This document shows, piece by piece, positions 1 through 61,979 of a stretch of DNA of 61,979 nucleotides. Source of the stretch: Azorhizobium doebereinerae UFLA1-100. GTDB lineage: Bacteria > Pseudomonadota > Alphaproteobacteria > Rhizobiales > Xanthobacteraceae. The stretch lies in NCBI RefSeq assembly GCF_000473085.1, contig NZ_AXBA01000004.1, positions 1 through 61,979 on the forward strand, read 5' to 3'. The position numbers and the translations under genes were made by a program. The number at the start of each line of letters is the position of its first letter. Position 1 is the first letter of the stretch. The notes below the pieces were generated by a model. That model was given only the letters and a program-made list of their open reading frames with translations. It did no database searches and had not been told where the DNA came from.

Positions 1-231
1 TGCCCAGGGTGACGGCTTGGCGTACCGCTCGGGCCAGATCTTCTCGGGAGCGATTCCGAGGAAATCGGCCAAGGCTTTCTCGCCTGCCAGGTGACGGCGG
101 ACGAGAGCGGAGCGGCAGGCCGATTGGTCGAGACCGGCTGCGAGGGCGATTGCCGTCAAAGTGGTCTCGCGCCGATGCACCTCGGCCCGGATCGCGTGCC
201 TGTCCCACACGACAGGCGCCGACTTGGTCAT
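1..231 (-). CDS. ner: Ner/Nlp-family phage DNA-binding regulator, 3' end outside window
   Basis: The first 77 codons are readable on the minus strand from an ATG at 231, preceded by a GGAG ribosome site at about 238-241. The product begins MTKSAPVVWDRHAIRAEV and carries the helix-turn-helix of the Ner/Nlp (SfsB) family: the TLTAIALAAGL helix, the recognition segment DQSACRSALVRR, then ALADFLGIAPEKIWPERY, whose IWPERY ending is diagnostic. In phage Mu, Ner represses early transcription and helps the switch to lytic growth. The stop codon lies beyond position 1. A bacterial Nlp homologue is possible, but the divergent repressor favours a phage origin. Confidence 0.8.
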   Translation of the reverse strand, partial: MTKSAPVVWDRHAIRAEVHRRETTLTAIALAAGLDQSACRSALVRRHLAGEKALADFLGIAPEKIWPERYAKPSPWA

Positions 232-248
232 GTTGAACTCCTCGGAAG

Positions 249-274
249 CCGGCTCCTGCCAGAGCCGGTTTTTT
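249..274 (+). terminator. Intrinsic terminator-like hairpin facing right
   Basis: The arms CCGGCTC (249-255) and GAGCCGG (262-268) flank a 6-nt loop and are followed by six T on the plus strand. It lies just upstream of the minus-strand ner start, inside its leader, so it would stop rightward transcripts coming from the prophage before they enter the repressor gene. Confidence 0.55.
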
Positions 275-330
275 CGGGGCATTGCGCACACGAATGAGAT
301 CGCGAATGCGTTCACTTGTCGCGAGAATGT

Positions 331-401
331 CCATTTTTGTGGAGTTATGCAACCGCAAAAATGGAGTTCCGACCTGCGGGCGTCGATGCGCATCCACAAA
401 A
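331..401. promoter_or_regulatory. Operator-like repeats between ner and the phage repressor
   Basis: CCATTTTTG at 331-339 is repeated inverted as CAAAAATGG at 356-364. Overlapping it, TTTTGTGGA (335-343) is repeated inverted as TCCACAAAA (393-401), and TGGAGTT occurs twice (341 and 362). A related perfect palindrome, CCACAATTGTGG, sits inside the repressor gene at 546-557. Clustered sites between divergent repressor and ner genes are what the Mu operator region looks like. That the repressor binds here is inference. Confidence 0.5.
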
Positions 402-976
402 GCGGGATTCCCGTTGTAATGGTCGATGGTTACGACAGCTCGGAACCGGCGGACGGAGCGGGTGAGAAAGTTCCGGGCTGGACGCCGGAGCTCGGAACCC
501 GCCTGAAAGCGGTGCTCAAGCGGGTTGGTGGCCTGAAGGGCGCATCCACAATTGTGGGTTACAAGGCGGAGCAAATCGCTAAATGGCGAGATGGGAACGC
601 CCGCCCACCCTTCTATGCCCTTCAATTGCTGGCCAAGGCCGCCGACGTCTCGCTGGATTGGATCGCGGGCGCGGATACGGGGCGCGATCCGCGGCCGACG
701 CCACCGGGCGCCATCAGTGGGCAGTCGCAGGCATCCGTAGATGAAGAATTGATGGGGCGGATCACCGACGCCATCTCTCGGCTCTACAAGGAAGAGAAGG
801 TCGGCTTGGCCGCCATCGACCTCGGCCGGCTCACCGGGCGCAAATACGCGGAAATCACGGCGGCGACCGAAAACGCCGACGAACGCTTGGCGATGATCAA
901 ATTGGTGGTCACCCAACTCCGCGCCGATTTGCGCTCTGCCGCAGAAGCGCCGGGCAACGGTAAACGCTTGGCCTGA
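347..976 (+). CDS. Phage repressor-like helix-turn-helix protein
   Basis: This protein of about 209 residues has one recognisable domain. A segment near residues 40-105, with LGTRLKAVLKRVGGLKGAS and QIAKWRDGNARPPFYALQLL, followed by a VSLDWIAG box, is typical of alphaproteobacterial phage/XRE-type regulators. The C-terminal half is helical without a clear family match. By position it is the functional counterpart of Mu repressor c: divergent from ner, reading toward the prophage terminus. The start is uncertain: ATG at 347 has GGAG only two bases upstream, and in-frame ATGs at 386 and 419 are alternatives. The operator-like repeats overlap the first two, which fits autoregulation. Confidence 0.6.
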   Translation: MQPQKWSSDLRASMRIHKSGIPVVMVDGYDSSEPADGAGEKVPGWTPELGTRLKAVLKRVGGLKGASTIVGYKAEQIAKWRDGNARPPFYALQLLAKAADVSLDWIAGADTGRDPRPTPPGAISGQSQASVDEELMGRITDAISRLYKEEKVGLAAIDLGRLTGRKYAEITAATENADERLAMIKLVVTQLRADLRSAAEAPGNGKRLA

Positions 977-1215
977 GGGTCGTGAGAAAGGCCATTCTCG
1001 GCGTTATCGTTGACGCTGCGCTGGAGTTCGCCCATTCCATGCTTGCCTCTGGCTGCCGCTAAGAGCCTGATATGCAAGCAATGTTTTTACCCGTCACCTT
1101 CCGGTTGCGGCCAAGCTCAAGCCTCAACGGTTTGCCGGCAATCCGGTGCCGCAGCACTCGCAATCGGTGTGGGGATATGTCTCGTCGGGGGGCGACGAGA
1201 GAGGACGTAAGCGGG

Positions 1216-1400
1216 TGACATTCGATCTTGCGCGAACCGACGAAGCGCGCCGCGGTGCCATTTGATCTTGCGCGGCGGCCGAAGGTGCCACCGGCGGCCG
1301 ACAATGCGGCCAGCTCTTTCACCGCAAGGCTTTCCCGCTCATTTCCGGCAAATCCCGCCTAATCCCGGCTGTGCCCCTGGATGACATCTGATCCTGCGTG
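1216..1400 (+). repeat. Three transposase-site-like direct repeats (L3, L2, L1 layout)
   Basis: Copies lie at 1216-1234, 1256-1274 and 1382-1400 with consensus TGMCATYYGATCYTGCGYG. Start-to-start spacings are 40 and 126 bp. In phage Mu the left-end MuA sites L3-L2 and L2-L1 are about 40 and 105 bp apart, with the lone site nearest the terminus. The same geometry here, downstream of the repressor, supports a left prophage end. The sites do not resemble the Mu consensus, so the transposase would be of another subgroup. Confidence 0.55.
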
Positions 1401-1700
1401 TCACAAGAATGCGCCGATCTGGAACGTCCGCCCGACACCGCGAATCCGCGAAGGGGCAGGGGCGCCGAGCCGGAGCGCCGGCGGGTGCGCGGGAAATTCC
1501 GCGCCGGTCCAGAGGCTTGGCGCGAGAGCGGCAGGGCGGCGCCGCGGCCGGCCGCCGCGGCCGCGCCGCAGAGGGCCCGGCAGGTCCGGGACGGGAATTC
1601 GTTCTGTTTCCTTACGGTTGCGGAAATGGTGTGTTTCGCGATTTATGACATGGCGCCCTTGCTCTAGCTGTCCCGCATTGGAGATCAAGCATAAGAGGCA

Positions 1701-3755
1701 ATGATGTCGTTCGGGTCCCGCGCCGCCGCCGCCCACCCCTCCGCCGGGGCGGCCAGCCCCCGGCTTGCCATGGGTCCCGACCTTGCCGCTCCCGGCGCCG
1801 CCGCCACCGAGCCGGTCCGCATCATCGAGACCGGGGAGGCGCTGTCCGGCCTCGACGAGGCCGCGTTCCGCTTCGCCGGGCGGCCCGCCGCCCTCGCCCT
1901 CGCCTATGTCTCGCCCCACGTCTCCTTCGAGGCGGTGGTCTCGCGCCTCCAGCGCATGGCCGGCCCGACCCGGGTCGTGGCCGTCTCCACCGCCGGCGAG
2001 TTGAGCAATGCCGGGCGCGGTCCGCTCTACAAGGCCGCCGACGGGCGCTGGACCAATGTGGTGGTGCAGATCTTCGCGCCGGACCTGATCGAGACCGTCC
2101 ACGTGGCCACCGTGCCGCTGCATTGCGAGGACATCCGCTCCGGCACCGTGCGCCTCGGCCGCGATGCCCGCGTGGAGAAGATCGTGGCCTCGCTGCGCGA
2201 GGTTTCCGTGCCGTTTCCGCTGCGGGCGGAAGACAGCTTCGCCCTGACCCTGATCGACGGCCTGTCCAATTCCGAGAACTATTTCATGGAGGCGGTGTAC
2301 CGCTCCGGGAAGTTCCCGTGCCTGTTCGTGGGCGGCTCGGCGGGCGGCAAGCTCGATTTCCAGGAGACGCAGCTGTTCGACGGCCGCAGCGTGGTGAAGA
2401 ACCACGCCGTAGTGGCGTTCGTGAAGCTGGCGCCGGGCAAGCGCTACAGCGTGCTGAAAAGCCAGAACTTCCGCCGCAAGGAACAGTCGTTCGCGGTGCT
2501 CGACGCCGACATCAACACCCGCAAGGTGCGCGCCGTGCTGGACCGCGCCACCGGCGCCCCGGTGTCGTTCGTCGATGCCCTGTGCGCGGCGCTGCGCACC
2601 ACGCCGGCCGGGCTGGAGAAGGCGCTGGCCGGGCAGACCTTCGGCATCAGCCTCGACGGCGAGCTGTTCGTGCGCTCGGTCGCCGGCTTCGACCTGGAGA
2701 AGGGCTCGGCCGCCTTCTATTGCGACGTCAGCCCCGGCGACGAACTGTTCCTGCTGGAGAGCGTGGATTTCGCCGAGCAGACCCGGCGCGACGTGCAGGC
2801 CTTCCTGCGCGGCAAGCCCAAGCCGCTCACCGCCATCCTCAACGACTGCATCCTGCGGCGCCTGCTGAACGGCCCGGTGCTGGGCAAGACCGACGATGTC
2901 TGGAACATTCCGGTGGCCGGCTTCTCCACCTTCGGCGAATTGATGGGCATCAACATCAACCAGACGCTCTCCGCCATCGTCTTCTTCGATGCCGCGGACG
3001 GGCCGTTCCAGGATGAGTTCATCGACAATTTCGCCATCCACTACGCCAACTTCGCCAATTATTTCACCCGCTGCCGGTTGAACAACGCGCGCGTGCTCAA
3101 CACCATGCGCTCGCAGGTGATCGACCAGCTCTCGCAGGCGCTGAACTTCGTCTCCAAGGTGGGCGACATGCTGGAGGACATCTCCGGCGTGGGCGAGGTG
3201 ATGGCCGGCATCCGCGACGTGGTCTCCGCCGGCGCCGGCGGGGGCGGCGGTGCGCAATCCAGCAATGCGGACCGGCTGGCGCACGAGTTCGCCAGCGTGA
3301 ACGATGCGCTCGGCTCGGTGCGCAAGGTGCTGTCGGTGATCGACAGCATCACCGGCCAGACCAACCTGCTGGCGCTCAACGCCACCATCGAGGCCGCCCG
3401 CGCCGGCGAGGCGGGCCGCGGCTTCGCCGTGGTGGCGGGGGAGGTCAAGAAGCTGGCGGGCGATACCAAGACCACGCTGGGCCAGACCCAGGCGGCGATC
3501 GGCGGCATCGAGGGCTCGCTGCGCCGGCTCGGCGGGATCATCGATCTCACCCGCGACGAGTTCTCGGCCGAAGGCCTGCGCTACAAGAGCGTGATCGACC
3601 AGGTGGAAGCCATCTTCGACCAGTCCGCCCATGTGCAGGAGGCGCTGGGCAATCTCCAGCGCGTGGTGCACGAGCAGCACAGCGCCTCGGCGGACATGAC
3701 GCGCCACCTGAACTTCCTGCGCGCCCTGGAAGAGCAGAAGACCAGCGCCGCCTGA
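1701..3755 (+). CDS. Cytoplasmic FIST-domain methyl-accepting chemotaxis protein
   Basis: This 684-residue protein has no signal peptide and no membrane segment. A FIST N domain (about 60-265, with [15 protein letters not shown] and LFVGGSAGG) and a FIST C domain (about 270-440) form the sensor. A chemoreceptor signalling hairpin follows, with its tip near 550-585 ([35 protein letters not shown]). It should sit in cytoplasmic receptor arrays and signal through CheW/CheA. FIST domains bind small ligands, and some members (NosP) bind haem and nitric oxide; the ligand here is unknown. The signalling part is short, so methylation helices may be reduced. The start at 1701 follows an AGAGG site; the second ATG at 1704 is equally possible. 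No chemotaxis genes adjoin it. Confidence 0.85.
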
Positions 3756-3765
3756 GCGGCGGCGC

Positions 3766-4401
3766 CTACCAGGCCAGCAGCCGGCGGCCGAGCAGGGCGC
3801 CGGCGAGGGTGACGGCGCCGATGGCGAGCCCGTACCAGGCCAGCACGAACAGCGGCGAATCGTCGGTGCAGTGGAGCGCGTAGCACGCCGCCCCGAGCCC
3901 GCCCGCCAGCAGGCCGGCGGCGGCCCCCGCCCAGGCCGGATGGCCCGGCGCGCCGCGCCGCAGCGCCAGCAGCACGGCGCCGAGCACCGGGGCCGCCATC
4001 AGCGGGATCAGCAGCACGCAATAGACCGCATACTGGCCGACCAGCCCCGGCATCCAGCTCCGTTCCGGGGTGCGCGCCAGCTCGGTGCCCACCCCGATGG
4101 CCAGCACCAGCAGCGGAACGAGCAGCAGCCGGGCCGCCGGACGCGCCGCAGCGCCCGGCCGCGACAGCCGCAGGGCGAGGGCGGCGGCGGCGCCCGCCAG
4201 CGACAGGGTGACGGCGAATTTCAGCAGGATGCGCGGGTCCAGCAGCAGCGCGGCGAAATTGGCCCGCACCGCCAGCGTCGCCGCGAACAGCAGCGCCGTC
4301 CCGGCGAGGCCGGCGCAAAGCGCCAGCGCGAGGCCGGAGCCGAGCCCCGGCCCGGTGCGCGTGTCGGCGGCAAGGCCGCGCAGGAGATCTTCGGTCTTCA
4401 C
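3766..4401 (-). CDS. nrsF: NrsF-family (DUF1109) membrane anti-sigma factor
   Basis: This 211-residue inner-membrane protein has about six hydrophobic segments starting near residue 23. It belongs to the DUF1109/NrsF family, which holds the cognate ECF sigma factor SigF at the membrane until a metal or redox signal arrives. Cys128 and Cys178 are 50 residues apart, the spacing I recall for the two cysteines (131 and 181) implicated in signal sensing in the Caulobacter protein; the local motif is ACYALHCTDDSP. It lies 15 bp downstream of sigF and is certainly cotranscribed. The bufferin operon diverging beyond sigF is its expected regulatory output. Confidence 0.85.
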   Translation of the reverse strand: MKTEDLLRGLAADTRTGPGLGSGLALALCAGLAGTALLFAATLAVRANFAALLLDPRILLKFAVTLSLAGAAAALALRLSRPGAAARPAARLLLVPLLVLAIGVGTELARTPERSWMPGLVGQYAVYCVLLIPLMAAPVLGAVLLALRRGAPGHPAWAGAAAGLLAGGLGAACYALHCTDDSPLFVLAWYGLAIGAVTLAGALLGRRLLAW

Positions 4402-4416
4402 GGTGCAGCTTCCATC

Positions 4417-4965
4417 TCAATCGTCCGCCCGCAGGCGCGCGGCGAGGCCGGCGAAGGCCCGGTGCAGGGCCACGCGCACGGCGCCCGCGGTCATGCCCAT
4501 GTGGCGGGCGGTGTCGCCGATGGAGGCGCCGTCCACCGCCACCGCCTTCAGGACGGCCCGCTGCTTTTCCGGCAGCAGGGCGAGGTGGCGCTCCACGTCG
4601 GCGGCGTCCGCGCCGGGGCGCTCCTCGGGGGCGGACAGGGTCTCGGCGAAATCCTCGATCGGCACCTCGACCCGGCGGCCGCGCCGGCGCAGGTGGTCCA
4701 CCAGCTTGTTGCGGGCGATGGTCCACAGCCAGGGGCCGAGCGGGTCGGTGGTGCGCCAGGTCTGGCGCTTGAGGTGGACCGCCAGCAGCGTGTCCTGCAC
4801 CACGTCCTCGGCGTCGTGCGTGGCCATGCCGAAGCTGGCGAAGCGCCGGCGCACCACGACGCGGACCGCCGGGGCGATCTCGCGCAGCAACTGCTCATAG
4901 GCCGAGCGGTCTCCCGCATGCGCCGCCAGCATCATCTGCGTCCACCGCCTTTCGCGTTCGTCCAT
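4417..4965 (-). CDS. sigF: ECF sigma factor, SigF type
   Basis: This 182-residue sigma-70 family protein has only regions 2 and 4. Region 2 includes HDAEDVVQDTLLAVHLK and WLWTIARNKLVDHLRR. Region 4 is near 125-175, with LPEKQRAVLKAVAVDGAS and a recognition helix MTAGAVRVALHRA. It pairs with the downstream NrsF anti-sigma as in Caulobacter, where SigF answers heavy-metal stress. An ECF-type promoter (-35 TGTAACG, -10 CGTA) lies about 20 bp upstream on the same strand, which implies positive autoregulation. A matching promoter faces the bufferin operon. The transcript start must lie very close to the ATG, so the leader is short. Confidence 0.88.
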   Translation of the reverse strand: MDERERRWTQMMLAAHAGDRSAYEQLLREIAPAVRVVVRRRFASFGMATHDAEDVVQDTLLAVHLKRQTWRTTDPLGPWLWTIARNKLVDHLRRRGRRVEVPIEDFAETLSAPEERPGADAADVERHLALLPEKQRAVLKAVAVDGASIGDTARHMGMTAGAVRVALHRAFAGLAARLRADD

Positions 4966-4986
4966 CGACAGGTTCCCGAAGGTCAG

Positions 4987-5013
4987 TACGCGCGGCGGGC
5001 GGCGGACGTTACA
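4987..5013 (-). promoter_or_regulatory. Predicted SigF-type promoter for sigF-nrsF
   Basis: On the minus strand TGTAACG (5013-5007) is followed after exactly 16 nt by CGTA (4990-4987). This is the ECF pattern and the mirror image of the promoter facing bufA. It implies that sigF is autoregulated. Confidence 0.6.
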
Positions 5014-5068
5014 GGCGGCGGCGGGACGCTGCCGGAAAAATTCTTCCGCATCTTTCTTTGCCCGCCGC

Positions 5069-5095
5069 TGTAACGCAATGGCCGGGGCCTCCGAA
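5069..5095 (+). promoter_or_regulatory. Predicted SigF-type promoter for the bufferin operon
   Basis: TGTAACG (5069-5075) is followed after exactly 16 nt by CGAA (5092-5095), about 70 bp upstream of bufA. Caulobacter SigF promoters as I recall them have a GTAAC -35 and CGAA -10 with the same spacing. The -35 heptamer is identical to that of the divergent sigF promoter. Confidence 0.7.
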
Positions 5096-5166
5096 GAAGG
5101 GAATGGCGCACCGCATCGGCACGACGGCCGGTCCGGCGCAGCGCCCGACTTTCACGGAGACCTCCC

Positions 5167-5451
5167 ATGACGACCAAGACGCGCATCGCGGCCACCGCTC
5201 TCGCCGGTTCCTTCGCCACCGCACTGAGCCTCGCCAGCGCCTATGCCGGCCCGGTCGCGCCGCAGCCGACCATGGACAAGTGCTACGGCATCTCGATGGC
5301 CGGCAAGAACGACTGCGCGGCGGGCGCCGGCACCTCCTGCGCCGGCACCTCCAAGGTGAATTACGACGCCAAGGCCTGGAAGTACGTGGCCAAGGGCACC
5401 TGCGACACCATCAAGACCCCGAACGGCATGGGCCACCTCAACCCCATGTGA
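5167..5451 (+). CDS. bufA: BufA-type bufferin precursor (DUF2282), secreted metal-binding RiPP
   Basis: This 94-residue preprotein has a signal peptide of about 27 residues ending SAYA. The mature part holds four cysteines (39, 50, 58, 79) in the bufferin pattern: DKCYGISMAGKNDC, GTSCAGTSKV, KGTCDTIKTPNG. Bufferins are ribosomally made, modified metallophores of Gram-negative bacteria. Family knowledge says a DUF692 (MNIO) enzyme with its DUF2063 partner converts the central cysteines to thiooxazoles, and that the exported product binds copper in the periplasm. Both partner genes follow directly. The ATG has a GGAG site at 5156-5159. Chain length and cysteine spacing look normal, so the gene is likely functional. 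Confidence 0.88.
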   Translation: MTTKTRIAATALAGSFATALSLASAYAGPVAPQPTMDKCYGISMAGKNDCAAGAGTSCAGTSKVNYDAKAWKYVAKGTCDTIKTPNGMGHLNPM

Positions 5452-5481
5452 CCGGCGGATGTGAACCGCCCGCGTGAAGCC

Positions 5482-5505
5482 GGGGGCGCCGGCGACGGCG
5501 CCCCC
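5482..5505 (+). terminator. GC-rich hairpin between bufA and bufB (probable partial attenuator)
   Basis: GGGGGCGCC (5482-5490) and GGCGCCCCC (5497-5505) form a perfect 9-bp stem with a 6-nt loop. There is no proper T tract. Between a small precursor gene and its enzyme gene, such a hairpin would reduce or process the downstream message and keep the precursor in excess. Confidence 0.5.
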
Positions 5506-5525
5506 TCCCGTTCGAGGAGAGGGTC

Positions 5526-6377
5526 ATGACCCAGCAACTTCCCTGTGGCGCCGGCGTCGGCTTCAAGCCGGAGCATTTCGCCGCCATCGCCGCCGACGCG
5601 CCGCCGCTGGCCTTTTTCGAGGTGCATGCGGAGAATTTCATGGGCGAGGGCGGCCGGCCCCATGCCCAGCTCGCGCGCCTGCGCGAGACCTATGCGCTGT
5701 CGATCCACGGCGTCGGCCTGTCCATCGGCGGGGAGGGGCCGCTGGACAGAGCCCATCTCGCCCGCCTGAAGGTGCTGATCGACCGCTACGCGCCGGAGAG
5801 CTTCTCCGAGCACCTGGCCTGGTCCTCGCACGGCGGGGCCTTCTTCAACGATTTGCTGCCGCTGCCCTACACGCCCGCGACCCTGGCCCGCGTCGCGGAC
5901 CATATCGGCGAGGTGCAGGATCGGCTCGGCCGCCGCATGCTGCTGGAGAATCCATCGACCTACGTGCGCTTCGAGGAGAGCAGCATCGGCGAGGTGGAGT
6001 TCCTGCGCGAGCTGGTGCGCCGCACCGGCTGCGGCCTGCTGCTGGACGTGAACAACGTCTTCGTCTGCGCCACCAATCACGGCACCGACGCGCGCGCCTA
6101 TCTCGCCGACTTCCCGTTCGAGGCGGTGGGCGAGATCCATCTCGGCGGCCATGACGCCGACGTGGACGACGCCGGCGCCCCGCTGCTGATCGATGCCCAC
6201 GGCAGCCCGGTGGCCGATCCGGTGTGGACCCTGTTCGGCGAGGTGATCGCCCGCGCCGGCCCCCGGCCGAGCCTGATCGAATGGGACAATGACGTGCCGG
6301 ACTGGCCGGTGCTGCGGGCCGAGGCGGAGCGGGCTGCGGCCATCCTGGCGCGCGCCGGCGCGGCGCGGGCGGCCTGA
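5526..6377 (+). CDS. bufB: BufB: DUF692 multinuclear iron enzyme (MNIO) modifying BufA
   Basis: This 283-residue TIM-barrel enzyme is of the DUF692/MNIO family. Conserved metal-ligand motifs appear in order: [62 protein letters not shown] and LIEWDNDVP. These supply the His, Glu, Asp and Asn ligands of a two- or three-iron centre that oxidises peptide cysteines. By context its substrate is the BufA precursor just upstream. The GAGGAGAGGG stretch just before the ATG gives a strong ribosome site. It sits 3 bp before bufC, so the two are probably translationally coupled and act as a complex. Confidence 0.9.
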
Positions 6378-6380
6378 GCC

Positions 6381-7139
6381 ATGGCCACCCTCTCCGGCTT
6401 CGCGGCCGCTTTGACCGCCACCGACCTTCAGCCGCCGCCGGGTCTCGCCGGGCCGGCCGGGCGGCGGTTCGCGGTCTATCGCAACAATGTGGCGGTCGGG
6501 CTGATCGGCGCGCTGGAGGCCCGCTTCCCGGCGGTGCGCGCCCTGGTGGGGGAGGAGTTCTTCCGGGCCATGGCGCGGGATTTCACCCTTAGCCACCCGC
6601 CGGCCTCGCCGGTGCTGATGGTCTATGGCGATGCCCTTCCGGACTTCATCGCGGCCTTTCCGCCGGCCGCGGACCTGCCCTATCTGGCGGATGTGGCCCG
6701 CATCGAGGCCGCCCGCACCCGCGCCTATCACGCGGCCGACGCGCCGCGCCTCGGCCCGGCGGCGTTCGCCGGCATCGACCCCACGGCCGTGGCGGGACTG
6801 CGGCTCGACCTCAACCCGGCGGTGGAACTGGTCGCGGCGGCGCATCCCGCCTGCACCATCTTCCGCATGGCCCTGGGGCTGGAGCCGGCGGGACCCATCG
6901 ACCCCTGGCTGCCGCAGCACACGCTGGTGGACCGGCCGGCCCATGACGTGACCGTGCGGCTTCTGCCGCCAGGAGCCCATGCCTTCCTCGCCGCCCTGGG
7001 GGCGGGCGCGCCGCTGGGCGCCGCCGCCGCCGGCGCGGCCGACCCCCGCTTCGATCCCGCCGCCGCTTTGGCCGAGCTGATCGGCAGCGGCCTTGCCTGC
7101 CGCATCCATCTTCCGGAGACGCACGATGATGACGCTTGA
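6381..7139 (+). CDS. bufC: BufC: DUF2063 precursor-recognition partner of BufB
   Basis: This 252-residue protein has an N-terminal DUF2063 domain with the usual signature FAVYRNNVAVGLIGALEARF followed by VGEEFF. The C-terminal half (LAYL-type segment YLADVARIEAARTRAYHAAD and beyond) is the winged, RRE-like part that in related MNIO systems binds the precursor and presents it to the enzyme. It lies 3 bp after bufB and overlaps the next gene by 14 bp, so bufA-bufB-bufC-doxX is one transcription unit. Alanine-rich and GC-rich like its neighbours, with no sign of decay. Confidence 0.88.
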   Translation: MATLSGFAAALTATDLQPPPGLAGPAGRRFAVYRNNVAVGLIGALEARFPAVRALVGEEFFRAMARDFTLSHPPASPVLMVYGDALPDFIAAFPPAADLPYLADVARIEAARTRAYHAADAPRLGPAAFAGIDPTAVAGLRLDLNPAVELVAAAHPACTIFRMALGLEPAGPIDPWLPQHTLVDRPAHDVTVRLLPPGAHAFLAALGAGAPLGAAAAGAADPRFDPAAALAELIGSGLACRIHLPETHDDDA

Positions 7140-7614
7140 GAGTGCGACCGCCTCCCGCCGCGCCGGCCTGGTCCCGGCCGTGGAGCGGGTCCGCGCGGCG
7201 CTCGATGCCATTCCCCTGTCGCTGGTCACGCTCTGCGCGCGGGTATTCCCGGCGGCGGTGTTCTGGCAGTCGGGCGAGACCAAGGTGGAGGGCTGGCGGG
7301 TGACCGAGGGCGCGGTGGCGCTGTTCCAGGAGGAATACCGCCTGCCGCTGGTGGACCCCTGGCTCGCGGCGCATCTCGCCGCCTTCGCCGAGCACGCCTT
7401 CCCGGTGCTGCTGGTACTGGGCCTCGCCACCCGGCTGTCGGCGCTCGCCCTGCTGGGCATGACGGCGGTGATCGAGGTCTTCGTCTATCCCGACGCCTGG
7501 CCGCTGCACGGGGTGTGGGCCACCTGCTTCCTGCTGCTGATCGCCCGCGGGCCGGGCGTGCTCTCGCTGGACGCGCTGATCGCCCGCCGGATGGCCCGGG
7601 GACGGCGCGCCTGA
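7126..7614 (+). CDS. DoxX-family inner-membrane protein of the bufferin operon
   Basis: This 162-residue protein has about four membrane segments (near 35-52, 82-102, 105-122, 128-145). It shows DoxX family features: ARVFPAAVFWQSGETKVEGW near the N terminus, then FPVLLVLGLATRLSALALLG. DoxX proteins often end bufferin operons; a redox or quinone-linked role is suspected, but none is firmly assigned. I chose the ATG at 7126, inside the end of bufC, because the overlap is typical for this operon and the longer reading has no ribosome site. Confidence 0.8.
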   Translation: MMTLESATASRRAGLVPAVERVRAALDAIPLSLVTLCARVFPAAVFWQSGETKVEGWRVTEGAVALFQEEYRLPLVDPWLAAHLAAFAEHAFPVLLVLGLATRLSALALLGMTAVIEVFVYPDAWPLHGVWATCFLLLIARGPGVLSLDALIARRMARGRRA

Positions 7615-8108
7615 GCCCGCCACGATAGGGTAAAAAGCCCCGGCGCAGCCATGGGTTGCCGGGCCGGGCCGGCCATGATTCGAGCCGTCCCGTCTCTCGC
7701 CACACTTTGTCCAGCTTTTCGCCGGGACCGGCCGAGCCTTCCCCAGGGGCGCCTATACCGCGGTGCGGCACCGGCCGGCGCGGCGCAAAAGATCGCAAGC
7801 TAAGGTAAACGAAGGCTTTGCGGCGGGTTGTGCGGTAGCATGATGGGCATCACACCAGCGTGTTGTTCCTGCAACACTCCCTGGAAAAGACCCTGCCACA
7901 GGGCGTTTTGGAGCAGGTCCACGTTGATCCGGGGGCGGGCTTTTGTAAGGTGACATTGCGACGAAGGGGGGCAGTCCCCGGTCGCCCCTTCCTGTGTGTG
8001 TCCCAGCCGGGCGCGTGCGGTGGGGGAATCGGGGCAAGACCTTCTCGGGGTGCGACAGCACCGTCGATGCGGCGCTCGCTCCCTCGGAACAAAATTTTGG
8101 AGGTCACA
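7615..8108 (+). other. Long non-coding leader/promoter region of the porin gene
   Basis: I find no credible gene in these 494 bp. Two inverted repeats are visible: GTGTTG/CAACAC (7860-7865 and 7872-7877) and GAAGGGG/CCCCTTC (7963-7969 and 7985-7991). They suggest a long structured 5' leader for the porin mRNA, as is usual for abundant outer-membrane proteins. No promoter could be picked with confidence. Confidence 0.35.
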
Positions 8109-9578
8109 ATGAAGATGGTGAAGAGCCTTCTGCTCGGTAGCGTCGCGGGTCTCGCCGCCGTCGCCGGCGCCCAGGCTGCCGACCTTCCCGTGAAGGCGAA
8201 GGCTGTGGAGTATGTGAAGGTGTGCTCCGCCTACGGCGCGGGCTACTATTACATCCCCGGCACGGACACCTGCCTGAAGATCGACGGCTACGCCCGCTTC
8301 GACACCTACGTGAACGCGGTTGGCACGTTCAACCCGAATATCTCCAGCGTTGCTGGCACGGCCTTCAACGGCGTCGGCGCCGGCGTCGGCGGCTATCCCT
8401 ATTCGGACGCTGACGACAACGACTACCTGACCCGCGCTCGCGCCGTCATGGGCATGGATGCCCGTACGCAGACCGATTACGGCACCCTGCGTTCGTACAT
8501 CCGCTTCGGCATGAACTGGGATTCCCAGACGGGTGGCAACGCTGGTTCGGGCATCGGCCTGTACTTCGAGCGCGCGTTCATCCAGTTCGCTGGCTTCACC
8601 TTCGGTTACACCCAGTCGTTCTTCGACACGGGCACCAGCTACGCGTACACCACGCTGTATGCCGGTTCGAACCAGTGGACCACCGCCCTGGCCTACACCG
8701 CCCAGTTCGGCAACGGCTTCTCGGCGACCCTCGCCCTCGAAGACGCCGTGAACCGCACCACCGGCGTTCAGGCGGCCTCCTCGGGTCTGTACGCCGCCGG
8801 CGGCACGGGCCTCGGCTACTCCAACTACCAGGCTGGCCAGCAGTTCCCCGACATCGTCGGCAACCTGCGCGTCGACCAGGCTTGGGGTTCGGTGCAGCTC
8901 TCCGCGGCTGGCCATCAGGTCCAGGCTCTGACCCCGGTCAGCTCGGCCACGGGCACGACCTTCCTCGGCCAGAACTCGTCCGACACCTGGGGCTGGGCCC
9001 TCGGTGGCGTGGTCGAGATCAAGCTCCCGATGATCTCGCCCGGCGACAGCCTGTACATCCAGGCCAACTATGCTGACGGCGCGCTCAGCTACCTCGGCCT
9101 GTCGGGCACCAGCCAGGGCCGCGCTTCTGGCCTCGGCTCGATCGACGCCAACACCACCCTGCTGACCTCGAGCGGCGCCTTCTATCCCATCGCCGACGCG
9201 GTGTGGAACGGCAGCTCGCTGTCCTACTCGACCGAGACCGGCTGGGCCGTTCAGGCTCAGTACCGTCACTTCTGGACCCCCGGCGTTCGCTCCGCGGTGT
9301 TCGGTGGTTACACCGAGGTCAACGTGCCCCAGAACACCGTCGGCGCTGTCGACGTGAACATCTGGCAGGTTGGCGTCAACACCATCTGGTCGCCGGTCAA
9401 GAACCTCGACCTCGGCGTCGAAGTGCTCTACTCGAAGGTTGACGGCGGCCTCGGCACGCTCGGCAACTACAACAACACGACTGGCGCGGCTTGCGGCACC
9501 GTCACCACCAACTGCTCCACGGTTGGCGGCTCCACCGACGTGTGGTCGGGCGGCATCCGCGCTCAGCGCAACTTCTGA
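8109..9578 (+). CDS. Outer-membrane porin, Omp2b/Porin_2 family
   Basis: This 489-residue preprotein has a clear signal peptide ending AGAQA before ADLPVKAK. The motif KVCSAYGAGYYYIPGTDTC, with its two cysteines, starts the mature barrel in rhizobial Porin_2 proteins. Further family motifs are TDYGTLRSYIRFG and FIQFAGFTFGYTQSFF, and the chain ends in a terminal aromatic (QRNF) for Bam recognition. It should be a 16-stranded general diffusion porin. The ATG at 8109 follows a strong TTTTGGAGG site. Codon use is notably regular, in line with high expression. An intrinsic terminator follows closely, and a shorter paralogue lies downstream. Confidence 0.92.
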   Translation: MKMVKSLLLGSVAGLAAVAGAQAADLPVKAKAVEYVKVCSAYGAGYYYIPGTDTCLKIDGYARFDTYVNAVGTFNPNISSVAGTAFNGVGAGVGGYPYSDADDNDYLTRARAVMGMDARTQTDYGTLRSYIRFGMNWDSQTGGNAGSGIGLYFERAFIQFAGFTFGYTQSFFDTGTSYAYTTLYAGSNQWTTALAYTAQFGNGFSATLALEDAVNRTTGVQAASSGLYAAGGTGLGYSNYQAGQQFPDIVGNLRVDQAWGSVQLSAAGHQVQALTPVSSATGTTFLGQNSSDTWGWALGGVVEIKLPMISPGDSLYIQANYADGALSYLGLSGTSQGRASGLGSIDANTTLLTSSGAFYPIADAVWNGSSLSYSTETGWAVQAQYRHFWTPGVRSAVFGGYTEVNVPQNTVGAVDVNIWQVGVNTIWSPVKNLDLGVEVLYSKVDGGLGTLGNYNNTTGAACGTVTTNCSTVGGSTDVWSGGIRAQRNF

Positions 9579-9604
9579 TCCTTCCGATCAGCGGTTTTGG
9601 AAGA

Positions 9605-9637
9605 CCCCGGCGGGCAACCGCCGGGGTTTTCTTTTTT
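9605..9637 (+). terminator. Intrinsic terminator of the first porin gene
   Basis: CCCCGGCGG (9605-9613) and CCGCCGGGG (9618-9626) form a 9-bp stem with a GCAA loop, followed by an eleven-base T-rich tract. This is the best canonical plus-strand terminator in the window. Confidence 0.9.
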
Positions 9638-9879
9638 GCAGACGTGTTTGGTGGGCACGGCGTGTCAGGCTGGTGTGCGGCGTGTTGCGTGAGTGTTACT
9701 GATGTAACGCGCGTGGATCCGGGCCGGTGCGATGTTCAATCGCATGTTCCGTGCAGTCCTTTTCTAGCTATCTGTATGAAGCTCTGGAATCGCTCCAAGA
9801 AAATGCCGGCGCTCTATTCTTCCGATGCGCGCTGAAGCATAGTGACCCAAGCGGTGGGCGATAGGATCGGGGGAGTCGG

Positions 9880-11190
9880 ATGACCGCATTTCGAACCGCT
9901 GGGTTGCCGCGCGCGCTGCTGGGCGCCGCCGTGGCTGTGGCCGGCCTGGGCATGGCTGCCGCCGGCCTCGGCATGGCCACCGGCGCCGCGCAGGCCGCGG
10001 ACCTGCCGGCCAAGGCCGTGGGCGTCAATTACGTGCGGCAATGCACCGCGGAGGGCGCCGGTTTCTATTATGTGCCGGGCACCGACACCTGCCTGCGCGT
10101 CGGCGGCTACCTGTATGCGGAAGGCTATTACAACACCTATTCCAACTATCCGCTCCAGAACAACAAGACCTATTCCGTCTCCACCGGCGGCCTCATCCTC
10201 GATGCGCGCACCGCCACCGATTACGGCACGCTGCGCTCCTATATCGAGATGCGGCTGCGCTGGCGCTCCTCCGATCCCTGGTCGGATGGCCCGAACCAGG
10301 CCGAGGCGGATTTCTACAAGGGCTTCATCCAGTTCGCCGGCTTCACCTTCGGCCACGCGGAATCCTTCTTCTCTTATTATGCCAACGCCAACGTGCTGGG
10401 CACCGACCCCGCCACCATCGGCGACGACACCAAAATCAACCTGATCGCCTACACCGCCGAATTCGCCAACGGCTTCAGCGCCACCCTGTCGCTGGAAGAC
10501 GCCAACCAGCGCACGTCGGGCGTGAACAGCTTCGACCCCGCGCTGCCTGACACGCTGGGCGATTACCAGGCCGGGGTGCAGGTGCCGGAATTCGTCGCCA
10601 ACATCCGCAATGACGGCAAGTGGGGCACGTTCCAGCTCTCCGGCGCGCTGCACCAGGTGCGCAGCCTCGACCTGAACGACCAGTTCGCCGCCACCGACAC
10701 CTGGGGCTACGCCCTCCAGGCCGGCATCATGTTCAACCTGCCCATGGTGGCCGAGGGCGATACCCTCTACCTCCAGACCGCTTATGCCAACGGCGCCACG
10801 TCCTATCTGGGCCTGCAGAATCCGTCGGGTGATTTCGCCGCGCCGGACGCCTATCTCACCGGCTCCGGCCTCTCCCTGGTGAGCGGCTGGAACGTCACCG
10901 GGCAGTATCTGCACAACTGGTCGGAGAAGTGGAACAGCGCCGTGTTCGCCGGCTATGCTGAGTGGGAGATCAACAATGCCGTCGCCCAGGCCGCCTATGG
11001 CGCCACCGGTGGGCGCAACGCCAATGTGGGCGCCAATCTGGTGTGGACCCCGGTGGCCAACCTGATCATCGGCGTGCAGTACGACTTCACCCGCTATTCG
11101 GCCAGCAACTATGTCCAGACCGACTACGGCCTGCCGATCCAGACCGTGAACGCCCATCGCGGCCTGCTCTATCTGGAACGCGACTTCTGA
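9880..11190 (+). CDS. Second outer-membrane porin, Omp2b/Porin_2 family
   Basis: This 436-residue paralogue of the preceding porin has an unusually long, repetitive signal region (VAGLGMAAAGLGMATGAAQA) before ADLPAKA. It keeps VRQCTAEGAGFYYVPGTDTC, TDYGTLRSYIEMR, FIQFAGFTFGHAESFF and a terminal YLERDF. It is about 50 residues shorter than its neighbour, mainly in loop regions, so the two may differ in permeability. The 300-bp gap and the intervening terminator indicate separate transcription. The start at 9880 has a GGGGGAG site about eight bases upstream. Confidence 0.9.
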   Translation: MTAFRTAGLPRALLGAAVAVAGLGMAAAGLGMATGAAQAADLPAKAVGVNYVRQCTAEGAGFYYVPGTDTCLRVGGYLYAEGYYNTYSNYPLQNNKTYSVSTGGLILDARTATDYGTLRSYIEMRLRWRSSDPWSDGPNQAEADFYKGFIQFAGFTFGHAESFFSYYANANVLGTDPATIGDDTKINLIAYTAEFANGFSATLSLEDANQRTSGVNSFDPALPDTLGDYQAGVQVPEFVANIRNDGKWGTFQLSGALHQVRSLDLNDQFAATDTWGYALQAGIMFNLPMVAEGDTLYLQTAYANGATSYLGLQNPSGDFAAPDAYLTGSGLSLVSGWNVTGQYLHNWSEKWNSAVFAGYAEWEINNAVAQAAYGATGGRNANVGANLVWTPVANLIIGVQYDFTRYSASNYVQTDYGLPIQTVNAHRGLLYLERDF

Positions 11191-11742
11191 GGGCGCGTCC
11201 CGTCCGGACATCTCCGCCCGCGCGCCGGGTGGAGGCGGCGCCCCGGCCGTAAGCGCCGCGCCGTGCGCGAGCGCTGTCCCGGCGCCCCGCGCAAGCGTCT
11301 TCCCACGCCACGCGCCAGCCGCGCCAGAGCGCTTCCGGCGCGGCGCAAGAGCCATGCCGGTATCGCGCGCAGGTTGACGGCGCGGCGATGCCTCCGCGCG
11401 GCCGGGGCGCCATGGCCTGTGGCTGCGGCGGGCGTGGGGCGGCGTTCCTGTCCCGCGCCATCGGCCGCCGCCTTGCCGGGCCGGAGCGCGATCCGATCGG
11501 TGAATCGCCCTCTCACTTGACGATGGAGCACGTGCCTCGACGCGCCGGCTGCGGTCCGGCCGCGCGGATGTGGTATCCGCAAATACACGGCATGGTAGGC
11601 ATGTATTGCGGCGATCACCTTAAGTAATGCGGTGGTAGCGCAATCCTGATGCAAGATAAGGCGCCTAAGGGATGATGCTCGTGTCCCGCCCCTCGCGCGC
11701 GTCACGCCTCGAGACCCCGCATTGCCCTGCTGGAGATGGCGT
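11191..11742. other. Gene-free stretch between porin and chemoreceptor
   Basis: These 552 bp contain no ORF with sensible coding character on either strand. The right half (from about 11560) is less GC-rich and probably holds the chemoreceptor promoter, but I could not identify -35/-10 boxes with confidence. No repeat or RNA gene was recognised. Confidence 0.4.
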
Positions 11743-13440
11743 ATGTCCTACAAGAATTGGCCTATGATCTGGAAAGTCGTCAGCCTGCTCATGGTGCTCG
11801 GCCTCACGAGCATCGGCGGCGCCTATTACGCGACGCTGAAGATGGCCGATCTCGACCGCATGTACACGCAGATCCTCGACGGGCCGGAAGTCACCCTGTC
11901 CATGCTCGCGCGCGCCAACCGCATGGCGACGGCGGCCAGCGTCGCGGTGTATCGCAACATCGCCGCCGTCACCCCGGCGGACAATGTCGCCGCCTCGCAG
12001 GCCCTGGCCACCGCGGTGCGGGAATATGACAGCAGCGCCGAGGAGGCGCGGGGCGCCACGCCGGCCTATGCCGACAAGGTGGCCGGGCTGATCAAGGATT
12101 TCCACCGGGCGGTGGAGACCACCTGCGCCGCCACCGTCAAGCTGGCCAGTGACGCGTCCGATCCCGAAGCCATGAGCCGGGCCAGCCAGTCCATGCTGAC
12201 CGTTTGTGAGCCGGCGATCAACGCCGTCATCAGCGCCGGCGCCACCCTCGGCAACACGGTCAAGGCGGAACTGAAGGTGCTGAACGATGCCGGCACCGAC
12301 GCCTCGGTCCGTGCCGGACACATGACGCTCGCGGCCATCGCCATCGCCACCCTGGCGGTCATCGGCGTCGCCGTGGTGCTGGTGCGCGGGGGCATCGTCG
12401 CCCCGCTGCGCGGCATGATGGGGGTGATGGAGGCCATGGGCCGCGGCGACCTCGGCCGCGCGGTCGAGGGCACCGAGCGCGCCGACGAGATCGGCGCCAT
12501 GTCGAACACGCTGGAGCTGCTGCGCGAGCAATTGGGCGAGGCCGAGGTCGCCCGCCAGCAGCAGGCGGCGCGCGAGGAGCAGGAGCGCCAGGTGCTCGCC
12601 CGGCGCTCGGCGCTCAGCGAGGCGTTCGTGGGCCGCATGCGCGACCTCGCCAGCGGCTTCGCCCAGTCCTCGGGCGAGGTGGCCGAATCGGCCCGCAACC
12701 TGTCCGAGACCGCCGACGAGACCTCCCGCCAGGCCCAGGCGGTGGCGTCCGCCGCCGAGGAGGCCGCCACCAACGTGCAGACGGTGGCCGCCTCGTCCGA
12801 GGAACTGGCGGCCTCGGTGCGCGAGATCACCGGCCAGGTCAGCCATTCCGCCGACGTGGCCGACATCGCCTTCAACGAGGCGGAAGCCTCCAATGCGCGG
12901 ATTGGCGACCTGTCGGCGGCCGCCGCCGCCATCGGCGACGTCATCAACCTGATCAAGGGCATCGCCGACCAGACCAACCTCTTGGCGCTCAATGCCACCA
13001 TCGAGGCGGCGCGCGCCGGCGAGATGGGCAAGGGCTTCGCCGTGGTGGCCGCCGAGGTGAAGCAGCTCGCCGACCAGACGGCCAAGGCCACGGCGGACAT
13101 TTCCAGCAAGGTCAACGAGATCCAGCAGGCCACCCACGGCACGGTCGCCTCCATGACCGAGATCGTGCGCGTGGTCAGCGACATCAAGCAGATCTCCTCG
13201 GCCATCGCCGGGGCGGTGGAGGAGCAGGGCGCGGCCACCGGCGAGATCGCGCAGAACTGCCAGCAAGCGGCCACCGGCACGCAGCAGGTGACGCAGAATA
13301 TCGGCGGCGTCGGCCGCGCCGCCGAGATGACCGGCGCGGCGTCCTCGCAACTGCTGACCCTGTCGCAGGGGCTGTCGGGCCAGGCCACCGACCTGCGCAA
13401 CGTGGTGGAGACCTTCGTGCGCGACCTCAACGCCGCCTGA
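11743..13440 (+). CDS. Membrane-bound methyl-accepting chemotaxis protein
   Basis: This 565-residue receptor has TM1 at about residues 8-29, a helical periplasmic domain (30-190), TM2 at about 195-217, a HAMP domain (218-270) and a long cytoplasmic signalling domain. The tip near 406-445 has [20 protein letters not shown] and [20 protein letters not shown], and [11 protein letters not shown] closes the chain. No C-terminal CheR-binding pentapeptide is seen. The sensor domain looks like a four-helix bundle, and its ligand cannot be read from sequence. I chose ATG 11743 because GGAG lies seven bases upstream. The gene is monocistronic, followed by a palindromic hairpin. Confidence 0.88.
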
Positions 13441-13451
13441 GGCGGCGGTCG

Positions 13452-13477
13452 GACGGGCCGCCCCGGGGCGGCCCGTC
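13452..13477 (+). terminator. Palindromic terminator-like hairpin after the chemoreceptor
   Basis: GACGGGCCGCC (13452-13462) and GGCGGCCCGTC (13467-13477) form an 11-bp stem around CCGG, followed by GCATTTGT. The T tract is weak, as is common in this genome. Confidence 0.6.
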
Positions 13478-13570
13478 GCATTTGTCCCGCGCGGCCCATG
13501 CCATCGGCCGCCAACCTGCTCTAATGTGCCGCGTCCCCGGCCGCGCGCCGGCGGAAGGCGGGAGAGGCGC

Positions 13571-15739
13571 ATGCATGCGAGGTCGGGTCCGGGGCGCCGG
13601 GCCGGCACGATGGACGGAACGCGGGCCGGCGGCGCGTGGCGCTGGGATGTCCGGGTGCTCGGGCTCGGCGCGCTGCTGTTCTGCGCCCTGGCGGTCTTCG
13701 CCGTCGTGGACAGCCGGCCGGACGTCGAGGCCGACCTGACCCAGCGCGCCGCCGAGCAGTTGGAGGCCACCGGCGAATCCTGGGCGGTGGCCCGCTTCTC
13801 CGGGCGCGACGCCACTCTGTTCGGCGAGGCGCTGGCGCAGGAGGCGCGCGACAAGGTGCGCGCCGCCGTGGAAGGCGTGTCCGGCGTGCGCGCGGTGGAG
13901 GACGCCACCACCCTGCTGCCGGAGCGCCGGCCCTTCACCTTCTCCGTGGTGCGCAGCGGCGCCACCTTGCAGATCGAGGGCTACGTGCCCTCGCAATATG
14001 CCCTGATGGGCATCGCCGAGGCGGTCAAGGCGCTGCCGCCGGGCCTCACCGTGCGCGGGCTCGACCGGCTGGTGCGGGCGCGCGGCGCGCCGGCGGGCGA
14101 TTTCGCCGCCGTGGTGGCCTTCGCCCTCAAGCTGCTGGCCCAGTTACCCGCCGGGCGGGTGACGCTGTCCGACGACAGCTTCGCCATCGAGGGCCGGGCG
14201 CCGGACCTTGCCACCTATGACGCGCTCCAGCGCGTGCTGCACGAGCCGCTGCCGCAGGATTTCCGGCTGGCCCGCTTCGCGCTGCGCCCGCCGGTGGTCT
14301 CGCCTTATGTCTGGTCCGCCGCGCGTGACGGCGACACCGTGCACCTGAAGGGCTACGTGCCCTCCGAGGCGGCGCGGCAGGAGGTGGTCAAGGCGCTGCA
14401 CGACACCATGCCGGACGCGGGCGTGGCCGACGGCACGGTGCTGGGCGACGGCGCCCCCGCCACCGACCTCTGGCTGCGCGCCGTGCGCTTCGCCGCCGCC
14501 CAGCTCGCCATCCTGCCGCGCGGCCAGGTGGGCCTGTCGGACATGGCGATCACGCTCGAAGGGGCGGCCGGCAGCTTCGCGGTCTATGACGCGCTGGTGG
14601 CGGCGCGCCGCGCCCCGCCGGAGGGCTTCCAGATCGCCCGCTTCGCCATCGAGCCGCCGCCCGCCGTGCCCTTCGTCTGGCGCATCTGGCGGCAGGGGCC
14701 GCAGGTGCGCCTGTCCGGCTACGCCCCGGGTGAGGAGGCCCGCCGCGTCATGGGAGATGCGGTCAAGGCGCTGTTTCCCGGCGGGCAGGTGAGCGACCAG
14801 GTGCGGCTCGCCTCCGGCGGCCCGCCCTCCGATGCCTGGACCGCCGCTGCCACCTATGCGCTCGCCCAGGTGAGCCGCATGGGCGCGGGCGAGGCGACGC
14901 TGCTGGACAATACCCTGACCCTCTCCGGCGAGGCCACCGACAGCGCCAGCTACGCCAATCTCGCCGAGGCGCTGAAGGCGCCGCCGCCGGGGGTGAGGCT
15001 GGAGGCCGCCCGCGTGCTGCCGCCGGTGATCTCGCCTTATGTCTTCGCCGCCCGCAGCGACGAGACCGGCGTCACCCTTTCCGGCTTCTTTCCCGATGCC
15101 GACACCCATGCCCGGGTGAAGGCGGCGGTGGCGCGGCTGTTCCCCGCCGCCCGGCTTACCGACGTGGCGGCGGTGGGGGCGGGCGCCCCGGCCCATTTCG
15201 CCGAGGCGGTGGAGGCGGCGCTCGGCCCGCTGGCGCGGCTGGAGGCCGGCGACCTGCGGTTCGGCGACGGGCAGGTGATGCTCGCCGGCACCGGGCGCTA
15301 CCCGGCCGCCGGGGCGCTGGCGGCGGCCGAGCTCAAGGCGGCGCTGCCGCCGGGTTTCGCCGCCGAGGTGAGCGTGGACGCCCCGGCGCCCGGCCTGCCG
15401 GTGGGGGCGGCGGAATGCGTCCGCCTGCTCGGCGACGCGGCGGCGCGCGGCCTGTCCTTCGACGCCGCCGGACGGCCGGCGGGCGACAGCCTGCCGACGC
15501 TGGACCGCATGGCGGCGGCGGCGCTGCGCTGCCCGGTCCTGCTGCTCCAGCCGGCGCCGGGAACCACCATCCCGTCCGCCGCCGTGGCGGCGCGGGGGGC
15601 GGCGCTGAAGGCCCATCTTGTGGCGGCCGGCGTTCCCGACCACCATGTCATCTGGGCGCCCGACGCGCCGGAGCCGGTGCCCGGCGATCCGGCGCTCACC
15701 GTGGCGGGCGTGCGGATCATCGTGCGCGCGGCACCGTAA
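13571..15739 (+). CDS. Envelope protein with tandem BON-type repeats and a degenerate OmpA-like end
   Basis: This 722-residue protein has one membrane segment near residues 28-48 (LGLGALLFCALAVFAVVD), then a long periplasmic part. A unit of about 150 residues recurs four or five times with PYVW or PFVW, LxGYVPSEAAR-like and ALPPG or APPPG motifs, typical of BON-fold repeats, which bind phospholipid or anchor envelope complexes. The last 90 residues resemble an OmpA C-terminal domain (LDRMAAAALRCPVLLLQ, ALKAHLVAAGVP). The usual Asp and Arg of the peptidoglycan-binding loop are not visible. ATG 13571 follows GGGAGAGG. It is probably cotranscribed with the two small genes downstream. Confidence 0.7.
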   Translation: MHARSGPGRRAGTMDGTRAGGAWRWDVRVLGLGALLFCALAVFAVVDSRPDVEADLTQRAAEQLEATGESWAVARFSGRDATLFGEALAQEARDKVRAAVEGVSGVRAVEDATTLLPERRPFTFSVVRSGATLQIEGYVPSQYALMGIAEAVKALPPGLTVRGLDRLVRARGAPAGDFAAVVAFALKLLAQLPAGRVTLSDDSFAIEGRAPDLATYDALQRVLHEPLPQDFRLARFALRPPVVSPYVWSAARDGDTVHLKGYVPSEAARQEVVKALHDTMPDAGVADGTVLGDGAPATDLWLRAVRFAAAQLAILPRGQVGLSDMAITLEGAAGSFAVYDALVAARRAPPEGFQIARFAIEPPPAVPFVWRIWRQGPQVRLSGYAPGEEARRVMGDAVKALFPGGQVSDQVRLASGGPPSDAWTAAATYALAQVSRMGAGEATLLDNTLTLSGEATDSASYANLAEALKAPPPGVRLEAARVLPPVISPYVFAARSDETGVTLSGFFPDADTHARVKAAVARLFPAARLTDVAAVGAGAPAHFAEAVEAALGPLARLEAGDLRFGDGQVMLAGTGRYPAAGALAAAELKAALPPGFAAEVSVDAPAPGLPVGAAECVRLLGDAAARGLSFDAAGRPAGDSLPTLDRMAAAALRCPVLLLQPAPGTTIPSAAVAARGAALKAHLVAAGVPDHHVIWAPDAPEPVPGDPALTVAGVRIIVRAAP

Positions 15740-15786
15740 GGCAGGCCGGCGCGGACGGGTGCGCCCGCCGGGAAGGAAAAAGGCGC

Positions 15787-15906
15787 ATGATGTATCTGGC
15801 GGTGAGCTTGTGGCCCTATGAACTGGCGGCGTTCGGCCTCGGCTTCGCCACCGTCTACGGCGCCTTCCGGCCGTCCAGCTCTCGCGCGTCCGGGTCCCGG
15901 TCATGA
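15787..15906 (+). CDS. 39-residue membrane-associated small protein
   Basis: A short reading frame starts MMYLAVSLWPYELAAFGLGF and continues with ATVYGAF, then a Ser/Arg-rich tail. It is preceded by a very good ribosome site (GGGAAGGAAAAAGG) and ends overlapping the next start as ATGA, so translational coupling is likely. One amphipathic or membrane helix is predicted by eye. Similar short genes occur between OmpA-like and helix-hairpin-helix genes in related genomes as far as I recall. Function unknown. Confidence 0.55.
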   Translation: MMYLAVSLWPYELAAFGLGFATVYGAFRPSSSRASGSRS

Positions 15907-16619
15907 TGGGGTTCGACGTGGACGTGGTGGTGCTTCTGCTGCTGGCCTTCGCCCTTGGCGGGGCGCTCGCCTATCTGCTCCGCCTCCGGGCCCGGCGGCG
16001 GGGGCTGGAGGCGCTCGCCCGGGCGACCCTGACCGCCATCGATCCCAAGGGCGCGGCCGCGGAAGCCCATTTCGTCCGCGCCGTGCGGCCGTCCGAGCCG
16101 CCGCACGGCGAATCTCCCCACGGCGAACCTCCCCACGGCGAGACGCCGCATATGGCGCCGCCGCCCGAGCATGTGCCGCTGGCGCCCGAGGATCCCGAGC
16201 TGCCGCTCGACCTGCCCGCCGCCCTGCCGCCCTCGCTGGCGCCGCACGCTTTGGCGCGCGGCCGGCGCATCAAGCCGCCGAAGGAGGCGGCGAAGCGGCC
16301 CGAGCCGGTGCCTCCCGCCCACGGCACGGCGCCGCCGCTGCTGGCCGCGCCCGAGGGCGCGGCGGACGACCTCAAGCGGCTGAAGGGCATCGGCCCGCAG
16401 AACGAGCGGCGGCTGAACGCGCTCGGCATCTTCCATTTCCGCCAGATCGCCGCCTGGACGCCGGAGGAGGTGCGCTGGGTGGGGGCGACGCTGGCCTTTC
16501 CCGGCCGCATCGAGCGCGAGGGCTGGGTCGGGCAGGCGAGGGCCCTGCTGGCCGGCGGGACAGGGCCGGACGGCGCGCCCGGCGCGGCGGACGATGGGGA
16601 CGGCGGCCCGGCGGCCTGA
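15903..16619 (+). CDS. Membrane-anchored helix-hairpin-helix protein
   Basis: This 238-residue protein has an N-terminal membrane helix (7-27), a basic stretch RARRRG, a low-complexity Pro/His linker with four PHGE-type repeats (67-84), and a C-terminal H3TH/helix-hairpin-helix domain (155-213) with DDLKRLKGIGPQNERRLNALGI and AAWTPEEVRWV. This COG3743-like domain is often labelled a predicted 5' nuclease but lacks catalytic residues, so DNA or protein binding is all that can be claimed. It overlaps the 39-residue gene and shares its operon with the BON protein, which suggests an envelope-linked role. Confidence 0.7.
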   Translation: MMGFDVDVVVLLLLAFALGGALAYLLRLRARRRGLEALARATLTAIDPKGAAAEAHFVRAVRPSEPPHGESPHGEPPHGETPHMAPPPEHVPLAPEDPELPLDLPAALPPSLAPHALARGRRIKPPKEAAKRPEPVPPAHGTAPPLLAAPEGAADDLKRLKGIGPQNERRLNALGIFHFRQIAAWTPEEVRWVGATLAFPGRIEREGWVGQARALLAGGTGPDGAPGAADDGDGGPAA

Positions 16620-16698
16620 GCCCGGCGGCGGTCCCGGTCCTCGCAGCCCGCATCCGGCCCTTGCATCGGGCCACGCATCCGGCCCACGCATCCGGCTC

Positions 16699-16727
16699 TT
16701 GCGCTTCGCCCGCGGCGGGCTTAGACA
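16699..16727 (+). promoter_or_regulatory. Candidate promoter of the metA leader
   Basis: TTGCGC (16699-16704), 17 nt, then TAGACA (16722-16727). Transcription would start at about 16733, right at the first stem of the structured leader. The boxes are weak, so position relative to the leader is the main support. Confidence 0.4.
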
Positions 16728-16730
16728 CGG

Positions 16731-16882
16731 CGGTACATCAAGAGTTGGGCCCGACGCCCAACGCCAACCTGCTCCCGAGCAAGGTGGCGCTCCCCTCACC
16801 GGGAGGATGTGGCCGAACCGGCAACTAAACGGGTCATGCCACGTGCGTCTGTCCAGCTCCCGACGTGGAGGACGCGACGCAC
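16731..16882 (+). promoter_or_regulatory. Structured metA leader, probable SAM-I-like riboswitch with SD sequestration
   Basis: P1 pairs CGGTACAT (16731-16738) with ATGTGGCCG (16807-16815). ATCAAGAG follows, as in the S-box kink-turn. P2 is GTTGGGC/GCCCAAC (16744-16750, 16756-16762). P3 holds GCCAACCTGCTC and GAGCAAGGTGGC (16763-16774, 16777-16788), recalling the S-box GGCAACC/AAGGUGC arm. P4 is CTCCC/GGGAG (16790-16794, 16801-16805). Downstream, CCACG (16839-16843) or CTCC (16857-16860) can pair with the CGTGGAGG ribosome site (16864-16871), a likely translational switch. P2 lacks the classic pseudoknot partner, so the class is uncertain; it is not a SAM-II consensus. Confidence 0.55.
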
Positions 16883-17803
16883 ATGCCCATCAAGATTCCC
16901 GACGACCTGCCGGCCCGCTCGACCCTGGAGGCCGAGGGCGTGATGGTGCTGCGCGAGACCGACGCGGTGCGCCAGGACATCCGGCCGCTGCGCATCGCCT
17001 TGCTGAACCTGATGCCCAACAAGGTGCGCACCGAGACCCAGTTCGCCCGGCTGCTGGGGGCGAGCCCGCTCCAGGTGGAACTGACCCTGGTCAAGATCAC
17101 CAACCACGTGGCCCGCAACACCGACAGCGGCCACATCGCCGCCTTCTACCGCGACTGGGAGGACGTGCGGTCCGAGCGCTTCGACGGCCTCGTCGTCACC
17201 GGCGCGCCGGTGGAGACGCTGGCGTTCGAGGCGGTGACCTACTGGGACGAGCTGCGCCGCATCTTCGACTGGTCGCAGACCAATGTGCACGGCAGCTTCA
17301 CCATCTGCTGGGGCGCGCAGGCGGCGGCGCACCATTTCCACGGCCTGCCCAAGCATCTGCTGGCGGAGAAGGCGTTCGGGGTGTTCAGCCACCGCAACCT
17401 CGCCCCGGCCTCGCCCTTCCTGCGCGGCTTCTCGGACGATGTCGCGATCCCGGTGTCGCGCTGGACCGAGATCCGGCGCGCCGACATCGCCGCGAACAGC
17501 GGGCTGGAGGTGCTGATGGAGTCGGACGAGGGCGGCCTCGGCCTGCTGCACGACCCGGCGCACCGGGCGCTGCACATGTTCAACCACATCGAATACGAGT
17601 CCGGCTCGCTGGCGGACGAGTATTTCCGCGACGTGGCGGCGGGCCTGCCGGCGGGCAAGCCGGCCAACTACTTCCCCGACGACGACCCGGCCCGCCCGCC
17701 GCGCAACCACTGGCGCAGCCACGCGCACCTCTTGTTCGGCAACTGGATCAACCAGATCTACCAGACCACGCCGTTCGATCCGGCCGCGATCGGCCGCAAC
17801 TGA
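16883..17803 (+). CDS. metA: Homoserine O-acyltransferase MetA, acetyl-CoA type predicted
   Basis: This 306-residue protein catalyses the first committed step of methionine synthesis, acylating homoserine in the cytoplasm. Family motifs are [35 protein letters not shown]-type nucleophile (Cys142), HFHGLPKH and FNHIEYES, with catalytic His and Glu. Residue 111 is Glu ([12 protein letters not shown]). In this family Glu111 goes with acetyl-CoA and Gly111 with succinyl-CoA, so O-acetylhomoserine is the likely product, as in Agrobacterium. ATG 16883 follows GGAGG at 16867-16871. An in-frame GTG at 16865 coincides with that site and is unlikely. The structured leader upstream predicts feedback by S-adenosylmethionine. 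Confidence 0.93.
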
Positions 17804-17819
17804 GGCCGGCGGGAGGCTC

Positions 17820-18989
17820 TCACGCCGCCCGGTTGCCGAGGCCGAGGCGCATCACCGTGCGGCGCAGCGGGCCGACGCGGTCGAGCAGATAGAGGCCGAA
17901 GCCGCGCGCGCCCTGCACCGGCACGAGGTCGGACAGGAGCGAGCGGTTGAGCACGTCCACCGCCGCCATGCGGCCGTGGATGTCGCGGTCGCGGTTGGCG
18001 GCGTAGCGCTTCAGCATCTCCGCGCCGCCGACCTCCAGCTCGTGCTCTCCGGCGAGGTCCACCAGGGCCGCCGCGTCGCGCAGGCCGAGGTTGAGGCCCT
18101 GGGCGCCGATGGGCGGCATCACATGGGCCGCCTCCGCCATCAGCGCCACGCGCGGCGCGGTGAGCGCGCGGGCGGTCTCGGCCACCAGCGGGAAGGCGGC
18201 GCGGCCCGTCTCCACCTCGAAGGCGCCGAGGATGGAGGCGGCGCGGCGCTCGAACTCGCGGGCCAGCGCCTCGGGGGAGAGGCCGAGCAGGCGGACCGCC
18301 TCCTTGTCGTCCACCACGCAGACGATGCTGGAGCGGTCGCCGGGCAGCGGCACCAGCGTGAACGGGCCGGTCTCGGTGTGGAATTCGGTGGAGATGTCCC
18401 AGTGCGGCCGGGTGTGGCGCACGGTGGCGGTCACCGCCACCTGCGGATAGTCGCGCTTCTTCATGTCGATGCCGCAGGCCTCGCGGACCCGCGACTGGCG
18501 CCCGTCGGCGGCCACCACGAGGCGCGCCTCCACCGTGTCGCCGCTGTCGAGGGCGAGGCGGGCGCGGTCGTCGTCCACCGACAGGCCGGTCAGCGAGGCG
18601 CGCACCACGGTGAGGCCGGGCGTGTCCTCGGCGGCGGCGGCCAGCTCGCGGCGCAGCGGATCGTTCTCGATATTGTAGCCGAACGCCTCCAGGCCGATCT
18701 CGCTGGCCTTGAAGGTGACCTCCGGCGCGCGGATGAGGCGGCGGGTGCCGTCGACGATGCGCATGTCGCGCAGCGGCGCGGTGTGCGGGGCGAGGCGCTC
18801 CCACACGCCGAATCGCTCCAGGATGGGGATGGAGCTGCCGAGCAAAGCGGTGGTGCGGTGGTCGGCGGCGCGTTCCGGGCCGGTGACGAGCACCGTGGCG
18901 CGGCCCGTGGCGGCAAGGCCGATGGCGGCGGCAAGGCCCGCCGGTCCCGCGCCGACGACGGCGATCTCCCCTTGCGTTGCGCCTGCCAT
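17820..18989 (-). CDS. UbiH/UbiF/COQ6-family FAD-dependent hydroxylase
   Basis: This 389-residue flavoprotein starts MAGATQGEIAVVGAGPAGLA, with the ADP-binding GxGxxG near residue 12. A central VVAADGRQSRVRE motif follows, then HVMPPIGAQGLNLGLRDAA near 290-310. These define the ubiquinone-biosynthesis hydroxylases, which add hydroxyl groups to the quinone ring. The usual Asp before AAH is replaced by Glu (AEAAH). Which ring position it modifies cannot be decided from sequence; alphaproteobacteria use several paralogues (UbiH, UbiF, UbiL, UbiM). It is convergent with metA, 16 bp apart. A longer reading to 19232 lacks a plausible start site. Confidence 0.85.
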   Translation of the reverse strand: MAGATQGEIAVVGAGPAGLAAAIGLAATGRATVLVTGPERAADHRTTALLGSSIPILERFGVWERLAPHTAPLRDMRIVDGTRRLIRAPEVTFKASEIGLEAFGYNIENDPLRRELAAAAEDTPGLTVVRASLTGLSVDDDRARLALDSGDTVEARLVVAADGRQSRVREACGIDMKKRDYPQVAVTATVRHTRPHWDISTEFHTETGPFTLVPLPGDRSSIVCVVDDKEAVRLLGLSPEALAREFERRAASILGAFEVETGRAAFPLVAETARALTAPRVALMAEAAHVMPPIGAQGLNLGLRDAAALVDLAGEHELEVGGAEMLKRYAANRDRDIHGRMAAVDVLNRSLLSDLVPVQGARGFGLYLLDRVGPLRRTVMRLGLGNRAA

Positions 18990-19159
18990 GACCGAGCCTC
19001 CGTCTACCGATGATCGGCCGCAGTCTAGCGCGCGCGGCATCGCCCGTCGCGCGGGCGCTTCGTCCCAGCCGGCCGGCACCTGCCCACCCGCTGGCCGGGA
19101 GCGGGCGTTGGTCTGCAACCGGGGCGAGATTCTGCCTCCGTCTATTCCCTTATAAGTTG

Positions 19160-19165
19160 TATAAT
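19160..19165 (+). promoter_or_regulatory. Consensus -10 element of the PUD-like gene
   Basis: A perfect TATAAT lies in a locally AT-rich patch (about 19145-19170), 79 bp before the small gene at 19244. No clear -35 box is at the right distance. Confidence 0.45.
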
Positions 19166-19243
19166 CCTTTCGCCGCCACCTATGATAGCGGCGTGCGCAG
19201 GGCGCCCGGCTGGCGGGTGCCGGCGGCACCAAGGGAGGGTTTC

Positions 19244-19651
19244 ATGGCCACCTACAACGGCACCTTCACCGTCGTGAATTGCACCAACAACACCATTTCC
19301 AACGTCTCCGTCGTCCACACCTGCGGCAGCTTCACCAACAGCGCGACGGCGGGCAGCCTTGCGCCGGGGCAGGCGGTGGCGACCAGCCTGAATTCCCAGT
19401 CCGGCTCCAACGACCTCTGGTCGATCACCTTCACCATGAACGGCCAGACCTATTCGCGCTCCGGCAAGCAGTGCAACTACATGCCGGACGACTCCCCCCA
19501 GGGCGTGGTGATCTCATTGTATCTGAAGAATTTTTCGGTCCTGCTCCCGGTCACCAGCTCGTGCCTGAACAATTATTATTCGACGCCGTCCACCGCCAAG
19601 GACGAGGCCCTGGCCGCCGCCGAGACCACCGGCGGGGTCAAGGAGGACTGA
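19244..19651 (+). CDS. Small cysteine-containing beta-rich protein, possibly PUD (Up-regulated in Daf-2) family
   Basis: This 135-residue protein has no signal peptide. It begins MATYNGTFTVVNCTNNTISN and has alternating beta-strand character through residue 110: VSVVHTCGSF, SLAPGQAVATSL, DLWSITFTMNGQTYSRSGKQC, DDSPQGVVISLYL. The tail is Ala/Glu-rich and polar. The N-terminal pattern of a short sandwich with NxTxxxISNVxVxH resembles the PUD1/2 (aegerolysin-like) fold found in nematodes and some bacteria; this is from memory and unverified. Four cysteines are present (12, 27, and two further on). GGGAGGG precedes the ATG. It stands alone, with a hairpin after it. Function unknown. Confidence 0.55.
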   Translation: MATYNGTFTVVNCTNNTISNVSVVHTCGSFTNSATAGSLAPGQAVATSLNSQSGSNDLWSITFTMNGQTYSRSGKQCNYMPDDSPQGVVISLYLKNFSVLLPVTSSCLNNYYSTPSTAKDEALAAAETTGGVKED

Positions 19652-19661
19652 CCGGCCCGGT

Positions 19662-19699
19662 GCCTCCGGCGGGCGGCTGCGCCCGCGCACGCCGGAGGC
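19662..19699 (+). terminator. Terminator-like hairpin after the PUD-like gene
   Basis: GCCTCCGGCG (19662-19671) and CGCCGGAGGC (19690-19699) form a perfect 10-bp stem with an 18-nt loop. There is no T tract. Confidence 0.45.
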
Positions 19700-19792
19700 G
19701 CCGTCCGCCCGCTTCGGCGCGGACCGCATCCTTGCGCGCCGTCGCGCAGCACCTATGATCCGCCCCGGCAGGATTGGCTCGGGGGACGAACG

Positions 19793-20767
19793 ATGGTCGC
19801 GGCAGTTCGGGTGCATCAGGTGGGCGGGCCCGAGGTGCTGACCCTGGAGACCATGGAGCTGCCGCCGCCCGGCCCCGGCGAGGTGCGCCTGCGCCAGACC
19901 GCCATCGGGCTCAATTTCGTCGATACCTATTTCCGCTCCGGCCTCTACAAGGCGCCGGCCCTGCCGTTCATTCCCGGCAGCGAGGGCGCCGGCGAGGTGG
20001 AGGCGGTGGGCGAGCACGTCACCGATTTCCATGTGGGCGACCGGGTGGCCTATGCCACCGCCATGGGCGCCTATGCCCAGGTGCGCAACATTCCGGCCAG
20101 CGCGCTGGTCCATCTGCCGGCCGCCATCGACGACCGCACCGCCGCCGCCATGATGCTGAAGGGCATGACGGCGCAGTATCTGGTGAAGCACACCTATGCG
20201 GTGAAGCCGGGCGACGTGGTGCTGATCCAGGCCGCCGCCGGCGGGGTGGGGCTGATTCTCGCCCAATGGGCCAATGCGCTCGGCGCCACCGTGATCGGCA
20301 CCGTGGGCTCGAAGGAAAAGGCCGAACTGGCGCTGGCCAGCGGCACCGACCACGCCATCCTCTATCGCGACGAGGATTTCGTGCACCGGGTGAAGGAGAT
20401 CACCAACGGCAAGATGTGCGACGTGGTCTATGACGGCGTGGGGCAGGCCACCTATCCCGCCTCGCTCGACTGCCTGAAGCCGTTCGGCCTGTGGGTGAGC
20501 TTCGGCAACGCCTCCGGCGCGATCCGGAATTTCGACCTGCTGGCCTTGTCGCAGAAGGGCTCGCTCTATGCCACGCGGCCGACGCTCGGCACCCATGTGG
20601 CCACCCGCGCGGCGCTGGTGGCCACCGCCAACGACCTGTTCGAGGCGGTGCTGACCGGGGCCATCAAGGTGCCGGTGCACCAGAGCTATCCCCTGAAAGA
20701 GGTGCGCAAGGCCCACCATGACCTGGAGAGCCGCGCCACCACCGGCTCCACCCTGCTGCTGCCCTGA
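19793..20767 (+). CDS. qor: Zinc-independent NADPH:quinone oxidoreductase (QOR type)
   Basis: This 324-residue medium-chain dehydrogenase/reductase has an N-terminal GroES-like domain (LNFVDTYFRSGLYK, PGSEGAGEVEAVG) and a Rossmann domain with QAAAGGVGLILAQWA near residues 145-160, where AAGGVG is the NADPH fingerprint of quinone oxidoreductases. Zinc ligands are absent. It reduces quinones with NADPH, probably in detoxification. The gene is monocistronic between the PUD-like gene and rsh. Confidence 0.9.
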   Translation: MVAAVRVHQVGGPEVLTLETMELPPPGPGEVRLRQTAIGLNFVDTYFRSGLYKAPALPFIPGSEGAGEVEAVGEHVTDFHVGDRVAYATAMGAYAQVRNIPASALVHLPAAIDDRTAAAMMLKGMTAQYLVKHTYAVKPGDVVLIQAAAGGVGLILAQWANALGATVIGTVGSKEKAELALASGTDHAILYRDEDFVHRVKEITNGKMCDVVYDGVGQATYPASLDCLKPFGLWVSFGNASGAIRNFDLLALSQKGSLYATRPTLGTHVATRAALVATANDLFEAVLTGAIKVPVHQSYPLKEVRKAHHDLESRATTGSTLLLP

Positions 20768-20921
20768 TCCCGCGCCACCGGCGGCGAAGCCGTGCAATTC
20801 ATTCGCAAAAATGCGCTGCGCGACTTGCGCGGCAGGGCATACTGCATGATATGTGCCGAGCTTAAATAATGACACGGCGGCCGGGTCCGGCCCGCCTGTG
20901 CTGCGACGGACCGTGCCGGCC

Positions 20922-23138
20922 ATGATGCGCCAATACGAGCTCGTCGAGCGCGTTCGACGGTATAATCCCAACACCGACGAGGCGCTGCTCGACCGCGCCT
21001 ATGTCTACGCCATGCGGGCGCACGGCACGCAGGTGCGCGCCTCCGGCGACCCCTATTTCTCCCATCCGCTCGAAGTCGCGGCGATCCTGACCGATCTCAA
21101 GCTGGACGATGCCACCATCGTCGCGGCGCTGCTGCACGACACGATCGAGGACACCGGGGCCACCAAGGCCGAGATCGAGCGCCTGTTCGGCGCGCAGATC
21201 GCGCAATTGGTGGAGGGCCTCACCAAGATCAAGAAGCTGGACCTCGTGTCCAAGCAGGCCAAGCAGGCGGAAAACCTGCGCAAGCTGCTCCTCGCCATCG
21301 CCGACGACGTGCGCGTGCTGTTGGTGAAGCTGGCCGACCGCCTGCACAACATGCGCACGCTGAAATACGTGCCGCAGGAGAAGCGCGACCGCGTCGCCCA
21401 GGAAACGCTGGACATCTACGCCCCGCTCGCCGCGCGCATGGGCATGCAGGACATGCGCGAGGAGCTGGAGGACCTGTCCTTCCGCCAGCTGATGCCGGAA
21501 GCCTACGCCTCCATCACCTCCCGCGTGGAGGAGCTGCGCGAGCGCAACGGCCCGCTGGTGCAGGAGATCGAGCGCGAGCTGCGCGAGGAGCTCGAACGCC
21601 GCGACATGAAGGCCGAGGTGAAGGGGCGCGAGAAACGGCCGCATTCCATCTGGGGCAAGATGGAGCGCAAGGCGATCTCGTTCGAGCAGCTCTCCGACCT
21701 CTACGGCTTCCGGGTGATCGTCAGCAGCGTCGAGGATTGCTACCGCGCGCTGGGGCTGGTGCACACCAAGTGGCCGATCGTGCCGGGCCGCTTCAAGGAC
21801 TATATCTCCACGCCCAAGCCCAACGACTACCGCTCGCTGCACACCACGGTGATCGGCCCGCGCCGGCAGCGCGTCGAGTTGCAGATCCGCACCCGCGACA
21901 TGGACGAGATCGCCGAATACGGCATCGCCGCCCACGCCCTCTACAAGGACGACAGCGGCGCGCCGGGCGTCATGCTCTCCAATGAGAGCCGGGCCTATGC
22001 CTGGCTGCGCAAGACCATCGAGAATTTGGCGCAGGGCCTGTCGCCGGAAGAGTTCCTGGAGCACACCAAGCTCGAACTGTTCCACGACCAGGTGTTCTGC
22101 TTCACCCCGAAGGGCCGCCTCATCGCTTTGCCGCGCAAGGCGACGCCGATCGACTTCGCCTATGCGGTGCACACCGACGTGGGCAATACGGCGGTGGGCT
22201 GCAAGATCAACGGCAACATCGCCCCGCTGGTCTCCGAGCTGAAGAATGGCGACGAGGTGGAGATCATCACCTCCAAGGCGCAGACCCCGCCCGGCGCCTG
22301 GGAGACCATCGCGGTCACCGGCAAGGCCCGCGCCGCCGTGCGGCGGGCGACGCGGACGGCGGTGCGCGCGCAATATGCCGGCCTCGGCCGCAAGATCGCC
22401 GAGCGCGCCTTCGCCCGCGCCGGTAAGGCCTTCTCCGACGAGGCGGTGGCCAAGGGTATGCCGCGCCTCGCCCGCACCGCGGTGGAGGACGTGTTCGCGG
22501 CGGTCGGGCGCGGCGAGATCAAGACCGACGATTTGATCCGCGCCGTCTATCCCGAGTGGATCGCCCAGCGCCCCGAGGAGCGCGCCGCCGGCAGCCGCGC
22601 CCATGGCGAGGGCTGGTTCGAGCTGAAGAAGGGCCACAACCTCAAGTTCAAGATCCCCGAGGGCGGGGAGGAGGCGTCCACCGCCGCCGCCATCCCGATC
22701 CGCGGCATCAATTCCGACCTGCCGGTGCGCTTCGCGCCCGAGGGCGGGGCGGTGCCGGGCGACCGCATCGTCGGCATCCTGGCGCCGGGGGAGGGGATCA
22801 CCATCTATCCCATCCAGTCCCGTGCCCTGCAGCATTTCGAAGACGCCCCCGAGCGCTGGCTCGACGTGCGCTGGGATGTGGACGAATTGTCCGACGGGCG
22901 CTTTCCCGCCCGCATCCTGGTCACCGCCCTCAACGAGCCGGGCACGCTCGGGCAGGTGGCGACCGTGATCGGCGAGCGCAACGGCAACATCCAGGGCCTG
23001 GAGATGCGCTCGCGCTCGCCGGACTTCACCGAGATGGTGATCGACCTCGAAGTGTTCGACCTGCGGCACCTCAACAGCATCCTCACGGACCTGCGGGCGC
23101 GGCCGGTGATTTCCAGCGTGGAGCGGGTGAACGGATGA
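20922..23138 (+). CDS. rsh: Bifunctional (p)ppGpp synthetase/hydrolase Rsh
   Basis: This 738-residue RelA/SpoT homologue has an HD hydrolase domain (about 40-190, with HPLEVAAIL and LLHDTIEDT), a synthetase domain (about 235-355, with SLHTTVIGP), a TGS domain (about 390-450, with [14 protein letters not shown] and [11 protein letters not shown]), and a C-terminal ACT domain. Both catalytic halves keep their motifs, as expected for the single stringent-response enzyme of rhizobia. The N terminus [16 protein letters not shown] matches the usual start, so I preferred ATG 20922 over the upstream GTG at 20853. It heads the cluster pdxJ-acpS-lepB-rnc-era. A weak TTGCGC/TGATAT pair at 20825-20852 could be its promoter. 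Confidence 0.93.
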
Positions 23139-23166
23139 TCCGCGCCGCCTGAAGGAGAGTGAGCCC

Positions 23167-23934
23167 ATGACGTTTCCCGCCCCGATCCGGCTCGGCCTGA
23201 ACGTGGACCATGTGGCGACGGTGCGGAACGCCCGCGGCGGCGCCCATCCCGATCCGGTGCGCGCGGCGCTGCTGGCGGCGGCGGCGGGCGTCGACGGCAT
23301 CACCGCCCATCTGCGCGAGGACCGCCGCCACATCCGCGACGCCGACATCGCCCGCATCAGGGCCGAGGTAGCGCTGCCGCTGAATTTCGAGATGGCCGCC
23401 ACCGACGAGATGGTGGCGCTCGCGCTGGCCACCAAGCCGCACGCCTGCTGCCTGGTGCCCGAGCGGCGCGAGGAGCGCACCACCGAGGGCGGGCTCGACG
23501 CCGCCGGGCAGGCGGCCGACCTCAAGCCCAGGATCGCGGCGCTGAACGCCGCCGGCATCCGCGTCTCGCTGTTCATCGCCCCCGACCCGGCGCAGATCGC
23601 CGCCGCCCGCGCGCTCAAGGCGGCGGTGATCGAGCTGCACACCGGCGCGTGGTGCGAGGCGCTCGCCGCCGGCCGCGCGGCGGAGGCGGAGGCCGAGTTC
23701 GCCCGCCTGACCGCCGGCGCCCGCGAGGCGGCGGCGCTGGGCCTGGAGGTGCATGCCGGCCACGGGCTCGACTATGACACCGCCGAGCGCATGGCCCGCC
23801 TGCCGGAGATCGCCGAACTGAACATCGGCCACTTCATGATCGGCGAGGCCATCTTCGAGGGCCTGGACGGGGTGGTGCGGCAGATGCGCGAGGCGATGGA
23901 ACGCGGTCGCGCGGCGGGAGGGCTGGCGGCATGA
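23167..23934 (+). CDS. pdxJ: Pyridoxine 5'-phosphate synthase PdxJ
   Basis: This 255-residue TIM-barrel enzyme of the DXP-dependent vitamin B6 pathway condenses 1-deoxy-D-xylulose 5-phosphate with 3-amino-2-oxopropyl phosphate. Signature segments are [56 protein letters not shown] and GHGLDY. It lies 28 bp after rsh with a GGAG site and overlaps acpS by four bases (ATGA). This arrangement is the standard alphaproteobacterial one. Confidence 0.95.
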
Positions 23935-24341
23935 TCCTCGGCATCGGCTCGGACTTCTGCGACGCCCGGCGCGTCGAGAAATCGATCGCGCGCTTCGGCG
24001 CCCGCTTCCTGGAGCGGGTGTTCACCCCGGTCGAGCGGGCCAAGGCCGACCGGCGCGCGCGCCCGGCGGAGACCTATGCCAAGCGATTCGCTGCCAAGGA
24101 GGCCTGCGCCAAGGCGCTGGGCACCGGCATCGCCCGCGGCGTGTTCTGGCGCGACATCGGCGTCGTCAACCTGCCCTCCGGCCAGCCCACCCTGGCGCTC
24201 ACCGGCGGGGCGGCGGCGCGCCTCGCGCAGATGGTGCCGCCCGGCTACGAGCCGCGCATCGCCTTGTCGCTGACCGACGAGGGACCGCTGTCGGCGGCCC
24301 ATGTGATCATCAGCGCGGAACCGGCCGGCACGCCGGGCTGA
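23931..24341 (+). CDS. acpS: Holo-acyl-carrier-protein synthase AcpS
   Basis: This 136-residue 4'-phosphopantetheinyl transferase loads the prosthetic group of coenzyme A onto acyl carrier protein. The first magnesium motif is [16 protein letters not shown] (Asp8); the second is [17 protein letters not shown] (Glu in AAKEA). Length is normal. The start overlaps the end of pdxJ, so expression is coupled. Confidence 0.95.
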
Positions 24342-24429
24342 CGGCGGGCGCCGGGGCCGGCGGGACGCGCCGCCGGACACGATATGCTGAAAAGGCCCGG
24401 TTCCCGATCGCCTCCCCTTGGGGCGCGCG

Positions 24430-24458
24430 TTGCCGCAGGGCGGTGAAACGTCTATAGC
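24430..24458 (+). promoter_or_regulatory. Candidate promoter of lepB-rnc-era
   Basis: TTGCCG (24430-24435), 17 nt, TATAGC (24453-24458). The same pattern, TTGCCG-N17-TATAGG, precedes rpoZ at 39424, which supports both as housekeeping promoters. Confidence 0.45.
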
Positions 24459-24567
24459 AGCAGCATCCGCAGGTGGGACGGTGCTGACGCTAGGATAGGG
24501 GAATTCGACCCGTTTTTCGGCGCAGTTTGCTGCACACTGGCGCGGACCTTATTGCACCGGACCCTCT

Positions 24568-25320
24568 ATGACCGCGACCAGTGACTCCAAGAAGGACGGC
24601 GGGTTTCTCGAAACCGTCCGCGTTATCGTCCACGCGCTGCTGATCGCACTGGTGATCCGCACCCTGCTGTTCCAGCCCTTCAACATCCCCTCGGGATCGA
24701 TGAAGGACACGCTGCTGATCGGCGATTACCTGTTCGTCTCCAAGTACAGCTACGGTTATTCCCGCTTCTCGATCCCGTTCTCGCCGCCGCTGTTCTCCGG
24801 CCGGATCTGGGGCCAGCAGCCGGCGCGCGGCGACGTGGTGGTGTTCAAGCTGCCCAAGGACAACGAGACCGACTACATCAAGCGCGTGGTCGGCCTGCCC
24901 GGCGACGACATCCAGATGATCAACGGCGTCCTCAACATCAACGGCGTGCCGGTGAAGCGCGAGCGCCTCACCGACGTCACCGAGGATGACGGCAGCGGCC
25001 GCATGGTGCCGGTGAAGCGCTGGCGCGAGACGCTGCCCAACGGCGTGTCGTTCGAGACGCTGGATATCGTCGACAACGGCTTCTACGACAACACCCAGGT
25101 CTACCACGTCCCCGCCGGCCACTTCTTCATGATGGGCGACAACCGGGACAATTCGGCCGACAGCCGGGTGCTGAGCCAGGTGGGCTACGTGCCGTTCGAG
25201 AATTTGGTGGGGAAGGCGCAGATGATCTTCTTCTCCATCGACGAGCATGCCGCCGCCTGGCAGGTCTGGACCTGGCCGTGGGCCGTGCGCTGGTCGCGCA
25301 TCTTCAGCATGGTTCGATGA
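24568..25320 (+). CDS. lepB: Signal peptidase I
   Basis: This 250-residue inner-membrane serine/lysine protease removes signal peptides of exported proteins. A membrane segment spans about residues 16-34. The catalytic Ser44 lies in NIPSGSMKDTLL, the catalytic Lys in ETDYIKRVVGLPGD, and the C-terminal box is MMGDNRDNSADSR. It overlaps rnc by four bases (ATGA). The lepB-rnc-era-recO order is widely conserved in proteobacteria. Confidence 0.95.
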   Translation: MTATSDSKKDGGFLETVRVIVHALLIALVIRTLLFQPFNIPSGSMKDTLLIGDYLFVSKYSYGYSRFSIPFSPPLFSGRIWGQQPARGDVVVFKLPKDNETDYIKRVVGLPGDDIQMINGVLNINGVPVKRERLTDVTEDDGSGRMVPVKRWRETLPNGVSFETLDIVDNGFYDNTQVYHVPAGHFFMMGDNRDNSADSRVLSQVGYVPFENLVGKAQMIFFSIDEHAAAWQVWTWPWAVRWSRIFSMVR

Positions 25321-26027
25321 GCGGGCACGCGCCGGACCTGACGGCCCTGGAAGCGCGCATCGGCCACCGCTTCGCCGATCAGGACATGCTCGCCCTCGCC
25401 CTCACCCATATCAGCGCGGTGAAGGGCGCGGGGCCGCGCGTGCGGTCCTACCAGCGGCTGGAATTCCTCGGCGACCACGTGCTCGGCAGCGTGGTTTCGC
25501 ATATGCTGTACGCCACCTTCCCGAACGCGGAGGAGGGCGAATTGTCCCGCCGCCTCGCGGAACTGGTGCGCGAGGAGGCCTGCGCCGAGGTGGCGCAGGA
25601 CATGGGCCTGGGCGACCACCTGCGGCTCGGGCCGGGCGAGAGCCAGTCCGGCGCGCGCCAGCGCCGGGCGATCCTCGCCGACGTGGCCGAGGCGGTGGTG
25701 GCGGCGGTCTATCTGGACGGCGGCTACACGGCCGCCAGCGGCGTGGTGGAGCGCTTCTGGCGCTCCCGGCTGGAGGCGCCCCGGCGCCCCCTGCGGGACC
25801 CCAAGACGGTGCTCCAGGAATGGGCGCAGGGCCGCGGCCTGCCGCCGCCGGCCTATCGCGACGTGGCCCGCACCGGGCCGGACCATGCCCCGAGCTTCCG
25901 CGTCGCGGTGGAGCTTCCGGGGCTCGCCGCGGCTGAGGCCGACGGCAATTCGAAGCAGGCGGCGCAGAAGGCGGCGGCGTCTGCCTTTCTTGCCCGCGAG
26001 GGCGTTGTGACGGAGAGTGGTGCATGA
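25317..26027 (+). CDS. rnc: Ribonuclease III
   Basis: This 236-residue double-strand-specific endoribonuclease processes rRNA precursors and structured mRNAs. The RNase III signature QRLEFLGDHVLGSVV is near residue 45. The dsRNA-binding domain fills the last 75 residues (DPKTVLQEWAQGRGLPPPAY, GNSKQAAQKAAASAFL). One position of the signature is HV where most homologues have RV; the catalytic Glu and Asp residues remain. ATG 25317 overlaps the lepB stop and the end overlaps the era start, so the three genes are coupled. Confidence 0.94.
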   Translation: MSGHAPDLTALEARIGHRFADQDMLALALTHISAVKGAGPRVRSYQRLEFLGDHVLGSVVSHMLYATFPNAEEGELSRRLAELVREEACAEVAQDMGLGDHLRLGPGESQSGARQRRAILADVAEAVVAAVYLDGGYTAASGVVERFWRSRLEAPRRPLRDPKTVLQEWAQGRGLPPPAYRDVARTGPDHAPSFRVAVELPGLAAAEADGNSKQAAQKAAASAFLAREGVVTESGA

Positions 26028-26959
26028 ACCAATTGGTGCGGGCGGAAGCAGAGGGCGCGGAGCCGACGCGGTGCGGCTTCGTGGCCTTGCTGGGCGCCCC
26101 CAATGCGGGCAAGTCCACGCTGACCAACCAGTTGGTGGGCACCAAGGTGTCCATCGTCTCCCATAAGGTGCAGACCACCCGCGCCATCGTGCGCGGCATC
26201 GCCATCGACGGCTCGTCCCAGGTCATCCTGGTGGACACCCCCGGCATCTTCTCGCCCAAGCGGCGGCTGGAGCGGGCCATGGTCTCCACCGCCTGGACCA
26301 GCGCCTCAGACGCCGACCTCGTGGCCCTGCTGGTGGATGCCAACCGGGGCGTGGACGAGCATATCGAGGCCATCCTCAAGCCTTTGTCCGAGGTGAAGCG
26401 CCCGCGCGCGCTGATCCTCAACAAGATCGACCTGATCCGCCGCGACACGCTGCTGGCGCTGGCCCAGAGCCTCACCGAGCGGCTGCCGTTCGAGCAGGTG
26501 TTCATGGTCTCCGCGCTCAATGGCGACGGCGTGGACGACGTGCGCAAATGGTTCGCGGGCAAGGTGCCGGCCGGCCCGTGGCTCTATCCCGAGGACCAGA
26601 TCTCGGACGCGCCCATGCGCATGCTGGCGGCCGAGATCACCCGCGAGAAGCTGTTCCTGCGCCTGCACGACGAGCTGCCCTACCGCTCCACGGTCGAGAC
26701 CGAGAGCTGGAAGGAGCTGAAGGACAAGTCGGTGCGCATTGAGCAGACCATCTTCGTGGAGCGCGAGAGCCAAAGGAAGATCGTGCTCGGCAAGGCGGGG
26801 GCGACCATCAAGGCCATCTCGTCCGAATCGCGGGCCGAGATCGCCGAGATCATCGAGCAGCCGGTGCACCTGTTCCTGTTCGTGAAGGTGCGCGAGAACT
26901 GGGCCGACGACCCGGAGCGCTATCGCGAGATGGGCCTCGAATTCCCGCGCGGAGACTGA
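26024..26959 (+). CDS. era: GTPase Era
   Basis: This 311-residue GTP-binding protein is needed for 30S subunit maturation. The G1 motif is GAPNAGKSTLTNQL, G3 is DTPGIF, G4 is NKID. The KH RNA-binding domain at the C terminus has SQRKIVLGKAGATIKAI. It overlaps rnc by four bases. The gene is intact and typical. An unrelated minus-strand gene lies between it and recO, which interrupts the usual era-recO coupling. Confidence 0.95.
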   Translation: MNQLVRAEAEGAEPTRCGFVALLGAPNAGKSTLTNQLVGTKVSIVSHKVQTTRAIVRGIAIDGSSQVILVDTPGIFSPKRRLERAMVSTAWTSASDADLVALLVDANRGVDEHIEAILKPLSEVKRPRALILNKIDLIRRDTLLALAQSLTERLPFEQVFMVSALNGDGVDDVRKWFAGKVPAGPWLYPEDQISDAPMRMLAAEITREKLFLRLHDELPYRSTVETESWKELKDKSVRIEQTIFVERESQRKIVLGKAGATIKAISSESRAEIAEIIEQPVHLFLFVKVRENWADDPERYREMGLEFPRGD

Positions 26960-26963
26960 CGCC

Positions 26964-27425
26964 TCACGGCGTGACCTTGGGAACCTCGAAGCCGATGACG
27001 GCCGGGCTGATCTGCCTGAGGGCAAAGCCGGATGCGGCGAGCAGGCTGTTGGCCGCCGCATCCTTCGGGAACAGATAGACCCGTCCGTCGATGATGGCGG
27101 AGACGATGTTGCCCTGGGCCTTGACGCCAAGCTTGGAGAGCAACTGGATGGGATCGCTGTCCCGTTCCGCGAAGCGCTCGTTCAGCCTGCGGACTTCCCG
27201 CAGGACTGTGTCCAGTTTCTCCGCCGCAGCGTCCGACTGCTTGGAAAATGTGTCGAACTTTTCCGTCCACTTCTCGTTGGCGGATGATATTTTTTCCTCA
27301 AGACGCCCAAGGTCATGGGAGAGGCTGATAAGAAGAGGGAAGGACAAGCCCATGAGCGCGGTTGCGATCGGCAGGGCGACCGTGCCCACCCATTCTGGAA
27401 GCCGGATGGTCAAACTGCCGGACAT
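26964..27425 (-). CDS. Unknown membrane/coiled-coil protein inserted between era and recO
   Basis: This 153-residue protein has a hydrophobic helix at about residues 14-34 (VALPIATALMGLSFPLLISL), a coiled coil from about 35-85 (LGRLEEKISSANEKWTEKFD, EVRRLNERFAERD) and a small C-terminal globular part with GNIVSAIIDGRVYLFPKDAAA. I do not recognise a family. The ATG at 27425 has AAGGAAG upstream; a longer reading to 27446 lacks this. It runs against its neighbours, 4 bp after the era stop and about 50 bp before recO. Base composition is a little less GC-rich than theirs, consistent with later insertion. Confidence 0.65.
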   Translation of the reverse strand: MSGSLTIRLPEWVGTVALPIATALMGLSFPLLISLSHDLGRLEEKISSANEKWTEKFDTFSKQSDAAAEKLDTVLREVRRLNERFAERDSDPIQLLSKLGVKAQGNIVSAIIDGRVYLFPKDAAANSLLAASGFALRQISPAVIGFEVPKVTP

Positions 27426-27474
27426 GGCTCTTCCTTGCGCCTTCAACCTCCAGTTTAACAGGTATCGCTAGACC

Positions 27475-28218
27475 GTGGAATGGACCGACGAGGGGATCGT
27501 TCTCGGCGTTCGGCGCCACGGAGAGAGCGGGGCCATCGTCGAGCTGATGACGCGCGCGCGCGGGCGCCATGCGGGGCTGGTGCGCGGCGGCGCGTCCCGG
27601 CGCCTCGCGGCCCTGCTCCAGCCCGGCAACACGCTGCATGCGGTGTGGCGGGCGCGGATCGAGAGCCAGCTGGGCCTCATGGTGGTGGAGCCGGTGACGC
27701 TGCGCTCCGACGGCCTCATGCGCAGCGCCCACGGCAGCTTCGGCGTGACCTATCTCACCACTTTACTGCGCCTGCTGCCGGAGCGCGATCCCCACCCCGG
27801 CCTGTTCGCCACGCTGGATGCCATTCTCGACGCCTTCGAGGCCCCCGCCGCCGCCGGCGAGCTGCTGGCGCGGTTCGAGGTGGCGCTGCTGGCGGAACTG
27901 GGCTTCGGGCTCGACCTGACGCGCTGCGCCGCCACGGGGGGCAACAACGACCTCGCCTTCGTCTCGCCGAAGAGTGGGCGCGCGGTCTCCCGCGCCGCCG
28001 GCGATCCCTATGCGGACAAGCTGTTCCCGCTGCCCACCTTCCTGATCGGCGGCATCGTGCCGCCGAGCCTGGCGGACATGGAGGATGCGCTGCGCATGAC
28101 TGGGCATTTTCTCGCCACGCGGGTGCTGGAGCCGCGCGGCCTGTCCGTGCCGGACGCCCGCGCCGGCTTCCTCGCCGCGCTGCGCCGCGAGATGGCGCCG
28201 GGGGCCGGCGCGCGCTGA
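27475..28218 (+). CDS. recO: DNA repair protein RecO
   Basis: This 247-residue protein is the RecO mediator that, with RecR, loads RecA on SSB-coated DNA. The N-terminal OB domain is seen in the start MEWTDEGIVLGVRRHGESG (GTG start), GLVRGGASRRLAALLQPGN and LTRCAATGGNNDLAFVSPKSG. GTG 27475 is preferred because all homologues I recall begin with this EWTDEG block. The promoter must lie in or behind the opposing small gene. Confidence 0.92.
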   Translation: MEWTDEGIVLGVRRHGESGAIVELMTRARGRHAGLVRGGASRRLAALLQPGNTLHAVWRARIESQLGLMVVEPVTLRSDGLMRSAHGSFGVTYLTTLLRLLPERDPHPGLFATLDAILDAFEAPAAAGELLARFEVALLAELGFGLDLTRCAATGGNNDLAFVSPKSGRAVSRAAGDPYADKLFPLPTFLIGGIVPPSLADMEDALRMTGHFLATRVLEPRGLSVPDARAGFLAALRREMAPGAGAR

Positions 28219-28312
28219 GCGGCCCGTTCCTTTACCCGCGATGCGGGAGAGGGCCGCGCGGCGCGCGGGCGGCAGGTGTCAGGCCCGATCCGGGCCCGTC
28301 CCGCCATCGTCC

Positions 28313-30520
28313 TCAGCGGGCGGCGATGGGCTGGGAGCGGTCGGTGCCGAAGCGGGCGCGGTAGGCGAGGTAATTCTCCATCACCCGCTGCACATAGTTG
28401 CGGGTCTCGGAATAGGGGATCAGCTCCACCCAATCCACCGGGTCCACGTCCGGCGAGCGCGGGTCGCCGTAGCGGTCGATCCATTTGCGCACCGAGCCGC
28501 GCCCGGCATTGTAGGCCGCGAACACCAGCACGGTGTTGCCGCCGTAATTCTCCATCAGCTCGCCCAGCTCGGCGGCGCCGAACTGCACGTTGTAGGACTG
28601 GTCGCTCATCAGGCGCTCCTCGGAGAAGGGCACGCCGGTCTTCTTGGTCACCTCGCGGCCGGCTTCCGGCGTCACCTGCATCAGGCCCATGGCCTTGGCG
28701 CTGGAGAGGGTGCGCGGGTTGAACTGGCTTTCCTGCCGGGCCACCGCATAGACCATGGCCTTCTCCACCGGATTGCCGATGGAGGTGTAGGCGGGGATGC
28801 CGAAGGTGGGGAAGGCGGCCGCGTCCAGCGGATGGCCCTCGGCGAGGCTCTCCTTGCCCACCACCAGCGCGCCGCGCGGGTCGTTGTTCTCCTGCGCCAG
28901 TTGGTAGAGCATCTGCAGGTGCGAACTGTCCTCCATGCGCCAGGCGAGGTCGTAGAGGATGGTCATGGCGATGTCGCGCTCGCCCAGCGCATAGAGCAGG
29001 CGCACCGCCTTGACCGGCTCGATGCGGTCGAAGGTGGAGCGGGCGCCGCCCTCCGGCGCGCGGCGCAGCGCCACCGCGCTCTGGCCCAGCCGCTGGCGGG
29101 CGAGCTGGCCGTAATAGCTCGTGCTGTATTGCGCCGCATGCTCGTAATGGGCGCGGGCGGTGCCGGTGTCGCCGGCCGCCTCCGCCGCGCGGCCCTGCCA
29201 GAAGAAGGCGCGCGACAGGGTGATGGGATTGCTCTGGCCGTGGGCGATGCGGGAGAAATGCGCCTGCGCCGTGCGCGGGTCCTTCAGGAAGGCGAGGGCG
29301 ATCCAGCCGGCGGTGAACTGCTGCTCGGCGCGGTAATTGTCCGCCACCGGCGCGGCGCCGGTGGCGGCCACGCGATAGGCGGTCTTGGGATCGCCGGCGT
29401 CCAGCAGCTCGCGCGAGACGAGGCGGCGCTCGATCCACCATTCGTCCGGATCGACCACGGCGTCCGGGTTGCCGGCGCCCTGGAGCAGCGCGGCGGCGGC
29501 CTCCTGGTCCTTGCCCGCCCGGCGGGCGAGCTGGGACTTGGCGAACAGGTAGGCCGGGTCGGCGGCGAGGCTGAACGGCACCTGGGACAGCAGGCGCGCG
29601 CCTTCCGGCGCCTTCTTGGCGATGGCGAGCCGGGCCTGGGTGAGCAGCACCACGTCGGAGCCGGCGCGGGCGGCGGCGCGCAGGGCGCGGGCCTGGTCGG
29701 GCTTGTAGCTGTAGCGGTCGGCGCGCGCCTTGTGGTCGGCGCGGGTCAGCAGCACGCCGAACTCGCCGAGCACCTGGTTCTCGACGCTCTCCGACAGCTC
29801 GTCGCTGCGCCAGGCGTCGCGCACCAAAGCGGCGGCGGTGTTGCGGTCGCCGGAGGCGGCGAAGGCGCGGGCCAGCGCGATCTTGCCCTCGCCGGAGAGC
29901 GGGTCCTGGTCGGAGAAGAAGGCGCGCACGGTGCCGGGGTCGCGATTCTCCGCCAGCAGCACGCGCTCGGCGCGGCGGCGCAGCGTGCCCGGCGTCGGCC
30001 AGCCCGGCTTGTCGCGCAGGAAGGCGGAGATGTTGTCGAAGCCGTAGTCGTTGGGCGCGTGGCGGATCACCAGCCAGGTGACGAGCGTGCGCGCCACCGG
30101 ATCGTCCATCTGCCGGGCGGCGGCGAGCGCCTCGGTGCCCTTGCCGGCCTTGGCGAGGGCGACCGCGCTGCGCAATTCGCCCAGCTCGCCGGTGGGGAGG
30201 GCGGCGGTGGCGGCCAGGGTGAGCGGCGCCGCCTTCGGCGCGGGGCGCGCCGGCAGGCCGGCCGTCTTGGCGGGGGACTTGGCGTGCGTGCCGGCTTTGG
30301 CGTCCTTCTTGGCGTCCGGCTTCTTGGAATCGGGCTTCTTCGCGTCGGTCTTCTTGGTGTCGGTCTTCTTGGCGTCCGCCTTCTTCGCGTCCGCCTTCTT
30401 GGAACCGGACCCGCCGTCGGAGGTTGCCGATGTGTCGCTCTGCGCCGCGGAAGCCGGCGCGGCCATGGCCAAAGCCAGGACCATGGCGGTGCAGGAGAGC
30501 AGGAGGCGGGCAGACGACAT
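28313..30520 (-). CDS. slt: Soluble lytic murein transglycosylase (Slt70-like)
   Basis: This 735-residue periplasmic protein has a signal peptide of about 26 residues (MAAPASA) and a highly repetitive basic linker at 41-75 built from KKxDx units. A long superhelical domain of TPR-like pairs follows, then a C-terminal SLT domain with the catalytic Glu in ARQESQFNPRTLS near residue 596 and KAMGLMQVTP, FAAYNAGRGSVRKW. It cleaves peptidoglycan to 1,6-anhydromuropeptides. ATG 30520 has GAGGA upstream. It faces recO convergently. The Lys/Asp linker may bind wall polymers; this is a guess. Confidence 0.92.
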   Translation of the reverse strand: MSSARLLLSCTAMVLALAMAAPASAAQSDTSATSDGGSGSKKADAKKADAKKTDTKKTDAKKPDSKKPDAKKDAKAGTHAKSPAKTAGLPARPAPKAAPLTLAATAALPTGELGELRSAVALAKAGKGTEALAAARQMDDPVARTLVTWLVIRHAPNDYGFDNISAFLRDKPGWPTPGTLRRRAERVLLAENRDPGTVRAFFSDQDPLSGEGKIALARAFAASGDRNTAAALVRDAWRSDELSESVENQVLGEFGVLLTRADHKARADRYSYKPDQARALRAAARAGSDVVLLTQARLAIAKKAPEGARLLSQVPFSLAADPAYLFAKSQLARRAGKDQEAAAALLQGAGNPDAVVDPDEWWIERRLVSRELLDAGDPKTAYRVAATGAAPVADNYRAEQQFTAGWIALAFLKDPRTAQAHFSRIAHGQSNPITLSRAFFWQGRAAEAAGDTGTARAHYEHAAQYSTSYYGQLARQRLGQSAVALRRAPEGGARSTFDRIEPVKAVRLLYALGERDIAMTILYDLAWRMEDSSHLQMLYQLAQENNDPRGALVVGKESLAEGHPLDAAAFPTFGIPAYTSIGNPVEKAMVYAVARQESQFNPRTLSSAKAMGLMQVTPEAGREVTKKTGVPFSEERLMSDQSYNVQFGAAELGELMENYGGNTVLVFAAYNAGRGSVRKWIDRYGDPRSPDVDPVDWVELIPYSETRNYVQRVMENYLAYRARFGTDRSQPIAAR

Positions 30521-30862
30521 GATGTATCCTCGCGGCGCAGCGCCGAAGCGGGGACGCGGCCGATCGTGTTCGACCTCTATCTTGTTCGACCAGCGTTGAC
30601 GAAACGCTAACCACCGGACGCCGGGCACCCTTCATGGCAATGCGGGCGGAAGCAGGGCGCTGCCATCTTGAGGCGAAGCCGCGCGCGGATCAACCATCCC
30701 GCGCAGGGCTTGCCCAGGGCCTGCAAGGCGCGGGCGGGGCGGGAGCGGCGGGCATCGCGCGCCATGCCCTTTCCGTTCCGGACACAACACTGTATCTGAA
30801 GCGGTCCGCCGTGCCCTCGCCAAGGGGCCGGCGCATCGACACTTGAAAACAAGGCTTCAGCC
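30521..30862. other. Divergent promoter region between slt and dapA
   Basis: These 342 bp contain no credible gene. They must hold the divergent promoters of slt and dapA. A patch around 30775-30800 is less GC-rich, but no box pair was convincing, and no riboswitch was recognised. Confidence 0.35.
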
Positions 30863-31774
30863 ATGTCGTCCGTCACGTCGTCCGCATCGTTTGCCGCACA
30901 GTTCCGTGGGTCCTTCACCGCCCTGGTCACGCCGTTCCGCGATGGTGCGCTCGATGAAAAAGCCTTCCGGGGCCTGGTGGACTGGCAGATCGCGGAAGGC
31001 ACCAACGGCCTCGTGCCCGTGGGCACCACCGGCGAGAGCCCGACGCTGAGCCATGCCGAGCACAAGCGCGTGATCGACTGGGCGGTGGAGCAGGCCGCCG
31101 GCCGGGTGCCGGTGATGGCCGGCGCCGGCTCCAACGACACCGCCACCGCCATCGAGTTCTCGCAGCACGCCCAGAAGGCCGGCGCGCAGGGCCTGCTGGT
31201 GGTCACGCCTTATTACAACAAGCCCTCGCAGGAGGGCCTGTACCAGCATTTCGCCGCCATCGCCGGGGCGGTGGACCTGCCGATCTTCATCTACAATATC
31301 CCCGGCCGCTCGGTGATCGACATGAGCGTGGAGACCATGGCGCGTCTCTACGAACTGCCGAACATCGTCGGCGTGAAGGACGCCACCGCCAGCATGGCGC
31401 GGGTGTCGCTGCAGCGCCAGACGCTGGGGCCGGACTTCATCCAGCTCTCCGGCGAGGACATCACCGCGCTCGGCTTCATGGCCCATGGCGGGGCGGGCTG
31501 CATCTCGGTGACCTCCAACGTCGCCCCGCGCCTGTGCGCCGAGTTCCAGGCGGCATGCCTCGCCGGCGACTTCAAGACGGCGCTGGCGATCCAGGACAAG
31601 CTGCTGCCGCTGCACACCGCCCTGTTCATTGAAACCAACCCCTCGCCCACCAAATATGCCCTGTCGCTCCTCGGCAAGATGGCCGAGGACGTGCGCCTGC
31701 CCATGGTGCCGGTCTCCGACACCACCCGCGCGGTGGTGCGCAGCGCCATGGTGCATGCCGGCATCATCAATTAG
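30863..31774 (+). CDS. dapA: 4-hydroxy-tetrahydrodipicolinate synthase
   Basis: This 303-residue TIM-barrel enzyme condenses pyruvate with aspartate semialdehyde in the lysine/diaminopimelate pathway. Motifs are [42 protein letters not shown] (catalytic Tyr), [11 protein letters not shown] and the Schiff-base lysine in IVGVKDAT. The N terminus has a slightly longer Ser/Thr-rich stretch than most homologues, so an internal start is conceivable, but the next in-frame candidates lie inside the fold. A hairpin separates it from smpB. Confidence 0.95.
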
Positions 31775-31784
31775 GCGCCGCGCC

Positions 31785-31813
31785 GCCCCCCGGCCCGATC
31801 TGGCCGGGGGCGG
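31785..31813 (+). terminator. GC-rich hairpin between dapA and smpB
   Basis: CGCCCCCCGGCC (31785-31796) and GGCCGGGGGCG (31803-31813) pair with one bulged C around a short loop. No T tract follows. Confidence 0.5.
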
Positions 31814-31884
31814 ACGCCCGGCGCCGTGCGGGGGCGTGCCTTGCCGGCGGGTATCTTGCCGGCGCGCCCCGTTTCGAGAGTTCG

Positions 31885-32361
31885 ATGGCTGAGAAGAAGA
31901 AAGAACTGCCCCGCAAAGTGGTCGCCGACAACCGGCGGGCGCGGTTCGACTATGAGATCGGCGAGGTGCTCGAAGCGGGCATCGCCTTGACCGGGACGGA
32001 GGTGAAAGCCCTGCGCACCGGCAAGGCCACCATCCATGAGAGCTATGCCGCCGGCAAGAACGGCGAGCTGTGGCTCTATAATTCCTATATCCCGGAATAT
32101 CTGGAAGCCAACCGCTTCAACCACGAGCCGCGCCGGCCGCGCAAGCTCTTGATGCACAAGCGCCAGATCCACAAGCTGACCGTGGCGGTGGAGCGCGAGG
32201 GCATGACCATCGTGGCCATGAAGGTCTATTTCAACGAGCAGGGCCGGGCCAAGGTGGAAGTGGCGCTCGGCAAGGGCCGCAAGGCGCACGACAAGCGCGA
32301 GGCGGTGAAGGAGCGCGACTGGAACCGCGACAAGGCCCGCCTGATGCGCGACCGGGGCTGA
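31885..32361 (+). CDS. smpB: SsrA-binding protein SmpB
   Basis: This 158-residue RNA-binding protein escorts tmRNA to stalled ribosomes for trans-translation. The beta-barrel motifs [37 protein letters not shown] and [12 protein letters not shown] are clear. The basic C-terminal tail ([20 protein letters not shown]) is intact. It follows dapA as in many rhizobia. The tmRNA gene itself is not in the window. Confidence 0.95.
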
Positions 32362-32425
32362 GCCCGGCGCCCGGCCTGACGCCCGGACGGGGCTGAACCC
32401 CGCCCGCGCATCGCCGGGCTTGGCG

Positions 32426-32448
32426 GACGGGCGGCCGCGCCGCCCGTC
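32426..32448 (+). terminator. Convergent terminator hairpin after smpB
   Basis: GACGGGCGGC (32426-32435) and GCCGCCCGTC (32439-32448) form a perfect 10-bp stem, followed by TT. It lies 11 bp before the end of the convergent DUF1217 gene and may serve both. Confidence 0.55.
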
Positions 32449-32458
32449 TTCGGTGGCG

Positions 32459-33253
32459 TCAGCCGCCGTACTTCAGGTTGATCAGCGAGGACGAGACGCT
32501 GCTGCTCACCGTGCTGCCGGAGCTGTCGATGTTGAACAGCGCCAGCACCGGATTGTTGGACGCGGTGTTGTTGGTGGCGTCCCACACGGCCGAGAAGCGC
32601 TGCAGCAGGTGGTTGACCTTCACCGGATCCTGCAGATCCTTGATGTTGAGCTTGGAGTCGATGATCTTCTTCTGCTGCGTCACGTCCACCTTGCCCATGC
32701 TGTCGGGCAGGTTGAACACCGTGGACACCACCTTGTAGAGCGCCGCGTCGCCCAGCAGGCCGTAGGCGGAGGTGACGCTGGCGGCGTTACGGCGGAAATA
32801 GAGCGCAAGCTGCACGCCCTGGTCCTGCTGGCCGAGCTCGGCCTCCAGCGACTGGGCGAGGTAATTGTTGGTCACCTGGTCGGTGGTCGCCGGCGTGTAG
32901 AGCAGCGAATTGGTCGGGTTGAGGTTGCTGAAGGCCTTGGCGAAGGTGACGAACTTCGAGTCCGTCAGCTTCATGGCGAAGCTGGTCTTGTCGGACAGGT
33001 CGCTGTTCAGCACCTTCTTCATGTAGGCCTTGGCATGGGCCATGTCGCTGAGGCCGTAGGCGGTCATGGCGAAGTTGAACAAACGGTAGTTGTTCACGAA
33101 GTCGTCCACCGACTTCACCTTGCCGATGTTCGCCTTGAAGTAGGCGATGTCGTTCTTGACCGCCGGTTCCGCCGCCTTGGTGGTCAGCGCCTTGGCTGCG
33201 TTCTTGTCATAGTAATTGTAGGTCGCGAACGTCGACCCGAAATAGATGCTCAT
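32459..33253 (-). CDS. DUF1217 flagellar-associated protein, orphan copy
   Basis: This 264-residue, mainly helical protein starts MSIYFGSTFATYNYYDKNAA. It has the DUF1217 arrangement VKNDIAYFKANIGKVKSVDD, FVNNYRLFNFAMTAYGL, FAKAFSNLNP and ALYKVVSTVFNLPDSMGKVD. DUF1217 proteins are usually coded within rhizobial flagellar clusters, near flgE or flaF, and probably act on hook or filament assembly or secretion. Here no flagellar gene adjoins it. The composition is less Ala/Arg-rich than its neighbours. The ATG at 33253 is supported by similarity of the N terminus, not by a strong ribosome site. The true role is unproven. Confidence 0.7.
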   Translation of the reverse strand: MSIYFGSTFATYNYYDKNAAKALTTKAAEPAVKNDIAYFKANIGKVKSVDDFVNNYRLFNFAMTAYGLSDMAHAKAYMKKVLNSDLSDKTSFAMKLTDSKFVTFAKAFSNLNPTNSLLYTPATTDQVTNNYLAQSLEAELGQQDQGVQLALYFRRNAASVTSAYGLLGDAALYKVVSTVFNLPDSMGKVDVTQQKKIIDSKLNIKDLQDPVKVNHLLQRFSAVWDATNNTASNNPVLALFNIDSSGSTVSSSVSSSLINLKYGG

Positions 33254-33731
33254 GTGCTGACAGTCCCCACCGTCTGCGTTGCGGCCCGATGCAGCGGTCT
33301 TTCCCCACGGCGCGCATGGCGCCGCGCGGCCAGCATGCGGCACGGACATCCCGGCACCATAGCCGTTTTTGCGATGGAAATCCATCGCCGCCCCGCAGGT
33401 AGAACCTGCCTCCCATGAAGTCGTTCCGCCCCGGAGGCCGGCGGGATGTTGCTTCAGTTCATCGGCGACAGGACGCTCTTGTCCCCGGGCGTCGTGGATG
33501 TTCCAGGATGAACTGGAGATAGGGTGCGCTAGACGCTCGCTTGCGCGGTGCAAGCCCTGTGCAAGCCTGTCGTGACTTGATAGCCTGGGATTTTCCCTGC
33601 CCAGCCTCCTGCTCAGCCTCCCGGCCCGCCCCCTTGCCGGCGCCGTCCCCGCTGGCGGCGGCCGCGGTCTGGGCTAAGATGGCGGGCGCGGAAGCCCGCG
33701 CCAGCGCGCGCGTCATTTCAAGGGAAACGCC
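33254..33731. other. Gene-free divergent region between DUF1217 gene and peroxiredoxin
   Basis: These 478 bp contain no credible gene. I looked for a sigma-54 promoter toward the flagellar-type gene and found none of the GG-N10-GC form I would trust. Confidence 0.35.
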
Positions 33732-34319
33732 ATGTCCGACACCGAGGCCCCGTCCGACACCGAGGCCCTGCCACTCGATCTCCCCGTGCCGGCGGACGAC
33801 GGGGCCGCGGCGCACCTGCCGGGCCTGGAACTGCCCATCGTCCGCCTCATGGGCACGCACGGCCATCCGGTGGACCTGTCCGATCTGTCCGGCCGCGTGG
33901 TGGTCTATGCCTATCCGCGCACCGGGCGGCCGGGCGAGCCCTCGCCGGAGGGCTGGGACGAGATCCCCGGCGCGCGCGGCTGCACGCCGCAGTCCTGCGC
34001 CTTCCGCGACAGCCTGGACGACCTGCGCAGCGTCGGCATCCACCATGTGTTCGGCCTGTCGGCGCAGGAGACCGAATACCAGCGCGAGGCGGCCGAGCGG
34101 CTGGCGTTGCCGTTCCCGCTTTTGTCCGACCACCGGATGGAATTCACCCGCGCCATCCGCCTGCCCACCTTCACCATGGGCGAGCTGACGCTGCTGAAGC
34201 GCCTGACCATGGTGATCGAGGACGGCGCCATCGCCCACGTCTTCTATCCGGTGTTCCCGCCGCAGGAGAGCGCGCGGCAGGTGGTGGATTTCCTGCGCGC
34301 CCACGACGCCGCCCGTTGA
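33732..34319 (+). CDS. Peroxiredoxin of the BCP/AhpC-TSA superfamily
   Basis: This 195-residue thioredoxin-fold peroxidase has the peroxidatic Cys84 and a second Cys89 in GARGCTPQSCAFRD, the CxxxxC spacing of atypical 2-Cys BCP proteins. The preceding loop is longer than usual (YPRTGRPGEPSPEGWDEIPG), a variant seen in proteins often labelled redoxin. It should reduce peroxides with thiol reductants in the cytoplasm. The N terminus contains a direct repeat (SDTEAPSDTEA). ATG 33732 follows AAGGGAAACGCC. Confidence 0.85.
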   Translation: MSDTEAPSDTEALPLDLPVPADDGAAAHLPGLELPIVRLMGTHGHPVDLSDLSGRVVVYAYPRTGRPGEPSPEGWDEIPGARGCTPQSCAFRDSLDDLRSVGIHHVFGLSAQETEYQREAAERLALPFPLLSDHRMEFTRAIRLPTFTMGELTLLKRLTMVIEDGAIAHVFYPVFPPQESARQVVDFLRAHDAAR

Positions 34320-34391
34320 GCGCCGCCGGGGCGGGCCGCCCGGCGGGGGAGTGCCACCCTGCGGGGGAAAGCCGCCCTGCGGGGCCTTGGG

Positions 34392-35330
34392 TCACGCCCC
34401 GGACTGCGGCCGCGACGGCACGATGCCCGGCACGCCGCCGATGCGGGCGGAGAGGAAATCCGCCAGCAGCCGCACCCGGGCGATGCCGGCGCGCTCGGGC
34501 ACCATGAGCAGGCTCAGCGGCGCCGGCGACAGCGCGTAATCGGGCAGCATCACCTCCAGCCGGCCGTCGGCCAGCAAATCGTCCACCAGCCAGTGGTGCG
34601 CCGGGGCGAAGCCGCGCCCGGCCAGCAGCGCCGCGCGCGCCGCCAGCCCGTGGTCCACCTTGAGCCGGCCGCCGAACGGCACCTGATGGCGCGCCCCGTC
34701 CGGCCCCTCCAGCACCAGCATGTCGCTGCCCGCCACATTGGTCATGCGCACGCCCTCGTGGCCGGCGAGGTCGCGCGGCGCGGCGGGGCGGCCGCGCGCC
34801 GCCAGATAGGCGGGGGCGGCCACCAGCAGGCGGTGGCTCATGCCGAGCGGGCGCAGCTTCAGGGAGCTGTCGGCGAGCGGCGCGAGGCGCAGCGCGATAT
34901 CGACGCCTTCGCGCACCAGGTCCACCCGTTCGTCGCTGAGGCTGAGATCGATCGCGATGTCGGGATAGAGGTCCTGGAAGGCGAAGATCAGCGGGGTGAT
35001 GTGCCGCACGCCCAAGGCGGCGGTCGAGGTCACGCGCAGGGTGCCCGCCGCCGCGCCGCGCGTGCCCCGCGCCTCCTCGCCCGCCTGTTCCACGAGGCGC
35101 AGGACCTGCACGCAGTCCGCGTGATAGCGGCGGCCCTCATCGGTCAGGGTGACGCGCCGCGTGGTGCGGCTCAGCAGCGGCACGCCGAGGGCCGCCTCCA
35201 GCTCCTTGAGCTGCCGGGTGACGGTGGACTGGCCGATGGCGAGCTCGCGCGCCACCGCCGACAGGCTGCCCCGCTCCGCCACGCGGACGAAGGTGCGCAT
35301 GCGCTCCAGGGTGATGTCTGATCTATCCAT
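34392..35330 (-). CDS. LysR-family transcriptional regulator
   Basis: This 312-residue regulator has the N-terminal winged helix-turn-helix (ERMRTFVRVAERGSLSAVAR, IGQSTVTRQLKELEAALG) and a periplasmic-binding-like effector domain from about residue 90. It is divergently arranged with the quinone reductase gene 94 bp away, the classic pattern for a LysR regulator controlling its neighbour. The effector is unknown. The residue order in DERVDLVREGVDIALRL is typical of the CrgA/aaeR-like subgroup. Confidence 0.88.
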   Translation of the reverse strand: MDRSDITLERMRTFVRVAERGSLSAVARELAIGQSTVTRQLKELEAALGVPLLSRTTRRVTLTDEGRRYHADCVQVLRLVEQAGEEARGTRGAAAGTLRVTSTAALGVRHITPLIFAFQDLYPDIAIDLSLSDERVDLVREGVDIALRLAPLADSSLKLRPLGMSHRLLVAAPAYLAARGRPAAPRDLAGHEGVRMTNVAGSDMLVLEGPDGARHQVPFGGRLKVDHGLAARAALLAGRGFAPAHHWLVDDLLADGRLEVMLPDYALSPAPLSLLMVPERAGIARVRLLADFLSARIGGVPGIVPSRPQSGA

Positions 35331-35423
35331 AATCCGGCACAATCATATGTATTGCTCAGACGTAGTGGATCGGCCGCCCATTGGCTAGCTAAGGCACATG
35401 TCCCGCTGACCGGAGGTCCGATC

Positions 35424-36218
35424 ATGAATGTGCTGCTTGTCTTCGCCCATCCCGAGCCGCGCTCGCTCAACGGCGCCTTGCGCGATGTCGCCGTCCAGGA
35501 ACTGGAGGCGCAGGGCCATCAGGTAAAGGTGTCCGATCTCTATGCCCAGGGCTGGAAATCGCAGATCGACCGCGCCGATTTCCCCGCTTTGGCGCCGGAC
35601 GCGCGCTTCGACCCCGGCGCGGCCTCCGCCGCCGCCTTCGCCGCCGGCACGCTCACCGACGACGCGAAGGCCGAGCAGGAGAAGCTCTTGTGGGCGGACG
35701 TGCTCATCCTCCAGTTCCCGCTGTGGTGGTTCACCATGCCGGCCATCCTCAAGGGCTGGGTGGACCGGGTCTATGCCTATGGCTTCGCCTATGGCGTGGG
35801 CGAGCATAGCGATCGGCGCTGGGGCGACCGCTATGGCGAGGGCGTCTTTGCCGGCAAGCGGGCCATGCTGGTGGTGACCACCGGCGGCTGGGAGGCGCAT
35901 TATTCCGCCCGCGGCATCAACGGGCCGATGGAGGACCTGCTGTTCCCCATCAACCACGGCATCCTGTTCTATCCCGGCTATCAGGTGCTGCCGCCCTTCG
36001 TCTCCCACCAGGTGCGCCGGCTCGACGCGGCCGGCTTCGCGCGGGAGGCCGAGCGCCTGCGCGAGCGGATGCGCACGCTGGCCACCACGCCGCCCATTCC
36101 CTACCGGCGGCAGAATGGCGGCGACTATCTGATCCCCAGCATGGAACTGCGCCCCGGCCTGGGCGACCCCGGCGCCACCGGCTTCGCCTTGCACCGCGAC
36201 GCGGGCGGGGCGGGGTAG
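35424..36218 (+). CDS. NAD(P)H:quinone oxidoreductase, flavodoxin-fold (NQO1/MdaB-like)
   Basis: This 264-residue FAD/FMN-dependent enzyme begins MNVLLVFAHPEPRSLNGAL. It contains the family block LILQFPLWWFTMPAILKGWV, VDRVYAYGFAYGVG, and LLVVTTGG-type VVTTGGWEAHYSARGINGP. It catalyses two-electron reduction of quinones, likely under control of the divergent LysR regulator. ATG 35424 follows a strong CGGAGGT site. Length is at the upper end for the family because of a Gly/Arg-poor C-terminal extension after YRRQNGGDYL. Confidence 0.88.
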   Translation: MNVLLVFAHPEPRSLNGALRDVAVQELEAQGHQVKVSDLYAQGWKSQIDRADFPALAPDARFDPGAASAAAFAAGTLTDDAKAEQEKLLWADVLILQFPLWWFTMPAILKGWVDRVYAYGFAYGVGEHSDRRWGDRYGEGVFAGKRAMLVVTTGGWEAHYSARGINGPMEDLLFPINHGILFYPGYQVLPPFVSHQVRRLDAAGFAREAERLRERMRTLATTPPIPYRRQNGGDYLIPSMELRPGLGDPGATGFALHRDAGGAG

Positions 36219-36245
36219 GGCGCGCGGCGCGGCAGGGGCGGCAAG

Positions 36246-36274
36246 GCACGGGCGGGCGGCGCGCCCGCCCGTGC
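36246..36274. repeat. 13-bp perfect inverted repeat, probable terminator of the quinone reductase gene
   Basis: GCACGGGCGGGCG (36246-36258) and CGCCCGCCCGTGC (36262-36274) are perfectly complementary with a 3-nt centre. It ends one base before the -35 box of the next operon, so it insulates that promoter from read-through. Confidence 0.6.
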
Positions 36275-36316
36275 TTGAAATCGCGGGTTTCGGATATATA
36301 TTCCGAAGTATCGGAA
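36275..36316 (+). promoter_or_regulatory. Promoter and operator of the DUF433-DUF5615 operon
   Basis: TTGAAA (36275-36280), 16 nt, TATATT (36297-36302) form a good sigma-70-type promoter in a locally AT-rich patch. TTCGGA (36289-36294) and TCCGAA (36302-36307) form an inverted repeat around TATATAT that covers the -10 box; a third half-site TCGGAA lies at 36311-36316. This is the layout of an autorepressed toxin-antitoxin operator. Confidence 0.65.
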
Positions 36317-36333
36317 TGATTTTGAGGTCTGCG

Positions 36334-36975
36334 GTGGCAACGGGCGAGGACATGCTGAAGCCTGCGGAGGCCGCGCTGGTGGCGCATGTGGCCGTGGGCG
36401 ACGTGCATCGGGTCATCGACGAGCACATCCTGCCGGACACGCTGTGGAGCGCGACGGACGGGCGCCATGTCCTCGCGTCCGCCTGCGGCCTCATCGCCTT
36501 CTATTTCGGCAGCGCCGGGAGCCTGACGGCGGAATGGCGGCGGGCCGCCATTCGCGAGGCGGCGGGTCGCCTGCGCCGTGCCGGCGCGGCAGCGCCGGAC
36601 GCCGGCGACTGGATTCTGCGGGATGATTTCCTGACCATCGATCTCGCCCCCTTCATCCGGCGCGCCGACGAGCGCATGGCGCAGCTTGCCGCCGCGCGCG
36701 CGCTGGTGGTGCGCGACCCCGAGATATTGGGGGGAGCGCCCGTCATCCGGGGCACGCGCGTGCCGGCCTATGATGTGGCCGCTTCGGTGGCGGAGGGCGT
36801 GCCCATGGCGCAGCTTCTGTCCGCTTATCCCTCGCTCAATGAGAGGCAGGTGCGCCTGGCCGCGCTTTATGCGGAGGCCAATCCCGTGCGCGGGCGTCCG
36901 CGAAAGGCCGAGCCGCCGGCCGGCGCGGTCGTGACCGGCGAGCGCCGGGTGCCGCGCCGCAGGGCGGTGGGATGA
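36334..36975 (+). CDS. DUF433 antitoxin-like protein
   Basis: This 213-residue protein has an N-terminal helix-turn-helix-like segment (MLKPAEAALVAHVAVGDVHR, VIDEHILPDTLW) and a C-terminal DUF433 domain (about 140-195: VVRDPEILGGAPVIRGTRVP, VAEGVPMAQLLSAYP). The two-domain form accompanies PIN-like DUF5615 toxins. I chose GTG 36334: it has GAGG seven bases upstream, and the predicted transcript would start near 36309, too close to ATG 36316. ATG 36352 is another option. It overlaps the toxin gene by four bases. The tail is basic (RRVPRRRAVG). Confidence 0.75.
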   Translation: MATGEDMLKPAEAALVAHVAVGDVHRVIDEHILPDTLWSATDGRHVLASACGLIAFYFGSAGSLTAEWRRAAIREAAGRLRRAGAAAPDAGDWILRDDFLTIDLAPFIRRADERMAQLAAARALVVRDPEILGGAPVIRGTRVPAYDVAASVAEGVPMAQLLSAYPSLNERQVRLAALYAEANPVRGRPRKAEPPAGAVVTGERRVPRRRAVG

Positions 36976-37391
36976 AATTCCTCGTCGACGAGTGCCTCAG
37001 TCCCGAACTCGTTAGGCTCGCGCACGCGCGCGGGCATATGGAAGCTTCCCATGTGGTCTGGCAGGGGTGGGCGGGCCTCAAGGACTGGGACCTCAAGCCC
37101 CGCATCCTCGCGGGGGACTGGACCTTCGTCACCCGAAATGCGATCGACTTCCGCGGGCCGGCGTCGGCGCCGGGCAGCAAGGGGCAGTATGCCGGTGTGG
37201 CGCTTCATGCTGGCCTCGTATGCCTCAACGGGCCGCCGGGCCTGACGCTGTCCATGCAGTGCGAGCTGTTTGCCCAGGCGCTGGAGGAATTGGTCGCCGC
37301 GCCTGATCTCATCAATCAGGTTCTGGACATCACTTGGCAGGACGATGCCTTGCACGTCCTGCGCTACCGGCTTCCGCCGGACGCCTTGTGA
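36972..37391 (+). CDS. DUF5615 (Mut7-C-like) PIN-fold putative toxin
   Basis: This 139-residue protein starts MKFLVDECLSPELVRLAHAR with the acidic pair Asp6-Glu7. A second conserved acidic segment is FVTRNAIDFRG near residue 55, where DUF5615 proteins carry the next catalytic-site residues. It is a PIN-like nuclease candidate, coupled by ATGA overlap to the DUF433 gene, so the pair is a probable type II toxin-antitoxin module. The C-terminal part (ELFAQALEELVAAPDLINQV) is typical of the longer subfamily. Target RNA and toxicity are untested. Confidence 0.75.
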   Translation: MKFLVDECLSPELVRLAHARGHMEASHVVWQGWAGLKDWDLKPRILAGDWTFVTRNAIDFRGPASAPGSKGQYAGVALHAGLVCLNGPPGLTLSMQCELFAQALEELVAAPDLINQVLDITWQDDALHVLRYRLPPDAL

Positions 37392-37438
37392 TCTCAGGTC
37401 GCTTCGGTCTCGGGCATGGAGCAGGCGTGCCGACGCCC

Positions 37439-37927
37439 TTACCGGGCTTCGGCCGGTGCTGCGCTCTCGGCGATGAGATAGGCGATGAGGTCGGCCCGGT
37501 CGGTGGCGGCGGGCAGGCCGGGGAAGCCCATGGTGGTGCCCGGGGCGAAGCCCTGCGGTGAGGTGAGCCAGGCGTCCATGCGCGCCGCGTCCCAGCGGCC
37601 GCCCGCCGCCTGGAGCGCGGCGGAATAGCCGAAGCGGGGATTGGCGCGGCCGACGGCTGCGCCCATGACGCCATGGAGGTTGGGGCCGTTGAGATTCTGC
37701 CCGCCGGCGCTGAGCGTGTGGCAGGCGGCGCAGCGGCGGAACAGGCGGGCGCCGGCGGCCGGGTCCGCGCGGGGCAGCAGGTCCGCCACCGTGGCGTTGG
37801 CCGGCACCGGCAGGCTCGCCCAATGGGAGGCGGGGGCGGACAGGCTCCAATAGGCGCCGCCCACCAGGACGGCGGTGGCCAGGAGCGCCGCCGCCGCGAC
37901 CGCGAGCAGGACGAGACGCGGGTTCAT
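37439..37927 (-). CDS. Membrane-anchored class I cytochrome c
   Basis: This 162-residue protein has an uncleaved membrane anchor at about residues 5-28 and a single haem site CAACH (66-70). The distal Met ligand is in TTMGFPG (Met133), and GPNLHGVMG follows the haem site. It resembles CycM/cytochrome c552 anchored proteins, which pass electrons from the bc1 complex to terminal oxidases. The linker between anchor and haem domain is short. It is convergent with the toxin gene. Confidence 0.9.
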   Translation of the reverse strand: MNPRLVLLAVAAAALLATAVLVGGAYWSLSAPASHWASLPVPANATVADLLPRADPAAGARLFRRCAACHTLSAGGQNLNGPNLHGVMGAAVGRANPRFGYSAALQAAGGRWDAARMDAWLTSPQGFAPGTTMGFPGLPAATDRADLIAYLIAESAAPAEAR

Positions 37928-38002
37928 GGGGGTGGGTTCATGGACGTGGATACCCTGGACGCGGGTTCTTCGGGCGCGGGCTCATGGTCGCCGCGATGCG
38001 CC

Positions 38003-38698
38003 TCAGGCGGCCGCGTCGAGGAAGGCCCGCACGTCGCGGAACACCGCCTGGAACATGGCCGGGGTCAGCACGCCGGTATTGGTGTTGTAGCGCGAGCAGT
38101 GATAGCTGCCGAACAGCGTCAGCCCGCCGATCTCGCGCCGCGCGCCGTGGCCGAAGCGGGCGCGGGACATCTTCTCGCCCAGCGTCACCACCACCGAATC
38201 ATGGGCGATCTTGCCCAGCGCGACGATGGCGGCGAGGCGCGGCATGGCGGCGATGGTGGCTGCGAGGAACGGCCGGCAGGTGCGGATTTCCTCGGTGGTC
38301 GGCTTGTTCTCCGGCGGCACGCAGCGCACCGCGTTGACGATGCGGGCGTCGTGCAATTGCAGGCCGTCCCGCGGGTCGGCGCGATAGGTGCCGCTGGCGA
38401 AGCCGAAGTCGATCAGCGTCCCGTAGAGCAGGTCGCCGGCATAGTCGCCGGTGAACGGGCGCCCGGTGCGGTTGGCGCCGCGCACGCCGGGGGCGAGGCC
38501 GACGATGAGCAGCCGCGCATCGGCCGGGCCGAAGCCCGGCACGGGGCCGTTGAACCAGGACGGCTCGGCCGCCCGCCACTGGGCGCGGAAGGCCGCGAGG
38601 CGGGGGCAGAGCGGGCAGTCATGCCCGGGCTCCTGGGCGATCAGCGGGTCTCGGGGGCGCGATGGGGCGCGGGTGCTCGCTGGGGTCTGGGCGATCAA
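38003..38698 (-). CDS. Uracil-DNA glycosylase, family 5 (UdgB-like)
   Basis: The core is plain: four-cysteine iron-sulfur cluster pattern beginning CPLCPRL, motif 1 GLAPGVRGANRTGRPFTGD, and motif 2 GSYHCSRYNTNTG, both typical of family 5 rather than family 4 enzymes. It removes uracil and some oxidised bases from DNA. No in-frame ATG lies near the domain start. The TTG at 38698, 4 bp after the stop of the upstream NYN gene, gives 231 residues. An ATG at 38818 would overlap that gene by 116 bp. The start is therefore uncertain. Confidence 0.85.
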   Translation of the reverse strand: MIAQTPASTRAPSRPRDPLIAQEPGHDCPLCPRLAAFRAQWRAAEPSWFNGPVPGFGPADARLLIVGLAPGVRGANRTGRPFTGDYAGDLLYGTLIDFGFASGTYRADPRDGLQLHDARIVNAVRCVPPENKPTTEEIRTCRPFLAATIAAMPRLAAIVALGKIAHDSVVVTLGEKMSRARFGHGARREIGGLTLFGSYHCSRYNTNTGVLTPAMFQAVFRDVRAFLDAAA

Positions 38699-38702
38699 TC
38701 GG

Positions 38703-39308
38703 TCAGGTCTCGCTGGGGTCCGCCATGGGGGCGCCGCGCCGCTCCAGGAATCGGGGCGTTTCCTGCATGCGGTTGGCGCGCTCGGCGGGATCCCGACCGA
38801 TTTTCGACTGAAGGTCAACCAGATCGATGAAGACGTCGGCCTGCCGGCGCAGGTCGTCGGCGATCAGCGGCGGCTGGGTGGAGATGGTGGACACCACGCT
38901 CACCCGCAGCCCCTTGCGCTGGAGCGCCTCCACCAGCGAGCGGAAGTCGCCGTCGCCGGAGAACAGCACGATATGGTCGACGCTGCCGGCCAACTCCATG
39001 GCGTCGACGGCGATCTCGATGTCCATGTTGCCGCGCACCCGGCGGCGGCCCTGGCTGTCGGTGAACTCCCGCGCCAGCTTGGTGACGACGGAATAGCCAT
39101 TGTAATCCAGCCAATCCAGCAGTGGCCGGATGGAGGAGTATTCCTGGTCTTCAACCAGGGTCGTATAATAAAAGGCCCGCAGCAGATAGCCGCGCCCCTG
39201 GAACTCCTTCAGCAGGCGTTTGTAATCGATATCGAATCCGAGCGCTTTGGTCGCGGAGTACAAATTGGCGCCGTCGATGAACAGCGCGATTTTTTCCATA
39301 CCTTGCAT
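38703..39308 (-). CDS. NYN-domain (LabA/DUF88) putative RNase
   Basis: This 201-residue PIN-related protein has the three acidic signatures of the NYN family: ALFIDGANLYSATKALG near the N terminus, GNMDIEIAVDAMELAG in the middle and VLFSGDGDFRSLVEAL after it. These form a metal-dependent nuclease-like site. It lies divergent from rpoZ, an arrangement common in Hyphomicrobiales, and is followed closely by the UDG gene. The start MQGMEKIALF has AGGGT upstream; the second Met is an alternative. The tail is Arg/Glu-rich. Confidence 0.88.
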   Translation of the reverse strand: MQGMEKIALFIDGANLYSATKALGFDIDYKRLLKEFQGRGYLLRAFYYTTLVEDQEYSSIRPLLDWLDYNGYSVVTKLAREFTDSQGRRRVRGNMDIEIAVDAMELAGSVDHIVLFSGDGDFRSLVEALQRKGLRVSVVSTISTQPPLIADDLRRQADVFIDLVDLQSKIGRDPAERANRMQETPRFLERRGAPMADPSET

Positions 39309-39423
39309 CGGAACCCTGCTGATAAAAAACTAGTGGCTATTTTGGAGCGATTTTAAGCTAGAGCCAACGGCACAGTTCTCGGTCACTCCGCGGGCGAGTG
39401 CAAGCGAAAAACGCACCATTGGC

Positions 39424-39452
39424 TTGCCGCAACCTGCCGGATCGGATATAGG
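39424..39452 (+). promoter_or_regulatory. Candidate promoter of rpoZ
   Basis: TTGCCG (39424-39429), 17 nt, TATAGG (39447-39452). Nearly identical to the pair upstream of lepB (24430-24458). Confidence 0.5.
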
Positions 39453-39508
39453 GCCAATCTTTCCCATGCCCTGCACCGCTGTTGCGCGCACGAAGGAGTG
39501 CCGAGTCC

Positions 39509-39898
39509 ATGGCCCGTGTCACCGTTGAAGACTGCATCGACAAGGTCGATAACCGCTTCGAACTGGTTCTCCTGGCCGGCCACCGCGCCCGCATGATCTC
39601 GTCCGGCTCGCCGATCACCATCGATCGCGACAACGACAAGAATCCGGTCGTGGCCCTGCGCGAGATCGCCGACGAGACGGTCAGCCCCGAGGATCTGAAG
39701 GAAGACCTCATCCATTCGCTCCAGAAGTACACCGAAGTGGACGAGCCGGAGCCCGAGATGGTGCCGATGATCGCCAGCGGCGAGAGCGGCTCCGGTGATG
39801 ATACGGACATCGTGCTGGACCGGATGACGGAGGAGGAACTGCTCGCCGGCCTCCAGGGCCTGGTGCCCCCGGAGCAGACGGACGACGACGAGGGCTGA
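39509..39898 (+). CDS. rpoZ: RNA polymerase omega subunit
   Basis: This 129-residue protein begins [20 protein letters not shown] and continues [12 protein letters not shown], the conserved omega core that cradles the beta-prime subunit. The acidic C-terminal extension ([17 protein letters not shown] and the DDDE end) is usual in rhizobia. ATG 39509 is preceded by GAAGGAG. In many relatives rpoZ sits immediately before rsh; here rsh is about 18 kb away on the same strand. Confidence 0.95.
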
Positions 39899-39928
39899 TT
39901 CCCGCCCCCGACATCCTGTGGTTGTATT

Positions 39929-39965
39929 TGCGCCGGTGATTGCCAAAAAGGTGGTCACCGGCGCA
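39929..39965 (+). terminator. Hairpin after rpoZ
   Basis: TGCGCCGGTGA (39929-39939) and TCACCGGCGCA (39955-39965) form a perfect 11-bp stem with a 15-nt loop. No T tract follows, but the position 31 bp after the rpoZ stop supports a terminator or 3' stabiliser. Confidence 0.55.
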
Positions 39966-40173
39966 TTGCGTTCAATGCATACCTAAAGTCTGTTTCGCCG
40001 TCAAAATTGCATGGATCGCGCGTCGAGACAAACCCCCGGCCGTGCCTTTTCGCGGCCGCGAAGCCGCCATCTTGCGGCACACGGTGTCGCAAGTGGGAAA
40101 GTCGTGCGGAATGACGCGGAATTCGGTGCGGAATCGCGGGAAAGTCCGTGGGTGATACACGGACCGTCCGCGG

Positions 40174-41532
40174 TCAGAAGCCGACGGCGGTGCCCATCAG
40201 GTCGTAGGCGTCCGAGCCCTCGATCTTGACCGTGGCGAACTCGCCCACCCGCAGCGGCCGGCGGGCGCTGATGCGCACGCTGCCGTCGATCTCCGGGGCG
40301 TCGCCCTTGGTGCGGCCGACCGCGCCGCCGGGCGTCAGGCTGTCGATGATGACCTGCTGCCGGCTGCCCACCTTGCGCTTCAGCCGGCGGGCGGAAATCG
40401 CCTGCTGCTTCAGCATGAAGCGCTGGTAGCGCTCGGCCTTCACCTCGTCCGGGACGGCGTTGTCCAGGGCGTTGGCGGGCGCGCCGGCCACCGGCTCGAA
40501 CTTGAAGCAGCCCACCCGGTCGAGCTGGCCTTCCTCAAGAAAATCAAGCAGTTCCTGGAATTCTTCCTCGGTCTCGCCGGGGAAGCCGACGATGAAGGTG
40601 GAGCGCAGGGTCAGCTCCGGCACCGCCGCGCGCCAGGCCAGCACGCGGGCCAGGGTCTTCTCCTGCGCCGCCGGCCGCTTCATCCGCCGCAGCACGCTCG
40701 GGCTGGCATGCTGGAACGGAATATCGAGATAGGGCAACACCTTGCCGGCGGCCATCAGCTCCATCACCCGGTCCACATGGGGGTAGGGATAGACGTAATG
40801 CAGCCGCACCCAGGCGCCCAGCTCGCCCAGCGCCTCGGCCAGGTCGAAGAAGCGGGTGGACCAGTCGCGGTCCTTCCAGCGGCTCTCGGCATACTTCAGG
40901 TCGACGCCATAGGCCGAGGTGTCCTGCGAGATCACGAGAAGCTCGCGAACCCCTGCGTTCACAAGCTTTTCCGCCTCGCGCATGACCTCGTTCAGAGGCC
41001 GGGAGACCAGATCGCCGCGCAGCTTGGGGATGATGCAGAAGGTGCAGCGGTTGTTGCAGCCTTCCGAGATCTTCAGATAGGCATAGTGCCGGGGGGTGAG
41101 CTTGACCCCTTGTTCCGGCACGAGATCCAGGAAGGGGTCGTGCTTGGGCGGCACTGCGTCATGCACCGCGGCGAGCACGCTCTCATATTGCTGCGGGCCG
41201 GTGATGGCGAGCACGCTCGGATGCACCGCGCGGATCTGCTCGGGCTCTGCGCCCATGCAGCCGGTGACCACCACCCGGCCGTTCTCCGCCAAGGCTTCGC
41301 CGATGGCCGAGAGGCTTTCCGCCTTGGCGCTGTCGAGGAAGCCGCAGGTGTTGACGATGACGAGGTCGGCGCCGTCATGGTTGCGCGTCAGCTCGTAGCC
41401 TTCCGCCCGCAGCCGCGTGACGATGCGCTCGCTGTCCACCAGCGCCTTGGGGCAGCCGAGCGAGACGAACGAGATGCGGGGCGCGCCGGCGGGCGCGGGG
41501 GTGGGCGTGCTGGTGGGCGCGAGTTCGGCCAT
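40174..41532 (-). CDS. rimO: Ribosomal protein uS12 methylthiotransferase RimO
   Basis: This 452-residue radical-SAM enzyme adds a methylthio group to Asp88 of ribosomal protein S12. An N-terminal UPF0004 domain ([38 protein letters not shown]) carries one 4Fe-4S cluster. The radical-SAM cluster is in [14 protein letters not shown], and a TRAM domain ends the chain. The N-terminal extension ([12 protein letters not shown]) is low complexity. ATG 41532 is preferred over upstream candidates because the homology starts directly after it. It runs opposite to rpoZ and diverges from the transporter gene. Confidence 0.94.
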
Positions 41533-41753
41533 GGCGCGGCGCGCAGGTCCATTGTTGTGCGAGAAGCCCGAGGCGTTACGGGAGGATGGCGCCCCCGTCA
41601 ATCCCATTGGAGCCGTTCCAGGCTTCGCGCGGCGCAGGGCGGGCATGCGCATACCGGCGCGGGGCGCCCCCGCCCGCCTTTCCATGCCCAATCGGAAGCG
41701 CTACAGCAAAGCAGGCGCGTCCTGCGGCGGCGCCTGCGGGAGGGGATAGTCGC

Positions 41754-43121
41754 ATGGTGTATCTCATCGCATCCATCGCCGGCATCGCCGGCCTGCTGTT
41801 CGGCTTCGACGAGGGAGTGATCGCCGGCGCGCTGCATCTGCTGCGGGCGGAATTCGGCATTTCGCCTTTGGCGGAAGGCATCATGACCGCCACCGTGCCG
41901 TTCGGCGCCGTGGGCGGGGCGCTCATCGCCGGCTGGCTCGCCGGGCCGCTGGGGCGGCGGACCCTGCTGCTGGGCGCGGCGGCCCTGTTCGTGGTCGGTG
42001 CGCTGCTGTCCTCCCTGGCCGGCAGCCTGGTCACGGTGTGCATCGCCCGGCTGCTGCTGGGCATCGCCATCGGCGTCGCCGCCATGGTGGCCCCGCTCTA
42101 CATCTCCGAGACCGCGCCGGCGCGCATCCGCGGCATGCTGGTCTCCATCTACCAATTGGCGATTACGCTCGGCATTCTCGGGGCTTACCTCGTCGGTTAT
42201 GCCTTCTCCGAGAGCTGGCGCACCATGTTCGCCACCGGCATGGTGCCGGGCCTGATCCTGCTGATCGGCGTCGCCATCCTGTCCGATACGCCGCGCTGGC
42301 TGGTGCTGCGCGGGCGGCGGGAGGAGGCGCGCAGCGTCATCGCCAAGAACCAGGGCCTCGCCATCGAGGATGGCGAGGTGAGCGCGGAGCTGGCCGCCAT
42401 CGAGGCGGCGGCGCAGGAGGACAGGAGCCAGGGCGGCTGGCGCGAGCTGCTGGGACCGACCGTGCGCCCGGCGCTGATCGTCGGCATGGGGCTGTTCCTG
42501 CTCCAGCAGCTCAGCGGCATCAACGCGGTGATCTATTTCGCCCCCACCGTGTTCCGCCTCTCGGGCTTCGACAACACCTCCACCCAGATGCTCGCCACCG
42601 TGGGCATCGGCATCGTCAACGTGCTGATGACGGTGGTGGCCATGGGCCTGATCGACCGCATCGGCCGGCGCCGCCTCATGTTCATCGGCTTCGCCGGCGC
42701 CGCCTTCAGCCTCGGCCTCATCGCCGTGGCGGCGGGCACCGGCTCCAGCGACCTCCAGGCGCTCGCGCTGGTGGGGCTGGTGCTCTACATCGCCTCGTTC
42801 GCGGTCAGCATCGGGCCGCTGCCCTGGGTGATGATGTCGGAAATCTTCCCGCTGCATTTGCGCGGGCCGGGCATGAGCATCGCCTCCATCACCAACTGGG
42901 TGTTCAACTTCATCGTCGTGCTCACCTTCCCGGTGCTGGTGAACGCCATCGGGCTGGCCGGCGTGTTCGGCATCTATGCGCTGGTGTGCGTGGGCGGCCT
43001 GCTGTTCACCGCCCGCCTCGTGCCGGAGACCAGCCAGATCTCGCTGGAAGAGATCGAGCGCCACCTGAAGGCCGGCAAGCCGTTCAGCGCGCTGGCGGCG
43101 CGGGCGGCGAACCCGGCCTGA
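41754..43121 (+). CDS. Sugar porter (major facilitator superfamily)
   Basis: This 455-residue, 12-helix transporter has sugar-porter motifs: LLFGFDEGVIAGAL in helix 1, GRRTLLLG after helix 2, ISETAPARIRG, SDTPRWLVLRGR before the central loop, QQLSGINAVIYFAPTVF in helix 7, DRIGRRRLM and VPETSQISLEEIE at the end. These indicate a proton-coupled hexose or pentose transporter of the GalP/XylE type; substrate unknown. ATG 41754 follows GGGAGGGG. It stands alone, with a strong hairpin before the convergent TonB receptor gene. Confidence 0.9.
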   Translation: MVYLIASIAGIAGLLFGFDEGVIAGALHLLRAEFGISPLAEGIMTATVPFGAVGGALIAGWLAGPLGRRTLLLGAAALFVVGALLSSLAGSLVTVCIARLLLGIAIGVAAMVAPLYISETAPARIRGMLVSIYQLAITLGILGAYLVGYAFSESWRTMFATGMVPGLILLIGVAILSDTPRWLVLRGRREEARSVIAKNQGLAIEDGEVSAELAAIEAAAQEDRSQGGWRELLGPTVRPALIVGMGLFLLQQLSGINAVIYFAPTVFRLSGFDNTSTQMLATVGIGIVNVLMTVVAMGLIDRIGRRRLMFIGFAGAAFSLGLIAVAAGTGSSDLQALALVGLVLYIASFAVSIGPLPWVMMSEIFPLHLRGPGMSIASITNWVFNFIVVLTFPVLVNAIGLAGVFGIYALVCVGGLLFTARLVPETSQISLEEIERHLKAGKPFSALAARAANPA

Positions 43122-43128
43122 GAGATGC

Positions 43129-43155
43129 CGCCCGGCCGCCGGGAGCGGCCGGGCG
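43129..43155. terminator. Bidirectional terminator between transporter and TonB receptor genes
   Basis: CGCCCGGCCGC (43129-43139) and GCGGCCGGGCG (43145-43155) form a perfect 11-bp stem with a 5-nt loop, followed on the plus strand by CTTGTTT. Confidence 0.7.
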
Positions 43156-43177
43156 CTTGTTTGGGCGGGCGCTTGCT

Positions 43178-45286
43178 TCAGAAGGTGAAGCGGGTGCCCA
43201 CCGTCACGGAGCGCCCGTTGCCGGGCTCGAACAGCGCCTGGTTGGCGCTGGCCCGGCCGGTGACGCTAACGCTGGCGATATAGTTCACATCCAGCAGGTT
43301 GCGGGCGTCCATGTAGAAGGACGGCCCCTTGCCGTTGTCATAGCCCAGCCGGAAGTTCAGCAAGGCGTAGGGCGAGGTATCGAGCGTGTTGGCGTCGTCC
43401 ACATAATAGGCGACCGGCACCCATTCCACGTTCGGCCCGGCATAGAAGCCGCTGGGATGCTTGTAGAGCAGTTCCGCCCGCAGGTAATGCGGCGGGATGC
43501 CGGGCAGCCGGTTGTTGCCCCACACCGGGTCGTTGTTGAAATAGAAGTCGCTGTAGGTATAGGCGACGTTCAGCCAGACGGAGTCCGTGATCGGGCCGGG
43601 CGTGAACAGGTCCTTGAGCACCTGCACCCCGAAGCCGGCCTCCAGCCCCTGATGGATGGTGCTGCCCAGATTCACCACCGTGCAGGTCAGGCCCAGGGTG
43701 TTGCCGGGGTCCTGGCATTGCAGCTCGTTCTCCACCCAGGAGCGGTACAGCGACACGTCCCAGCTGTAGGTCGGCGCCTTGCCGCGCGTGCCCACCTCGA
43801 TGGTGGTCGCGGTCTGGGCCTGGAGGTTGCCGATGATCGGATCGACGAAATTGGTCAGTTCCGAGAAGGTCGGCACCTCGCCGGAGCGCGAGACGTTGCC
43901 ATAGACCTGCGCCCCCGGCGCCACCTCGAACACGAAGCCGCCCTTGGGCAGGAACAGGCCGTAGTCATTGCCGCCGGAGGTGGCGTTGTAGATGGCGGTG
44001 CGGTCAAGGCTGGCCGAGAGATACTGGAATGCCCCCACCAGCGCGAAGGCCGGCGTCAGGTAGAAATGGTCCTCCATGTAGTAGGTGGTGGTGGTTGCGT
44101 CGTCGTTCGACCAATAGGCCAGCTTTCCGGCGATGCCGGCGGTGTTCACATAGCGCTGCGCATCGGTGGTGCCGGTGCCGTAATTGATGCCGGCCACCAG
44201 GCGGTTGTTGAAGCCGCCGATGCTGCGCTCGTCCACCAGCCGGGTGAAGGCGCCGTACTCCTCGTAATTGTAGTTCAGCACCTGGAAGATGGGGTGGTTG
44301 AGGTCCTTGTTGGTGTAGAAGACGCCGCCCTCGATCTTGGTGGTGTCGGAGAGGATGGCGGTGGTCTTGTTGGCGAGCCGCACGGACTCGATGTTGCGCT
44401 GATAGTTCAGCAGCACGTTGGTGGGATTGGCCGATTGCGGCGAGTTCAGCGCCACGGTCTTCGAAACCGACCCGGGGATCTGCTGGTTGACGTTGGTGGC
44501 GTTGAGATAGAAGCGCGTTTCCAGGCTCTCGTTGAGCTGGATGCCGAAATTGGCGCTGCCGCGGGTGTTTTCGCCGGCGGAATGGTCGCGGAATCCGTCC
44601 TGGGTCAGCCAGGAGCCGGTGACGAAGCCGTCGAACGCCCCTTGCGCGCCGCCGGTGCTGGCCTGGAGCCGGTAGAAGCCGAACGAGCCCACATCCACCC
44701 GCCCCTCGAACGGGCTGGCATCACGGCCGGTGAAGGTGACGAAATTGATCGCCCCGCCGAGCGCGTTGGCGCCGAACTGGTAGCCGTTGGCGCCCTTGAA
44801 CACCTCCACATATTGGAAGGCGGTGGGATCGATCTCCTGGAAGTCGCCGCCGCCGTCCACGGACGAGAGCGGAATGCCGTCCTGGAACAGCTGGATGCCG
44901 CGCAGGTGCGAGCTGCGCGAGACGCCGGAGCCCCGGATGGAGAGGCGGGTGTCCTCGCCCCATTTCGGCTGGGCGAACACGCCGGGCACGAAGTCCAGCA
45001 TGTCCTTCACGGTGGTGGCCGGGGTGTTGGCCCAGGCCGTGTCGCCCACCACCTCGGCGCCGCCAGGGGTGAGGTTGATGGCGGCCCGTGCGGCGCTTTC
45101 CGAGGGCACGGTCAGCGAGCCGCCGGACGTGGCCTGGACGTTGACCGTGGGCAACTCCACGCCCGCGTCCTGGGCGAGGGCGGGGAGGGGGAGCAGGGCG
45201 GGAACCGGCAGAAGCGCGGAGGCCGCGAGCAGGGCCGGGCGCAGCATCCGGCGTCCCCAGGGGCGGTGGGGTATGAAAGGGGGCAT
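43178..45286 (-). CDS. TonB-dependent outer-membrane receptor
   Basis: This 702-residue preprotein has a signal sequence ending LPALAQ and a TonB-box-like ELPTVNVQA. The plug domain (about 60-175) has TTVKDMLDFVPGVFAQPKW, LSIRGSGVSRS and GANALGGAINFVTFTG. The 22-strand barrel ends in VTVGTRFTF. It takes up a chelated metal or similar substrate, energised by the ExbB-ExbD-TonB set coded divergently about 1 kb away. The DUF2946 gene just upstream on the same strand often accompanies copper-linked TonB receptors, which makes a copper chelate a plausible cargo. A second in-frame ATG at 45247 would shorten the leader. Confidence 0.9.
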   Translation of the reverse strand: MPPFIPHRPWGRRMLRPALLAASALLPVPALLPLPALAQDAGVELPTVNVQATSGGSLTVPSESAARAAINLTPGGAEVVGDTAWANTPATTVKDMLDFVPGVFAQPKWGEDTRLSIRGSGVSRSSHLRGIQLFQDGIPLSSVDGGGDFQEIDPTAFQYVEVFKGANGYQFGANALGGAINFVTFTGRDASPFEGRVDVGSFGFYRLQASTGGAQGAFDGFVTGSWLTQDGFRDHSAGENTRGSANFGIQLNESLETRFYLNATNVNQQIPGSVSKTVALNSPQSANPTNVLLNYQRNIESVRLANKTTAILSDTTKIEGGVFYTNKDLNHPIFQVLNYNYEEYGAFTRLVDERSIGGFNNRLVAGINYGTGTTDAQRYVNTAGIAGKLAYWSNDDATTTTYYMEDHFYLTPAFALVGAFQYLSASLDRTAIYNATSGGNDYGLFLPKGGFVFEVAPGAQVYGNVSRSGEVPTFSELTNFVDPIIGNLQAQTATTIEVGTRGKAPTYSWDVSLYRSWVENELQCQDPGNTLGLTCTVVNLGSTIHQGLEAGFGVQVLKDLFTPGPITDSVWLNVAYTYSDFYFNNDPVWGNNRLPGIPPHYLRAELLYKHPSGFYAGPNVEWVPVAYYVDDANTLDTSPYALLNFRLGYDNGKGPSFYMDARNLLDVNYIASVSVTGRASANQALFEPGNGRSVTVGTRFTF

Positions 45287-45491
45287 GGCAAAATCCGGGC
45301 GTCCGGCGCGCGATCCGCGGCCGGGCCTGTGAGAATCAGAAAGAGGAGAGGAGGCCCGCGCGACGCCGAGGCAGGGACGGCTCGCCAACCGGCAGCCAGC
45401 CATGGGGAAACACCGTCCCCTGCTTCAACGGGCGATGGGCCGGGCAGCCGGGATCACGCGATCCGGCCGGCCCCGCTCCGGCACCGAGACG

Positions 45492-45887
45492 TCAGGCGCG
45501 GGCGGGCGGCGCGCGGGGGCGGGCGCTGGGAGAAAAGAGGGTGCGGGGAGGCGGCTGAGCGGCGCCGGGCGCGGCCAGCGCCAGCACCGTGAAGGACAGC
45601 GGCAGCCCGGCCAGCACCACGGGCGGCAGCACCGACGCGCCGCCGGCCAGCGGGCAGGCGGTGCAGTCGTGCTGGACATGCCCCGGCGGTCCGTCGCCAT
45701 GGCCGGCGCCACCGTCGTCGGTGCCGGAGAGGCACAGCAGGAATGGGTCGGACCCGGCAGGCGCGGCCATCGCCCCGGCGGCAAGGCCGGTCAGGAGGGC
45801 CTGCAACACCACCAGATAGATCGCCAGCCATCGTCCCAGCAGCACGGCGGCCCGCAAGCCACGGCTCTCCCGGCCCCCGGCCCTCAC
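45492..45887 (-). CDS. DUF2946 family protein next to the TonB receptor
   Basis: This protein of about 131 residues has an N-terminal membrane/signal helix (WLAIYLVVLQALLTGLAAGA), a His/Cys cluster HVQHDCTACPLAGG near residue 75, and a second hydrophobic stretch. The cysteine-histidine cluster is the hallmark of DUF2946 proteins, suspected of periplasmic metal binding. Start uncertain: GTG 45887 gives normal length, while longer readings reach 46103. It is upstream of, and probably cotranscribed with, the TonB receptor. The C-terminal tail is Pro/Arg-rich. Confidence 0.65.
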   Translation of the reverse strand: MRAGGRESRGLRAAVLLGRWLAIYLVVLQALLTGLAAGAMAAPAGSDPFLLCLSGTDDGGAGHGDGPPGHVQHDCTACPLAGGASVLPPVVLAGLPLSFTVLALAAPGAAQPPPRTLFSPSARPRAPPARA

Positions 45888-46259
45888 GGGGCGCGGAAGC
45901 GGCGATGGCGGACGGGGTTGCGGGCGGAACACCGCTGAGCGCCTCTCGGTGGCTCGGGTTCGAAAGCGGGGCAGTTGAATTCGGACTGGGATCGTTGGTG
46001 CGTCGGAAATGACCGCGCGGCCAGGGCGTGACGCCATTGCGCGCGGCCGCCGACGCGCCGTAAAATCGCTGGAAAGCTGCCACCTTTGCGGCGGATCCCG
46101 CAACGGAATTGGCGTGCGTCACGGTAACGCAAGCGCCCGCCTCGTCAATTTTCATTTCCGCATTGCGGTGTGTTGGGGCTATAAATGCAGCAGCCAGCCA
46201 ATTCCCAGTTGGGGATCGCCAGCCAACCGACACGATGGATATCGATTGCTGGTGGCGCG
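45888..46259. other. Divergent control region between the TonB receptor operon and exbB
   Basis: No credible gene is seen here beyond a possible longer DUF2946 N terminus. A TATAAA at 46180-46185 may be the -10 box of exbB. TGCGT and ACGCA (46115-46119, 46127-46131) form a short inverted repeat that could be an operator. I saw no convincing Irr, RirA or Zur site. Confidence 0.3.
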
Positions 46260-47399
46260 ATGACGAAACGCGATGGTTCTTGCACGCCCGTGGCGCGTGT
46301 GCGGCGGGCAATGGCAACAGCTGCCGCGCTGTCCCTGGTGGCTCTGCTTTCTTTTGGGGCACAAGCTCAGGATAGGCCCCGTGTCGCCCAGGCGACGCCG
46401 GCCACGTCCGTTCCTACTTCTCCCGCTCCGGCGGTGACCCCGACGCCGGCCGCGCATCCCGCCGCGGCGGCTCCGGCCCCTTCGCCCTATGGCAGCGCCC
46501 CTCTGGCCCAGACGCCGCCGGCCTCCGCGACGGCCCAGACTCAGGCCCCGACCGCTCCGGCAGCCGCGCCGGTGCCGGCTGTGCCCCCCGCGCCAGGCAA
46601 CTCCGTGTCCGCTCCGGACGCAGCGGGGACCGCGTCCCAGCCTGTGGCGCAGGCGCCCGCGTCCCCGGCCGCCGCCGCGCCGCCTCCCGTGACGAAGTTC
46701 GAGCTGCCGCACGACCTGTCGCCCTGGGGCATGTTCATGGCCGCCGACATGGTGGTGAAGGCGGTGATGCTGGGGCTGGCGTTCGCCTCCGTCGTCACCT
46801 GGACCATCTGGCTGGTGAAGGTGATCGAGCTCATTTCCGCCAACCGCCAGGTGCGCAATGCCTTGCACCTGCTGCGCCAGTCGCCGACGCTGATGGCCTG
46901 TGCCCGCGCCCTGCCGCGCAAGGGCGGTGCCGCCGGCCGCATGGTCCAGGCGACGCTCGGGGAGCTGGAAGTCTCCCGCGCCCTTCCGTCCGAGGGCATC
47001 AAGGAGCGCGTGGCGATCTCGCTCAACCGCATCGAGGCGGCGGCGGGCCGGCGCATGTCGCTGGGGACCGGCCTGCTGGCGACGATCGGCTCCACGGCCC
47101 CGTTCGTCGGCCTGTTCGGCACCGTCTGGGGCATCATGAACAGCTTCATCGGCATCTCGAAGTCGCAGACCACCAATCTGGCGGTGGTGGCGCCGGGCAT
47201 CGCCGAGGCGCTGCTGGCCACCGCCATCGGCCTGGTGGCGGCGATCCCGGCGGTGATCATCTACAACGTGTTCGCCCGCGCCATCTCCAACTACAAGGCG
47301 AGCCTCTCCGACACCTCGTCGGAGGTGATGCGCCACCTCTCGCGCGACCTCGACCGCGAGGAAGCCGGCGCGCCCCGGCTGCGCGCCGCGGCGGAGTAG
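46260..47399 (+). CDS. exbB: ExbB, TonB-system proton channel subunit
   Basis: This 379-residue protein has a signal peptide (LSLVALLSFGAQAQ) and an Ala/Pro-rich periplasmic segment up to about residue 140, as in alphaproteobacterial ExbB. The conserved three-helix MotA/TolQ/ExbB core follows: WGMFMAADMVVKAVMLGLAF, GTGLLATIGSTAPFVGLFGT, VWGIMNSFIGI and IAEALLATAIGLVAAIPAV. It forms the pentameric inner-membrane channel that powers TonB. ATG 46260 puts the signal peptide near the N terminus; upstream starts are possible. It is followed after 4 bp by exbD. Confidence 0.92.
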   Translation: MTKRDGSCTPVARVRRAMATAAALSLVALLSFGAQAQDRPRVAQATPATSVPTSPAPAVTPTPAAHPAAAAPAPSPYGSAPLAQTPPASATAQTQAPTAPAAAPVPAVPPAPGNSVSAPDAAGTASQPVAQAPASPAAAAPPPVTKFELPHDLSPWGMFMAADMVVKAVMLGLAFASVVTWTIWLVKVIELISANRQVRNALHLLRQSPTLMACARALPRKGGAAGRMVQATLGELEVSRALPSEGIKERVAISLNRIEAAAGRRMSLGTGLLATIGSTAPFVGLFGTVWGIMNSFIGISKSQTTNLAVVAPGIAEALLATAIGLVAAIPAVIIYNVFARAISNYKASLSDTSSEVMRHLSRDLDREEAGAPRLRAAAE

Positions 47400-47403
47400 A
47401 GCG

Positions 47404-47952
47404 ATGGCCGCCAAGCTCGACCTCGGCGGGGACGACCTCGTCGAAAACCACGAGATCAACGTCACGCCGTTCATCGACGTGATCCTGGTGCTGCTCATCA
47501 TCTTCATGGTGGCGGCGCCGCTGGCCACGGTGGATGTGCAGGTGGACCTGCCCACCGCCAATGCCCAGCCCCAGCCGCGCCCGGACAAGCCGCTGTTTCT
47601 CACGGTGCAGAGCGACCTTGCCCTGTCGGTGGGTGACGATGTGGTGCCGCGCAACGCGCTGGCGCCGGCGCTGGACAACGTGACCCACGGCGACAAGCAG
47701 CAGCGGGTGTTCGTGCGCGCCGACAAAGCGGTGCCCTATGGCGACGTGATGGAGGTGATGAACCTGCTGCGCGACGCCGGCTATCTGAAGATCGGCCTGG
47801 TGGGGCTGGAGACGGCCGCCGCGGGCGGTCCGGCGCCGCCCCTCGCGGGGGCTTCCGCCGCCGCGGCCGCTCCCGTCGGCAGTGCTCCGACGGTCCCCGC
47901 TCCCGCTCCTGCCGCCATCCCGGCCGCACCCAGCCAGGGGCCGGCGCGGTGA
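47404..47952 (+). CDS. exbD: ExbD, TonB-system stator protein
   Basis: This 182-residue protein has a single membrane helix with the essential Asp in NVTPFIDVILVLLIIFMVAA (near residue 26) and a periplasmic domain with VDLPTANAQPQPRPDKPLFL. The C-terminal 40 residues are an Ala/Pro extension beyond the usual end. It couples proton flow to TonB. It overlaps tonB by four bases (GTGA). Confidence 0.93.
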   Translation: MAAKLDLGGDDLVENHEINVTPFIDVILVLLIIFMVAAPLATVDVQVDLPTANAQPQPRPDKPLFLTVQSDLALSVGDDVVPRNALAPALDNVTHGDKQQRVFVRADKAVPYGDVMEVMNLLRDAGYLKIGLVGLETAAAGGPAPPLAGASAAAAAPVGSAPTVPAPAPAAIPAAPSQGPAR

Positions 47953-48809
47953 CCACGGCTCACTTCCACGATCACCACCATCATGACCATCGCCTGGCCT
48001 CCATCGCCGGGTGGTGGGTGCTGGCCGGTGTCCTGGTGTTTTCCGCCCATGCGGCGGCGGTCTACGTAGCCCTGAACTGGCACCGTCCCGAATATGCCAG
48101 CGAGCCGCCCGCCGCCGCCGTCATGATCGATCTCGCCCCATTGCCGGTGGCGCCGCCGTCCGAGGCGGAGGACGTGGCGCCGGGACCGCAGATGGTCCAG
48201 GCCCCGGATCCTGTGCCCGACGCGCCCGATACGCTGGAGGAATCGGTGCCGCCGCCGACCCCGGAAGTGGTCGAGCAGCCGGTGGAGAAGATGCCGGACC
48301 TGCCGCCGCCCCCGCCGATCGCGGAAGCCGTGCTGCCCGCGCCCCGCCCCGTCGTGCAGGAGCCGCCGCCGCCGGAGAAGAAGAAGCCGGACGAGAAGAA
48401 GGAGAAGAAGGCGAGCCGCCGCCCGGCGGCGCCCGTCACCAGCGCCGCTCCCAAGTCCGACGCGCCGACGGCGAACACCATGGCTGCGCCGTCCTCGGGC
48501 GAGTCCGCCTCGCGCTCGGTCGCGCCCGCCACCTGGCGCAGCATGATCATGGGGCATCTGAACCGGAACAAGCGCTATCCGGCCGAGTCGCGCTCCCGCC
48601 GCGAGGAAGGCGTGTCCCGCCTGCGCTTCACCATCGACCGCTCCGGGCGGGTGGTGGCGGCGAGCCTCGTGGGCTCCTCCGGCCATGCCGCGCTCGACAG
48701 CGAGACGCTGGACATGGTGCACCGCGCTTCCCCCTTCCCGGCGCCTCCGCCGGAGGTGGCCGGTCCGACGGTGACGTTCACGGTGCCGATCGACTTCAAC
48801 GTCCGTTAG
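47949..48809 (+). CDS. tonB: TonB energy-transducing protein with a His-rich N terminus
   Basis: This 286-residue protein has a membrane anchor at about residues 18-38 and a Pro-rich periplasmic spacer (about 48-145) including PEKKKPDEKKEKK. The C-terminal TonB domain (about 190-286) has YPAESRSRREEGVSRLRFTI and VTFTVPIDFNV. The cytoplasmic N terminus is strikingly His-rich (HFHDHHHHDH, residues 5-14), a possible metal-sensing or storage site. GTG start. It completes the exbB-exbD-tonB operon. Confidence 0.92.
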   Translation: MTTAHFHDHHHHDHRLASIAGWWVLAGVLVFSAHAAAVYVALNWHRPEYASEPPAAAVMIDLAPLPVAPPSEAEDVAPGPQMVQAPDPVPDAPDTLEESVPPPTPEVVEQPVEKMPDLPPPPPIAEAVLPAPRPVVQEPPPPEKKKPDEKKEKKASRRPAAPVTSAAPKSDAPTANTMAAPSSGESASRSVAPATWRSMIMGHLNRNKRYPAESRSRREEGVSRLRFTIDRSGRVVAASLVGSSGHAALDSETLDMVHRASPFPAPPPEVAGPTVTFTVPIDFNVR

Positions 48810-48810
48810 G

Positions 48811-48852
48811 TGCGCACAGCCCGGCGCACATTGCCGCGCCGGGCTGTGCGCA
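48811..48852 (+). terminator. Strong hairpin ending the exbB-exbD-tonB operon
   Basis: Arms 48811-48827 and 48836-48852 are perfectly complementary over 17 bp (TGCGCACAGCCCGGCGC and its complement) with an 8-nt loop. It starts one base after the tonB stop. There is no T tract. Confidence 0.7.
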
Positions 48853-49036
48853 TGTCATCCATGCGATGGCCGTGGCTGGGCCGCGCGGCGCGAAAGCTGC
48901 CGCAAAAGGGCGGCGCGGCGCGCAGGGCTGCCGCGCGCCGGTGCTTTGGACTTGAGCGGCGCGCTGTGATAAGCGGGCGCTCCTGCCGGCCACAGCTCCC
49001 GCGCGCTCGCCGCGCCGAATGTTTCGGAGATTACCC

Positions 49037-50350
49037 ATGGCTTCGCCCGCTGCGAACAGCGCATCCGCCTCGGCGGACCTGAACCGCTTCTTCTCCGCCT
49101 CGCTCGCCGAGTCGGATCCGGAAATCGCTGCTGCCGTGACGGCGGAACTGGGTCGCCAGCGCGAGGAAATCGAGCTCATCGCCTCGGAGAACATCGTCTC
49201 CCGCGCGGTGCTGGAAGCGCAGGGCTCGGTGCTGACCAACAAGTATGCCGAGGGCTATCCGGGCAAGCGCTACTATGGCGGCTGCCAGTTCGTGGACGTG
49301 GCGGAGAATCTTGCCATCGACCGGGCCAAGAAGCTGTTCGGCTGCGGCTTCGCCAATGTGCAGCCGAACTCCGGCAGCCAGGCGAACCAGGCGGTGTTCT
49401 TCACGCTGATGAAGCCGGGCGAGACCTTCCTCGGCCTCAATCTGGCGGCCGGCGGGCATTTGACCCACGGTTCGCCGGTGAACATGTCCGGCAAGTGGTT
49501 CAACGCCGTGCCCTATGGCGTGCGCCAGGACGACCAGCGCATCGATTACGACGAGGTCGCGCGTCTTGCCGACCAGCACAAGCCCAAGGTGATCGTGGCC
49601 GGCGGCTCCGCCTATCCGCGCCTGATCGACTTCGCCCGCATGCGGCAGATCGCCGACAGCGTGGACGCCAAGCTGATGGTGGACATGGCGCATTTCGCCG
49701 GCCTCGTGGCCGGCGGCGCCCACCCGAGCCCGTTCCCGCACGCCCATGTGGTGACCACCACCACCCACAAGACCCTGCGCGGCCCGCGCGGCGGCATGAT
49801 CCTGACCAATGACGAAGAACTGGCGAAGAAGCTCAACTCCGCCATCTTCCCCGGCATCCAGGGTGGCCCGCTGATGCATGTGATCGCCGCCAAGGCGGTG
49901 GCCTTTGGCGAGGCGCTTCGGCCGGAATTCAAGGTCTACGCGAAGAACGTGGTGGAGAACGCCCGCGCGCTGGCCGAAAACCTGCGCGGCCACGGCTTCG
50001 ACATCGTCTCCGACGGCACCGATACCCACCTCATGCTGGTGGACCTGCGGCCCAAGCGGCTGAACGGCAAGGTGTCGGAGACGGCCCTCGGCCGCGCCCA
50101 CATCACCTGCAACAAGAACGGCATCCCGTTCGATCCCGAGAAGCCGGCCATCACCTCCGGCGTGCGTCTGGGGACCCCGGCGGGCACCACCCGCGGATTT
50201 GGCGTGGCGGAATTCCAGCTCATTGGCGATATGATCGCTGAGGTGCTGGACGTCCTCTCGCAGAAGGGCGTCTCGGAAGATTCGCTGGTGGAAGAGGCGG
50301 TCCGCGGCAAGGTGAAGAGCCTGCTGGACCGTTTCCCGATCTACAACTGA
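49037..50350 (+). CDS. glyA: Serine hydroxymethyltransferase
   Basis: This 437-residue PLP enzyme interconverts serine and glycine with tetrahydrofolate, supplying one-carbon units. Motifs are [49 protein letters not shown] and [16 protein letters not shown], whose Lys245 binds PLP. Length is normal. ATG 49037 is preferred over 49019 because homologues start close to it and CGGAG lies upstream. It begins the classic cluster glyA-nrdR-ribD-ribE-ribH-nusB-thiL. Confidence 0.95.
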
Positions 50351-50377
50351 TCCCAGACGGGAAGGGGCGTTTCAAGC

Positions 50378-50890
50378 ATGCGGTGCCCCTATTGCGGCAG
50401 CCTGGATACCCAGGTGAAGGACAGCCGACCCACCGAGGACAACACCGCCATCCGCCGCCGCCGGGTCTGCCCCGACTGCGGCGGACGGTTCACCACATTC
50501 GAGCGTGTGCAACTGCGCGAGCTCATGGTGGCCAAGCGTTCCGGCCGGCGGGTGCCGTTCGACCGCGACAAGCTCGCCCGCTCGGTGGAAATCGCCCTGC
50601 GCAAGCGCCCGGTGGAGACCGAACGCGTGGAGCGCATGCTGTCCGGTCTGGTGCGCCAGCTCGAAAGCCTCGGCGATACCGAGATTTCGTCCGAGACCAT
50701 CGGCGAGATGGTCATGGAAGGCCTGAAGCAGATCGACGACGTCGCCTATGTGCGCTTCGCCTCCGTCTATCGCAATTTCCGCGAGGCGAAGGATTTCGAG
50801 AGCCTGCTCGGCGAGCTCCATCTCGGCGACGGCAAGCAGGCGGAAGCGCTGGCCAAGCTGAAGCGCGGCGAGCCCCGCGAGCCGGAGTAG
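50378..50890 (+). CDS. nrdR: Ribonucleotide-reductase repressor NrdR
   Basis: This 170-residue repressor has an N-terminal zinc ribbon (Cys3, Cys6, Cys31, Cys34; [36 protein letters not shown]) and an ATP-cone domain ([20 protein letters not shown]) that reads the ATP/dATP balance. It binds NrdR boxes before ribonucleotide reductase genes; candidate boxes lie before nrdJ at 55037-55084 in this window. It is 27 bp after glyA and 6 bp before ribD. Confidence 0.95.
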
Positions 50891-50896
50891 CGGTCC

Positions 50897-52042
50897 ATGA
50901 GCGTCCTGCCGCCAGCGGCCGCTGTCAGTTCTCCCGAGGAAGACGAGGCCCTGATGGCCGAGGCCCTGGCCGTCGGCCAGATCGGGCTCGGGCGGACCTG
51001 GCCCAACCCCTCCGTGGGGGCGGTGGTGGTGCGTTCCACATCCGGTGGCCCGCAGATCCTCGGCCGCGCCGGCACCGCGCCCGCCGGGCGCCCCCATGCC
51101 GAGCCGCTGGCGCTGGCCCAGGCGGGCGACGCGGCGCGCGGTGCCACGCTCTATGTCACGCTGGAGCCCTGTTCCCATTACGGCCGCACGCCGCCCTGCG
51201 CCGATGCGGTGATCGCCGCCGGCATTACCCGCGTGGTGGCGGCCATCGAGGACCCGGACCCCAGGGTGCGGGGCAGGGGCGTCGCGCGCATGCGTGCCGC
51301 CGGGCTCTGGGTCACCGTCGGTGTCGGGGCCGAGCGGGCTCTGGAGGATCATGCCGGCCATATCAGCCGCGTCACGCGCGGGCGGCCCCATGTGCTGCTG
51401 AAGATGGCCGTGTCGGCGGACGGCAAGGCCGGCCTCGCCGGCCCGCGCCCCGTCGCGGTGACGGGCGAGGACGCCCGCGTGCGGGTGCACCAGATGCGCG
51501 CCCGCGCGGACGCCATCCTGGTGGGCATCGGAACGGTGCTGGCGGACGACCCGCGCCTGACCACGCGCCTGCCGGGGCTGGAAGACCGCTCGCCGCTGCG
51601 GGTGGTGCTGGACAGCGACCTGCGCCTGCCGCTCACCTCCGTCCTGGTGCGCACGGCGGGTGAGGTGCCGGTGTGGGTCGTCGCCGCCGAAGATGCGGGC
51701 GCCGCTGAGGAGAAGGCGCTGGTGGACCTCGGCGTCCAAGTGCTGCGCGCCCCGCGCGCGGCTTCCGGGCGGCTGGACCTTGCCGCCGTGCTCAAGCTGC
51801 TGGGCCTGTTGGGCGTCACGCGCCTGATGGTGGAAGGCGGTCCGCAGGTGGCCGCGGCCCTGCTGGACGCGGGCCTGGTGGACGAGGTGGCCGTATTGCG
51901 CAGCCCCGATCCGCTCGGACCGCATGCCATCGATGCGCTCGCCGGGCAACCGTTGGCCCGGCTGCTGGAGCCGGTGGGCTTTGCCGTGGTGGAGCGGGCG
52001 ACGCTGGGACGCGACACCCTGCTCCGTCTCCGGCGGCGTTGA
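50897..52042 (+). CDS. ribD: Bifunctional riboflavin deaminase/reductase RibD
   Basis: This 381-residue enzyme has an N-terminal deaminase domain with zinc motifs GRPHAEPLALAQAG and EPCSHYGRTPPCADAV, and a C-terminal reductase domain with HVLLKMAVSADGKAGLAG and LMVEGGPQVAAALLDAGLVD. It carries out the second and third steps of riboflavin synthesis from GTP. It is in the nrdR-rib operon. A 139-bp gap separates it from ribE, so an internal promoter is possible; I saw no FMN riboswitch there. Confidence 0.94.
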   Translation: MSVLPPAAAVSSPEEDEALMAEALAVGQIGLGRTWPNPSVGAVVVRSTSGGPQILGRAGTAPAGRPHAEPLALAQAGDAARGATLYVTLEPCSHYGRTPPCADAVIAAGITRVVAAIEDPDPRVRGRGVARMRAAGLWVTVGVGAERALEDHAGHISRVTRGRPHVLLKMAVSADGKAGLAGPRPVAVTGEDARVRVHQMRARADAILVGIGTVLADDPRLTTRLPGLEDRSPLRVVLDSDLRLPLTSVLVRTAGEVPVWVVAAEDAGAAEEKALVDLGVQVLRAPRAASGRLDLAAVLKLLGLLGVTRLMVEGGPQVAAALLDAGLVDEVAVLRSPDPLGPHAIDALAGQPLARLLEPVGFAVVERATLGRDTLLRLRRR

Positions 52043-52181
52043 GGCGCGCGGCTTTTTGCTGTCGCGATCCGCGTCCGGTGCTAGAGAACATGCTTCCGTT
52101 CCGGTGAGGCTCGCCGGCGCCTCGCGCGCCCCGAAGGTTCGCCGTCATTTTCACTGCGGCCCGGGCCGCGCGGACTGAATC

Positions 52182-52793
52182 ATGTTCACAGGCATCGTCA
52201 CGGACCTTGGCGAGATCGTCGATGTGGAGATGCACAATGAGGTGCGCAGCTTCGCCATCGCCACGGACTACAAGGCGTCCTCCATCGACATCGGCGCATC
52301 CATCGCCTGCTCGGGCGTCTGCCTGACCGTCACCAAGGTGAAGAAGCGCGGCCCCAAGCGCGCGGTGTTCCATGTGGACGCAGCGCCCGAGACGCTGGCC
52401 ATCACCACCGTGTCCGACTGGCGGGAAGGCCACCGGATCAATCTGGAGCGCTCGCTGACGCTAGGCGGGGAACTGGGCGGCCATATCGTCACCGGCCATG
52501 TGGACGGCATCGCCCGCGTCGCGGCGCGGGAGGATTTCGAGGAGACCAGCCGCTTCACCTTCGAGGTGCCGGAGCCGCTCGCCCGCTTCATCGCGGTGAA
52601 GGGCTCGGTCTGCCTCGACGGCACCTCGCTCACCGTCAACACGGTGAAGGGCAACCGCTTCTCCTGCCTGCTCATTCCCCACACGCTGGCCGTCACCACC
52701 TGGGGCGGCGTGACCAAGGATTCGCAGGTCAATCTCGAAGTGGACCTGATGGCCCGCTATGCGGCGCGGCTTGCGCAGTTCGAGCCGGCCTAG
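52182..52793 (+). CDS. ribE: Riboflavin synthase alpha subunit
   Basis: This 203-residue enzyme consists of two similar lumazine-binding barrels: [16 protein letters not shown] and [14 protein letters not shown] in the first, [15 protein letters not shown] and [15 protein letters not shown] in the second. It dismutates 6,7-dimethyl-8-ribityllumazine to riboflavin. It is followed by ribH 32 bp later. Confidence 0.95.
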
Positions 52794-52825
52794 TACGCCA
52801 CGGGCCAACGCGGAGAAAAGACGAC

Positions 52826-53314
52826 ATGGTAAGCACGCGCAATGAGAGCGCGCGCACCGGGGAGCCCGTGACGGGCGCCCGTGTGCTGATCGTGGAAGGG
52901 CGCTATTACGAGGCGCTGGCGGACGAGCTCCTGGCCGGCGCCCGCGCCGCGCTGGAAGCGGCCGGCGCCGTGGTGGACGTGGTGACGGTGCCCGGCGCCC
53001 TGGAAGTGCCGATCGCCGCCGAGATCGCCCTCGAAGCCTCCGACGAGGATGACGAGCCCTATGAGGCCGTGGTGGCGCTCGGCTGCGTGATCCGCGGCGA
53101 AACCTATCATTTCGAGATCGTGGCGGGGGAATCCGCCCGCGGCCTGATGGATCTGGCGCTGGCGCACGCGCTGCCGCTGGGCAACGGCATCCTCACCGTG
53201 GACACCGAGGCGCAGGCCTGGGAGCGGGCGCGGGTGAGCGAGGGCAACAAGGGCGGCGGCGCCGCCGAGGCGGCCCTGACCCTGCTGCGCCTCAAGCGCC
53301 GGGGCGCGGCATGA
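52826..53314 (+). CDS. ribH: 6,7-dimethyl-8-ribityllumazine synthase
   Basis: This 162-residue protein has the family motifs [50 protein letters not shown] and [15 protein letters not shown], with the active-site His in the GETYHFE segment. It makes the riboflavin precursor that RibE uses. It overlaps nusB by four bases. Confidence 0.95.
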
Positions 53315-53790
53315 GCGACCAGGCCTCCAAACCCATGCGCAAGAGCGCGGCGCGTCTCGGCGCCGTGCAGGCGCTCTACCAGATGGACGTCGCCGCCACG
53401 CCGGTGAACGAGATCCTGGCCCAGTTCGAGAGCCACTGGCTCGGCCAGGAGGTGGAGGGCACGCAATATCCGGAGGCCGACCGCAGCCTGTTCCGCACCG
53501 TGGTGCAGGGCGTGCTGGCCGAGCAGCGCACCATCGACCCCATGGTGGACGAGGCGCTGACCGCCGGCTGGCCGCTGCGCCGGGTGGAACTGGTGCTGCG
53601 CGCCGTGCTGCGCGCGGGCGCGTTCGAACTGATCGGCAAGCCCGAGGTGCCCGCCCGGGTGGTGATCGCCGAATATGTGAACGTGGCGGCGGCATTCCTC
53701 GACCGCGACGAGACGGGCATGGTCAATGCCGTGCTGGATTCCCTCGCCCGCAAGCTGCGTGCCGAGGAGTTCGCCAAGGGCGCGGTCTGA
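53311..53790 (+). CDS. nusB: Transcription antitermination factor NusB
   Basis: This 159-residue helical RNA-binding protein takes part in rRNA antitermination complexes. Motifs include [16 protein letters not shown] near the N terminus, [18 protein letters not shown] and [20 protein letters not shown]. Coupled to ribH by ATGA overlap; thiL follows after 85 bp. Confidence 0.95.
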
Positions 53791-53875
53791 GACCTCCGGC
53801 CCGCTCCGGGACCACGCGGAGGGCTTCGCCCGGATGCCGCGCGGTCTCGACGCTTCTCGCAAGGAAGGACGCGAC

Positions 53876-54868
53876 ATGACGGCCGGAAGCGGCGAAGACG
53901 ACATCATCGCCCGTTTCTTCCGGCCCATCGCCACGAACCCGGCCGCGCGCGGCCTGTTCGATGATGCCGCCTTGCTCACACCGCCGCCCGGCTGCGACCT
54001 CGTGCTGACCAAGGATGCGCTGGTGGCCGGCGTCCATTTCTTCCCGGACGATCCGCCGGACAGCGTCGCGCGCAAGGCGCTGCGGGTGAACCTCTCCGAT
54101 CTCGCCGCCAAGGGCGCGCGGCCATTGGGCGCGCTGCTGGCGCTGGCGCTGCCCCGGCCGCTGGATGAAAGCTGGCTGGAAGCGTTCGCTGCCGGCCTGG
54201 GCGCTGACGCGGAGCGGTTCGGCTGTCCGATTCTCGGTGGCGACACCGTGGGCACGCCCGGCCCGGTGACCTTGTCCATCACCGCCCTCGGGGCGGTGCC
54301 GTCCGGCACCTTCGTGCCGCGCACGGGCGCTGCGCCCGGCCATGCCATCCTGGTCTCCGGCACCATCGGCGACGCGGCGCTCGGCCTCCAGGCGCGGCTC
54401 GATCCCGCGCGCGCCGGATTCGCCGGCCTGTCCGGGGGCGAACGGGAGCATCTGGCCGACCGCTATCTGCACCCCCAGCCGCGGCTGGCGCTGGCGGAGG
54501 CGCTGCGCGCCCATGCCGCCTGCGCCATGGACATTTCCGACGGTCTCGTGGGCGACGTCACCAAGATGCTGGCGGCATCCGGCTGCGGCGGTCTGCTGCG
54601 GGCGGGACAGGTGCCGCTGTCGGACGCCGCCCGCGCCGCGATCACCGCCGAGCCGGCCCTTCTGGCCACGGTGCTCGGCGGTGGCGACGATTACGAGATC
54701 GCCGCCACGGTGCCGCTCGATGCGGTGCCGGTGTTCCGGGCCGAGGCTGCGGCCCTCGGCGTGCCCATGTGCGTCATTGGTGAGACACACGGGGGGCAGG
54801 GGCTAGATCTAGTGGGTCTGGATGGCCAGCCGCTCCAATTGTCGCGCGGCAGTTTCAGCCACTTCTGA
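53876..54868 (+). CDS. thiL: Thiamine-monophosphate kinase
   Basis: This 330-residue AIR-synthase-fold kinase phosphorylates thiamine monophosphate to the diphosphate cofactor. Metal and ATP motifs are GLFDDAALLTPPPG, KDALVAGVHFFPDD, NLSDLAAKGARPLG, PILGGDTVGTPGP and DISDGLVGDVTKML. Residues GGGDDYEI near 263 complete the site. ATG 53876 has AAGGAAGG upstream. It ends the glyA-to-thiL cluster, followed by a short hairpin. Confidence 0.94.
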   Translation: MTAGSGEDDIIARFFRPIATNPAARGLFDDAALLTPPPGCDLVLTKDALVAGVHFFPDDPPDSVARKALRVNLSDLAAKGARPLGALLALALPRPLDESWLEAFAAGLGADAERFGCPILGGDTVGTPGPVTLSITALGAVPSGTFVPRTGAAPGHAILVSGTIGDAALGLQARLDPARAGFAGLSGGEREHLADRYLHPQPRLALAEALRAHAACAMDISDGLVGDVTKMLAASGCGGLLRAGQVPLSDAARAAITAEPALLATVLGGGDDYEIAATVPLDAVPVFRAEAAALGVPMCVIGETHGGQGLDLVGLDGQPLQLSRGSFSHF

Positions 54869-54913
54869 GCGTGTCCGCCGGCGGCCGCATCTGTCATGAA
54901 ACCCACATGCGCT

Positions 54914-54931
54914 TGTGGATGATGTGCATAA
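54914..54931. promoter_or_regulatory. Two abutting DnaA-box-like 9-mers upstream of nrdJ
   Basis: Read on the minus strand, 54931-54923 is TTATGCACA, a full match to TTATNCACA, and 54922-54914 is TCATCCACA, one mismatch from TTATCCACA. They lie head to tail without a gap. A weaker CTGTCCACA is at 54963-54971. DnaA control of a reductase gene is known from E. coli nrdAB; here it is inference. Confidence 0.4.
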
Positions 54932-54943
54932 GGACGGGCTCCC

Positions 54944-54964
54944 AGCCGGCTTCCGGAGCCGGCT
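54944..54964 (+). terminator. Hairpin after thiL
   Basis: AGCCGGC (54944-54950) and GCCGGCT (54958-54964) form a 7-bp stem with a 7-nt loop. There is no T tract. Confidence 0.4.
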
Positions 54965-55017
54965 GTCCACAGCCCCGAAACCGCCGCAAAGGGCGGCGGC
55001 TGAAGGGCTGTTAGGGG

Positions 55018-55084
55018 TTTATTAACAGGGTCGTGCGCACTATATTTAGTAGGCGAACCGGCCCTGGAGCCCCCAAATCTGTGT
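55018..55084 (+). promoter_or_regulatory. Candidate nrdJ promoter with NrdR-box-like sites
   Basis: TTTATT (55018-55023), 17 nt, TATATT (55041-55046) is a possible promoter. ACTATATTTAGT (55039-55050) overlaps the -10 box and fits the core of the NrdR box (ACACWATATWTWGTGT type). A degenerate second site, ending CTGTGT, lies at 55069-55084, about three helical turns away, the usual spacing of paired NrdR boxes. Together they predict repression by the NrdR coded at 50378. Confidence 0.5.
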
Positions 55085-55302
55085 TTGACGGCGACGCCAG
55101 ACTCGCTTTAGCGTCAGCCTCCTAAGCAGCGGAGACGGTTCGAGCCATAGGCTCGGTATCGTCCTGCCGCTTTCCCAAACACAGTAGTCCGGCCCCGGGA
55201 CGGCGCGTCGCGCCGCGCCCATGCGTTTTATCGCGGCCTGCCCATTGATCATCTATGATGCCTCGGACCGCCGGGGCCCTGCGCTTGAGGGAGCATTCGG
55301 TC

Positions 55303-58300
55303 ATGCGCGTTGAACGCCGCTACACCACGGAAGGCCGCTCGCCGTATGCGGACATCCCGTTCCGCGACACGGTCAGCGAGATCCGCAATCCCGACGGCTC
55401 GGTGGTCTTCCGCCAGGAAGGCATCGAAGTACCGGCGCAGTTTTCGCAGGTCGCCAGCGACATTCTCGCCCAGAAGTACTTCCGCAGGGCAGGTGTTCCC
55501 GCGCGCCTGAAGAAGGTGGAGGAGAATTCCGTTCCCTCCTTCCTGTGGCGCAGCGTGCCCGACGAGGCCGCTTTGGCGGCCCTGCCGGAAAAGGAGCGGG
55601 TGATCGGCGAGGTCTCCGCCAAGCAGGTGTTCGACCGTCTGGCCGGCACCTGGACCTATTGGGGCTGGAAGGGCGGCTATTTCGACACCGAGGCCGACGC
55701 CCAGGCCTTCTTCGACGAGCACCGCTACATGCTCGCCATGCAGATGGTGGCGCCGAACTCACCGCAGTGGTTCAACACCGGCCTGCACTGGGCCTATGGC
55801 ATCGACGGGCCGGGGCAGGGCCACTTCTACGTGGACCACGAGAGCGGAGAGCTGACCGCCTCCACCTCGGCCTATGAGCACCCCCAGCCGCACGCCTGCT
55901 TCATCCAGTCGGTGTCTGACGATCTGGTCGGCGACGGCGGCATCATGGACCTGTGGGTGCGCGAGGCGCGCCTGTTCAAGTACGGCTCCGGCACCGGCTC
56001 CAACTTCTCCTCGCTGCGCGGCGAGGGCGAACGGCTCTCCGGCGGCGGCCGTTCCTCCGGCCTGATGAGCTTCCTGAAGATCGGCGACCGCGCGGCGGGC
56101 GCCATCAAGTCCGGCGGCACCACCCGCCGCGCCGCCAAGATGGTGGTGGTGGATGCCGACCATCCGGATATCGAAGCTTATGTGAACTGGAAGGTGATCG
56201 AGGAGCAGAAGGTTGCCTCCCTCGTCACCGGCTCCAAGCTGAATGCCAAGCACCTGAAGGCGGTGTTGAAGGCCTGCGTGAATTGCGAGGGCAATGGCGA
56301 CGCCTGCTTCGACCCGGAGAAGAACCCGGCCCTGAAGCGCGAGATCAAGGCCGCCCGCAAGGCGCAGGTGACGGACGCCGCCATCCGCCGGGTGATCCAG
56401 TTCGCCCGCCAGGGCTTCACCGACATCGAGGTGCCGATCTACGACACCGATTGGGACGGCGAGGCCTACATCACGGTGGCCGGCCAGAATTCCAACAATT
56501 CCGTGCGCGTGACGGACGACTTCCTGCGCGCCGTGGAAGCGGACGCGGACTGGGATCTCATCCGCCGCACCGACGGCAAGGTCCACAAGACGATCAAGGC
56601 CCGGGAGCTGTGGGACAAGATCGGCTCGGCGGCCTGGCATTGCGCCGACCCCGGCATCCAGTTCCACACCACCGTGAACGACTGGCACACCTGCCCGGCG
56701 GGCGGCGAAATCCGCGCCTCCAATCCGTGCTCGGAATACATGTTCCTCGACGACACGGCCTGCAACCTCGCCTCGCTGAACCTCCTGCAGTTCCGTGACG
56801 GCGAGAAGCGGTTCGACGTGGAGAGCTTCGAGCACGCCGTGCGGCTGTGGACCGTGGTGCTGGAAATCTCGGTGCTGATGGCGCAGTTCCCCTCGCGCCG
56901 CATCGCTGAATTGTCCTACGAATACCGCACGCTGGGCCTCGGCTACGCCAATATCGGCGGCCTGCTGATGTCCGCCGGCATCCCCTATGACTCGGCCGAG
57001 GGCCGGGCCATCTGCGGCGCCATCTCCGCCATCATGACCGGCATCTGCTACGCCACCTCCGCCGAGATGGCCAAGCAGCTCGGGCCGTTCCCGGCCTATG
57101 GCGCCAATGCCGCCTCCATGCTGCAGGTGATCCGCAACCATCGCCGCGCCGCTTATGGCGAGGCCAAGGGCTATGAGGGCCTGTCCATCGCCCCGGTGCC
57201 GCTCGACCATGCCTCCTGCAAGGACGCGCGCCTCGTTGCCCATGCCAAGGGCGCCTGGGACAAGGCCCTGACGCTGGGCGAGGCGCACGGCTATCGCAAC
57301 GCCCAGGTGAGCGTGATCGCCCCCACCGGCACCATTGGCCTGGTGATGGATTGCGACACCACCGGCATCGAGCCCGATTTCGCGCTGGTGAAGTTCAAGA
57401 AGCTGGCCGGCGGCGGCTACTTCAAGATCATCAACCGCGCCGTGCCCGAGGCCCTGCGCACGCTCGGCTACAGCGAGGCGCAACTAGCCGAGATCGAGGC
57501 CTATGCGGTGGGCCACGGCTCGCTGGCGCAGGCTCCCGCCATCAACCATGGTTCGCTGAGGGCCAAGGGCTTCGACGACGCGGCGCTGGCCAAGGCGGAA
57601 GCCGCGGTGAAGAGCGCGTTCGACATCAAGTTCGCCTTCAACCGCTGGACCTTCGGCGATGAATTCCTGGTGAAGGCGCTCGGCGTCACCGCCATGCAGC
57701 TGGCTGATCCGAAGTTCGACCTGCTGACCCATCTCGGCTTTTCCCGCGCCGACATCGACGCTGCCAATGTGCACATCTGCGGTGCCATGACGCTGGAGGG
57801 CGCGCCCTTCCTGAAGGCCGAACACCTGGCGGTGTTCGACTGCGCCTCGCCCTGCGGGCGCATCGGCAAGCGCTCGCTCTCGGTGGAAAGCCACATCCGC
57901 ATGATGGCGGCGGCGCAGCCCTTCATCTCGGGCGCCATCTCCAAGACCATCAACATGCCCAACGACGCCACGGTGGAGGACTGCAATGCGGCCTACCTCC
58001 TCTCCTGGCGCCTGGCGCTGAAGGCCAACGCGCTCTATCGCGACGGCTCCAAGCTCTCCCAGCCGCTCAACGCGCAACTGGTGGCGGACGACGAGGACGA
58101 GGACGATGCGGTGGAGACGCTGGCGGCCCAGCCCGCCGCCGCCCGCACCGCGGCGGTGACCGAGAAGATCGTCGAAAGGGTGATCGAGCGCATCGTCGAG
58201 CACCGCGCCCACGAGCGCGAGAAGATGCCCGACCGCCGCAAGGGCTATACTCAGAAGGCGGTGGTGGGCGGCCACAAGGTCTACCTGCGCACCGGCGAAT

Positions 58301-59016
58301 ATGATGACGGCCGCCTCGGCGAGATCTTCATCGACATGCACAAGGAAGGCGCGGCGCTTCGCTCGCTCCTCAACAATTTCGCCATCGCCATCTCGCTCGG
58401 CCTGCAATACGGCGTGCCGCTGGACGAGTATGTCGATGCCTTCACCTTCACCCGCTTCGAGCCCGCTGGCCCGGTGCAGGGCAACGACACCATCAAGTAC
58501 GCCACCTCGATCCTGGACTATGTGTTCCGCGAGCTGGCGGTCTCCTACCTCGGTCGCAGCGACCTCGGCCATGTGGACCTCTCGGACACCGGCTTCGACG
58601 CGCTGGGCAAGGGCGTGGACGAGGGCAAGGCGCCGAACCCGGCCTCGCGTGTGGTCTCCAAGGGCCTGGTGCGCGGCAAGAACGTCAGCCTGCTGGTGCC
58701 CCAGACTGCGGAGGCCCGGCCGGCGCCGGACAATGTGACGGTGCTGCGCGCCCGCACCGACGGTGCCACGGCCTTGAAGCCGGAAGCCGAGGTGCAGGCG
58801 GAGGAGGAGGTGGCGGAGCTGGAGGCGGCTGTTGAGAGCCTGCTTGACAAGGCGCTGCCCTGGAAGCCGGCGGACCGCACTCAGGACCGCCGCGCCGAGG
58901 CCCGTGCCCGCGGCTACGAGGGCGAATCCTGCCCCGAGTGCATGAACTTTACCATGGTGCGCAACGGCACCTGCCTGAAGTGCGACACCTGCGGCGCCAC
59001 GACGGGGTGTTCGTGA
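55303..59016 (+). CDS. nrdJ: Vitamin B12-dependent (class II) ribonucleotide reductase
   Basis: This 1237-residue enzyme reduces ribonucleotides with adenosylcobalamin as radical source, oxygen-independently. Substrate-site motifs are [66 protein letters not shown] and [16 protein letters not shown]. The C terminus has a Glu-rich stretch and a Cys-rich tail ([26 protein letters not shown]), which regenerates the active-site disulfide. ATG 55303 follows GAGGGAG; an upstream reading from 55255 lacks such a site. Length is normal for the large alphaproteobacterial form. No cobalamin riboswitch is seen upstream. Confidence 0.95.
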
Positions 59017-59133
59017 GGTTCTGACGCGCCGTGTTTGTTGTCGTGCCACCCAAAGGTTGAGTATTTTGCGCCTTAGTTTGGCGCAGTGGCAGCCAAAGGT
59101 TGGCTCAGCGGTCAAAAATGCCGCGGATGCGCG

Positions 59134-59170
59134 AAAAAAAAAAGGGCCCGTCGCAGGAATGCGGCGGGCC
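59134..59170 (-). terminator. Intrinsic terminator facing left, end of the small minus-strand locus
   Basis: On the minus strand an 11-bp stem (59170-59160 with 59155-59145, one G-T pair) and a GGAA-type tetraloop is followed by three pyrimidines and ten consecutive T. In the plus direction, after nrdJ, only ATTTC follows. The polarity points to a minus-strand transcript, though it could also stop nrdJ read-through. Confidence 0.8.
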
Positions 59171-59219
59171 ATTTCAGCTTTGGTCGTGCGCACTCTTCTC
59201 TCCGCCTTAATCTAAACCT

Positions 59220-59318
59220 TTAGCTGTCCTCGGAAGTGAACGAGGTGAACCGCTTAGGCTTTGCCGGAGGACCTGACTCCAGAGACGATGGGGCTATGAC
59301 GAGCAGGACGACAAACAC
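59220..59318 (-). CDS. Candidate 32-codon small protein, no known family
   Basis: GTG at 59318, four bases after AGGAGAG, opens a frame reading FVVLLVIAPSSLESG then PPAKPKRFTSFTSEDS and TAA at 59220. The N-terminal third is hydrophobic and the rest polar and basic. A canonical terminator starts 50 bp after the stop. The frame stays open upstream to a TAG at 59420, but no better start exists. Alternatively the locus is a noncoding RNA and the frame accidental: similar short frames are sometimes annotated over conserved RNA genes. Function unknown. Confidence 0.4.
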   Translation of the reverse strand: MFVVLLVIAPSSLESGPPAKPKRFTSFTSEDS

Positions 59319-59417
59319 GTTCTCTCCTGGCGCAACGGGTCGCCTTCCCGTTGGCGCGCGGTAGAGGTGACTAGGTTCGGAATGGCGGGTCAGGTCCCCA
59401 TTCCTAGGACCAACCCC
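59319..59417 (-). ncRNA. Structured leader or small RNA upstream of the small ORF
   Basis: On the minus strand CTAG-GAATGG pairs with CCATTC and CTAG (about 59403-59364), and GCGC-C-AACGGG pairs with CCCGTT-GCGC (about 59352-59326), the latter ending next to the ribosome site. The segment CCATTCCGAAC recalls 5S rRNA, but the rest does not fit 5S. I cannot assign an RNA family. Confidence 0.4.
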
Positions 59418-59426
59418 CTAAGGCCC

Positions 59427-59460
59427 TGTGCATCCGGGACATCTAAGTCCCGGATGCACA
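59427..59460. repeat. 14-bp perfect inverted repeat at the head of the small locus
   Basis: TGTGCATCCGGGAC (59427-59440) and GTCCCGGATGCACA (59447-59460) flank ATCTAA. There is no T tract on either side. It may be an operator, a processing stem, or the end of a small element. Confidence 0.6.
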
Positions 59461-59649
59461 TTGATGCGCTGTGACGCGGAGTAAGCTCAAGGAATGCCGG
59501 TGAGCGGTGCTCCTGCTTCGACGCGTCCAGGCGGCGGGACGCATATGATACGCCCTTGTATTTGAGCTTTAAGTGCACCCGCCGCGCATAGGGCTTAACG
59601 CTATTCTAGAACAACTCGTAATCCATCGGCGCCTCGATCGCGCTCACAG

Positions 59650-59866
59650 TTCTATCCTGCACCGGCAAGCCCACCGACAACGCCTTCATCGAAGCGTTTG
59701 ACGGCCGCTTCCGGAGTGAGCGCCTGAACACGCACCGGTTCCTGACGCCTGCGGATGCGGCCGAAAAGATGGAGACTACAATGAGGATCGGCCGCACGGG
59801 GCCATCGGCCATAAGCCTCCGATCTCGTTGCAGAACCCCGGCGGCGTAGCCAGCCCGCCGCTGTGA
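59650..59866 (+). pseudogene. 3' fossil of an IS3-family orfB transposase
   Basis: Translation gives GKPTDNAFIEAFDGRFRSER and LNTHRFLTPADAAEKME. After a frame change it gives DYNEDRPHGAIGHKPPISLQ and NPGGVASPPL-stop. These are the C-terminal DDE-region signatures of IS3-family (IS407/IS511-like) OrfB. About 14-15 bases seem deleted at the joint near 59771, since the expected residues between EKME and DYNED are missing. The 5' part is lost upstream of about 59655. Sequence after the stop (to about 59930) looks like the residual right flank of the element. Confidence 0.8.
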
Positions 59867-60206
59867 AGCAGGCCGGAGACTCCAGCTTCCGGCGGTCCAG
59901 AAAATGGTCTCGGATCAATCAACCTGCGGACTCTCTCCTAAGGCGGAGGAGAAAAGGGGCTGAGGTCATCCATCGCAACCTCCAGGGTTGGGTGTTGCGA
60001 CGCCCGATTGAACCCGCCCTCACGCTCGGTAAGGCATCACGCAAGGATGGCGCAACCCAGATCCGATATGGCTCGATCTGGAAGTTCTGGCAGGTGTCCC
60101 GTCAGTTACGTTCAGGCATGGATCGGGCCGCGCGCGACGTGCCAGAATCTGAGGTGTTTTAATTGCAGGGCTCTAAGCCGTTATGTTCCGAAAAGGATGC
60201 CGTCAA
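59867..60206. other. Gene-poor flank between IS fossil and methyltransferase gene
   Basis: These 340 bp contain no convincing gene. The left part probably belongs to the decayed insertion sequence. Composition falls toward AT near 60150, where the promoter of the methyltransferase gene may lie. Confidence 0.35.
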
Positions 60207-61313
60207 GTGCTCGATACTCTTTTAGAGACAGCCGGGAAAATCGATGAATTCCTGGACAGCGCCCGGGAAAATCCGGAGATAGTCCTGTATGGGGCCGGTT
60301 TCGCACTTCCAGAATTTCTGAGAAAACTAGAGCGGTACGGCTTCTCCGTACGGGCAATATGTGATTCGAATTCGGTAAAGCACGGGCAACATTTCCAAAA
60401 TACATATCCGATCATGGCAATGGAAGAAGCTGCTGTGGATTTTCCTCGTGCACGCTTCCTGATCTCAAGTCCGGTTTATTATGAAGAAATCCGCACTAAG
60501 CTCCTCGCGAGCCTAGATGAAGCCAGAGTCTGCGACGTTGACCTTACGTGTGCGTATTTCTTCGGAAAAGGTGAATTCCGGAAATTTTTTTCCGAAAACA
60601 TCGATCAATTCGAGGAGGTGTTGAGATCCCTTCATGATGAGCGGTCACGCGACGTATATCGTCGGGTGATCAAGGCGCACCTCAGCGGCGATCGCTCCGA
60701 TTTTGAATGGGCTTCGACTGGTACCGATGATCTTTATCTGATGCGATCTCTCCTTAAGCCGACCATCGATACGGTTTACGTGGATTGCGGTACGCATAAC
60801 GGGGACACCGTTAGATTATTCCTCGATGCCTCTGACGAGGGTTATCGCAAGGTCTTCGCCTTCGAGCCTGATCCGACTATGCAGGAAAGCCTCCAGGGTC
60901 TAGCGAATTCTCAGGGCGGACGTGTTGAGATTGTCGCAACCGGCGTCGGCGATTGCGACGGCACCATAAGCTTTGTCGTGGACGGGGTATTTTCGGCCAT
61001 CGTAAAAGATGAACTCGGTCTCCCTGCTAATACCATCTCGATACCAGTCGCGAAGCTCGACAGCCTGCTGCTGAAAGATGACGTGTCAATGATAAAGATG
61101 GATATCGAGGGCGGCGAGTATGATGCGCTCAAAGGTGCAGAGCAAATCATTCGGACCCATCGTCCAAAATTGGCGATATGTCTTTATCATAGGGTGGATG
61201 ATCTGGTGCGGATCCCGAAGTTGATAAAGGAAATGATTCCGGAATATAAACTCAGAATTGAACATCAATCCAGAAGTTGCACAGATACAATACTGTTTGC
61301 GACGTTGGACTGA
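60207..61313 (+). CDS. FkbM-family SAM-dependent methyltransferase
   Basis: This 368-residue protein has two parts. An N-terminal Rossmann-like domain (about 25-75: EIVLYGAGFALPEFLRKLER, VRAICDSNSVKHGQ, YPIMAMEEA) resembles sugar-nucleotide-type regulatory domains. A C-terminal FkbM methyltransferase (about 185-365) has the SAM loop VYVDCGTHNGDTVRLF, FAFEPDP and IKMDIEGGEYDALKGA. FkbM enzymes O-methylate sugars or polyketides, here perhaps surface glycans. GTG 60207 has AAGGA nine bases upstream; ATG 60183 lacks a site. Codon use is clearly less GC-biased than in neighbouring genes, and IS sequences lie on both sides, so recent transfer is likely. Confidence 0.82.
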   Translation: MLDTLLETAGKIDEFLDSARENPEIVLYGAGFALPEFLRKLERYGFSVRAICDSNSVKHGQHFQNTYPIMAMEEAAVDFPRARFLISSPVYYEEIRTKLLASLDEARVCDVDLTCAYFFGKGEFRKFFSENIDQFEEVLRSLHDERSRDVYRRVIKAHLSGDRSDFEWASTGTDDLYLMRSLLKPTIDTVYVDCGTHNGDTVRLFLDASDEGYRKVFAFEPDPTMQESLQGLANSQGGRVEIVATGVGDCDGTISFVVDGVFSAIVKDELGLPANTISIPVAKLDSLLLKDDVSMIKMDIEGGEYDALKGAEQIIRTHRPKLAICLYHRVDDLVRIPKLIKEMIPEYKLRIEHQSRSCTDTILFATLD

Positions 61314-61531
61314 ATCTGGATTGCGGCATGCATCCAAATTCATGGGCTCACCCCCGGGTGCGCCTTGTAATGCGGCAGGAGCCCATTCCGAGGGATCTAT
61401 CCGTGCCAGAGCGGGTACCTTGCGGAAGGTGAGGTGCGCTTCTCTGCCAGTAAATAAAAGAGAAACGGGGAGAGGCAGTGCTTCCCCCCTTCTTGGTCAG
61501 AGGATGAAATCGGAGTGCGCGAGAGTCAGTA

Positions 61532-61979
61532 TGAACCGCCCTAGAGTCCTGGATGCCTTCTTCCCTAAATTTTGAGGCAAGGAGGCCCCGATGGGCAAAG
61601 CGAACTTCACCGAGGACTTCAAGCGCGACGCGGTCGTTCAGATCACCGAGCGGGGCTATCCGGTTGCGGAGGTGGCTGCGCGGCTGGGGATCAGCAAGTA
61701 CTCGCTTTACGAGTGGAGGAAACGGTACGGCAAGCCTGCCGCCGTGGCCCGCGATGACGATCAGGCCGCTGAGGTCCGCCGGCTGAAGCGCGAGTTGCTG
61801 CGCGTGACGGAAGAGCGCGACATCCTAAAAAAGCGGCCGCGTACTTCGCCAAGAGTGCAAAGTGAAGTAGGCGTTCATCGCCGAGCATCGCCTGCTGTTT
61901 TCGATCCGCGCCCTGTGTCGGTGCCTCCGTGTCCAGCCCAGCGGCTTCTACGCCTGGCTGAAGGCCCCGCTGAGCAAGC
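61532..61979 (+). mobile_element. IS3-family insertion sequence, left end (continues beyond window)
   Basis: TGAACCGCCCTAGAGTCC from 61532 matches the usual TGAACCGCCC left terminal repeat of many IS3-family elements. An orfA with a good ribosome site starts 59 bp inside. The right end lies outside the window, so no target duplication can be checked. Confidence 0.75.
61591..61979 (+). pseudogene. IS3-family orfA and start of orfB, with two disabling changes
   Basis: OrfA begins MGKANFTEDFKRDAVVQITE. Its helix-turn-helix is VAEVAARLGISKYSLYEWRK, followed by the leucine zipper EVRRLKRELLRVTEERDILK. The slippery A_AAA_AAG lies at 61827-61833. After it one G appears missing, because the expected end KAAAYFAKSAK reads only in a shifted frame, stopping at TGA 61863-61865. 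The orfB frame reads AFIAEHRLLFSIRALCR and QPSGFYAWLKAPLSK, but an amber TAG (61868-61870) replaces the tyrosine codon I would expect. The element is probably dead. Its orfB continues past the window. Confidence 0.75.

Follow-up and report, generated by a model that had tools for sequence, protein, structure and literature searches.

In Azorhizobium doebereinerae UFLA1-100, the sigF-nrsF pair and the bufABCD operon stand back to back with matching promoters between them, a further case of a circuit already known. We put the probability at roughly 0.85 that the locus is a Buf1 bufferin unit under ECF16 (SigF-NrsF) control, with a damped, homeostatic response that is most likely to copper. Since the same arrangement has already been described by experiment in related bacteria, we do not count the circuit as new; the ECF16-bufferin circuit is now placed in a further alphaproteobacterial genome. 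The window that was analysed is the whole stretch of 61,979 nucleotides, and the features that matter here are the following.

3766..4401, minus strand: nrsF, anti-sigma factor, 211 aa, GTG start (Pfam NrsF, 9.3e-52)
4417..4965, minus strand: sigF, ECF16-type sigma factor, 182 aa, ATG at 4965..4963 (Pfam Sigma70_r2, 6.2e-13; Sigma70_r4_2, 2.4e-10)
4987..5013, minus strand: SigF-type promoter toward sigF, TGTAACG-N16-CGTA, TGTAACGTCCGCCGCCCGCCGCGCGTA (motif match)
5014..5068, no strand: spacer between both -35 boxes, 55 bp (from the sequence)
5069..5095, plus strand: SigF-type promoter toward bufA, TGTAACG-N16-CGAA, TGTAACGCAATGGCCGGGGCCTCCGAA (motif match)
5167..5451, plus strand: bufA, Buf1 bufferin precursor, 94 aa (Pfam DUF2282, 5e-24)
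5526..6377, plus strand: bufB, MNIO (DUF692) maturase, 283 aa (Pfam MbnB_TglH_ChrH, 3e-105)
6381..7139, plus strand: bufC, DUF2063 partner protein, 252 aa (Pfam DUF2063, 1e-25)
7126..7614, plus strand: bufD, DoxX-family membrane protein, 162 aa (Pfam DoxX, 7.3e-17)

The gene assignments of an earlier, sequence-only reading (ECF sigma factor, NrsF, DUF2282, MNIO, DUF2063 and DoxX) were right, all of them lying above the Pfam cut-offs. On the leftward side, sigF and nrsF share a strand with nrsF downstream across a gap of 15 nt, and a two-domain ECF sigma gene that adjoins an NrsF (DUF1109) gene marks a sigma/anti-sigma pair, here of probable ECF16 type. SigF scores above one NCBIfam equivalog cut-off (249.3 versus 198 bits). 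NrsF matches the NCBIfam equivalog AntiSigF_NrsF over its full length but stays below the cut-off (76.6 versus 300 bits); since it does pass Pfam NrsF, we regard it as a member of the family that is not close to that equivalog. A search of NrsF against plasmid records gave no match. In the NrsF alignment, a cysteine is found at C128 in 190 of 190 and at C178 in 180 of 190 loci listed, window included. These are probably the sensing cysteines, and they would correspond to C131 and C181 of Caulobacter, judging by the offset of three.

The rightward genes make up a Buf1 cluster: a DUF2282 precursor with a signal peptide and four conserved cysteines, an MNIO gene, a DUF2063 gene and a DoxX gene, the start of bufD overlapping the end of bufC. 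The N-terminal signal of BufA is Sec-like, as judged by eye, and its cysteines 39, 50, 58 and 79 are kept in 58, 58, 58 and 57 of 58 aligned precursors listed, window included (58 of 59 translations were aligned, one being omitted for length). BufA has no match among the NCBIfam models. BufB scores above the cut-off of MNIO_BufB (378.5 versus 310 bits), resembles a solved structure (PDB 3bww, 1.3e-42) and is encoded by the one MNIO gene found in the genome; against plasmid records it matched 352 entries. BufC matches the NCBIfam HvfC model without reaching its cut-off (35.2 versus 142), as does BufD with the HvfX-family model (48.4 versus 80), and a sequence search of solved structures gave no relative of BufC at E 0.01. 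BufA had been called secreted, but the site of action described for bufferins is the periplasm (PMC12452194), and nothing there indicates that they leave the cell.

The mirrored TGTAACG...CGWA motifs proposed earlier between sigF and bufA are borne out, with a distance of 55 bp (5014-5068) between the -35 boxes where 56 bp had been given. From the -10 box to the ATG there are 21 nt on the sigF side and 71 nt on the bufA side. Read as TGTAAC-N17-CGAA, the bufA-facing site meets the ECF16 promoter consensus (T/C)GTAAC-N17-CGAA, as quoted in PMC8315932; the sigF-facing site misses it by one base (CGTA versus CGAA). The pattern TGTAACG-N14..18-CGWA occurs twice in the window, both times at the pair, against a mean of 0.04 in shuffled windows, 1 of 100 of which held two matches. 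Across the genome (5.81 Mb, 104 contigs), TGTAACG-N16-CGWA is found only at these two sites, and allowing N15..17 gives 3 matches, the third being an N15 site on a different contig. The looser GTAACS-N16-CGWA, with 8 matches genome-wide versus 20 for the backward control, is not above that control, so a single match carries little meaning. As far as sequence can tell, the significance of the pair rests on its position between both genes and on its conservation.

Each of the six GTAACS-N16-CGWA sites beyond the pair overlaps with an open frame longer than 200 codons; at two of them (L005 and L006) a long frame begins 6 and 7 bases downstream. Being fewer than in the backward control, the 8 sites do not show a wider SigF regulon, which L005 and L006 nonetheless keep conceivable. 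The spacer (5014-5068) has an AT fraction of 0.345 versus 0.304 in the leaders, a difference so small that we see no clear AT-rich activating element at this locus. Such an element was also rejected over 46 loci, where the mean AT fraction is 0.405 in spacers versus 0.379 in leaders, again too small a difference; spacer AT is above leader AT in 31 of the 46.

Of the 241 loci at hand, the scan covered those numbered from L012 upward and yielded 215 sigF-nrsF pairs. Removal of duplicates, defined by the same sequence in the 100 bases upstream and in 300 bases of sigF, left 190 unique loci, among them the window's own (L043). This is not a random sample: up to 30 loci were taken per genome search from longer match lists, and the named loci are the 80 best among at least 162 confirmed relatives. 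Among the loci listed, bufA is divergent in 59 of the 190, and 47 of these 59, window included, carry both strict promoters, one or both being missing in the other 12. By this count, divergent sigF-bufA loci have the mirrored promoters as a rule. The compact layout, which the earlier reading had stressed, is not special to this genome, given the 59 loci and its appearance in print for S. meliloti (PMC6180224) and, with another peptide, for Brucella (PMC8315932). The distance from GTAAC to GTAAC is 28-154 bases (median 65) in the 47 two-promoter loci listed and 57 in the window. Toward sigF, 158 of the 190 loci listed have GTAAC-N16/17-CG[AT]A no more than 450 bases upstream, whatever gene stands opposite. 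One locus (L100, also numbered L036), whose NrsF is the closest among 19 relatives compared (69%), has the same layout with a strict GTAAC on neither side; inspection by eye shows ATAAC and CTAAC there at the right spacing.

Could the motif pair be a chance match in GC-rich DNA? The loose pattern, which occurs 8 times in the genome and thus no more often than its backward control, would allow it. However, location, orientation and the distances to the start codons all argue otherwise, as does the presence of both promoters in 47 of 59 loci listed versus 0 of 1180 randomised copies of the 59 regions (first-order Markov resampling, 20 copies per region). Chance appears extremely improbable, and conservation refutes it as far as sequence can. 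That one sigma factor serves both units, as had been proposed, is well supported by the conservation of the pair together with experiments in S. meliloti (PMC6180224) and Caulobacter (PMC3511200).

The genes, motifs and conservation are seen here, and promoter use, sigma release and copper induction are seen in relatives; from these we infer every dynamic step at this locus. NrsF, a membrane-bound anti-sigma factor carrying the two conserved cysteines, would hold SigF until too much of a thiol-reactive metal, in all likelihood copper, or else a related oxidative insult on the periplasmic side leads to its release. SigF-RNA polymerase would then fire the two mirrored promoters and so transcribe sigF-nrsF to the left and bufABCD to the right. 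BufB and BufC would modify the central cysteines of BufA, to thiooxazole as expected of a Buf1 bufferin, and BufA would then be exported and trap periplasmic copper. The circuit would shut down because the leftward transcript renews NrsF and the bufferin takes away the inducing metal, and for this reason the feedback is best read as damped and homeostatic, which we consider more likely than self-reinforcing.

A truly self-reinforcing loop, bistable or amplifying, in which strong SigF self-activation locks the response on, seems unlikely. It would fit the SigF-type site toward sigF and several results from relatives, namely that RpoE7 of S. meliloti upregulates the operon it belongs to (PMC6180224), that deletion of osrA brings Bradyrhizobium ecfF up 18.8-fold, and that sigF of Caulobacter goes up with copper, the table values for four conditions running from 2.2 to 4.7 (PMC8224329). 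However, with nrsF encoded 15 nt after sigF, such a loop raises the inhibitor as well, and Caulobacter sigF is described as “not strongly auto-regulated” under Cr/Cd (PMC3511200); on both counts the term “self-reinforcing” used earlier was an overstatement. The sigF-facing -10 box also deviates from the ECF16 CGAA, and with CGTA in its place SigF may drive its own gene weakly or jointly with another factor. A separate reading, in which the sigF-facing site is used mainly by some other sigma factor or regulator and SigF controls bufABCD only, we find quite unlikely. It is true that Caulobacter sigF needs SigF and a second regulator, both within -37 to +37 (PMC3511200), and that 22 of the 47 divergent loci listed with two promoters, window included, have CGTA toward sigF. 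The strict SigF-type site toward sigF in 158 of 190 loci listed nevertheless points to SigF, and sigma overexpression raises both the Caulobacter sigF promoter (PMC3511200) and S. meliloti ecfR7 (PMC6180224).

A further idea, which we regard as speculative and on balance doubtful, is that selection uses the third -10 base to set gain, CGAA giving strong bufferin output and CGTA weak sigF feedback. If this is true and Caulobacter follows it, it would explain the unlike responses of sigF and CC3254 despite their look-alike promoters. The third-base states (sigF/bufA) of the 47 two-promoter loci listed are A/A in 23, T/A in 13, T/T in 9 and A/T in 2. The SigF tree calls for no fewer than 12 changes of the sigF-facing base versus 5 of the bufA-facing base. 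The greater variability of the sigF-facing box is a modest lead. Among the 45 sigF loci of an initial set, the 14 with divergent bufA had CGTA toward sigF in 10, CGAA in 2 and no call in 2, and the remaining loci had nearly all CGAA. In the larger set, the sigF-facing box is CGTA in 26, CGAA in 27 and without a call in 6 of the 59 divergent-bufA loci listed, versus CGTA in 22, CGAA in 84 and another tetramer or no call in 25 of the 131 other loci listed (CGTA in 48 of 190 overall). With each SigF cluster weighted 1, T/A to A/T is 2.5:1.3 at 60% identity, 6.9:2.0 at 70% and 11.1:2.0 at 80%. Since the T/A bias is smaller after cluster collapse and the contrast of the initial set is weaker in the larger one, the unequal -10 boxes are kept as a lead only.

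As to the inducer, it is rather unlikely that the unit responds mainly to oxidants such as HOCl or peroxide and not to copper. A Brucella relative does respond to HOCl (PMC8315932), a Bradyrhizobium relative responds to H2O2 and singlet oxygen via the same anti-sigma cysteines, and a Caulobacter sigF mutant is impaired in stationary-phase oxidative-stress resistance (PMC8224329). However, the excerpted accounts of the Brucella and Bradyrhizobium units name no bufferin operon as output, whereas the output here is a Buf1 bufferin, a copper trap (PMC12452194), and SigF-dependent genes of Caulobacter are reported as uninduced by ROS-generating agents (PMC3511200, in excerpt). The S. meliloti fusions gave no response to H2O2, Cd or chromate (PMC6180224); given this silence and the oxidant responses in Brucella and Bradyrhizobium, a metal as inducer here is not certain.

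The closest known systems are the following. S. meliloti rpoE7-ecfR7 and SMb20530-SMb20527 likewise join an ECF16 pair to a divergent DUF692 and DUF2063 operon, with a TGTAAC-N16/17-CGAA promoter for each unit. Both promoters are in the mapped-promoter table (Table 1 of PMC6180224), and RpoE7 raises both units (log FC 6.8 for SMb20530 and 3.5 for ecfR7). Two Sinorhizobium loci (L144 and L145) have spacers and -10 boxes as in that table, and a Sinorhizobium MAG locus (L158) has N17 on both sides. S. meliloti differs in that both -10 boxes are CGAA, where the window has CGTA toward sigF; its first and last divergent genes are named only as conserved hypothetical, and no inducer is reported in that text (PMC6180224). 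In Caulobacter crescentus, CC3253-CC3252 and CC3254-CC3257 comprise the same sigma, NrsF, DUF2282, DUF692 and DoxX genes, and SigF-dependent promoters, copper induction and the NrsF cysteines are features of that organism (PMC3511200, PMC8224329). Mapping and testing there covered the promoter of sigF as well as that of CC3254-3257, and changes of the NrsF cysteines bring the regulon up (PMC3511200). Copper induces sigF, nrsF and CCNA_03363-03366, two of the values being significant only without the fold cut-off, and the sigF mutant grows poorly in copper (PMC8224329). The Caulobacter regulon has in addition a second DUF692 cluster and a methionine-sulfoxide-reductase cluster, in contrast to the single MNIO gene here (PMC3511200, PMC8224329). 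Brucella melitensis bcrS-abcS and bcrXQP share the ECF16 pair and the adjoining, opposite-strand, mirrored TGTAAC...CGAA promoters; the output there is a HOCl-induced operon for a methionine-rich peptide, with no bufferin named in the excerpt (PMC8315932). At the gene level tested, the window operon shows no difference from the Buf1 bufferin clusters (PMC12452194), which share its core of precursor, MNIO, DUF2063 and DoxX genes and in which sigma and NrsF genes are reported as well.

In the window, the sigma factor gene sigF (ECF16 type) and its anti-sigma factor gene nrsF stand opposite a Buf1 bufferin operon, bufABCD, and between them lie two mirrored TGTAACG promoters, as the sequence-only reading had proposed.

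Features of the unit (all Pfam families named score above their curated cut-offs)
3766-4401, leftward: nrsF, 211 aa; Pfam NrsF
4417-4965, leftward: sigF, ECF sigma factor, 182 aa; Pfam Sigma70_r2/r4_2
4987-5013, minus strand: sigF-facing promoter TGTAACG-N16-CGTA, ending 21 nt from the sigF ATG
5069-5095, plus strand: bufA-facing promoter TGTAACG-N16-CGAA, ending 71 nt from the bufA ATG
5167-5451, rightward: bufA; Pfam DUF2282
5526-6377, rightward: bufB; Pfam MbnB_TglH_ChrH
6381-7139, rightward: bufC; Pfam DUF2063
7126-7614, rightward, overlapping bufC: bufD; Pfam DoxX

The full bufferin pathway expected from sequence (precursor, MNIO enzyme, partner and DoxX protein) is present, with all four families above their Pfam cut-offs. 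BufB is also a bufferin maturase by NCBIfam (378.5 bits; cut-off 310), aligns with the DUF692 structure 3bww (1.3e-42), and is the only MNIO gene product found in the A. doebereinerae genome. NrsF, BufC and BufD fall below their narrower NCBIfam models (76.6 vs 300, 35.2 vs 142 and 48.4 vs 80 bits, respectively), and no NCBIfam model matched BufA. The sigF and nrsF genes are 15 nt apart.

The TGTAACG boxes are separated by 55 bp. With spacers of N15 to N17 the pattern has three matches in the whole genome (5.81 Mb), and N16 occurs only in the sigF/bufA pair. The looser GTAACS-N16-CGWA is not enriched genome-wide (8 matches vs 20 for the backward control). A SigF regulon beyond the promoter pair is, on these motif counts, neither shown nor excluded, because each of the six other sites overlaps an open frame of >200 codons, yet a long frame begins just downstream of two of them.

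Are the paired promoters conserved? The sample, which is not random, covers sigF-nrsF loci of this genome's order, family and class together with those in genomes of named species; without duplicates it comes to 190 loci, one of them the window's own. A strict site was GTAAC-N16/17-CG[AT]A, and a locus was divergent if bufA lay opposite sigF within 700 bp. Among the matches listed, 59 of 190 loci are divergent, and 47 of these 59 have strict sites both ways (sigF-facing only, 6; bufA-facing only, 5; neither, 1). The 131 other loci listed include 11 with both sites, 94 with the sigF-facing site only, 5 with the opposite site only and 21 with neither. In regions randomised by first-order Markov resampling (20 per region), both sites occurred in 0/1180 cases for the divergent set and 0/2620 for the others. 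The GTAAC-to-GTAAC distance in the 47 two-promoter loci listed is 28-154 bases (median 65), among which the window's 57 bases are ordinary. Also among the matches listed, the four BufA cysteines are kept in 58/58, 58/58, 58/58 and 57/58 aligned precursors, and NrsF C128 and C178 in 190/190 and 180/190 loci; from an offset of three, the latter should be the counterparts of Caulobacter C131 and C181.

The sole divergent locus listed without either strict site, L100 (same place as L036), retains the arrangement, with ATAAC and CTAAC for GTAAC at the right spacing (by eye); its NrsF, 69% identical to the window's, is the closest of 19 compared. Four of the 190 loci listed (L109, L134, L165, L177) have both units on one strand, bufABCD first and sigF-nrsF behind it, rather than divergent. 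NrsF is only 44% and 39% identical to the window's in two genomes of the same genus (L051, L057) and 58-69% identical in several loci of other genera, a hint that the unit may have moved horizontally or be paralogous. Around the unit itself, FIST N and C sensor domains are fused with a chemotaxis signalling domain in a 684-aa protein (1701-3755, plus strand); it partly resembles the nitric-oxide sensor NosP, far under the cut-off, and its gene converges on nrsF with 10 bases between stops. Tandem Porin_2 genes (8109-9578 and 9880-11190, plus strand) follow the bufferin operon, and a second chemotaxis receptor with HAMP and MCP signalling domains lies nearby (11722-13440, plus strand).

The third base of the -10 box (A in CGAA, T in CGTA) offers a modest lead toward a difference between the two promoters. 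Written sigF-facing/bufA-facing, the 47 two-promoter loci listed are A/A 23, T/A 13, T/T 9 and A/T 2; a plain sign test by hand (13 vs 2) gives p about 0.007, with loci that are not independent. Cluster-weighted, T/A to A/T is 2.5 to 1.3, 6.9 to 2.0 or 11.1 to 2.0, depending on threshold. A SigF tree built by a quick method, in which 17 of the 43 inner branches are open, implies at least 12 changes at the sigF-facing position and 5 at the bufA-facing one. Judged from this tree, the window's sigF-facing T is a local change, since its nearest relatives (L104, L224) are A/A. A much sharper -10 rule suggested by the first 45 loci failed in the larger set.

How might the unit work? A metal, copper first, or an oxidant would act on the NrsF cysteines; SigF would then be freed and both promoters would fire. 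BufA, once modified, would trap periplasmic copper, while NrsF would be renewed from SigF's own transcript. We infer that in A. doebereinerae the feedback loop is most likely damped, because NrsF would share the SigF transcript and bufferin would reduce the signal. Counting against a purely damped loop are an 18.8-fold rise of Bradyrhizobium ecfF without its anti-sigma factor and the copper induction reported for Caulobacter sigF (PMC8224329). The self-reinforcing loop of the sequence-only reading is unproven: nrsF would be on the sigF transcript, and Caulobacter sigF is described as "not strongly auto-regulated" under Cr/Cd, needing SigF and a second, unknown factor (PMC3511200). What speaks against a general metal response is that, by the account in PMC6180224, S. 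meliloti fusions did not respond to H2O2, Cd or chromate. In Caulobacter, copper is reported to induce nrsF and the bufferin genes as well as sigF, and a sigF mutant to grow poorly in copper (PMC8224329).

That SigF drives itself and bufABCD is probably right in large part, given the 47/59 conservation and precedents in S. meliloti and Caulobacter. In S. meliloti, RpoE7 (ECF16) is reported to raise ecfR7 and the divergent SMb20530-20527, which include DUF692 and DUF2063 genes; Table 1 of that paper gives TGTAAC...CGAA promoters for both units, mapped by 5'-RACE or earlier RNA-Seq (PMC6180224). Two of the three named Sinorhizobium loci (L144, L145) have the spacers and -10 boxes of that table, unlike the third (L158, a MAG), with N17 on both sides. 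For Caulobacter, PMC3511200 maps and tests the promoters of sigF and CC3254 and reports that NrsF and its two cysteines restrain the regulon. Sigma and NrsF genes are also reported within Buf1 clusters (PMC12452194). At Brucella bcrS/bcrX, where ECF16 promoters are likewise mirrored, the output is a methionine-rich peptide (PMC8315932). Of the 11 non-divergent-bufA loci listed with both sites, four (L014, L015, L137, L191) resemble it, with a short methionine-rich, exported-looking peptide (by eye) opposite sigF in the place of bufA. The compact mirrored arrangement is therefore not special, being both common and published, and the A. doebereinerae unit adds to a circuit type already known.
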